Positions 1 to 37,655 of a stretch of DNA of 37,655 nucleotides are shown in pieces. Position numbers and translations under genes: made by a program. The notes under the pieces are model-generated. The model made no database searches, was not told where the DNA came from, and worked only from the letters and a program-made list of their open reading frames with translations. Position 1 is the first letter of the stretch; each line of letters starts with the position of its first letter. This DNA comes from Gilvimarinus polysaccharolyticus (lineage in GTDB: Bacteria; Pseudomonadota; Gammaproteobacteria; Pseudomonadales; Cellvibrionaceae). The DNA is taken from contig NZ_LFIJ01000003.1 of NCBI RefSeq assembly GCF_001187555.1, positions 1-37,655 on the forward strand. The letters are read 5' to 3'.

Positions 1-78
1 TCATTAACGAAGCAGTAAAAACGCTTCAACCTTAAGCCTGCCTCAACCCAGCAGGCCGTGGCCCCTGACTCGAGAGAT
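1..78 (-). other. Probable rRNA operon leader (5' part, runs off the left edge)
   Basis: This stretch lies downstream, on the minus strand, of two rRNA-type promoters and has no open reading frame. A short inverted repeat GAAGC (9-13) / GCTTC (23-27) with a 9-nt loop could be a boxB-like hairpin. The bases that follow it on the minus strand (TGCTTCGTTAA) only loosely resemble the boxA antitermination element. The 16S gene itself is not in the window, so the identity rests on the promoters. Confidence 0.5.
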
Positions 79-82
79 GCGC

Positions 83-110
83 ATTATACACACCAACTTT
101 TGTTTGTAAA
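83..110 (-). promoter_or_regulatory. rRNA-type promoter, downstream copy (P2-like), leftward
   Basis: On the minus strand: -35 TTTACA (105-110), a 16-bp spacer, a perfect -10 TATAAT (83-88), then the GC-rich discriminator GCGC. A 16-bp spacer with TATAATGCGC is the classic layout of stringently controlled rRNA promoters. The segment 79-96 is repeated with one mismatch at 192-209, so the two promoters share -10 and spacer sequence. Confidence 0.75.
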
Positions 111-190
111 CCCTTAATTTAACTAAAGTTTTTACAACCCCGGAAAGCTCGACCTAAGGCCTCACCACCCGCCCTTTCCTGCGAAAGAGG

Positions 191-223
191 GGCGCATTAT
201 ACGCACCAATCTCAATCGCACAA
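191..223 (-). promoter_or_regulatory. rRNA-type promoter, upstream copy (P1-like), leftward
   Basis: On the minus strand: -35-like TTGTGC (218-223), a 16-bp spacer, -10 TATAAT (196-201) and discriminator GCGCC, the same as the E. coli rrn P1 discriminator. An A/T-rich segment lies just upstream (about 224-250), as expected for an UP element. The distance to the second promoter is 113 bp, close to the P1-P2 distance in enterobacterial rrn operons. Confidence 0.75.
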
Positions 224-310
224 GCCCTTAATCACATTATTTTTACACTTTCGTGTCTATCGCCAAAATCGATCAAAAAGCAAACACATAAACAGCCAAA
301 ACCCAGCCAC

Positions 311-336
311 AAAAAAACGGCTTACGCCGCCTTTTG
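311..336 (-). terminator. Intrinsic terminator of pssA
   Basis: Read on the minus strand, the stem CGGC-GTAA-GCCG (318-329) with a GNRA-type tetraloop is followed by seven T residues (311-317). It lies about 50 nt beyond the pssA stop and separates pssA from the rRNA promoter region. Confidence 0.8.
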
Positions 337-377
337 CATCTCACCTCTTTGAGTTATGTAGCTGCCAAAGAATGAAG

Positions 378-1262
378 TTATTTATCGCCCGCAGATTCCG
401 ATTCCACTGCAGCAGCATCCGCGGCGGCTAACGATACTTTCTTATGTCGCTGAAACAATACCGTCCGACGCGACCACAACCAACAGACTGGCCCCGAGAA
501 GGCATAACTCGCCGCAACAACCAGTAGCACTCGCGCAGGGTCTATAGTGATTACGACAAACACCAAGACAACTGCCAGCATGGCTACAAATGGCACTCGA
601 CCACGCAGGTCGATACTCTTAAAGCTGGTATAACGAACATTAGAGACCATTAACAGTGCCGCCATAATGGTAATAAGCATGGCTCCCGTGGCAACAAGCC
701 AATCGACTTCAACATCACCCCCCACCCAAACCATCGCCGCTATTAAGGCAGCGGCAGAAGGGCTTGCCAAGCCAACAAACTCACCTTTGTCGACCGTGCC
801 AATTTGGGTGTTAAATCTAGCTAAGCGCAACGCGGCACAGGCCGTAAAGCCGAACGCAGCCGCCCAACCGACCTTGCCAAGATCAGCCAACCCCCAATTA
901 AAGATCACCAGCGCAGGAGCCACCCCAAACGACACCATGTCGGCCAAGCTGTCGTACTGCTCACCAAAAGCACTGGAGGTGTTGGTTAGACGCGCCACTC
1001 GGCCATCCAGTCCGTCAAAAATCATAGCAACAAAAATAGCAATAGCTGCGACTTCAAACCGGTTGGGCATGGTCGACATTGCCGAGACAATGGCATAAAA
1101 GCCACTAAACAATGCCGCCGTGGTAAACAGGTTAGGCAGTAGATACACGCCGCGGTGACGAACTTTCTTGCCACCCTCTTGAACTTCTTCTACATGCTCA
1201 TCAAACGGCAGAAGACTATCGGCATCTTGGTCGTCGACGTGCTTTTCGGTATCTTGGCTCAT
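378..1262 (-). CDS. pssA: CDP-diacylglycerol--serine O-phosphatidyltransferase
   Basis: Makes phosphatidylserine from CDP-diacylglycerol and L-serine in the inner membrane, the committed step to phosphatidylethanolamine. The CDP-alcohol phosphatidyltransferase signature DGxxAR-x8-G-x3-D-x3-D is complete (D86, G87, A90, R91, G100, D104, D108). Several hydrophobic segments follow, as in the membrane-bound type II enzymes of Pseudomonas and Bacillus rather than the peripheral E. coli enzyme. The first 35 residues are acidic and precede the first membrane segment; they look like a lineage-specific tail. The ATG has a GAGATGAGAG ribosome site upstream. It follows ilvC on the same strand, but a strong hairpin lies between them, so it probably also has its own promoter. 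The ilv-pssA-rRNA order matches what I recall from Pseudomonas. Confidence 0.95.
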   Translation of the reverse strand: MSQDTEKHVDDQDADSLLPFDEHVEEVQEGGKKVRHRGVYLLPNLFTTAALFSGFYAIVSAMSTMPNRFEVAAIAIFVAMIFDGLDGRVARLTNTSSAFGEQYDSLADMVSFGVAPALVIFNWGLADLGKVGWAAAFGFTACAALRLARFNTQIGTVDKGEFVGLASPSAAALIAAMVWVGGDVEVDWLVATGAMLITIMAALLMVSNVRYTSFKSIDLRGRVPFVAMLAVVLVFVVITIDPARVLLVVAASYAFSGPVCWLWSRRTVLFQRHKKVSLAAADAAAVESESAGDK

Positions 1263-1304
1263 ACACTCTCATCTCGCCAGCTAAAAACATTAGCGTAACA
1301 CATA

Positions 1305-1341
1305 AACCACAAACCCCTGCGCTAGGCAGGGGTTTGTGGTT
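1305..1341 (-). terminator. Strong hairpin terminator after ilvC
   Basis: A perfect 16-bp inverted repeat, AACCACAAACCCCTGC (1305-1320) and its complement (1326-1341), with a 5-nt loop, lies 26 nt past the ilvC stop. The arms end in A/T-rich bases but lack a long U run. It may act in either direction. Confidence 0.75.
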
Positions 1342-1366
1342 GGAAATAAACAAAGTAAGGCGCGAC

Positions 1367-2502
<1,136 letters not shown>

Positions 2503-3366
2503 ATGGATATATATAAACTCAAGCTATTTACCGCATTAGCCACTGCGGGCCACTTTGGGCGCGCCGCCAGCGCCTGCCACGTCAGCCCATCGACCATCAG
2601 TCGCAACCTTAAACAGCTGGAAGAAGAGCTAAATACCGAACTGGTGTTACGGGATAACCGCTCTGTTGCCCTGACCGAGCAGGGACAGCAGTTCTTACAG
2701 TTTGCACGTGAAGCATTGCAACAATGGGAAACCTTCCAGGAGTCGCTGCTAACAGACAGTAAGCCATTACGCGGACAACTAAGCATTTACTGCTCGGTTA
2801 CAGCCAGCTACAGTTTTTTATACGACATTCTCACCGAGTTTCGCACCCGCCATCCCGGCATCAATATAAAGCTGCACACTGGTGATCCGGCGCAAGCTAT
2901 AGCACGGGTAACCTCGGGCATGGAGGATATCGTCATTGCGGCGCGGCCAGACCGCTTACCAACAGGGCTAGACTTTAAGCCCATCGCTCGCTCACCGCTG
3001 GTGTTTATCGCCCCCATGCAACAAGACAGCAATATGCACTGGCACCAACAACCGGTCATTATTTCCGAGGAAGGACTAGCCCGCGAGCGCTTTGATCTAT
3101 GGTGTAAAGAGCAGAACCTTAGCCCCAGTATTTATGCCGAAGTAAAAGGTAATGAAGCTATTGTGAGCATGGTGAGCTTGGGTTTTGGCGTGGGATTAGT
3201 ACCTTTAATAGTACTGGAGAACAGTCCGCTGCAAGCACGCGTAAAAAGAGTGATTGATCAACCGGATTTAGGAGTAGTCGAGACTGGCATCTGTGTGCTT
3301 AAAAAACGCCTAAAAAGCCCAATTGTCTCAGCGCTTTGGCGGCAAATTGCCGACAAGGCGCCTTAA
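2503..3366 (+). CDS. ilvY: LysR-family activator of ilvC
   Basis: A LysR-type regulator of 287 aa: N-terminal winged helix-turn-helix (about 1-60, with HFGRAASACHVSPSTISRNL as the HTH) and a C-terminal periplasmic-binding-protein-like effector domain. The segments GQLSIYCSVTASYS and LVPLIVLENSP closely resemble enterobacterial IlvY, which senses acetolactate or acetohydroxybutyrate and switches on ilvC. The frame stays open 27 codons further upstream, to 2422. I chose the ATG at 2503 because MDIYKLKLFTALA aligns with the family start, although its ribosome site is poor. It sits, inverted, between ilvN and ilvC, which are normally adjacent in Pseudomonas-type clusters. Confidence 0.9.
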   Translation: MDIYKLKLFTALATAGHFGRAASACHVSPSTISRNLKQLEEELNTELVLRDNRSVALTEQGQQFLQFAREALQQWETFQESLLTDSKPLRGQLSIYCSVTASYSFLYDILTEFRTRHPGINIKLHTGDPAQAIARVTSGMEDIVIAARPDRLPTGLDFKPIARSPLVFIAPMQQDSNMHWHQQPVIISEEGLARERFDLWCKEQNLSPSIYAEVKGNEAIVSMVSLGFGVGLVPLIVLENSPLQARVKRVIDQPDLGVVETGICVLKKRLKSPIVSALWRQIADKAP

Positions 3367-3370
3367 CAAA

Positions 3371-3402
3371 AACCGCGCAGCTGGACTGCGCGGTTAATTT
3401 TA
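3371..3402. terminator. Bidirectional terminator between ilvY and ilvN
   Basis: The 10-bp stem AACCGCGCAG (3371-3380) / CTGCGCGGTT (3386-3395) with a 5-nt loop is followed on the plus strand by AATTTTATT and on the minus strand by TTTTTGTT. It therefore can end ilvY transcripts rightward and ilvB-ilvN transcripts leftward. Confidence 0.85.
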
Positions 3403-3549
3403 TTCGAACATTACCGCCCCAGAAGTGGCGTTAATACCGTTCGGGCCATTAACAATCTCCTCGCCGCGCTCGGCCAACACCTCGCCCTGCACATCCTCAG
3501 AAATCGTCAACTCCGTTGTGTCATACCAAGTGCTGGTCGGCCAAACAAA
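3400..3549 (-). other. In-frame open extension directly after the ilvN stop codon (49 sense codons)
   Basis: After the ilvN TAG (3550-3552) the same reading frame continues for 49 sense codons, beginning FVWPTSTWYDTTELTISED and ending NGINATSGAVMFE, to a TAA at 3400-3402. That TAA touches the shared terminator, so the segment is part of the ilvN transcript. The composition is protein-like, acidic, with no repeats. It could be a readthrough tail, the end of a decayed gene, or chance; about one in ten random stretches of this length would stay open. There is no internal ATG early in it. No function is assigned. Confidence 0.4.
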
Positions 3550-4041
3550 CTACAAACTCAGAACTTTTTCACCTCGGGCAATGCCCGACACACCAGAGCG
3601 CACCACCTCGAGGATAGAGGCATCGCCTACCGACTGTAAAAAGGCATCGAGTTTATCGCTGGTACCGGTAATCTGGATGATATACAGGCTCGCAGTCACA
3701 TCAACAATTTGCCCCCGAAAAATATCGACACAACGTTTAATTTCAGCTCGCTGTGCACCGGCAGCTTTAACTTTAATCAACATGACTTCGCGCTCGATAT
3801 GCGCACCTTCGGTCAAATCCACTAGCTTCACCACGTCAATGAGCTTATTCAAATGCTTAGTGATCTGCTCAATCTTGTGATCGTCGCCGAGGGTGGTTAA
3901 GGTCAAGCGAGACAAGGTCTCGTCTTCTGTTGGCGCCACGGTGAGTGACTCAATATTATAACCACGCTGAGAAAACAGCCCCACAACACGCGACAGTGAG
4001 CCGGGGGCATTTTCCATCAATACTGAAATAATTCGTCTCAT
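3550..4041 (-). CDS. ilvN: Acetolactate synthase regulatory (small) subunit
   Basis: The regulatory subunit (IlvH type) of acetohydroxyacid synthase; it binds valine and gives feedback inhibition. At 163 aa it has the usual length. The N-terminal ACT domain (about 4-78) contains the conserved NAPGSLSRVVGLFSQRGYNI segment, and the C-terminal regulatory domain ends with the typical SGVSGIARGEKVL. It lies 166 nt after ilvB on the same strand, in an intergenic stretch full of inverted repeats, and is followed by a bidirectional terminator. The enzyme frame ends with TAG and stays open behind it (see 3400-3549). The symbol ilvH is equally used for this family. Confidence 0.95.
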   Translation of the reverse strand: MRRIISVLMENAPGSLSRVVGLFSQRGYNIESLTVAPTEDETLSRLTLTTLGDDHKIEQITKHLNKLIDVVKLVDLTEGAHIEREVMLIKVKAAGAQRAEIKRCVDIFRGQIVDVTASLYIIQITGTSDKLDAFLQSVGDASILEVVRSGVSGIARGEKVLSL

Positions 4042-4101
4042 AAAAAATTCTCTATTTTATGGAGTGCACCAAGGCACGACCATTTTGCGCCTAGCCAAAT
4101 A

Positions 4102-4200
4102 CGAGCGTTGCCTTATGGGTAAAAATGCCAAAAATCTGCACCTTCACCAAAACTCTGTCATACAGCAACGCTCGAAGGAAAAACCATAAGCGGTTTTTCC
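4102..4200 (-). repeat. Structured ilvB-ilvN intercistronic region (two inverted repeats)
   Basis: Between the ilvB stop and the ilvN start lie two perfect inverted repeats. GGAAAAACC / GGTTTTTCC (4177-4185 and 4192-4200, 6-nt loop) forms a tight hairpin just after ilvB. CGAGCGTTGC / GCAACGCTCG (4102-4111 and 4165-4174) spans a 53-nt loop. Neither is followed by a U run, so they look like mRNA-stabilising or expression-tuning structures rather than a full terminator. Confidence 0.6.
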
Positions 4201-4207
4201 CCTATAC

Positions 4208-5941
4208 CTAGGTGCGCTCCGTCTTGCTCAGCCACATATCACGCATGGCCGCGCCTGCAATCTGCATAGGATAAACGTGCGCTGCGGTGTCTACCGAAAT
4301 ATCCATAAATACCACGCGATCTTTCATGGCAAAACACTCTTCCATTTTTGCTTTTAGTTCTTCTTTTTTAGTCACGCGGATACCCACATGGCCGTAAGAT
4401 TCGGCTAACTTAACAAAATCGGGCAGTGAATCTTCGTACACGCTCTCAGAATAACGACTGGAGTACTGCATATCTTGCCACTGCCGCACCATGCCCAAGG
4501 CTTGGTTGTTTAGGCAGATGATTTTGATCGGCAGATTATACTGAGTACAAGTAGACAGCTCTTGAATGCACATCTGAATACTGCCTTCACCGGTTACGCA
4601 GGCAACAACCGCATCTCGATCAGCCATTTGCGCTCCCATAGCGGCAGGCAAACCAAATCCCATCGTGCCCAAGCCGCCAGAGTTAAGCCAGCGACGCGGC
4701 TTATCAAACAAGTAGTACTGCGCGGCAAACATTTGATGCTGGCCCACATCGGAGGCAATGTAAGCATCTCCGCCAGTTACCTCATGCAGCACTTTAATCA
4801 CGTCTTGCGGCATAATTTTTTCACCGCTGGTGTTATAGCGAGGAGCGGTATATAGGCCATGACGTTCCCGCCACTCATTGATTTGCGTCCACCATGACTC
4901 AATAGCACCGGCATCTGGCTTGTCGTCACTTTCTAGAATCAGTGCCAACATTTCACCCAAAACGCTCTCCACTGAACCGACAATGGGGATGTCTGCCGTA
5001 ACGGTCTTAGAAATAGACGCGGGGTCTACATCTACGTGAATAATTTTGGCGTTAGGGCAAAACTCTTTAACCGCATTGGTTACACGATCATCAAAACGCG
5101 CCCCTACGGCAAAAATCACATCCGCGTGATGCATGGCCATATTGGCCTCGTAGGTGCCGTGCATTCCGAGCATACCCAAAAACTGCTTGTCTGTACCCGG
5201 GTAACCACCCAAGCCCATCAGAGTGTTGGTCACCGGATAATTCAATTTTTTAGCAAGCTCCGTTAACAAGCCCGAACCATTGCCCTGCACTACACCACCA
5301 CCGGAATAAATAACCGGACGGCGCGCCTCTATTAACAGTTGCGCGGCTTTTTTTATCTGCCCTGCATGACCACGAGTTGCGGGAGTGTAAGAGCGGATCT
5401 TAACTTTCTCGGGATACTCGTACGGAAAAGTCTCAAACGGGGCGGTTAAGTCTTTAGGCACATCAATCACCACCGGGCCGGGACGGCCAGTGCGAGCGAT
5501 GTAAAAGGCTTGTTTAACCACGTCGGGAATTTCGCTTGGGTGTTTAATCATAAAGCTATGCTTTACGATTGGACGCGAGATACCAACCATGTCGGTTTCT
5601 TGGAAGGCGTCTTCACCAATTAAGTGACTCATCACCTGACCGGAAATAACCACCATTGGAATCGAATCCATATAAGCGGTGGCAATACCAGTAATAGCAT
5701 TGGTCGCGCCGGGGCCAGAGGTAACCAATACGGTACCTACCTCACCGGTGGCGCGTGAGTATGCATCCGCAGCGTGTGTTGCAGCCTGCTCATGACGCAC
5801 TAGAATATGTCGAACTTCTTGTTGCCTAAAAATGGCGTCGTAAATATGCAGTGCTGCGCCGCCGGGATATCCAAACAGGTATTTAACCCCTTCGTCCCGC
5901 AACGAGCGAATAAGCATATCGCCGCCTGATAGCATTTCCAC
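4208..5941 (-). CDS. ilvB: Acetolactate synthase catalytic (large) subunit
   Basis: The thiamine-diphosphate enzyme that condenses pyruvate with pyruvate or 2-ketobutyrate, the first common step of branched-chain amino acid synthesis (IlvI/IlvB type). The N-terminal TPP-binding domain starts [10 protein letters not shown], followed by [14 protein letters not shown], the catalytic-glutamate region [10 protein letters not shown] and [10 protein letters not shown]. The C-terminal TPP domain has [18 protein letters not shown] and [16 protein letters not shown] chose the GTG at 5941 (577 aa), because AAGGGG stands six bases before it and VEMLSGGDM aligns with the family start MELLSGAEM. An in-frame ATG at 6100 would add 53 non-conserved residues and has no good ribosome site. 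The small subunit ilvN follows. Confidence 0.93.
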
Positions 5942-6385
5942 GTTGTATCCCCTTTTAATACAGCTGGTCTCAACAGAATACGCCCACATATCAAAGGCCG
6001 CCGCAAATTCGGTCGCGCTTGATCGTGATGCGATATAAGATTTAGTAGATTCCCCAAGTTGCGCGCTTATAGCGATGGCGGTCTCTTGGGCAGGTGACAT
6101 CGGTGGATGCGCCTACGCGATGCGGATGGTTCAACAGGCGGGTGACCTGCTGGACGCAGCGTGAAACACCGAGGTTGTCGGTAAAGCTTACGAGCCATCT
6201 AGCGAGTATGCCATTTTCCCAACTTGACCATTTTTGTCAAGTATAAAGCTCGTTTTTACTGGGTTTAGCTACCTAAAAAGTAGTGTCTGCGGCCAATTCG
6301 ATCACAACTTGCAGTAACTGGTTTTCCGTAAGAGGTAATTAAGCGTTATAGTAACAAGAAGAACAATGTCCCCAAGGTGAAATTT
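5942..6385. promoter_or_regulatory. Long ilvB leader and divergent promoter region
   Basis: There is no gene here, only the 5' leader of ilvB (minus) and the upstream region of the DUF4124 gene (plus). The palindrome CTTGAC-N7-GTCAAG (6223-6241) looks like a protein-binding site. Its minus-strand copy supplies TTGACA, but no good -10 lies 16-18 bp beyond it. A second inverted repeat, CAACAGG / CCTGCTG, lies near 6133-6154. I searched the leader for a peptide rich in Ile, Val and Leu codons, the hallmark of attenuation, and found none. Confidence 0.4.
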
Positions 6386-6817
6386 ATGCACAAAACATTC
6401 AGCCGCATGCTGGGATTAGCAGCACTTATAGGTGCGCTGGGCAGCACCCAAGCAATTGCAGAGACCTTTTACAAATGGACCGATGAGGACGGTGGTGTGC
6501 ATTTCGGTACTCGCCCGCCCAGCGGACAAGAGAGCTTAGCCATCAAACCGCAAACTGGCCACAGTGAACCGGTCGATTACTCGCATTTTTCAAGCGAAGC
6601 GGAAAAAGAAGCCGCCTCAGCCAAACAAGACAACACGGAAAAGGCTTCAAACAAAGACCCCGAGCGGTGCGAGTCGGCCAAAGACAATCTAGAGATCCTT
6701 AATCGCGGCGGCCGAATTCGGGAACCGACCGACGATGGCAGCTTTACCTATTTGGATGAAGAGCAAAAAGCCAAACGGATCGAGCAAGCGCAAGCGGCTA
6801 TTAAAGAATCCTGTTAA
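6386..6817 (+). CDS. Secreted DUF4124 domain protein
   Basis: A small exported protein of 143 aa. A signal peptide (about 1-25, ending TQAIA-E) is followed by the DUF4124 motif ETFYKWTDEDGGVHFGTRPP, found at the start of many short periplasmic gammaproteobacterial proteins. The rest is charged, with two cysteines (ERCESAKDN and the last residue) that could form a disulfide. The ATG at 6386 is preferred over a GTG at 6377, because AAGGTGA, which contains the GTG, makes a ribosome site for it. The gene is divergent from ilvB and ends in a shared terminator with clpB. Function is unknown; a cell-envelope role is only a guess. Confidence 0.8.
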   Translation: MHKTFSRMLGLAALIGALGSTQAIAETFYKWTDEDGGVHFGTRPPSGQESLAIKPQTGHSEPVDYSHFSSEAEKEAASAKQDNTEKASNKDPERCESAKDNLEILNRGGRIREPTDDGSFTYLDEEQKAKRIEQAQAAIKESC

Positions 6818-6859
6818 ACCAACAAGGCCTCACAAATCGTGAGGCCTTGTTGGTTTTAT
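6817..6859. terminator. Terminator between the DUF4124 gene and clpB (convergent)
   Basis: A perfect 17-bp stem, AACCAACAAGGCCTCAC (6817-6833) with its complement (6839-6855) and a 5-nt loop, followed by TTATT on the plus strand. The convergent genes probably share it; the DUF4124 stop codon lies at its left edge. Confidence 0.85.
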
Positions 6860-6880
6860 TAAGCTATAAAATAAAGCGTG

Positions 6881-9529
6881 TTAATGCGGCTTAAGCGCCG
6901 AGAAAGTAATTTTATCACCCGTTAGATCCGCCTGAATCACATCCCCGGGGGCAAACTTACCCGCCAGTAGCTCCTGCGCCAGCGGATTCTCAATCGACTG
7001 CTGGATCGCGCGCTTAAGCGGCCTAGCGCCATACACCGGATCAAATCCAGCTTCCGCTAAACGATCCAACACCTCCGCACTTAAATCCAGCGACAAATCT
7101 TTATCGGCTAGACGTTTGGCAAGCAGGCCGATTTGAATATCGGCAATGGTGCGAATTTGGGTTTTCCCCAAAGGATGAAACACCACAGCCTCATCCACAC
7201 GGTTAATAAATTCGGGCCTAAAGTGCTGACTGACCACCTCCATCACCGCCGCCTTCATAGCAGCATAGCGATTTTCGTTATCGACTGAGTCGGACAATTG
7301 ACCGCTGGCATCAAACGACACCGTATCAAAAGATTTATCCTCCGTCAGATCCTGAATCCGGTCTGACCCAAGGTTCGAGGTCATGACTATCACGGTATTG
7401 CGAAAATCCACCGTGCGCCCCTGACCATCGGTCAAGCGGCCATCATCCAACACTTGCAGCAAAATATTGAAGACGTCCGGATGTGCTTTTTCAATCTCAT
7501 CGAGCAGTAAAACCGAATACGGCTTACGACGCACAGCCTCTGTAAGGTAGCCGCCCTCTTCATAGCCAACATAACCCGGTGGTGCTCCGATCAAACGAGC
7601 CACTGAGTGCTTTTCCATAAATTCGGACATATCAATTCGCACGAGAGCATCTTCGGTATCAAACAAAAAGCTCGCCAAAGCTTTGCACAACTCGGTTTTA
7701 CCCACACCGGTAGGCCCCAAAAACAAGAATGAGCCGTTCGGGCGATTGGCGTCAGACAAACCCGCCCGCGAGCGCCGCACCGCATTCGATACCGCAACCA
7801 CAGCCTCATCCTGGCCAATCACTCGCTTGTGCAACGCCCGCTCCATTTGCAGTAACTTTTCGCGCTCCCCCTCAAGCATTTTGCTAACGGGGATGCCCGT
7901 CCACTTACTCACCACTTCGGCAATTTCTTCCTCACCTACTCGATTGCGCAGCAGGGTCATCTCCATCATGTCGACCTGACTGGCCATATCCAGCTGTTTT
8001 TCAAGCTCGGGGATAATGCCGTATTGCAGCTCTGACATGCGGGCTAAATCTCCCGCCCGACGAGCCGTCTCTAAATCTAGGCGCGCCTGCTCAAGGTGAC
8101 TTTTAATTTCTTGTGAGCCCTGCAGAGCAGCCTTTTCGGTACGCCAGACCTCTTCTAACTCAGCGTAATGACGCTCCAGCTCATCAATGTCGGCCTCGAG
8201 CTTAGCCAAGCGTTTACGGCTGGCTTCATCTTCATCTTTTTTAACCGCTTCACGCTCAATTTTAAACTGAATTAAACGGCGCTCTAAGCGATCCATCTCT
8301 TCGGGCTTAGAGTCGATCTCCATACGAATTCGACTGGCCGCTTCGTCGATCAGGTCAATTGCTTTATCGGGCAACTGCCGATCGGTGATATAGCGTTGTG
8401 ACAACTTGGCCGCAGCAATAATCGCCGAATCAGTAATATCTACCCCGTGGTGCACCTCGTAGCGCTCTTTAAGGCCACGCAGAATCGCAATGGTGTCTTC
8501 CTCGGTGGGCTCATCGACCAGCACTTTTTGAAAGCGACGCTCAAGTGCTGCATCTTTTTCAATAAATTTCCGATACTCATCCAAGGTAGTTGCACCCACG
8601 CAATGCAACTCTCCGCGGGCCAACGCCGGTTTAAGCATATTGCCTGCATCCATCGAGCCCTCGGACTTACCTGCACCAACCATAGTGTGCAGCTCATCGA
8701 TAAATAAAATCACTCGGCCCTCTTGCTTGGCCAGCTCATTCATAACCGCTTTTAAGCGCTCCTCAAAGTCACCGCGAAACTTAGCGCCTGCCAACAGTGC
8801 ACCCAAATCTAGTGACAACAAACGCTTGTTTTTTAGGCCTTCTGGGACTTCGCCATTGACAATGCGCTGAGCCAAACCTTCCACAATCGCGGTTTTACCC
8901 ACGCCCGGCTCACCAATAAGCACCGGGTTGTTTTTAGTGCGGCGTTGTAACACCTGAATAGTGCGGCGGATTTCATCATCGCGGCCAATCACTGGGTCCA
9001 GCTTGCCGGCTTCGGCACGGGCCGTTAAATCCATCGTATATTTGTCCAATGCTTGACGATTGCCCTCGGCATCGGCGTCATCCACCGTCTCGCCGCCGCG
9101 CACCGCCTCTACCGCCTGCACTAACCGTTCGGTATTGCCAAACTGTGCTAATTGCTTACCCAGCTCACAATCTTTATCGATCATGGTGGCGAGCAAAAAG
9201 GATTCACTGGAAACAAACTTATCGCCAGCTTTTTGCGCATGACGGTCAGCCAAGTTCAATAGCCGGCCAAGTTCGGACGACATACGCACATCGCCCGAGG
9301 GAGCTTGTATTCGGGCCAATCGGTCGAGCGTTTTTTTCAGCTCGTTACGCAGGCCCTTCACATCAAACCCTGCTTGCGTCAACAGTGGCTGTACGGTGCC
9401 GCTCTGCTGATCGAGCAACGCCAGCATCAAGTGTACCGGCTCCAATTGGTTGTTATCTCGGCCTACGGCCATCGATTGAGCATCCGACAGGGCCAGCTGT
9501 AGTTGGTTGGTTAGTCGATCGAGTCGCAT
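6881..9529 (-). CDS. clpB: ATP-dependent disaggregase ClpB
   Basis: A hexameric AAA+ chaperone that, with DnaK, pulls polypeptides out of aggregates in the cytoplasm. It has the N-terminal Clp repeat domain (1-145), a first ATPase domain with Walker A GEPGVGKT (206-213), the long coiled-coil middle domain that distinguishes ClpB (about 400-530), and a second ATPase domain with GPTGVGKT and the C-terminal [13 protein letters not shown] motif. At 882 aa it is about 25 longer than E. coli ClpB. The excess is an acidic, Ser/Asp-rich insert at about residues 727-754 in the second ATPase domain, between [11 protein letters not shown] and the conserved FRPEFINR. A heat-shock-type promoter lies about 75 nt upstream. 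Confidence 0.97.
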
Positions 9530-9602
9530 TGATCATTCCTCACAATTAAATGCGGCGCACAACGCCCGCATCAAACAAAACCCACAAAAATATCATGGTT
9601 AA

Positions 9603-9631
9603 TAGATGAGGGCACGATGGCCAATATCAAG
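9603..9631 (-). promoter_or_regulatory. Candidate sigma-32 (heat-shock) promoter of clpB
   Basis: On the minus strand: CTTGATA (9625-9631), a 13-bp spacer and CCTCATCTA (9603-9611). The family consensus is CTTGAAA and CCCCATnTA with a 13-15 bp spacer. Position and orientation suit clpB, which is RpoH-controlled in most gammaproteobacteria. Confidence 0.6.
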
Positions 9632-9835
9632 CTGATTCGGAAATAAAAGTCAGCCTATATAGCATCCATCTAGCACCGTAAAAGTCAGTGCCTCAAAGTG
9701 TATTTAAAGAACGTCATATTTCATCACAATTAAACGCCAAATTGCCTCATTTGCATCATAGAACTGCCTGTTTTTATTTGTTTAATAACCACTAAAGCAA
9801 ACTTCAACACTGTTATTAAACCTAGGAGAAGCAAT

Positions 9836-10522
9836 ATGAAGAAAGTACTTCTGGTCAGCGCTATTATCGCATCCAGCGTTATCACCCCAATTGATGGACA
9901 CGCGGTAAGCTTAGAAGCCAAGCAGGCCGGAGTCGCCACCGGCGGTTTGGCGGCAGGCGCACTTATCGGCGGCCCGGTGGGCTTTCTGGCCGCCTTTATT
10001 GGCACTATATATGTCAGCGAGCAAATGGAGAATAACGCCGAAGCGGCAGTACTTGAGCAAAAATGGCTCGCCTCGCAAGCGGAGTTAAAAGATATGTCTA
10101 GCCAATTACACCTAGCCCACAACACCATCGAGAACTTTGACAGCATCACTCTCGAGCAGTTAGAGCTACAAGTGATGTTTAAAACCGGAGAAGACCAGCT
10201 CAGCGAGCAAAACTCCAAAGCGCTCAATACACTGGCAAAATTTTTAGTAGAGAACCCTGAGCTATCGGTGCGACTGGATGGCTATGCCGACCCGCGCGGC
10301 ACAGACGAATACAACAATGTACTGTCCCAGTATCGCGCCCGCACCGTGCTCGAGGCATTGGTTGCTGCCGGTGTCGATCCGCAGCGAGTTGACCTTAACG
10401 CGCACGGCTCCAGCTCCACACTGGCCGTTCTCGGCGACACTGAAACCTATGCCTTAGAGCGCCGCGTGGACATCCAAGTTATCAACCCTGCAGAGCACAA
10501 AAGCTTAGCACAAGCACACTAA
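9836..10522 (+). CDS. OmpA-family envelope protein, PdsO-like
   Basis: A 228-aa exported protein: signal peptide (1-23, GHA-V), a glycine-zipper hydrophobic stretch (31-60, with GGLAAGALIGGPVGFLAAFI), a short helical linker, and a C-terminal OmpA peptidoglycan-binding domain (about 110-217). The domain keeps the Asp of GYADPRGTDEYN and the Arg of SQYRARTV that bind diaminopimelate. Layout and zipper resemble PdsO, the OmpA-like partner of proteobacterial sortase systems, but no sortase, sortase target or response regulator lies in the window. The strong AGGAGAA site fixes the ATG. It is monocistronic, with a terminator right after it. The safe call is a cell-wall-anchored OmpA-family protein; PdsO is a family-level inference. 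Confidence 0.8.
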   Translation: MKKVLLVSAIIASSVITPIDGHAVSLEAKQAGVATGGLAAGALIGGPVGFLAAFIGTIYVSEQMENNAEAAVLEQKWLASQAELKDMSSQLHLAHNTIENFDSITLEQLELQVMFKTGEDQLSEQNSKALNTLAKFLVENPELSVRLDGYADPRGTDEYNNVLSQYRARTVLEALVAAGVDPQRVDLNAHGSSSTLAVLGDTETYALERRVDIQVINPAEHKSLAQAH

Positions 10523-10557
10523 ACAACTTTTGCCCTCCCCTGTTCAAGCTCCCTCTT

Positions 10558-10582
10558 GGGCGACATTGGTCGCCCTTTTTTT
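10558..10582 (+). terminator. Intrinsic terminator after the OmpA-family gene
   Basis: The 7-bp stem GGGCGAC (10558-10564) / GTCGCCC (10569-10575) with a 4-nt loop is followed by seven T residues (10576-10582). Confidence 0.9.
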
Positions 10583-10703
10583 AAGGTTCTGCCATCCAGC
10601 AAAGTCTTTGGTTATTTTGGTAGAAGTTACAATTAAATGTATTTAACGCCAACTTATCATCGATACAAAGCACATCCCCTAGACCTTTAGAGCCCCCGCC
10701 CTA

Positions 10704-10719
10704 TGGCATAAGCCTTGCT
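10704..10719 (+). promoter_or_regulatory. Candidate sigma-54 (RpoN) promoter of mlaA-RND operon
   Basis: TGGCATAAGCCTTGCT matches the -24/-12 consensus TGGCAC-N5-TTGCW, with exactly 10 bp between the invariant GG and GC. It lies 83 nt before the mlaA ATG. No enhancer-binding activator gene is in the window. The rest of the 10583-10801 gap shows no other clear signal. Confidence 0.6.
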
Positions 10720-10801
10720 ATAGCTAGGTGATTGTTGAGTTTTTACTCGTGTAACAGCAACGATAATACCCACACACGAACCTTACTTGCGTGAGACAGC
10801 T

Positions 10802-11692
10802 ATGATGAACACAAGCAAACACCTTACCCGTCCTACATTTTTGGTACGGCCGCGATTATGGCTGTGTACAGGTCTGTTACTTGCGTTAATAAGCGGCTGC
10901 TCTAGCCAACCACAACCGGCCAATGATATCGGCCGCACCTATGTACCCTACGAGCACAGTGTTAATGGCAGCAGTCACTCTAAAACTACGCAACAACCGC
11001 TGACGATTGATAAAGCAGCGGGTGGCAAGATCATCAAAGCACCGGAGGGACTTCCTGATATCAGCCCCACCGTGGTGTCTTATACTGACTACCACGACCC
11101 TTTAATTAAGGTTAACCGCGCGATTTTTGCTTTTAACGATTTCTCTTACCGCTATGTGTTAATTCCGTTGGCCAACGGCTACGTAAAAGTACTACCGCTA
11201 CCGGTACGCAATAGCGTTAGCAATTTTTTCTACAATATAAAATCCCCCATTTATTTTGCCAACAACCTACTACAGCTAGAAGGCAAGCTCGCCTGCCGCA
11301 ACCTAGCGCGCTTTATCATTAACTCTACACTGGGTATCGGCGGATTGTTTGACCCCGCCGAAGCATGGTTTGGCTTAGAGCGCGCCGAAGCCCACTTTGA
11401 CGATACGCTCATAGCGTGGGGGGCCGATTACGGGTTATATATCGTGCTGCCGTTACTTGGGCCGTCGGATGTACGCGATGGCTCATCAGCCATTACCGGC
11501 TACTTCTTAAACCCTCTCAACTATTTGTTTGAAGACCCAGAGCGCTTGGGCATACAAGGCACCGATTACCTACAAGATTACGCCAGCGACGCCGAGCGCT
11601 ACAAAGCGCTGTACGACCAAAGCGAAGATCCTTACCTCTTATTTCGCAACTTGTACTTGCAAAGCATTATGAGGGACGCCGATTATGAATAA
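10802..11692 (+). CDS. mlaA: MlaA-family outer-membrane phospholipid lipoprotein
   Basis: MlaA (VacJ) sits in the inner leaflet of the outer membrane and extracts mislocalised phospholipids from the outer leaflet, handing them to a periplasmic carrier. The signal ends in the lipobox ISGC (Cys33 from this start). A long, low-complexity linker of about 60 residues precedes the MlaA fold, recognisable from DPLIKVNRAIFAFND, LARFIINSTLGIGGLFDPA and the LPLLGPSDVRDG block. An in-frame GTG at 10787 is also possible; neither start has a strong ribosome site. The gene overlaps the following RND transporter by 8 bp, so the two are co-translated. No mlaBCDEF genes are nearby, so the RND protein may be its dedicated partner. 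Confidence 0.9.
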   Translation: MMNTSKHLTRPTFLVRPRLWLCTGLLLALISGCSSQPQPANDIGRTYVPYEHSVNGSSHSKTTQQPLTIDKAAGGKIIKAPEGLPDISPTVVSYTDYHDPLIKVNRAIFAFNDFSYRYVLIPLANGYVKVLPLPVRNSVSNFFYNIKSPIYFANNLLQLEGKLACRNLARFIINSTLGIGGLFDPAEAWFGLERAEAHFDDTLIAWGADYGLYIVLPLLGPSDVRDGSSAITGYFLNPLNYLFEDPERLGIQGTDYLQDYASDAERYKALYDQSEDPYLLFRNLYLQSIMRDADYE

Positions 11693-14078
11693 GCGCGTCG
11701 CTCGTTTTTTAGTCGAGCACCACAAATTGGTGCTTATCGCTTTTACTATTATCACCGCTGCGCTGGGCTATCAAGCGCTCAATTTTAAAATTGACGCATC
11801 GGCCGACACTCTACTCACCAAGGGAAACAAACTGTATTTGCAAACTCAAGTGGTTAACGAGCGCTTCTCGCCACAAGAGTTTTTACTGATTGCCTACCAA
11901 CCTAAAGACCATAAAGTACTCAGCCAAAAAACTTTTAATAACATCGCCAAGCTCAGTGCTCAGCTGGAGCAGATTGAGCGAGTCGAGTCGGTACGGTCTA
12001 TTTTGAATGTGCCATTATTAAGCTTGGCCAAGGGTGGGTTAAGCGCCGATAGTGGCGCTAAAAAATGGACAATAGAGCAATCAAACTTCAGCCCTTCTGT
12101 GCTTAAAGAGGTATTTACCGACCACCCCATTTTTGAAGATTTGGTAATCAACAAAGCGCAAACTGCTACCGCGTTGCAAGTATTGTTTAAACCCAATAAA
12201 CAACTTAGTGATATCGATAGTAAAATTACCGCGCTGCAAGAGAAAGCTCTTGAGCACGAACTAAGTGACAACGACCAAGAAACGCTGCAAACACTGCAAA
12301 CCAAGGCCGCGCCGCTACTAAGGACACTCACTCAGCAACGCAATCAAGAAATCGCTAAAATTCGCGAACTGATTAAACCCTACGAGGCCGAGTCCAAAAT
12401 TTACTTAGGGGGCGCGCACGTACTGGGCTACCAGCTTATTAATATTATCAAAAACGATTTAAGTATTTTTGGCGGCGCCATTGCCGGCATGATCTGTCTT
12501 GTGCTGTTTGTCATATTTGGCAAAACTCGCTGGGTTTTAATTCCCGTTCTGTGCTGTTTAAGCAGCGTAATTTGCACAGTCGGGTTATTTGGTTTATTGG
12601 GTTTTAAGGCAACGGTAATATCATCTAACTTTATTGCCTTGCAATTGATTTTAACTTTGGCGATTGTCGTGCACTTGATAGTGCAGTACCGCGAGTACAG
12701 CAACGCCAACCCCGAATGGCAGCAAAAGCAGTTAGTGATCGAAACCTTTGCCCGCAAAGTACAACCGTGCTTTTATGCTGGCATCACCACTTCGATTGGC
12801 TTTGCCTCACTGGTGTTTACCGACATCCAACCGGTTATCAGCTTTGGCTGGATGATGATTATCGCCATGACGCTGTCTATCAGCGTGAGCCTGCTGCTCT
12901 TTCCTGCAACGTTGTCGCTACTAAAACGTGAACAACCCGGTAAAAGATCTCGTTGGGCCAACAAGCTGCTACAGGCCAACGCCAGCTGGATACAAAAACA
13001 CCCACGCTGGCCGATACTGACTAGCTTGATGGTGCTCGCGATCGGCTGCAGCGGCTTGTTCTTTTTAAGCGTTGAAAACAGCTTTATCAATTACTTTCGC
13101 GACTCGACCAAAGTTCATCAAGAGCTGAGCTTTATTGATCAAGAATTTGGCGGATCAACACCCTTACAGCTGGTTTACACCCTGCCAGAAAAACCCGCCA
13201 ATACCGATTTAGAGTTTACCGCGCGCGACATTCAAACCTTGCAGCTGATACAGGCTGCGCTGGAGCGGCACAAAGGTGTAGGTGATACATTATCAGTGGT
13301 TAACTTTACCCAGCTGGCACAACAAATTAACGACGCAAAGCCACTAACCGAGTACGAACTTAACGCCGTCTACTGGAGTATGGATGAGAGTTTAAAAAAC
13401 GACTTGCTGGGTTCTTACTTTAATAAAGAAGAGCGTCAGGTGCGTATCAGCACACGCATTCAGGACACCACCGAAGGCTTAAATCGCGCCGACTTACTGG
13501 CTGGCATTCACGCCGACATGGAAAAACTAGCAATTCCTCAAGACCGCTACCAGCTAACCGATCTATTTGTGCTTTATCAAAATATTCTCGATAAGTTGTT
13601 CCGCTCGCAGATTTTAGCCCTAGGAATCGTCTATGTATTATTGCTGCTTAGTTTTTGGGCCTTATTCCGCTCATTTAAAATAGCCCTAATCGGCATTACC
13701 CCTAACATACTGACCACGATAGCAGTACTTGGGTTTATGGGCTGGATGGCGATTCCGCTGGATTTAATGACGATCACCATTGCCTCAATCGCTATGGGCA
13801 TCGCCGTGGATGATACCATCCACTACATTCATCGTTATCGTGAAGAACTGACCAATGGTGATAGCGCGCACGCACTTGAGCGCACCCACATGAGTGTCGG
13901 CTACGCACTGCTGTACACCACTACAATTATTACATTAGGATTTTTATTACTGGTGTTTTCTGATTTTGTGCCAAGCGTGCAGTTTGGTTTATTAACCAGT
14001 CTGGCGATGCTGATTGCGCTGCTAAGCGACCTCACCTTACTGCCGGTATTGCTTAAGCGCTTTATCGAAAGCGCTTAA
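11685..14078 (+). CDS. RND/MMPL-family membrane transporter (lipid or hydrophobe export type)
   Basis: A 797-aa inner-membrane transporter with the duplicated RND layout: TM1 (about 14-32), a large periplasmic loop (35-255), TM2-6 (255-420), TM7 (about 440), a second loop, and TM8-12 (640-790). It belongs to the MMPL/HAE3-like branch (as HpnN, MmpL), whose members move lipids such as hopanoids. The motif GIAVDDTIHYIHRYRE (D709, D710) in the second half supplies the probable proton-relay Asp pair; the matching first-half helix (VVHLIVQYRE) lacks it. The ATG lies inside the last codons of mlaA, so expression is coupled. The substrate is not shown by sequence; phospholipid transfer with MlaA is an inference. 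A large hairpin spans the stop codon. Confidence 0.9.
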   Translation: MNKRVARFLVEHHKLVLIAFTIITAALGYQALNFKIDASADTLLTKGNKLYLQTQVVNERFSPQEFLLIAYQPKDHKVLSQKTFNNIAKLSAQLEQIERVESVRSILNVPLLSLAKGGLSADSGAKKWTIEQSNFSPSVLKEVFTDHPIFEDLVINKAQTATALQVLFKPNKQLSDIDSKITALQEKALEHELSDNDQETLQTLQTKAAPLLRTLTQQRNQEIAKIRELIKPYEAESKIYLGGAHVLGYQLINIIKNDLSIFGGAIAGMICLVLFVIFGKTRWVLIPVLCCLSSVICTVGLFGLLGFKATVISSNFIALQLILTLAIVVHLIVQYREYSNANPEWQQKQLVIETFARKVQPCFYAGITTSIGFASLVFTDIQPVISFGWMMIIAMTLSISVSLLLFPATLSLLKREQPGKRSRWANKLLQANASWIQKHPRWPILTSLMVLAIGCSGLFFLSVENSFINYFRDSTKVHQELSFIDQEFGGSTPLQLVYTLPEKPANTDLEFTARDIQTLQLIQAALERHKGVGDTLSVVNFTQLAQQINDAKPLTEYELNAVYWSMDESLKNDLLGSYFNKEERQVRISTRIQDTTEGLNRADLLAGIHADMEKLAIPQDRYQLTDLFVLYQNILDKLFRSQILALGIVYVLLLLSFWALFRSFKIALIGITPNILTTIAVLGFMGWMAIPLDLMTITIASIAMGIAVDDTIHYIHRYREELTNGDSAHALERTHMSVGYALLYTTTIITLGFLLLVFSDFVPSVQFGLLTSLAMLIALLSDLTLLPVLLKRFIESA

Positions 14079-14080
14079 GC
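14051..14080. terminator. 13-bp inverted repeat spanning the RND gene stop codon
   Basis: GCTTAAGCGCTTT (14051-14063) and its exact complement (14068-14080) enclose a 4-nt loop, and the TAA (14076-14078) lies inside the right arm. There is no U run on either strand. It sits between convergent genes with only 19 nt between their stops, so it probably acts as a compact two-way terminator or 3'-end stabiliser. Confidence 0.6.
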
Positions 14081-14097
14081 ACAACGACTTCAAGCCT

Positions 14098-16110
14098 CTA
14101 TGTGCCAATCACTCCACCATCGTTTTTGGTTACCACAACAGTAGTGGAGCGCGGCCGAGTTTTACCATCGGAGGCAGGGTAACTCAAGCCCGGATGCTGC
14201 ACGTTAAACCACAACGTGGTGCCATCTGGGGTGCCAGTTAATCCTGTTATTTCGCTGCCGGCAGGCCCTGTCATAAAACGGCGCACTTCGCGCGTCACTG
14301 GATCGGCGCACAGCAACTGATTCATCCCCTGAGTAAGGTAGGGTGCTTCTCGCTCGTCATAATCAGTGGCGATCCATAAACGGCCATCGCCATCAAACCA
14401 CAAGCCATCAGGGCATGAAAAACGATCTCCAGTTAGTGGCGCTAATGCCCCGCTGCTATCAGGTGCACTCAACGTTGGCCCCGCCAACAAAAACAACTCC
14501 CACTCAAAGGTCAGCGCCGCTGGGTGCTGATTATGCTCGCGCCAGCGCAAAATTTGCCCGTGGTGGTTTTCGGCTCGCGGGTTTGCCGCATCTAACGGCG
14601 AGCCAAACGCTACCCCACGCAGATGATTATTGGTTAACGAAACATAACCATCGGCCGACTGCGGGTGGACCGCCACCCACTCGGGGCGATCCATCGGTGT
14701 CGCACCCACTAAGTCCGCAGCGCCACGAAGGTTGATCAGCACATCTGCCTGCGAATAAAAACCTCGCTCCGGCGTCAAACCGTGTTGCCCGTAAATTAGT
14801 GGCCGCCATTCACCGCGACCATCCGCGTGGTACACCGCACAATAAACTGTGCCGGAATCAAGTAGCCGTCGGTTCGCGGCAAGGTTATCTGGGTCAAATT
14901 TACCGTCGGGTACAAACTTATAAACGTACTCACCGCGAGTATCATCGCCGGAGTAAAACGCTAAGCTACCATCGTCTGCCTGTACGCAAGTGCAGCCCTC
15001 GCGCACCAAACGGCCCAGTGCAGTGCGCTTAATCGGCACCGCTGTAGGGTCAAACGGATCGAACTCTACCACCCAGCCAAAGCGGTTAGGTTCATTAACA
15101 AAGCCACCATGGGGCAAGTCTGGGTTAAACGTCGCATCAAAACGTTCGTCGGCCGACTCCCAAAAATATTTGTGGCTGTGTGCACCGGTCGCAACGCCGT
15201 AGCGCTGCTGGCTGGGTCGGTGCTGCCAATCGCTTTGGTCGCGATTGACAAAATAGTTTTTCCAGTTCTCTTCACAAATTAAATACGTGCCCCACGGAGT
15301 CACCCCCATCGAGCAATTATTTAACGTGCCCAGCACGCGTGTTCCAGTCGGGTCTTGTGCGGTCTTCATGGCGTCACTGCCAGCTGCAGGGCCACTAATA
15401 TCCATTGCTGTATTGGCCGTCAAACGGCGGTTGTAGGGCGATGCCGCTACGCGCTGCCACTGCCCTGCCCGACGCTCAATTTCAATCACGCTAACACCGT
15501 GAGCGGCCTGTTCTTTTGCCACCTGATCGATAGGGCGCAACTTGCGACCATCACTCGCACTCACCACGCAGGGCCCTTCGGGGTGCAGTGTGTCATTGGT
15601 GTACTCGTGGTTGACTACGAGCAAGCCATGCTCATTAGGAGCATCTGATAATGGGAAATAATGCATGCCGTCATTATTTTGCCCCGCTTGTAGCTGTTGT
15701 TCGGCGGCATTGTTGCTGGCGTTTTTCTGCCATACCGGTGCGCCCTTTACGACCTCATCGCCCCAACTAAAAAAAGCGCTCGCGGTGTAACCGTCGGGGA
15801 CGGTAACCACATCGACATTCTCGCCCAGCGCTGCTCCGACCGGTGTAAAGCTAATCTTAGCTCGCAGAGCATCCTTAAACGTAGTTTTTACAGGCTTTGT
15901 AACACAACCACTTAACGAAAAAGGCCCGGCGAAACTCGCCAGGCAAAGCATCATGGAACCTGTCGCCAGCGTGCGCCGGCTACAGGAGAGCTCCCAAAGG
16001 GATGGGTTGCCAGCCGGGTTAACCGCGATATCATCAATATCATTAACACCGTGCGCGGTTAAATCCGACTGTAAACTGTTGCTGTTATTAAACGTGTAGC
16101 GTTTACTCAA
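14098..16110 (-). CDS. phoX: PhoX-family alkaline phosphatase (DUF839), Tat lipoprotein
   Basis: PhoX enzymes are Ca/Fe-dependent phosphomonoesterases that release phosphate from organic esters outside the cytoplasm; they are common in marine bacteria and induced by phosphate starvation. The body keeps family blocks NHEYTND (167-173), NNCSMGVTPWGTYLICEEN (264-282, with the Cys that ligands iron in the Pseudomonas enzyme and the acidic pair) and PDGLWFDGDGRLWIATD. Residues 44-69 form a Tat signal (SRRTLAT) ending in a lipobox LSGC (Cys69), preceded by an unusual 43-residue cytoplasmic lead. The ATG overlaps the phytase stop by 8 bp, so the two are coupled. It is the last gene of the receptor-phytase-phosphatase operon and is convergent with the RND gene. 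Confidence 0.88.
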   Translation of the reverse strand: MSKRYTFNNSNSLQSDLTAHGVNDIDDIAVNPAGNPSLWELSCSRRTLATGSMMLCLASFAGPFSLSGCVTKPVKTTFKDALRAKISFTPVGAALGENVDVVTVPDGYTASAFFSWGDEVVKGAPVWQKNASNNAAEQQLQAGQNNDGMHYFPLSDAPNEHGLLVVNHEYTNDTLHPEGPCVVSASDGRKLRPIDQVAKEQAAHGVSVIEIERRAGQWQRVAASPYNRRLTANTAMDISGPAAGSDAMKTAQDPTGTRVLGTLNNCSMGVTPWGTYLICEENWKNYFVNRDQSDWQHRPSQQRYGVATGAHSHKYFWESADERFDATFNPDLPHGGFVNEPNRFGWVVEFDPFDPTAVPIKRTALGRLVREGCTCVQADDGSLAFYSGDDTRGEYVYKFVPDGKFDPDNLAANRRLLDSGTVYCAVYHADGRGEWRPLIYGQHGLTPERGFYSQADVLINLRGAADLVGATPMDRPEWVAVHPQSADGYVSLTNNHLRGVAFGSPLDAANPRAENHHGQILRWREHNQHPAALTFEWELFLLAGPTLSAPDSSGALAPLTGDRFSCPDGLWFDGDGRLWIATDYDEREAPYLTQGMNQLLCADPVTREVRRFMTGPAGSEITGLTGTPDGTTLWFNVQHPGLSYPASDGKTRPRSTTVVVTKNDGGVIGT

Positions 16111-17992
16111 GGCCCAGCTCCTCGGCGATGGCTTGCCAACTTACAGCTTTAAAGTTTTGCGGTTGTTCAGGCATGACGTTGTGCCCGTCTTGCGCAATAA
16201 AAGCACCTAGCTCATAGCCTTTTCCCAGTGAGCGGTGAGTCACCTCTAAACCATCGGTTTCCGAGATTCCATCAACGCCCAGCGCAGTGTTTGCTGCCAC
16301 CCTAAATTTACCCAACGTGGCGTAAGGTGCTTGGCTTTGCAACACAAGGTAAGTGTTATCGCCTTGACTCGAAGCAATCAAATAACGACTATCGTTTGCA
16401 GGGTACAGCGCTAACCCCTCCACATCGTCTACCAGCTCATCATCGATCATTTTCACTTCTGTTATATTGCTTGGATCTGCGGCTTTTGCCGATAACGCCC
16501 AGATGCCAACATCTTCCTCACCAATAAATAACTGCCCGCGTGCGTCGTCGGCAACGCACCCCTCAGGCTGCGACTTAACACTAAATTCACGCACTTTTTT
16601 ACCAAACACTTGACCGTCAGAAGCGCTTAGCTGGTATTGCTCAAAGCGGCCACTTTTTCCATTGGCAAATGCGTAATAAACATCACCGTCTTGGTACATA
16701 CACAGGCCGTAAATTTCTTCCAAACCCGTTGGCACTTCAGCGCGATACGTTAACTCGCCGGTCGCAGGGTTAAGCTGATAAACCGACAATGAGTTATGGT
16801 CGCGTTGACTGGCTACAGCAATGTCACCGCTGGTGCCGCTCCAATTAAAACCATACCGCAAGTCGACATTGTTTAATCGACCCGTAGGCAGCATTTGCAC
16901 CTGCTTGCCATCTAGGCGGTAGGACAGCAGCCCATGCTTTTTATCGGTACCAATAATTCGGCTAGCAGCGGGATCACTTGGGTGCACCCAAATGGCGGGG
17001 TCATCAGCGGCATCACCAAAACGGACAACCGGATCTGTTTCCATAGTTGGTTTAACGGTGGCAATCACTTTTGCCGTAACCGGCAGCAATTGCGCTAGCG
17101 TTACAGAGTCAGGCAGAGCCCACATATTTTGGTGAATTAATCCGGTGTCATCGTCGCGAAGTAGCGTATGCAATTGTTTGTCGTCACTCGAAAACCATGC
17201 GCGCAATGCCTCCGGCTCGCCTAAACCTTCGAGCTGCCCCACAATATGGCGAGTGAAACTGCCGTCGCCCTGTGTGTAAAGTGCAAGCTGATGGCTCTTA
17301 GCACTTACCGCGATCACACTAGAACCTACAACCGCAAGTGTTTCACTCGCGCCAGCCAACGCACCAAAAGGCTCTGCCATATCCACCACGGCTCGGCTCG
17401 CAGGTAACTCTGGGTCGGCGGGGTACTGCCAAATTCCCACAGATTCTTCTGCTGCGTATAAGTTACCGTTGTTATCACTCGCACAACTGGTAACGTTAGG
17501 GGCAATAGCTAAGCGGCGCACTAAGGTCGGATCGACAGGACCGCTTTCGTCTGCCATCAACCACTGCTCAGCACCGCCTCGCTCATCGACGACAAACAGC
17601 GAAATATCGCCATCCAAGTTTTTATCCAGACAAAGAGCCTCGGGTAAAAAAGCTGGCGCCGGAGCTTGGACGGCAACCGCGACCGATTGCGCTTCAGTGT
17701 TTATGGTTAACAATGTCGGGAGGTAGTTCTCACCCATCAAGGTTGCGCCGTAGAGCGTATCAGTAGCCGCTACAACATCCAATAACTCAGCCTGTTTTAC
17801 GCCCAGATTTTTTATCGTCGCATCGGGGTTATACCAGTTCAGTGTGCCGGCATTATCCAGTAGCAAGTAACTTCCCGGCGCCACCGGCACTAAAGCAGCA
17901 GCTTGCATATCCGCTACGGCGGTTGTCGTAGCGGCGCACGCGGCCATACTGGCACTTGCCATTAGCGCACAACATAATCGAAGTATTTTCAT
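16103..17992 (-). CDS. Beta-propeller phytase, two-domain lipoprotein
   Basis: Hydrolyses phytate (inositol hexakisphosphate), using Ca ions in a six-bladed propeller. The C-terminal half (about 315-629) has the catalytic signatures DAADDPAIWVH (327-337), NNVDLRYGF (374-382) and the GEEDVGIW segment (491-498). The N-terminal half (30-310) repeats the fold in degenerate form: AEESVGIWQY at 181-190 mirrors 491-500, but its DxADDPAIW motif is missing. Two-domain phytases of this kind are known, with the first domain aiding activity or binding. The signal peptide ends SMAAC (Cys19), a plausible lipobox, so it is probably outer-membrane anchored. It lies between the TonB receptor gene and phoX, overlapping the latter. 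Confidence 0.9.
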   Translation of the reverse strand: MKILRLCCALMASASMAACAATTTAVADMQAAALVPVAPGSYLLLDNAGTLNWYNPDATIKNLGVKQAELLDVVAATDTLYGATLMGENYLPTLLTINTEAQSVAVAVQAPAPAFLPEALCLDKNLDGDISLFVVDERGGAEQWLMADESGPVDPTLVRRLAIAPNVTSCASDNNGNLYAAEESVGIWQYPADPELPASRAVVDMAEPFGALAGASETLAVVGSSVIAVSAKSHQLALYTQGDGSFTRHIVGQLEGLGEPEALRAWFSSDDKQLHTLLRDDDTGLIHQNMWALPDSVTLAQLLPVTAKVIATVKPTMETDPVVRFGDAADDPAIWVHPSDPAASRIIGTDKKHGLLSYRLDGKQVQMLPTGRLNNVDLRYGFNWSGTSGDIAVASQRDHNSLSVYQLNPATGELTYRAEVPTGLEEIYGLCMYQDGDVYYAFANGKSGRFEQYQLSASDGQVFGKKVREFSVKSQPEGCVADDARGQLFIGEEDVGIWALSAKAADPSNITEVKMIDDELVDDVEGLALYPANDSRYLIASSQGDNTYLVLQSQAPYATLGKFRVAANTALGVDGISETDGLEVTHRSLGKGYELGAFIAQDGHNVMPEQPQNFKAVSWQAIAEELGLE

Positions 17993-18067
17993 TATTGATT
18001 CCTATCACTTTCTAGTTTTACGGGCACAAGCAAACATCGGCACCCGCTCACTGATCGATGAACGCGA

Positions 18068-20848
18068 TTAAAAATTGGTAATAGTGACGCCCAATTTATA
18101 AGTTAAGCCGTAGTTCTCGTACTGCGCACCGTAAGACGTATCATTAATGTAAGCGTAGTAAGGCTCATCGGTTAAATTAGCCGCCTCCAGGTAGAGCTGA
18201 ATACCATCGGTAATATAGTAGCGCGCCGAGAAATCTAATTGCGTCTGCTCATCTACGTAGATATCTTGCTGTGCATCGCTAACGTCCTGAACCTCTAATA
18301 AATACTCGGACTTATAGTTCGCAGCCAAACGCACGCTAAAACTACTTGCCTCATAACCCATCGATACATTACCGGTAGTGTCCGACTGACTGGGCATGGC
18401 GCTATCACGACTGACAATGCCACCGGCATCTTCATCAAAATACGTAAGGCTCGCGTCGGAGGCCGAGAAAGTCGCATTCGCTGACAGCAGCAAACCATCG
18501 AATGGAGCAGGCAGTGAGACGAACTGCTTTGAAAAGGCCAACTCAACGCCATAAATATTGGCAGAGTCACCATTCGCGTAACTGATTGCCTCATCGTAAT
18601 CGGCGTACATTTCGGTGCCGGCGAGATCGGTTTGATAAATAAAGTTATCAATATCTTTGTAGTAAGCAAAAGCCGAAACCACACCGGCTAAGCCCATGTA
18701 GTGTTCAACACCCAGATCAAAATTACTGGACTCTAGCGGCTCCAACTCCGGATTGCCAAACTCGGCTTCTTCATCATCGATCACAAAGAACGGCGCCAAC
18801 TGATCAAAGGTCGGACGCACCAAGGTGTTTGTCCAAGCACCGCGCAACTGCGTGTTATCACCAAGGGAGTAGCGTGCATGCAACGACGGCAACAAGTGGT
18901 CGTACTGGTTGTCGGCACGATTGTCCTCAAAGGTATCGCCGTCGTAGCGGGTTCCCAGCGCATCAAACTCAGTGTCCTCGTAACGCACGCCCGCCAACAA
19001 CCGCAGATCACCCAAGTCGATTCGGCCCATCACATAGGCGGCCAACACTTGCTCCGATACATCAAAGTCCTCAATGCGTGAATCTTCCTCGGAGTAAAAG
19101 TCGGCTTGATCCAGCCCAGCAACCGCGGCAACAACACTCGTCGAATCAATGCCGGGGCCAAACTCGCCCAAACTATAATCACGATTGGCCGTCGCATAAG
19201 AAGTCATCAGCAGCTGATCATCACTAAAACCCTGCTCATCAAAGTCTTCGTACACCCAGACCTCTACATCGCTGTCTTTGTCGCGATCGCTGTACTTACC
19301 ACCAAACTTAACCATAGCCGAGTGGGAGCCGACAAAAAAATCTTTGCTAATATCAAACTGCCAACTAGTGTCGGTGTCATTGGTGTTCGATTTAGCCAGC
19401 TCTACCTCGTCCAGCTCGTAACTGGCGGCATTTACAAAACTCGCGGGAGTATTTAAATAAGGAGTCGCCGTATCACTGAACGATACGCCCTCAATGTCAT
19501 CAATACTGGCGAACACAGCGCCACCTAGATGCTGTGGTTCGTCTTCGCTGGACTCTGACAAGGCCACGCGATAATCCAGTGTCCAGCTGTTGACGCGAGT
19601 ACTACCGCCTAACGAGGTCGACAGAATCTTCTGTGTTTCGGTGCGATCTTTAAGCTCGCGGGCTACCTCAGCACTGCTGCTAACGCCCTCTGCGATGGCG
19701 TCTGAAAACTCAACGATATTGGCTAAACGCTGTTCAGAGTCAGTGTATTCACTGTAAAGGTTACGCCAATATAAATCGGTGTTGTCGGACAACTTATAAT
19801 CAACATTAAAAGTCATGCCCGAGCGTTCACGAGCAATCGTGTAATCGCGCTGCTCGATCTCCTCCAACAAGGCCTCGCCATCATCAAAATCCCACGCGCC
19901 ACCGGTTTCGATATTATCCGAGCCAAACTCGCGATCGTACCAACTAACTCCAGCGGCGATACCAAGGTTGTCAGTGCCACGGCCAACGCTAAATTTATCT
20001 GATCCCGTTAACGCAAGTTTAGGGCTGAAGTTATCGGTCAAATCGTTATAGCTACCCTCGGCGGTCAAGGAATAAAACTGTCCGTCACGATCAAATGCCG
20101 ACAGACTTTGGATGTCGATACTGCCGCCCAATGCGTTGGCATCAAGATCTGGGGTTAACGTTTTAGTGACCACTAAGCCTTCCAGTAAATCTGACGGGAT
20201 CACATCCAGCGCTACCGCGCGGCGTCCGCTATCGGGAGACGGCAAGCTCACACCGTTAATGGTGACAGCGTTGTAATCTGGCCCCAAGCCACGCACGCGC
20301 ACATAGCGGCCCTCACCTTGATCGCGCTCGATCGACAGACCAGGCAAGCGTTGCAACGCCTCCGATACATTAGTATCGGGGAGCTGGCCAATGGCATCGG
20401 ATGACACCGCACTGACAACATTATCGGCCGAGCGCTGACGGTTTAGTGCTTTGTTTAAGCTACTTGCTTGCCCAAGCACAATCACATATTCCTCTACCGC
20501 ACGCTCTGGCCTAATTTTAAAATTAGCCACCAGCGTTTCATTATCCACCACGGTAATCTGGCGCGTCATAGTGTCCACCCCGAGGTAACTCACACTTAAC
20601 GTGTACTCACCCGGCTTAACACCGTTCAAAACAAAACGACCATCGCGAGCGGTCACGGCGCTTAAGTTAAGCTCTTCAACTTTTACCCGGCTGCCCTGCA
20701 GTGGCATACCGCTAATTTCGGCAGTCAACTGACCATTAATACGGCCATCCGCCAAAGCATTGCCGGCCATTAATGCGCCCACGACGCAAGCCAATAAGTT
20801 GCGCTGCCATTGTTTGCCTATCGGCAATACTTGGTTAGTCTGTGTCAC
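18068..20848 (-). CDS. TonB-dependent receptor of the phytate/phosphate-ester operon
   Basis: A 926-aa outer-membrane receptor. Signal peptide (cleaved after ALA, residue 33), a carboxypeptidase-regulatory-like beta-sandwich domain (35-113), a TonB-box-like strand (EEYVIVLG, 119-126), the plug domain (about 135-240, with VRVRGLGPDYNAVTINGVSLP) and a large 22-strand barrel ending in NF. It belongs to the Oar/IroN-like branch often used for sugars and other large nutrients rather than iron. Being first in an operon with a phytase and a PhoX phosphatase, it most likely imports phytate, lower inositol phosphates or the complex they form. The GTG start is supported by AGGAGAGGGG five bases upstream. 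A Pho-box-like promoter lies about 90-120 nt upstream. Confidence 0.92.
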   Translation of the reverse strand: MTQTNQVLPIGKQWQRNLLACVVGALMAGNALADGRINGQLTAEISGMPLQGSRVKVEELNLSAVTARDGRFVLNGVKPGEYTLSVSYLGVDTMTRQITVVDNETLVANFKIRPERAVEEYVIVLGQASSLNKALNRQRSADNVVSAVSSDAIGQLPDTNVSEALQRLPGLSIERDQGEGRYVRVRGLGPDYNAVTINGVSLPSPDSGRRAVALDVIPSDLLEGLVVTKTLTPDLDANALGGSIDIQSLSAFDRDGQFYSLTAEGSYNDLTDNFSPKLALTGSDKFSVGRGTDNLGIAAGVSWYDREFGSDNIETGGAWDFDDGEALLEEIEQRDYTIARERSGMTFNVDYKLSDNTDLYWRNLYSEYTDSEQRLANIVEFSDAIAEGVSSSAEVARELKDRTETQKILSTSLGGSTRVNSWTLDYRVALSESSEDEPQHLGGAVFASIDDIEGVSFSDTATPYLNTPASFVNAASYELDEVELAKSNTNDTDTSWQFDISKDFFVGSHSAMVKFGGKYSDRDKDSDVEVWVYEDFDEQGFSDDQLLMTSYATANRDYSLGEFGPGIDSTSVVAAVAGLDQADFYSEEDSRIEDFDVSEQVLAAYVMGRIDLGDLRLLAGVRYEDTEFDALGTRYDGDTFEDNRADNQYDHLLPSLHARYSLGDNTQLRGAWTNTLVRPTFDQLAPFFVIDDEEAEFGNPELEPLESSNFDLGVEHYMGLAGVVSAFAYYKDIDNFIYQTDLAGTEMYADYDEAISYANGDSANIYGVELAFSKQFVSLPAPFDGLLLSANATFSASDASLTYFDEDAGGIVSRDSAMPSQSDTTGNVSMGYEASSFSVRLAANYKSEYLLEVQDVSDAQQDIYVDEQTQLDFSARYYITDGIQLYLEAANLTDEPYYAYINDTSYGAQYENYGLTYKLGVTITNF

Positions 20849-20935
20849 TGCCCCTCTCCTGTGATAATAATCGTTGTGGTGGGCGCGCCTTAGTTAACGG
20901 TGTAACGACGCGTCATCCAGTTACTTGGTGCGCCG

Positions 20936-20969
20936 ACGATAAAAAGACAAAGTGACAGTGCTGTGACAA
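20936..20969 (-). promoter_or_regulatory. Pho-box promoter of the receptor-phytase-phoX operon
   Basis: On the minus strand TTGTCACAGCACTGTCAC (20969 down to 20952) is a direct repeat of TGTCAC with an 11-bp period, matching 14 of 18 positions of the E. coli Pho box. Exactly 10 bp further downstream is a -10-like TATCGT (20941 down to 20936). PhoB-activated promoters have the box in place of the -35, 10 bp before the -10, which fits. Confidence 0.75.
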
Positions 20970-21021
20970 GCACCTATCAATACCGAGCAAACCGGCCTTT
21001 AACTGGGGTTTTATCTGGCCT

Positions 21022-21077
21022 GTGAGCTAAGCGGCCCCCCAACTCACCGCCGCAGGGCCGCTCACGGCAAGCCCTGC
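21022..21077. repeat. Competing inverted repeats between the two Pho-box promoters
   Basis: GCGGCCC (21031-21037) can pair with GGGCCGC (21055-21061), with GTGA/TCAC extending the stem. The alternative arm GCAGGG (21053-21058) can pair with CCCTGC (21072-21077). The two pairings share bases and exclude each other. The element is upstream of both predicted start sites, so it may be a DNA-binding palindrome rather than RNA. Confidence 0.45.
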
Positions 21078-21142
21078 AGCTCAAGACGACGCTCTTTTTA
21101 TATAAAACTGGCATGTAGCCTGAGCTGATTTGCCCCCTCGGA

Positions 21143-21176
21143 CTGTCACACAACCGTTACATTGGCTTGCTATAGA
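21143..21176 (+). promoter_or_regulatory. Pho-box promoter of the GGDEF gene
   Basis: CTGTCACACAACCGTTAC (21143-21160) matches 14 of 18 Pho-box positions. It is followed after 10 bp by a -10-like TATAGA (21171-21176), the same layout as the divergent operon's promoter. The GGDEF start codon is 28 nt beyond the -10. Confidence 0.65.
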
Positions 21177-21204
21177 CATACCCTACGTTTTTTAGGACAA
21201 CATC

Positions 21205-22122
21205 ATGATTCGGTTACATAAGTGGAAGCTATTGGCGATTGCCCTGATCACCAACATCACCATTCTGATTAGCCTTGCCGTGGGAGAAATTAAAACCTGG
21301 CAACAAATCGACTGGCTCGACATCATCGGGGAAGGGGGCGTTAGCTTACTTGCAGCGCTATGGCTTGGTTTTGCACTTAACAGTCGCCCCAACGGCCCTG
21401 TCACGAACTTATTAACCCTAGGACTCGGGCTAATTTTTGTCGGCACTTTTCAGGATTTACTCGATGAACTCGTGGCGATCGACAAAGGGTTATTTTTAAA
21501 CAGCGGACTGGAATCAACCCTGATGCCTATCGGCCTGACAGTACTCACCTTTGGCCTGTATCACTGGCACAAAGAACAACTGCTGTTTACCGAACAGCGC
21601 CGCAAACGCGAGCAAGTTTTTAGAGAGTATCGTTTGCAAGATGGCTTAACGGGGTTGGGCGATGCGCGCTTTTTACGCCAACAACTGAGCCTGGCACTGC
21701 GGCACGCCAACAGCGAGCAACAACCGTTGGCGTTAGTGCTACTAGACATTGATCACTTTGATTCAACCAACCGCCGCTTTGGCCATGCGGAGGGCGATCG
21801 ACTGCTACAAGCACTTACCGAGATTATCTTGCTTAATTTACGCCGCACCGATTTATTGTGTCGTTACGCAGGCGATAGGTTTGCCGTGGTCTTACCCAAC
21901 ACGGGCGAACTAATGGCGCGCGAAATTACTGCGCAACTAAGCCGCGCGGTCGAGCACTTTGCTTACAAGACGGCGCAGCAGGGCGAAACGCTGTACCAAA
22001 GCATCAGTACCGGCATCTGCACCGCCGAGGAAGACAATGCCGAAGCAATGATTGAACGGGCAACGACTCGCTTACTGCACGCTAAAGACAGCAAAGCAAA
22101 CCTACGCGTTGTGGCCGCTTAA
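21205..22122 (+). CDS. Membrane GGDEF-domain protein with degenerate active site
   Basis: A 305-aa inner-membrane protein: four predicted membrane helices (7-27, 38-59, 68-90, 104-122), a short charged coiled coil (123-142), and a C-terminal GGDEF domain (about 143-300). The signature reads AGDRF (222-226) instead of GG(D/E)EF, and the guanine-binding Asp after N189 is Arg190; DIDHF (181-185) is kept. The inhibitory I-site RxxD (R213-D216) is intact at the normal five-residue spacing. This suggests a c-di-GMP-binding receptor or weak enzyme rather than a normal diguanylate cyclase. The ATG has AGGA upstream. A Pho-box-like promoter precedes it, and the AraC regulator gene begins one base after its stop. 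Confidence 0.88.
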   Translation: MIRLHKWKLLAIALITNITILISLAVGEIKTWQQIDWLDIIGEGGVSLLAALWLGFALNSRPNGPVTNLLTLGLGLIFVGTFQDLLDELVAIDKGLFLNSGLESTLMPIGLTVLTFGLYHWHKEQLLFTEQRRKREQVFREYRLQDGLTGLGDARFLRQQLSLALRHANSEQQPLALVLLDIDHFDSTNRRFGHAEGDRLLQALTEIILLNLRRTDLLCRYAGDRFAVVLPNTGELMAREITAQLSRAVEHFAYKTAQQGETLYQSISTGICTAEEDNAEAMIERATTRLLHAKDSKANLRVVAA

Positions 22123-22123
22123 C

Positions 22124-23143
22124 ATGAAAGAGACGAGCCATTACGAAATCGACACAGCCTGTATTCCGGCGCACGAATTCCCCGCGGCCCTTATCGACCT
22201 CGCCTGCAGCCGAGGGCTACACAGCGACAAACTATTACGCGGCACCGGAATATTTATGGAGGATGTGCTCACCGGAGAATTAACTCTGCGGCCCGCGCAA
22301 TGCTTTGCCTTACTTGGCAATTTACGCAAACTACTGCCGGCGGCCGACAGCGCTTTTCTAGCCGGAGCCAGATTGTACCCCGGCAATTTTGGCCCAGCCG
22401 CAAGTGCACTGCAAAGCTCTGCTAATTTACTGGCGGCGATTCAAGTTATCGTTAAGTATCAAGCCATTTTGTCACCACTGCTTAGCCCAAGACTTGAGTG
22501 GCACTGCGATGCTTTGTTTATCCACTGGCACGACGCTTGTGGCGCCGGCGAGCACATTGCATTTTTAGCCGACATGATGATCAGCGCGCTAGTCGCCACC
22601 ACCAAACATCTGGCGGGGCGCACACTGCCGTGGCAATTTTATTTACCCGGCGAGCCCGATCATCGCGAGCAATACCAAGTGCATTGGGGGCCGCACCTGC
22701 ACACCGGCAGTCATCAGTACAGCATGCAGATAGCACGTAAAGAGCTTGAGCAAACGTGGCCAGGCGCGGCAACCAGCGTCAACCAAATAGCTAGCCGACA
22801 ATGTGAGCGTCGCTTGCAACAGGGTTCTGCCGAAGGGTTTATCACCGCGTTCGATAAATATTTACGCAACCACTTACCCTGTAATCCATCGTTAGAGACA
22901 GCGGCCAACGAGTTTGCCATCAGCCCGGCCACACTCAAACGCAAGTTAAAAAAGCATCACACCAGCTTTCAACTACGCTTTGATCTAGTGCGTAAAGAGC
23001 AGGCCTTATTCTGGCTAACACACGAGCAGTTGCCGCTCGCCGAGATCGCGGCGCGGCTGCACTTTCACGATACCCGCAACCTGCGTCGTGCGTTTAAACG
23101 CTGGACCGGAATGATACCCAGCCAGTTGCTCGCCGCACACTAA
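22124..23143 (+). CDS. AraC-family transcriptional regulator
   Basis: A 339-aa DNA-binding regulator: N-terminal arabinose-binding-like effector domain of the OruR/ArgR type (about 15-200) and a C-terminal double helix-turn-helix (about 240-335). The recognition segments are FAISPATLKRKLKKHHTSF and IAARLHFHDTRNLRRAFKRWTGMIPSQ. An in-frame start at 22052 would overlap the GGDEF gene by 71 bp. I chose the ATG at 22124, one base after the GGDEF stop, giving translational coupling. The effector and targets are unknown. Position suggests it responds within, or controls part of, the phosphate/c-di-GMP locus, but no binding site can be named from sequence. Confidence 0.88.
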   Translation: MKETSHYEIDTACIPAHEFPAALIDLACSRGLHSDKLLRGTGIFMEDVLTGELTLRPAQCFALLGNLRKLLPAADSAFLAGARLYPGNFGPAASALQSSANLLAAIQVIVKYQAILSPLLSPRLEWHCDALFIHWHDACGAGEHIAFLADMMISALVATTKHLAGRTLPWQFYLPGEPDHREQYQVHWGPHLHTGSHQYSMQIARKELEQTWPGAATSVNQIASRQCERRLQQGSAEGFITAFDKYLRNHLPCNPSLETAANEFAISPATLKRKLKKHHTSFQLRFDLVRKEQALFWLTHEQLPLAEIAARLHFHDTRNLRRAFKRWTGMIPSQLLAAH

Positions 23144-23186
23144 CCGTCTAATCTTATTGCCTAGGGCAAAACTCAACAAAAGCCGC

Positions 23187-23215
23187 CTGCGAAACGTTTC
23201 ATTAACGCGTATAAT
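23187..23215 (+). promoter_or_regulatory. Promoter with LacI-type operator before the Gfo/Idh gene
   Basis: A perfect -10 TATAAT (23210-23215) has no good -35 at 17 bp. The palindrome GAAACGTTTC (23191-23200), with the AAACGTTT core typical of LacI/PurR-family operators, covers the place where the -35 contact and polymerase would sit. No LacI-family gene is in the window. Confidence 0.5.
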
Positions 23216-23257
23216 CCGCGCTAAACCCTACGACTTTGACTTGCCGTGAGACCTTCG

Positions 23258-24247
23258 ATGACCAAGATCCGCTGGGGCGTGTTAAGCACGGCCAAAATTG
23301 CCCGATTACACACCATCCCTGCTATTCAGTCTTCTGCCTTGGGCGAGGTTGTCGCGATCGCCTCACGCGATGCGCAAAACGCCCGCACGCAAGCCGACCT
23401 GCTCGGTATCACCCGTGCTTACGGCAGTTATGAGGAATTACTAAAAGACCCGGACATCGATGCCATTTACAACCCGATGCCGAATCACCTACACGTACCT
23501 TGGTCGATCAAGGCCCTAGAGGCAGGTAAACATGTACTGGTAGAAAAACCTGCCGGTCTTAATGCCACCGATTTGGAGCCTTTGCTCGCCTGCGCCGAGC
23601 GCCACCCAGAGCTAAAGTTAATGGAGGCGTTTATGTACCGCTTCCACCCCCAATGGCAACAAGCCAAGCAGTTGTGCGATGCAGGCGCGATCGGCACCCT
23701 GCGCACTATTCAGTGCGCGTTTAGCTACAACAACCGCGACACCAGCAACATCCGTAACAGCGCCGCTATGGGTGGCGGAGCACTGATGGATATCGGTTGT
23801 TATGGCGTGTCTTTGGCGCGCTACTTACTGGGCAGCGAACCGACTCGAGTACTCGGCCACCTAAACAACCTAGGGGATTACGAGGTCGACTGCATTAGTT
23901 CGGCGTTAATGGAGTTTGATGGCGCTATCGCCAGCTTTACCTGCTCGACCAAAACCGAGCCCGAGCAGTGGGTAGAGATTGCCGGCGAGGCCGGCAGCAT
24001 TCGCCTCGCGATCCCGTTTAACCCAATTGCCGACGCCGCAACCGAGCTCACCCTTAAACAAGCCGATAAGCTCCAGCGCTACACCATTGAGCCGGCCAAC
24101 CACTACCGCAATATGACCGATGCGTTTGCCGAGGCAATATTGCATAATAAGCCTGCACCTACACCGATGACCGATGCATTGAGCAACATGACCGCAATAG
24201 ACGGTATTGTCGCAAGTGCCAACGCTCAAAGCTGGGTAAGCTTATAG
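23258..24247 (+). CDS. Gfo/Idh/MocA-family NAD(P)-dependent oxidoreductase
   Basis: A 329-aa cytoplasmic sugar-type dehydrogenase: N-terminal Rossmann fold (IRWGVLSTAKIA at residues 4-15, an atypical glycine pattern common in this subgroup), the conserved VEKPAGL motif whose Lys takes part in catalysis, and a C-terminal substrate domain with GGGALMDIGCYGVSLARYLLG. The closest recognisable relatives are the xylose/glucose-fructose and dihydrodiol dehydrogenase-like members; the substrate cannot be fixed. A GTG at 23246 is in frame, but ATG 23258 fits the family start. A LacI-type operator and a TATAAT box precede it, pointing to sugar-responsive repression. It appears monocistronic, with 126 nt to ndh. 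Confidence 0.88.
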   Translation: MTKIRWGVLSTAKIARLHTIPAIQSSALGEVVAIASRDAQNARTQADLLGITRAYGSYEELLKDPDIDAIYNPMPNHLHVPWSIKALEAGKHVLVEKPAGLNATDLEPLLACAERHPELKLMEAFMYRFHPQWQQAKQLCDAGAIGTLRTIQCAFSYNNRDTSNIRNSAAMGGGALMDIGCYGVSLARYLLGSEPTRVLGHLNNLGDYEVDCISSALMEFDGAIASFTCSTKTEPEQWVEIAGEAGSIRLAIPFNPIADAATELTLKQADKLQRYTIEPANHYRNMTDAFAEAILHNKPAPTPMTDALSNMTAIDGIVASANAQSWVSL

Positions 24248-24373
24248 CAACACTGGTTTTACACACTTCGTTTCGCGGTATTTTTATCGGCGACAGCCAG
24301 AGGCCAAAAGCCTAAAGCAACTCGCCCCCATTGGCTGCAAGGCAATCCCTTGCTGCAACATTAAGGAGTTCAA

Positions 24374-25666
24374 GTGAAAAAAATTGTCGTCGTCGGCGGT
24401 GGTGCTGGCGGATTAGAATTGGCCACTCGGCTAGGGCGTAAATTAGGCCGTAAAGGCAAGGCTCACGTCACCCTAATCGATCGCAACACCACCCATGTGT
24501 GGAAGCCCTTATTACACGAGATTGCGGTGGGCACCATGGACGAGGGGGTCGATGCCGTAAGCTACCGAGCCCACGCGTTTGACAACCACTTTTATTTTCA
24601 TATTGGCACCATGACGGATATCGACCGCAGTGCTAAACAAGTTGTACTCGCCCCCTTAGATGATGAAGACGGCCAAGAGCTGTTGCCCGAAACCCGCATC
24701 GACTACGATATTTTAGTGCTCGCCATCGGCTCCGCATCTAACGACTTCAATACCCCTGGGGTGAAAGATCACTGCATTTTTCTTGACAGCCCCTCCCAGG
24801 CACACCGCTTTCGCAATAAACTGCTAGGCCGCTTTTTACAGATTCAGCGTCTCCCCCAAACGCGCAACACCGTCAACATTGCCATTGTCGGTGCCGGCGC
24901 TACAGGGGTTGAACTGTCGGCCGAGCTGCATCACGCCGTGGCCAAGTTTCATACCTACGGGTTTGATGCCATCGACAGCGAGCACTTAAATGTCACATTA
25001 ATAGAAGCAGGCCCAAGAATTTTACCGGCCTTGCCCGAGCGCATCTCAGCCGCTGCCAGTCGTGAGCTGATAAAAATGGGGGTCACAATTAAGCTCAACA
25101 CACGGATCACTGCGGCGGTTAGCGACGGCTTAGAAACGGCCGACAATGAAAAAATCGACGCCGACCTAATGGTCTGGGCCGCCGGAGTTAAAGTCCCCGA
25201 TGCACTCAAAAATATTGGTGGCATTCCCACCAATCGCATTAATCAGCTGCCGGTAAACGCTTACTTACAAATTAAAAATGAGCCCAACCTATTTGCCATA
25301 GGCGACTGCGCCGAGTTTATTCAAACCGACGGCAGCCGCGTGCCGCCGCGCGCGCAATCAGCCCACCAGATGGCCGACATTTGCTACCACAATATTCGCG
25401 CACGACTCAGCGGAAAATCGCTTAAAGTGTATCGCTATAAAGATTATGGCTCGCTAGTGTCACTGTCTAACTTTTCGACTGTCGGCAATCTTATGGGTAA
25501 CTTAAGCGGTGGCTCGTTATTTATTGAGGGGCGTTTGGCGCGTATCGTGTATGTCTCTCTGTACCGGATGCACCAAGTCGCCGTACACGGTTATATGAAA
25601 ACCGCCCTAGTGATGTTATCGGGCAGTATCAACCGCTGGCTTAAGCCAAAACTCAAGCTGCACTAA
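24374..25666 (+). CDS. ndh: Type II NADH dehydrogenase (NDH-2)
   Basis: A single-subunit flavoprotein at the inner membrane face; it passes electrons from NADH to quinone without pumping protons. It has the FAD-binding [10 protein letters not shown] (8-17), a second dinucleotide fold [17 protein letters not shown] for NADH, the FAIGDCAEF flavin motif, and [10 protein letters not shown] near the quinone site. The C-terminal 60 residues are basic and amphipathic, as expected for membrane attachment. At 430 aa it is of normal length. The GTG start is certain: AAGGAG stands 5 bases before it. A small hairpin GCAAGG / CCTTGC (24337-24353) precedes the ribosome site. Other FAD/NAD oxidoreductases of similar fold exist, but the [16 protein letters not shown] segment is typical of Ndh. 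Confidence 0.92.
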
Positions 25667-25746
25667 GACGTTGGCACAGAGGCGTTGGCTTGACAGCCTG
25701 CGCCACCGTGCCTAGGATGCGTTCTCGCGCCAATAAGGACCTGTAA

Positions 25747-26709
25747 ATGTTGCCGTTTCACGATGTCGTCGCCGACGACTTTAGCGATGTGAATGATTTA
25801 ATCATTCGCCAGCTCTACTCCGATGTCGGCTTAGTCGAAAACATCGGCCATTATCTTATCGAGGCCGGCGGCAAACGTTTACGCCCCTTAATGGTGCTGT
25901 TGTGCGCCCGCGCACTGCACTACGATGGCAAACATCATCTAGATTTAGCTGTCATTATTGAGTTTATTCACTCCGCCACTTTGTTGCACGACGACGTAGT
26001 AGATACCTCGACCCTACGCCGTGGTCGTCCTACCGCCAACGCCGAATGGGGTAACGCCCCGAGCGTTTTAGTCGGTGACTTTCTCTACTCCCGCGCTTTT
26101 CAAATGATGGTTGCCATCGGCAATATGGACATTATGAGCATCCTGTCCAAGACCACCAACATCATTGCCGAGGGTGAGGTACAACAACTGGTTAATGCCA
26201 AAGACCCCAACTTAACCGAAGCCGGTTACTTACAAGTAATCGAAAAGAAAACCGCCGTTTTGTTTGCTGCCGCCTGTGAGGTAGGTGCCGTAGTGGCAGA
26301 AACCGACGCAGCCTCGCGCTTAGCGCTAAGCCAATATGGTATGCAAGTAGGTATCGCCTTCCAGTTAGTCGACGACGCCCTAGACTACAAAGGCGATGCA
26401 GAAGCGCTGGGTAAAAATGTCGGCGACGACTTAGCCGAAGGCAAGCCCACGCTACCGCTGATTAGAGCCATGGAGAAAGCCTCGGATACCGACCGCGAGC
26501 TGATTCGCAATGCCATTAGTAATGGTGATGCCAGTCAACTTGAGCAAGTCGTCGCTATCGTCGAGGCTACCGGCGCAATGGAATACACATTAGTTGCGGC
26601 TCAAGCAGCAGTAGCCCGAGCCTTAGAGGCATTAAACACCCTACCCGACAGCCGCTATCGAACAGCCTTGGTCGAAATAGCCGAATTTGCCACCGGCCGC
26701 GATCACTAG
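25747..26709 (+). CDS. ispB: Octaprenyl diphosphate synthase (quinone side-chain synthesis)
   Basis: A trans-polyprenyl synthase that extends farnesyl diphosphate to the C40 (or similar) tail of ubiquinone and menaquinone. The first Asp-rich motif LLHDDVVD (79-86) with the following RRGRP, and the second LVDDALDY (207-214), are intact; GGKRLRP (41-47) binds isopentenyl diphosphate. At 320 aa it is close to E. coli IspB (323). An AAGGA site stands before the ATG. It lies 80 nt after ndh on the same strand, so both quinone-related genes may be co-transcribed, although the pairing with rplU seen elsewhere is absent. Chain length cannot be read from sequence with certainty. Confidence 0.92.
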   Translation: MLPFHDVVADDFSDVNDLIIRQLYSDVGLVENIGHYLIEAGGKRLRPLMVLLCARALHYDGKHHLDLAVIIEFIHSATLLHDDVVDTSTLRRGRPTANAEWGNAPSVLVGDFLYSRAFQMMVAIGNMDIMSILSKTTNIIAEGEVQQLVNAKDPNLTEAGYLQVIEKKTAVLFAAACEVGAVVAETDAASRLALSQYGMQVGIAFQLVDDALDYKGDAEALGKNVGDDLAEGKPTLPLIRAMEKASDTDRELIRNAISNGDASQLEQVVAIVEATGAMEYTLVAAQAAVARALEALNTLPDSRYRTALVEIAEFATGRDH

Positions 26710-26819
26710 TCGCAGCAAACTAAAGAAAAGCGCCAAATCGGCGCCACAACCAAGTGACCTGCCCGCCTTTAAGACGGCCAATATGGGCTCCAAATTAATA
26801 CGATTACCAGACAGAACAC

Positions 26820-26847
26820 TAGACAAGCCAGTGGCACAAGGTAGAAT
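26820..26847 (+). promoter_or_regulatory. Candidate sigma-70 promoter of fabA-fabB
   Basis: -35 TAGACA (26820-26825), a 16-bp spacer and -10 TAGAAT (26842-26847) lie 60 nt before the fabA ATG in a 197-bp intergenic region after ispB. No clear FadR or DesT/FabR palindrome is visible. Confidence 0.5.
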
Positions 26848-26906
26848 GTGCCCCTTTGCGGCCCAGATGGGGCCACCCGTTTGATTTACTGCCCAGAGTT
26901 AACATT

Positions 26907-27431
26907 ATGAATTCACATATCCAGCAAAGCTCATACAGCCTGGAAGATCTGATCGAATGCGGCCAAGGTCGTTTGTTTGGGCCCGGCAATGCACAACTGC
27001 CTGCCCCCAACATGCTTATGCTTAACCGTATTGCCAATATCAGCGAAACCGGCGGCGAGTACAATAAAGGCGAAATTATCGCCGAGCTGGATATTACCCC
27101 TGACTTATGGTTTTTTGATTGCCATTTTCCGGGCGACCCAGTTATGCCTGGCTGCTTAGGCTTAGACGCCATGTGGCAATTAGTGGGCTTCTTTCTTGGC
27201 TGGAGGGGCAATCCTGGCCGTGGACGTGCACTCGGCTGCGGTGAAGTTAAATTTACCGGGCAAATATTGCCAACGGCTAAAAAAATTACTTACCACATCA
27301 GCTTAAAGCGGGTTATTGAGCGCAAACTGATTATGGGTATTGCCGATGGCCGAGTTGCCGTTGACGGAAAAGATATTTATTTTGCCAAAGACCTGCGAGT
27401 CGGATTATTCTCAAATACCGACGCCTTTTAA
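26907..27431 (+). CDS. fabA: 3-hydroxydecanoyl-ACP dehydratase/isomerase FabA
   Basis: Dehydrates 3-hydroxyacyl-ACP and isomerises trans-2- to cis-3-decenoyl-ACP, the branch point of anaerobic unsaturated fatty acid synthesis. The hot-dog fold has the catalytic His73 in [19 protein letters not shown] and Asp87, matching His70 and Asp84 of E. coli. At 174 aa it has normal length when started at ATG 26907; the open frame upstream to 26856 is not conserved. The following fabB is 117 nt downstream in the same direction, the standard pair in gammaproteobacteria with FabA/FabB-type synthesis. Confidence 0.96.
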
Positions 27432-27548
27432 TGGCGGGGCACTTATATCCAGCACCCACATCCAAGCAGCTGTAAACCGCCGCACTGTGGCATAATAAAC
27501 AAAATATAGCCGCTCTTGCTGAGGCTGAACATTATTAAGAGGTAGCCT

Positions 27549-28766
27549 ATGAAACGCGTTGTAGTTACCGGTATGGGCATTGTTTCCTGCATCGGTAATG
27601 ATAAACCCACCGTACTGGAGGCTTTGCGTCACGGCCGCTCCGGCATCACTTACAACTCAAGCTATGAAGAGATGGGCTTTCGCTCGTGCGTATCAGGCTC
27701 AATTGATCTCGACTTAAAAGAGTTAATCGACCGTAAAGTCCTGCGCTTTATGGGAGACGCTGCGGCGTTCGCTTATGTCTCGATGAGCCGAGCCATAGAA
27801 GATGCAGGCCTCACCGAAGCTGAATACTCTAACGAGCGCACCGGTATTATTATGGGCTCAGGTGGCGCCGGCTCGAAAAACTTGGTTGAAGCCGCCGACA
27901 CTTTACGCACCCGTGGACTAAAACGCATTGGGCCCTATCGTGTCACCCAAACCATGGGCAGTACGACATCAGCCTGTCTGGCGACGCCATTCAAGATCAA
28001 AGGCGTTAATTACTCTATATCATCTGCCTGCGCCACTAGCGCCCACTGTATAGGCAATGCCATGGAGCAAATCCAGTTAGGCAAACAAGATATGGTGTTT
28101 GCCGGCGGTGGCGAAGAAGAGCACTGGTCTTTGTCATGCCTGTTTGATGCCATGGGGGCATTGTCGACCAAATATAACGACACCCCAGAAAAAGCCTCAC
28201 GGGCTTACGATGCTGCGCGCGATGGTTTTGTCATTGCGGGTGGTGGCGGCTGCTTGGTACTCGAAGAGCTTGAGCACGCCAAAGCACGCGGTGCAAAAAT
28301 TTATGGCGAGCTGGTGGGCTACGGCGCCACTTCTGACGGCTACGATATGGTGGCACCATCAGGCGAAGGCGCCGAGCGCTGTATGCGCCAGGCCATGGCG
28401 ACTGTGAGCGGTGACATCGACTACATCAACTCACACGGCACCAGTACTCCAGTAGGTGATTTGGCCGAGCTAAAAGCGGTACGCAGCACCTTTGGCGATA
28501 AAATACCGGCGATTAGCTCAACCAAGTCATTAACCGGCCACTCATTGGGTGCTACCGGCGTGCAAGAAGCTATTTATTCATTATTAATGATGGAAAATAA
28601 CTTCATCTGCGCATCGGCTAATGTCGAAGAGTTAGACCCAGAGGCAGCAACCGTACCGATTGTACGTGAGCGTCAAGACAACGCCACACTCAATCGCGTA
28701 CTGTCAAACAGCTTTGGATTTGGCGGCACCAACGCCTCGCTTATATTCCAACGCTACGAAGACTAA
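27549..28766 (+). CDS. fabB: 3-oxoacyl-ACP synthase I FabB
   Basis: A condensing enzyme required to extend the cis-unsaturated acyl chains made by FabA. The Cys-His-His triad is present: C161 in [11 protein letters not shown]296 in [12 protein letters not shown]331 in [12 protein letters not shown]; the terminal [10 protein letters not shown] motif is intact. At 405 aa it is the usual length. An AGAGGT ribosome site precedes the ATG. It is the second gene of the fabA-fabB unit and is followed by an 11-bp hairpin. The FabB assignment over FabF rests on the [13 protein letters not shown]-like region and the linkage to fabA. Confidence 0.96.
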
Positions 28767-28785
28767 GTCGCCACGGCAAATAACA

Positions 28786-28816
28786 GTCAGTAAAACGGCT
28801 TAGCTGTTTTACTGAC
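28786..28816. terminator. Hairpin terminator after fabB
   Basis: The inverted repeat GTCAGTAAAAC (28786-28796) / GTTTTACTGAC (28806-28816) with a 9-nt loop starts 20 nt after the fabB stop. It lacks a clear U tract. The convergent RmlD-like gene ends 80 nt further right, so it could serve both. Confidence 0.65.
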
Positions 28817-28895
28817 TTACTGCTAAGCCTTCAATCCTAAACGTTTCGCCCCCTCCTGCTCTTTGCACACCATTAACAGCCCGCCGCTATTAAGC

Positions 28896-29822
28896 CTATG
28901 ATGGGTTCGCCTGCAACCATTGCTTAACGATATACACTAACGTTGTCCGCCAAGTACGCGCCTGTACACCAAAATCATTGCGGATTCTCTGCACGCCCAA
29001 TACAGCGCTTACCGGCTCATCGGCACGCACCTCATCAACCACCTCAAACTTTGGCGTCGGCCCTTGGTAATCCTGTTGCTCCAACACCTGAGCCAACTGC
29101 TCGGCAAACTCTACCTCGGTGCACGTATCGCCACTGCAATAATGATACACACCCCAACACTCTGTACCGCAACCAATCTGTTTAATCAGCCCAACAATAA
29201 CTCTGGCAACATCTGACAGGGCCGTCGGGGCACCACGCAAACGGCTATTAAGGCGCCAACATTCATCCTGCTGCAACGCAATCAGTAAACGTGTTGCCGG
29301 GTTATCTCCGACGCTGCCAATCACCCAGCTGGTGCGCAACACAATGGCGCGCGGCAGCCGCTCAGTAACAGCGTGCTCGGCATCATAAAAAGCTTGTCCC
29401 ACGACACTATTGGGTACCGGCTCATCGCGCTCTGCGTGCTTACTTTTATTGTCATCGCCAAACACTCGATAACTCGACAGCTGAATCAACGGGATATTCC
29501 GTGCCTGACAAACTTGCGCCAAAGCATCAGCGGCCAATGGCAACAGCTTACATTCGGCCGCGCTCGGCGCATCGGCCCAACCCAAGGTGTTAATCACCAA
29601 GTTAGGCTTGCCCTGCCCTATATAAGCATCGACAGCGTCTCGATCACACCAATCGACGTCGTTAAGCGCTGGGGCTAATAGACCAAATGGTTCGCGCTCA
29701 AGCTCGTGCTCGAGCGCCACACCCAACGGATGGGTGCTATCGGTTAATAACAACTTCAAATCTAATCTCACTTGTTTTGGGTTGGCAATAAGCAGCGGCC
29801 ACGACCGGCTCAAAGCATACAA
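28896..29822 (-). CDS. RmlD-like sugar-nucleotide reductase fold protein, catalytic residues missing
   Basis: Up to 308 aa with the extended SDR fold of dTDP-4-dehydrorhamnose reductase (RmlD): the regions NLVINTLGWADAPSAAECK, LRTSWVIGSVGDN and GAPTALSDVA align with it. Key residues differ. The Gly-rich loop (LTDSTHPLG, 26-34) lacks GxxGxxG, the ST-Y segment reads SSYRVFG (116-122), and the YxxxK pair is replaced by V141 and F145. It is therefore unlikely to be an active reductase of the RmlD type and may bind a nucleotide sugar or partner without catalysis. The first 21 residues are not conserved; starts at 29771 (GTG) or 29759 (TTG) are possible. No dTDP-rhamnose genes are nearby. Confidence 0.75.
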   Translation of the reverse strand: MYALSRSWPLLIANPKQVRLDLKLLLTDSTHPLGVALEHELEREPFGLLAPALNDVDWCDRDAVDAYIGQGKPNLVINTLGWADAPSAAECKLLPLAADALAQVCQARNIPLIQLSSYRVFGDDNKSKHAERDEPVPNSVVGQAFYDAEHAVTERLPRAIVLRTSWVIGSVGDNPATRLLIALQQDECWRLNSRLRGAPTALSDVARVIVGLIKQIGCGTECWGVYHYCSGDTCTEVEFAEQLAQVLEQQDYQGPTPKFEVVDEVRADEPVSAVLGVQRIRNDFGVQARTWRTTLVYIVKQWLQANPS

Positions 29823-30031
29823 CGCAAATAGCAGGGATACACCCTTGCCACTAGCGCAATAATGTCTTTATATCACACATAGAAGCCAACACACTTTACA
29901 CCGCCAAGGTTGATCGGCCGCAAATAGATATTAAGTTGCAACCACCACCCCGTCAGCTCGCTCGGCTACATCAATACACACAAAAGCACTTTTGAATCAT
30001 TTGTTAGAACATAAACGCCTAATAATTAACC

Positions 30032-30057
30032 TAAAGATTATACAGTTTTGCCGATAA
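30032..30057 (+). promoter_or_regulatory. FliA (sigma-28) flagellar-type promoter of the DUF5610 gene
   Basis: TAAAG (30032-30036) and a perfect GCCGATAA (30050-30057) are separated by 14 bp counted from TAAA; the consensus is TAAA-N15-GCCGATAA, with 14 tolerated. The predicted transcript begins about 25 nt before the ATG at 30088. The rest of the 265-bp gap (29823-30087) is AT-rich and shows nothing else clear. Confidence 0.7.
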
Positions 30058-30087
30058 CCCCATATGCACTAAAACTCTGAGGTTTAT

Positions 30088-31215
30088 ATGGCCCTTAATC
30101 AGACCGACCTAAACAGCGCGCTTCGCCCGTCCAGTCAAACACTGGGACTGCACTCACAGACAAGCGTCGTCCACAGTACCGTAACTCGAGCACTCACGCT
30201 GGTCGGCGAAAAAACGGCCGAACAACTCGGCGCGCCAGAGATTGGCACATTCAAGCCGTTAACGGCCGAGCAAGCCGCCGGCAATATTCTTGGTTTTATC
30301 CAGCGTCAAATTGAACGCGATATCGCCAATGGCGCCACCGATGAGGAATTAGAAGCGCGCCTACAGGCAGGCCTGTCGGGTTTTAATAAAGGCTTTAACG
30401 AAGCTCGTGATCGACTAGAAGCGCTGAGCCTACTGGACGGTAACGTCAGCGCATCCATAGGTAAAACCTACGACTTAGTCACCTCTGGAATCGATCAGTT
30501 GGCACAAGATCACTTAGGCCGATCCCTTACCGATATCGACGCTCCCAAATTAAGCCAAATAGCACCCAATACTGCGCCAACCCAAGCGCGTTATGAATAC
30601 GCCTCGGCGCAGAGCTTTCGCTTCGAGCTGCTAACCGCAGAGGGCGACAAAGTCAGTATTCAAGCAAATGCCAGCCGGGGCGAAACTCACTTTTGGCGCG
30701 CCGAAGATGGCAGCAGCTCAAGCGCGTCAAGCTCGAGCGTTAGCTACAGCTTAAATGTTACCGGTGAGCTTAACGACACCGAGCAAACCGCTATTAACGA
30801 GCTCCTACAGCAGGTTAACTCACTGGCCGATTCGTTCTTTAGTGGTGATATTGCCAACGCTTTTGCGTCGGCCCTAGAGCTGGGCTACGATCGCAGCCAG
30901 ATCGAGGGCTTTGCCCTTAATCTAACGCGGGTCGACATTCAACGGGTTAGCAGTGCCTATGACGGCAACGGGTCGCCCCCCAACAGCTTGCAGCAGAGCC
31001 TACAACCCGTTGGCCAATTTATTAACGACGCGCAAGAAGCACTCAACCAAGCAGACCATTTTGCCGAACCGCATAAGCTGTTACTTGATATCGTCGACGG
31101 CCTATACGGTGACGCCGAAGCACCTGGCAACCAAGACGGCCAGAGCTTTGCAGACTTTATTGCAGAGCTGTTAGATACCGCCCTGCCAGCCAATAACGCA
31201 CCACAACAAGCTTAA
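30088..31215 (+). CDS. DUF5610 domain protein, probable flagellar-regulon member
   Basis: A 375-aa protein without signal peptide or membrane segment. Residues about 57-140 match the DUF5610 pattern (EQAAGNILGFI, then a helical repeat and GFNKGFNEARDRLEALSLLDG, then IGKTYDLVTSGIDQL). A linker follows, then a beta-type segment (170-225) with a serine-rich run (209-217), and a helical C-terminal half. The function of the family is not known to me. A GAGG ribosome site precedes the ATG. The gene is single, with a sigma-28 promoter directly upstream, which ties it to late flagellar, chemotaxis or motility expression. The N-terminal NQTDLNSALRPSSQ could be a disordered export-like tail as in flagellar substrates, but this is speculative. 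Confidence 0.8.
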   Translation: MALNQTDLNSALRPSSQTLGLHSQTSVVHSTVTRALTLVGEKTAEQLGAPEIGTFKPLTAEQAAGNILGFIQRQIERDIANGATDEELEARLQAGLSGFNKGFNEARDRLEALSLLDGNVSASIGKTYDLVTSGIDQLAQDHLGRSLTDIDAPKLSQIAPNTAPTQARYEYASAQSFRFELLTAEGDKVSIQANASRGETHFWRAEDGSSSSASSSSVSYSLNVTGELNDTEQTAINELLQQVNSLADSFFSGDIANAFASALELGYDRSQIEGFALNLTRVDIQRVSSAYDGNGSPPNSLQQSLQPVGQFINDAQEALNQADHFAEPHKLLLDIVDGLYGDAEAPGNQDGQSFADFIAELLDTALPANNAPQQA

Positions 31216-31503
31216 CGTTATATCGCAGGTTACGGCGGGGAGTAAGGGTCACATAATGTGGCCTTTGAACCTCTGTCGTAATCTGCGTTTGCAATCCATC
31301 TCGACACGATAACCTCACCGCCCTTCTCACAACCGCGCACTAAACCAAAGCTTCTCGACATTAGATATAGAAAGCTTTGCACTCATGACCAATTCCGTTA
31401 AGTATGCGACACTATTACCTAAAATTTACACAAACAACCTCTACCCTCGGCAACAGGGCATGGCAACCAGGTATTGTATCGACTCATTTTTAAGGACATA
31501 GGC
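31216..31503. other. Intergenic stretch between the DUF5610 and DUF2799 genes
   Basis: 288 bp without a gene. A small hairpin GGTCACA / TGTGGCC (31247-31253, 31257-31263; 3-nt loop) followed by TTT may be a weak terminator of the upstream gene. Two AAAGCTT copies stand about 25 bp apart near 31347-31379. No convincing promoter pair was found for the downstream gene. Confidence 0.35.
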
Positions 31504-32124
31504 ATGAAGCTACAAAGAGCTTTAACACTTATCTTATTAATCCTATTAGCTAGTTGCGCCACGCTCAACGAAGACGAATGCATAACCGCAGACTGGCAGG
31601 CCATAGGCTACGAAGATGGCGCTAACGGCCTGCCCGACTCGCGCATTGGCGCCCACCGTGAAGCCTGTGCCAAGCATGGTATAACCCCCAGTTTAAGCAA
31701 TTACCGCGATGGCCACAAAGAAGGCCTAATCAGCTTCTGTACTCCCCGCAACGGCTTTAATCGGGCCCGCAATGGCTATCAATACAAAGGTATTTGCCCA
31801 CCGTTACTCGAGCCGAACTTTCTGGATGGCTACGAAGCAGGACGAGAAATTTATCAGGCCGAAAGTAATGTAAGTGAACTTGAAAAGCAGCAAAGCAACA
31901 ATGAAGCCGAGCAACAGAATATAGAACAACTGCTGCAAGAGAAAGAGGCCATATTATTTGCGCGCGGCACATCCGAGACACGGCGTCGTGCAATTTACGA
32001 AGAAATAGCACAACTAAAAAAGCGCCAGGGTGCCCTTGAGCAACAACGCGACAATACGATTCGAAACTTGACCGATGCCGATGCTTGGCTGAAAGAATTG
32101 CGCAATCGATACAGTTATTACTAA
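31504..32124 (+). CDS. DUF2799 lipoprotein
   Basis: A 206-aa outer-membrane-type lipoprotein: signal ending in lipobox LLASC (Cys18). The DUF2799 domain (about 25-115) has its conserved pattern ECITADWQAIGYEDG, then HREACAKHG, YRDGHKEGL, CTPRNGF and FLDGYEAGREIY. Residues 120-200 form a charged, heptad-like helix (repeated E, Q, L) that looks like a coiled coil. The ATG at 31504 has AAGGA six bases upstream; an earlier ATG at 31474 has none and would spoil the signal. Function is unknown. Six cysteines outside the signal could stabilise the domain in the periplasm. It is not clearly in an operon. Confidence 0.85.
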   Translation: MKLQRALTLILLILLASCATLNEDECITADWQAIGYEDGANGLPDSRIGAHREACAKHGITPSLSNYRDGHKEGLISFCTPRNGFNRARNGYQYKGICPPLLEPNFLDGYEAGREIYQAESNVSELEKQQSNNEAEQQNIEQLLQEKEAILFARGTSETRRRAIYEEIAQLKKRQGALEQQRDNTIRNLTDADAWLKELRNRYSYY

Positions 32125-32230
32125 CCCACTAAACTTAAGCCAACTTAAAAATACTGGATCACGCTCACGGTTACAGCTGTATTTTTAAATATCGCTTAGA
32201 CAACCGCTAACGTAGTGTTGAGTAAATGTA

Positions 32231-32268
32231 AAAATTCCCTCTAGCCCAGCATTGGGCCTAGCGGGAAT
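32231..32268 (-). terminator. Terminator after the PepSY gene
   Basis: Read on the minus strand, a long imperfect stem (ATTCCC-CTAG-CCCA with its complement, 4-nt loop) is followed by four T residues. It lies about 85 nt beyond the PepSY stop codon. The 32125-32353 gap holds nothing else I can name. Confidence 0.75.
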
Positions 32269-32353
32269 TAGCGCAACAGATTGCCGAGCCACTGCATTTA
32301 CGTGGCGGCAGGTCACTAAACAATACGCAAAAATAGCTCCAAGCAAAAAAGGC

Positions 32354-33553
32354 TTACGCTCGTTTCTTCCACCACACAAGCACGCCACTAACACTGATAA
32401 CCACTAAAAAAACACCGAGAAGACTCACAAAAATTTGATACCAAACTCCCCATATCCGTGCACGATGTAAAACATGCAGCCATGAGCTGACCGTATTACC
32501 CGCATACTGACCGGTAGGAAGGTAATGGAAAATAGGCTCGCCAGTCACAGCATCCACATACACTTCGGTACGAACATGCTTAGCACTTAAATCTCTGCTC
32601 GATTGAGCTCGATAGCGGTACGCACCATAGCTGCGAACATAGGCCAGCGCATTTGGCTGAATGATTTCGATCTGTTCGCGCTGAGCCAATGCTTGCATTG
32701 CATCATCAGCGTATGTCTGGGCAGCTTGCCAACTGATTGGCGGCTGACGATCACTAGGCTCTCTGTCTGCAAGGTGATACCAGGGCGGATGAAACTCCAT
32801 AACTTGCCGGGTAGCATGTAAATAAAAACTACCCCACAAATTCATATACACAGAGCTCCACGCAAAAACCAATAATACCAACCAAAGCCAAAGACTCAGA
32901 GCCCGATGGAGATCAAAATTAAATCGCGCAAAAGAACTGCCGGTTTTTATTTTCCATGCTTTAGCCCAACGAGACATAAAACTCCGGCGCGGCGTCCGGC
33001 GTTTAGCGCGTAGAGGCAAGGTAATCAACAACCCGGTAAAACAATCGATGGTCCAAATAACGGCGACAATTCCCATCAGCCACCAGCCAGGGGCACCAAG
33101 AATCAAGCTGTAATGCAACTGGTAGATGAACGGCATAATGTTATGCCAGCCTTCTGATAGACTTCCATGGGTACGCACCCCCAACAAAGTGCCATCTGTC
33201 GGATCTAACAACATCTGACTAAAGCCGAGCAAAAACAACTCACCGGTAGCCGGGTTGTTTTTTGCCATAACACCAACGATCACTCGCCCTTGCTCTGCAA
33301 ATGATACCGACCTTACCAAAACACGCGAATCAATATTTTCTGCCGCAGAGGCGTAATCGGCAAACGACAGTCGTGGTGATGTAGCCTCTGAGCTATATAA
33401 TCTCGGAGCGGTTAACTTTTCCAGCTCGGGCATAAAGGCCAACAGACTGCCAGTAAGTGCCGCAAGAATAATAAACAAAGCAATGGCTAACCCAACATAC
33501 CGATGCAGTAGGCGCAACAACTTAAATACACCGAACTTACGTCCCAACTGCAT
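32354..33553 (-). CDS. PepSY-domain inner-membrane protein (siderophore-uptake associated)
   Basis: A 399-aa PepSY_TM (PiuB/DUF337-type) protein: an N-terminal membrane helix (about 16-42) preceded by LLRLLHRYVGL, a PepSY segment facing the periplasm, two to three central helices (around 150-180 and 220-245), a second PepSY region (280-345) and a last helix (365-395) ending WWKKRA. Conserved His residues in LHRYVGL, HNIMPFIYQLHYSL, DLHRALSLW and LHVLHRA are typical and may bind heme or help ferric-siderophore reduction. Its ATG overlaps the receptor stop as TAATG, so the pair is translationally coupled. The role in releasing iron from the siderophore is known only by association for the family. 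Confidence 0.88.
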   Translation of the reverse strand: MQLGRKFGVFKLLRLLHRYVGLAIALFIILAALTGSLLAFMPELEKLTAPRLYSSEATSPRLSFADYASAAENIDSRVLVRSVSFAEQGRVIVGVMAKNNPATGELFLLGFSQMLLDPTDGTLLGVRTHGSLSEGWHNIMPFIYQLHYSLILGAPGWWLMGIVAVIWTIDCFTGLLITLPLRAKRRTPRRSFMSRWAKAWKIKTGSSFARFNFDLHRALSLWLWLVLLVFAWSSVYMNLWGSFYLHATRQVMEFHPPWYHLADREPSDRQPPISWQAAQTYADDAMQALAQREQIEIIQPNALAYVRSYGAYRYRAQSSRDLSAKHVRTEVYVDAVTGEPIFHYLPTGQYAGNTVSSWLHVLHRARIWGVWYQIFVSLLGVFLVVISVSGVLVWWKKRA

Positions 33554-35643
33554 TAGAAATTAACACTAATTGAAGCGACCGCATTAAATGGCTCGTTGGG
33601 CATATTGGACCAACGTGAACGCAATGTGTAATAGGTCTCGTCCGTTATATTATTAAAAACAAGACGTGCCGTAGCTGGTACTCCCCACAGCTGTAGATCA
33701 TAAGAAGCAAACAAATCCCAACGTGTGTATGCATCATCTTGGTAGCTATTATCTGACGTGCCAAATCGTTCCGACACATAAACAGGACCACCGCCCAGTG
33801 CCAGCGCCCCTAACGTATACCGCAACCATAGACTCGCTTGAGTCTCGGGGGCATTCGGCAGAGCATTACCTTGATTGCCAGAAAAATCTTGCGTGATCTC
33901 GGTATCGGTCAAAGCAATATTGGCCATGATAGATAACTCATCGCTCAGCTCACCCATAAAATCCAGCTCGAGCCCTCGACTTTGAGCCTCACCAATGGAC
34001 ACGGTTCGGTTAGGGATGTCAGGGTCAGGCGTGGGGATATTACTTTTTGTTAGCTCAAACACACTGGCATTCAGGTTTGCTTTGCCATTAAACAACGTCA
34101 TTTTAAAACCGGCTTCTAATTGCTCTGCCGTTTCTGGGTTATAAAGGGCACTGGGTAAATAATTAAAGCCGGGGCCAAATGAAGTAGAATAACTTACATA
34201 CGGAGAAAAACCATTTGAAAACTTATAAATAACACCCACACGCCCTGTCGTTTTATCGTCGTCGCGCGCGTAATGCTCAATCGGTGAAAAATAAGAAGTT
34301 GCCAATTCACGGCTTGCAGAATCATAACGCAAGCCCAGTAAAACAATTAAATGATCAGTCAGATACATCTGATCTTGGATAAATACGCCATCTGTTTGAT
34401 CATCTTGCCGAGTAATAGCATCATCCTGTGTATAACCATCAAACGTTTCAATATTGATACGAGAATCGCCCGCGCGATAACTCAAGATATCCACTTCCTC
34501 AATAAACGTAATAGAAGCTTGCCCGTCAAAGTCATAAGCAAATGACTGCCCGCCCACGGTAAGATTATGCTGTATCGAACCCGTATTAAAACGTCCGTTT
34601 AAATGCGCCCAAAAACTTTGACTGTCCACTTTTTCAGGGCCAAACCAAGCAGAGCGACGCACAACGGTATTATCTGGCCCAGGATTTCCCGTCGCATATA
34701 TCGAGCGAAAGTAAGTCTCTGAACTAGAGGCCGCGAAACCTGCCTGCATAGACCAAGCATTATTAAAAACGTGATCCATCACGACCTCTAATGCGCGATT
34801 ATCAAAATCTTGATAAGCATCACCCTGCCCATAGCTATGCTCACGCGGCAGATCAACAATGCCGTCCTGCCATGCATGCAGCCCTTGATCGTACATATAT
34901 TCGCCACCGGCAAGCTCCAGATTCACTCGAAGCTGTGTTGCATCAGACACTTTGTACAACAAAGATGGCGCCACCAGATACTCACTAGAATCCGTAATAT
35001 CTCGATACCCACCATAGGTTCGCAAAGAGGCATCAAGCCTAAATAGCAGATCTTTAGAACCGACCGGACCACTTGCATTTAGCGTCGTACTGTATTCATC
35101 TAGCGAGCCAACCGTTTGACTTAAACTTATTTGCGGTATTTCTGTTGGCGCGCGAGTCACGATATTAATTGCGCCACCGGGGTCGCCCATACCAAGCTCA
35201 AGCGCCGCCGGCCCTTTTAAAACCTCAACTCGCTCAGTATTAGCACGGTAAAAATGTAAAGCCGGCTGCAATACACCATTTTTATAACTGGCCAGATTAT
35301 TGGTAAAGCCTCTTACCGTAAGGCGCTCGTAAGCCCCACCCATCGTAAACGCTGGCTGAACACCGCTGACGTTACGCAGTGCATCCTGAAGAGAGTTGGC
35401 TTCTTGATCTTCAAGAACAGCCATAGGTACCGACTGCACAGACATCGGTGAATCAGACAGCGGGAGCCCATTATTCGTTAAGCTCGAAAAAGGCGCCGAC
35501 GTATAGCGGCTCTCTCCAGCCCCAACAACATACAACTCCTCAATAAGTTGATTCTCTGCGGGTGAACCGTGCGGCTCAGCGGAGACAGTTAAACTCAATA
35601 GGACGCATTGTGCGGCAAACACAAACTTCACGGATGTCAGCAT
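33553..35643 (-). CDS. TonB-dependent siderophore receptor
   Basis: A 696-aa outer-membrane receptor of the FhuA/FoxA-like siderophore group. Signal peptide (1-22), TonB-box-like EELYVVG (35-41), plug domain (about 60-165) with SLQDALRNVSGVQP, the RGF motif and ERVEVLKGPAALELGMGDPGGAINIVTR, then a 22-strand barrel ending in F (SISVNF). The plug motifs are those of siderophore rather than sugar receptors. The next gene, a PepSY membrane protein, overlaps by one base, giving a two-gene uptake module. No FecI/FecR or AraC regulator and no recognisable Fur box lies upstream, although Fur control would be expected. The ligand is unknown; a hydroxamate siderophore is only a guess. Confidence 0.92.
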   Translation of the reverse strand: MLTSVKFVFAAQCVLLSLTVSAEPHGSPAENQLIEELYVVGAGESRYTSAPFSSLTNNGLPLSDSPMSVQSVPMAVLEDQEANSLQDALRNVSGVQPAFTMGGAYERLTVRGFTNNLASYKNGVLQPALHFYRANTERVEVLKGPAALELGMGDPGGAINIVTRAPTEIPQISLSQTVGSLDEYSTTLNASGPVGSKDLLFRLDASLRTYGGYRDITDSSEYLVAPSLLYKVSDATQLRVNLELAGGEYMYDQGLHAWQDGIVDLPREHSYGQGDAYQDFDNRALEVVMDHVFNNAWSMQAGFAASSSETYFRSIYATGNPGPDNTVVRRSAWFGPEKVDSQSFWAHLNGRFNTGSIQHNLTVGGQSFAYDFDGQASITFIEEVDILSYRAGDSRINIETFDGYTQDDAITRQDDQTDGVFIQDQMYLTDHLIVLLGLRYDSASRELATSYFSPIEHYARDDDKTTGRVGVIYKFSNGFSPYVSYSTSFGPGFNYLPSALYNPETAEQLEAGFKMTLFNGKANLNASVFELTKSNIPTPDPDIPNRTVSIGEAQSRGLELDFMGELSDELSIMANIALTDTEITQDFSGNQGNALPNAPETQASLWLRYTLGALALGGGPVYVSERFGTSDNSYQDDAYTRWDLFASYDLQLWGVPATARLVFNNITDETYYTLRSRWSNMPNEPFNAVASISVNF

Positions 35644-36365
35644 AGGGCTCTCGGATATTTAAGGGCTAAAAAATATCGCAAAGCTACCAAAGTGAACACC
35701 TGCAGACAATGTGGCAATTTGTCGCAGACGAAAATACCGACAGACTCAAAAATATAAAATATGTATTAACGAATAAGATTGAACCGACATGATCCCTGCA
35801 CCTAACAAATCTCACGTATATTATGCCAACTAATCGCCCACACAAAACTGTGCGCGCCAGCACACACTCAACGAAAACAATAGATATTTTTACCGCTCTT
35901 TAGAAAAACATTTGATCCATTCTTGGACCATAAAACCTTCGCATTGCAACAGGCACAACTGATCTGAAGCTGGGAAAACAGTAGCCGACCAAGTGTCAGA
36001 AAGACCGTCAATCACGTTGAACGCGGATTCCTATAACTTATACAAAACAACATCGGCTTTGTTATTTTCTAGCTGCCTAATGCGATAGAATTTTATTTCA
36101 AATTTATGCGCTCTTCGTAGAGCTAACACTCAGAACTACTGCTCGACATATCAGCTGAAAACCTACCTACAAAGTAGTCACGCACCCAATATTGCACAAG
36201 TAAAATTGATAGTATCAAATCAGCGCCGTTTAAATTTTTCCTTACCGAGCTTCATCACATTCTTTTTGTAAAATCAAAGCAAGCTTGGACTATATCGCAC
36301 AAATACAAAAAAGCCGCGTATAACACGGCTTTTTTGACACTTAATGCTATAGACTCAAGTGACCT
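35644..36365. other. AT-rich gene-poor region between the siderophore receptor and ssb
   Basis: 722 bp, visibly richer in A/T than its surroundings, with no gene I can support. It includes the upstream region of the receptor operon. A perfect palindrome TTGATA-G-TATCAA lies at 36206-36218. A 41-codon minus-strand frame (35890-36015, GTG start, ending QEWIKCFSKER) has protein-like composition but no ribosome site or known relatives. I find no Fur box. It may be decayed sequence or an insertion scar. Confidence 0.5.
36307..36335. terminator. Terminator of ssb (bidirectional)
   Basis: AAAAAAGCCG (36307-36316) and CGGCTTTTTT (36326-36335) form a stem with a 9-nt loop and T runs on both strands. 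It lies about 30 nt past the ssb stop on the minus strand. Confidence 0.85.
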
Positions 36366-36932
36366 CTAAAAAGGAATATCATCATCAAAGCTATCAAACC
36401 CACCCGCCGGTTGTTGTGGCGATTGCTGAGGCTGTGATTGCTGTTGTGGCGGAACTTGGCGCGGCGCCTGCTGGGGCTGCGCTTGAGGTTGTGCTTGGGG
36501 CTGCCCCTGTGGTTGGTTGCCAGCAAAGTTTTGACCGCCGCCGTAGCTTTGATTGTTGTCTTGATTGTAATTTTGGCCGCCGCCATCGCCGCCGCGGCTG
36601 TCTAGCATTTGCATTTCGCTGGCGACAATTTCTGTGGTGTAACGGTCTTGGCCATCTTGACCTTGCCATTTGCGGGTGCGCAATGAACCTTCAATATAAA
36701 CTTTAGAACCTTTGCGTAGATCCTCGCCGGCGATTTCGGCAAGGCGGTTAAAAAACACCACTCGATGCCATTCGGTGCGCTCTTGTGGCTGGCCAGTTTG
36801 CTTGTCTTTCCACTGCTCGGAGGTGGCCACGCTAATGTTGGTTACAGCTCCGCCCGATGGCATGTATTTAGTTTCAGGGTCTTGACCCATATTACCTACA
36901 ATGATTACTTTATTGACGCCACGCGCTGCCAT
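36366..36932 (-). CDS. ssb: Single-stranded DNA-binding protein
   Basis: Tetrameric SSB that coats single-stranded DNA in replication and repair. An OB fold (about 1-110) starts with [18 protein letters not shown] and includes the ssDNA-contact aromatics of [15 protein letters not shown] and [12 protein letters not shown]. The linker (115-175) is Gly, then Gln/Pro rich with QPQ-type repeats. The C-terminal acidic tip DDDIPF (183-188), which docks partner proteins, is intact. At 188 aa it is slightly longer than E. coli SSB (178) because of the linker. An AGGAG site precedes the ATG. It follows an MFS transporter gene on the same strand by 101 nt, the order familiar from Pseudomonas (uvrA-MFS-ssb). 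Confidence 0.97.
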
Positions 36933-37033
36933 AATTATCTCCTAAATGTATCTTGTTTATTGCGGCCTGCGCGCATCGGGCACAGTAATCCGCTCGGTTG
37001 TCATGCTTAGTACTTTAGCACCAGTTAGCTTGT

Positions 37034-37655
37034 TTAGCTGGCCATTGCCTGCAGTATTTGCTCGCGCTCTACTTTTTGTGAATCGACTTTTAAATACACC
37101 ATATCTTCTGTGGGCACTACCAACACCTCGGCAACGCCATCTATTTGTTCAAGCTTGTCACTTACGGCGATAGGGTCCGCACCATTTAATGGCAATAGCA
37201 TACTGGCTAAATAGCGCGGTGGCGTCATAGATCTAGCAATCAACCACCACAAGACCACCAACACGGCACCGGCCGCCAGAACCACTTGCGCGCCCTGCCA
37301 TTGCAGCAATGCGCCACCGGCCACACCGCCGGTGAATGCACCTAAAAATTGCGCGGTAGAGTATATGCCTGTTGCCGTACCTTTAGAGCCTGCCGGAGCC
37401 AACTTGCTTACCAGCGAGGGCAGTGTTGCCTCTAGCAGGTTAAACGCCATAAAAAAAGCGAACAACCCAGGCAGCCACCACCACAGTGTTTGCGGTGCAA
37501 CAACCAACCACAACAAAGCAGCTGCAAGCAGCGCAATAGCCGCTAAAAATACCGGCTTCATTTTGCGACGCTTTTCGGCAATGATAATAAGCGGCAGCAT
37601 GGCGATAAATGAGCCGGCTAACAGCGGTAGATAAATCATCCAGTGGTGAGCGCTT
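37034..37655 (-). CDS. MFS transporter, C-terminal half, with YajR-like YAM domain (partial)
   Basis: The start lies beyond the right edge; the frame is open to the last base, so the visible 206 residues are the C-terminal half of a twelve-helix major facilitator. Five to six hydrophobic segments are seen, including LPLLAGSFIAMLPLIIIAEK, the cytoplasmic EKRRKMKP loop and FFMAFNLLEATLPSLVSKLAP-like helix 10 region with PAGSKGTATGIYSTAQFLGAFTGG. The last 60 residues (from about PPRYLASML) are soluble with a beta-alpha-beta pattern (EQIDGVAEVLVVPTEDMVYLKVD), resembling the YAM domain at the end of E. coli YajR. The substrate is unknown. In Pseudomonas the same gene stands between uvrA and ssb. 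Confidence 0.85.
   Translation of the reverse strand, partial: SAHHWMIYLPLLAGSFIAMLPLIIIAEKRRKMKPVFLAAIALLAAALLWLVVAPQTLWWWLPGLFAFFMAFNLLEATLPSLVSKLAPAGSKGTATGIYSTAQFLGAFTGGVAGGALLQWQGAQVVLAAGAVLVVLWWLIARSMTPPRYLASMLLPLNGADPIAVSDKLEQIDGVAEVLVVPTEDMVYLKVDSQKVEREQILQAMAS

Follow-up and report, generated by a model that had tools for sequence, protein, structure and literature searches.

A phytase control region with two Pho boxes, a probable AraC-family operator and helically phased spacing in Gilvimarinus polysaccharolyticus and related bacteria

How might a phytase operon be told both that phosphate is scarce and that its substrate is at hand? The question is raised by a 356-bp gap (20849-21204) in a 37,655-nucleotide stretch of Gilvimarinus polysaccharolyticus DNA, hereafter the window, which separates a leftward receptor–phytase–PhoX set from a rightward GGDEF–AraC pair. 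The leftward set, on the minus strand, starts with a TonB-dependent receptor gene (18068-20848, listed start GTG; TIGR01782, 613 bits, cut-off 310), continues with a beta-propeller phytase gene (16103-17992; PF02333, E = 3.6e-98) and has, third leftwards, a PhoX alkaline phosphatase gene (14098-16110; PF05787, E = 2.7e-154). Clusters of a TonB receptor and a beta-propeller phytase are already known, and the two genes are likewise adjacent here. The plus-strand pair consists of a gene for a membrane protein with a degenerate GGDEF domain (21205-22122; PF00990) and a gene for an AraC-family regulator (22124-23143; Arabinose_bd, PF12625, and HTH_18, PF12833). The AraC protein carries the C-terminal double helix-turn-helix domain (PF12833, E = 9e-14; PF00165, E = 1.6e-08). 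Past the AraC gene, a GFO/IDH/MocA oxidoreductase gene (23246-24247), inositol dehydrogenase-like but under the curated cut-off, occupies the same place in all seven genus relatives.

The divergent Pho promoters and the loci compared

PhoB-activated sigma-70 promoters carry, in place of a -35 element, an 18-bp direct repeat (the pho box) exactly 10 bp before the -10; the PhoB repeat length is 11 bp. Both sides of the gap follow this plan, with two 7-bp direct repeats at an 11-bp period. Pho box 1, TTGTCACAGCACTGTCAC (20952-20969, minus strand), faces the receptor–phytase–PhoX set and lies 10 bp from its -10 element TATCGT (20936-20941, minus strand). Pho box 2, CTGTCACACAACCGTTAC (21143-21160, plus strand), faces the GGDEF–AraC pair and lies 10 bp from TATAGA (21171-21176, plus strand). 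A scan with the consensus sigma-70 model returned no -35/-10 pair at either Pho promoter. The divergent pair of promoters, each with its box exactly 10 bp before a -10, had been proposed in the original prediction and is borne out, the arrangement being kept in relatives.

The two boxes differ in quality within the window. Pho box 1 with its -10 is one of only four exact matches to TGTCAYN4YTGTCAYN10TA in the whole 3.74-Mb genome; the other three precede a Porin_4 gene (L019), a PBP_like_2 solute-binding gene (L021) and the next gene in the latter's cluster (L020), whose product has no Pfam identification. Pho box 2 is weaker, with two mismatches to the pattern, and at up to two mismatches the genome holds 30 matches versus 24 for the reversed control. 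Taken alone, this box is no better than background. Relatives have theirs at the same place beside site 2 (see below), often nearer the consensus than that of the window, and judging from this conservation we regard both Pho boxes as almost certainly real and conserved.

The region was compared across a discovery set of 74 loci, comprising the window, 7 genus relatives, 7 named records and 59 others. An order-wide search matched the receptor at E <= 1e-150 in 60 of 390 genomes. The class-wide search at E <= 1e-200, a cut-off that misses distant relatives, matched, apart from the genome of the window, only 1 of 369, so close receptors appear to be rare outside the order. Fifty-five of the 74 discovery loci have a GGDEF and/or an AraC gene, one of them being admitted on an AraC copy that lies farther off and carries a stop. 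The remaining 19 lack a nearby AraC match; 18 of these were assessable, L146 (a 132-bp stretch) being excluded. Absence of AraC was judged within about 4 kb upstream for L147-L163, and L142 and L146 gave no AraC match genome-wide at 1e-15. Two loci, L010 and L011, repeat L050 and L054 and were left out, and L014 and L229 are apparently one record that stands in both the discovery and the test sets. We note that in L154-L159 and L162, which belong to another genus of the window's family and have no nearby AraC gene, a PhoX-like gene lies beyond the receptor, on its other side, and is oriented away from it.

A conserved direct repeat between the boxes

The conserved element between the Pho boxes, absent from the original prediction, is a direct repeat of the pattern TGAGCTnATTTGmCCCC in two same-orientation copies. 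Site 1, TGAGCTAAGCGGCCCCC (21023-21039, plus strand), has one mismatch to the pattern, and site 2, TGAGCTGATTTGCCCCC (21121-21137, plus strand), is the only zero-mismatch match in the genome; both copies are conserved. That prediction had placed a possible site for the adjacent AraC protein between the promoters, in overlapping inverted repeats. The proposal survives in spirit, the element itself being a direct repeat.

Loci with this gene arrangement nearly all contain the motif. At a score of at least 22 out of 24 it is present in 152 of 158 (52 of 55 discovery and 100 of 103 test loci), with L130, L137, L141, L264, L270 and L290 falling below. By comparison, among receptor loci with no AraC gene nearby, 0 of the 18 that could be assessed reach this score, an imperfect control because these receptors are more distant relatives (36-44% identity). 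Lowering the threshold to at least 19 captures 55 of 55 discovery loci (two copies in 48, one in 7) and 102 of 103 test loci (two copies in 93, one in 9, a contig end truncating the stretch in 5 of these), leaving one test locus with none. At this threshold L142 and L154, both without AraC, have one copy each, and none of the 18 AraC-less loci has two. Weak copies may be chance, as 5.5% of 2600 shuffled regions yielded a match of at least 20. Twenty-eight motif-bearing loci were counted as AraC-less: 27 lie in stretches that end before the AraC gene (1.5-kb flank or contig end), and in the remaining one, L123, the AraC match lies about 5 kb upstream and contains an internal stop. The best copy is oriented toward the GGDEF gene in 55 of 55 discovery loci, for which both strands were scanned; in the test loci only the strand facing the GGDEF gene was scanned.

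Several features make the AraC-family protein the natural candidate, and probably the one that binds sites 1 and 2. As at AraC/XylS-type operators, a conserved, asymmetric element of about 17 bp adjoins the AraC gene. An AraC-family monomer has two helix-turn-helix units, so that a 10-bp offset of subsites is expected, and within the motif TGAGC and TGmCC start 10 bp apart. In L128, where AraC is present and the fetched stretch has no GGDEF match, both motif copies are kept, indicating that the sites go with AraC. From these sequence comparisons, the direct repeat is very probably an AraC-family operator. The right-hand operon has decayed in the genus of L128, L123 and L164: their fetched stretches hold no GGDEF match, each has two operator copies, and the AraC gene is intact in one, carries an internal stop about 5 kb away in L123, and is cut short in one.

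Conservation in 77 non-redundant loci is concentrated in the motif, whose columns are strongly conserved in both copies. Between the copies, profiled over the 80 bp that follow site 1 and the 70 bp that precede site 2, no column exceeds 0.61, and a zone about 15-35 bp before site 2 is richer in A+T (0.52-0.58 versus about 0.40). Between Pho box 1 and site 1 (20970-21022 in the window), many loci share A/T tracts spaced by about 10 bp in otherwise divergent sequence, perhaps as bent DNA or as contacts for the polymerase alpha subunit. Motif position 13 is C instead of A in the Gilvimarinus clade and near kin. Of the 11 loci with C13, 10 have R at AraC residue 318, in the second helix-turn-helix, a residue that is mostly A (59) or T (34) in the 105 with A13. 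This covariation, essentially confined to one clade, is only suggestive of a specificity contact. A wider AraC regulon was considered and rejected, the genome-wide motif count (59) not being above that of the reversed control (52). The three other one-mismatch matches in the genome all fall inside open reading frames, one of which encodes another TonB receptor.

Spacing of the sites and its possible causes

In the window, Pho box 1 and site 1 are 54 bp apart, sites 1 and 2 are 98 bp apart, and site 2 and Pho box 2 are 22 bp apart. Over many species these three distances shift mostly in steps of about 11 bp. The site 1–site 2 distance ranges from 85 to 207 bp in the discovery set, with clusters at 85-88, 96-99, 107-109, 119-121, 130-132 bp and onward (R = 0.75 at 10.9 bp, n = 48); overall, the spacing classes are 86-88, 96-99, 107-111, 119-121 bp and so on. 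Scorer, period and phase were written down before the test loci were scored, 26 of the 103 having already been retrieved, unscored. The prediction held, with a V-test at fixed period and phase yielding V = 0.314 (P ~ 9e-6, n = 93). For test loci up to 160 bp, a split absent from the written prediction, V is 0.62 (n = 50). Non-redundant test loci, which have little sequence in common with one another and exclude those that share more than 15% of 11-mers with discovery, give P = 1.6e-5 up to 160 bp (n = 24) and P = 9e-4 up to 330 bp (n = 40), locus-level values that treat loci as independent. Path-disjoint contrasts on the receptor tree reduce that problem; excluding by design contrasts below 6 bp, they give P = 5e-4 (n = 54), and P = 4e-5 for the 26 up to 160 bp.

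The pooled data agree: of 93 spacings up to 160 bp, 80 fall no more than 2 bp from a multiple of 10.9, where 37% would be expected. With redundant loci removed, the pooled set is fitted best by a period of 11.1-11.35 bp at motif thresholds from 18 to 22; at each of ten settings, none of 5000 sets with jittered or uniform spacings equalled the observed value. Depending on the subset, the fitted period is 10.9 to 11.35 bp, which fits the 10.95-11.6 quoted for lac-repressor loops in vivo in excerpts of PMC1762422. Among the 34 test loci at 161-240 bp phasing is not significant (V = -0.05; at 10.9 bp, Rayleigh P = 0.15), and 9 of the 93 test spacings exceed 240 bp. The non-significant result at 161-240 bp could reflect either a relaxed torsional constraint or the absence of a loop. 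Weaker phasing at longer distance fits a loop and no constraint alike and is not counted as support. Up to 160 bp, the region has the two separated, helically phased half-sites of an araBAD-type loop. A site answering to its neighbouring box alone would leave the site 1–site 2 spacing free to vary. Since the distance does not drift in this range, the two halves appear to feel each other through the helix, and on the spacing data we consider helical coupling between the sites probable.

The Pho box distances were taken from 134 loci with spacings of at most 330 bp (at a threshold of at least 19, Pho box 1 is present in 124 of them and Pho box 2 in 105). Pho box 1–site 1 is 55 bp in 78 loci, 54 in 20, 44 in 17, 65 in 4, and 43, 56, 64, 74 and 76 bp in one each; all 15 independent contrasts are 10-12 bp, contrasts below 4 bp being excluded by design for both Pho box distances. 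Site 2–Pho box 2 is 22/23 bp in 54 loci, 33/34 in 19, 44 in 3, 54/55 in 10 and other values in 19 (contrasts: n = 22, P = 7e-5). Phasing between a Pho box and a site need not mean a helical face, 11 bp also being the PhoB repeat length.

These observations suggest the following scheme. At low phosphate, PhoB~P would bind both Pho boxes and start transcription leftward (TonB receptor, phytase, PhoX) and rightward (the degenerate-GGDEF membrane protein and the AraC regulator). The AraC-family product of the right-hand operon would bind the two direct-repeat half-sites between the boxes, and its dimer would bridge them, looping the intervening DNA in the manner of E. coli AraC at araO2 and araI1. 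It would also contact PhoB or RNA polymerase at each box, and may act as activator, repressor or both. DNA would be gained and lost mostly in steps of about one turn because such contacts need fixed helix faces. The simplest link between the two halves would be a dimer that spans both sites. We infer the identity of the bound proteins, the loop, the PhoB contact and the ligand. Taken as a whole, an AraC-family dimer that loops two half-sites and contacts PhoB, gating the genes by low phosphate and substrate, is in our estimation fairly likely. The stricter version, in which PhoB and the AraC-family protein form one helically phased complex that acts as an AND gate, its geometry kept by whole-turn insertions and deletions across several families, is put forward tentatively, at somewhat less than even weight.

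Could the same distances arise without a loop? Each AraC-family protein might act locally at the Pho box beside it, the gaps being taken up by arrays of PhoB in 11-bp units, so that the quantised distances would represent whole PhoB monomers or same-face contacts. The sharpest quantisation is indeed that of Pho box 1–site 1, where all 15 contrasts are 10-12 bp, PhoB repeats measure 11 bp, and phasing between the sites is not significant at 161-240 bp. This explanation nevertheless does not account for site 1–site 2 spacings that, up to 160 bp, are also phased in the discovery, test and contrast sets, and the profiled stretches between the sites in the 77 non-redundant loci contain no conserved Pho box-like block (maximum column 0.61). 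We regard it as unlikely. Less likely still, at long odds, is that both Pho promoters are of the ordinary kind, that the repeat serves AraC autoregulation, and that the phasing is left over from shared ancestry. Many loci do come from one genus, and the site 2–ATG distance, which is not expected to matter, also reaches R = 0.42 at 10.9 bp; some apparent phasing therefore comes from common descent alone. A second control, Pho box 2–ATG, gives V of 0.19-0.36 at 10.9 bp (P = 0.22 and 0.09) from 7-8 contrasts only. Against ancestry, non-redundant test loci up to 330 bp and the path-disjoint contrasts both retain the site 1–site 2 phasing, and none of the jittered sets reached the observed value at any of the ten settings.

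The inverted repeats named in the original prediction, GCGGCCC/GGGCCGC and GCAGGG/CCCTGC, do occur in the window. Dinucleotide shuffles of the 174-bp interval equal the observed counts in 5% (8-bp arms), 1.7% (7-bp) and 2.2% (6-bp) of cases, uncorrected, making the repeats mildly unusual in the window's sequence, yet they are not kept. Neither pair is found in any of the seven genus relatives; GCGGCCC, the left arm, which belongs to the first copy of the conserved direct repeat, is retained alone in one. Of the two elements whose conservation in close relatives was in question, the Pho boxes are therefore conserved and the inverted repeats are not, and a functional role for the latter is rejected. 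That they switch between two hairpins or cruciforms is extremely improbable: for all their mild excess over shuffles, they are missing from the genus relatives and lie upstream of both start points, so that no transcript from these two promoters contains them.

Relation to known systems and the second signal

The closest parallel to the favoured reading, an AraC-family dimer looping between sites 1 and 2, is E. coli araCBAD, in which AraC loops between araO2 and araI1 through direct-repeat half-sites of about 17 bp at divergent promoters. The present region shares the AraC-family gene beside the control region, the half-sites of about 17 bp in direct repeat, the divergent promoters, and helical phase dependence (PMC8053113). 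In contrast to araCBAD, each half-site is near a Pho box, the predicted loop holds neither promoter, the proposed partner is PhoB instead of CRP, and the phasing comes from natural variation, not from engineered insertions. The region likewise departs from other PhoB-activated sigma-70 promoters in that an AraC-family operator accompanies the boxes, with phased distances on both sides. Most demonstrations of helical phasing rely on insertions engineered at a single promoter. In this case nature supplies the experiment in 141 spacings (48 discovery, 93 test), and quantisation is seen in three separate intervals. The components are of known kinds. In the open-licence PMC papers searched, we found no description of a divergent degenerate-GGDEF–AraC pair or of a shared, phased phytase control region, and their phased combination on such a region is undescribed there.

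The nature of a second signal is suggested by the literature on Pseudomonas phytases and on the induction of PSPPH_2990 and PSPPH_2994. According to excerpts of PMC5082522, phytate is a major source of organic phosphorus in some soils and three Pseudomonas strains grow on it; there the phytases are described as "unexpectedly not part of" the PHO regulon, with no evidence of PhoBR control in the three strains, and a response to phytate alone is suggested. Excerpts of PMC2803797 describe induction by bean leaf extract of two P. syringae pv. phaseolicola genes four tags apart, PSPPH_2990 for a phytase and PSPPH_2994 for an AraC protein; from the gene order this is likely the same cluster as here. 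The AraC protein would most likely sense phytate or an inositol-phosphate product. If it does sense a phytate-type signal, the phytase set would be on only with both low phosphate and substrate. Such a phytate-type AND gate is conceivable, and we place it just short of an even call. If true, it would account for the apparent independence of Pseudomonas phytases from the Pho regulon in the absence of phytate, and it offers a testable answer to the puzzle of their apparent position outside PhoBR control as excerpted from PMC5082522.

In the membrane protein of the right-hand operon, the GGDEF motif reads AGDRF, in place of the GG(D/E)EF with an acidic fourth residue of active diguanylate cyclases. 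Among the 147 of 148 GGDEF matches long enough to align, none has an acidic fourth residue (R in 145, K in 1, S in 1), and the RxxD I-site, intact in the window, is kept in all 147. The protein is thus likelier, by these residues, to be a c-di-GMP receptor than a cyclase. Its gene is conserved beside the AraC gene, under a Pho box.
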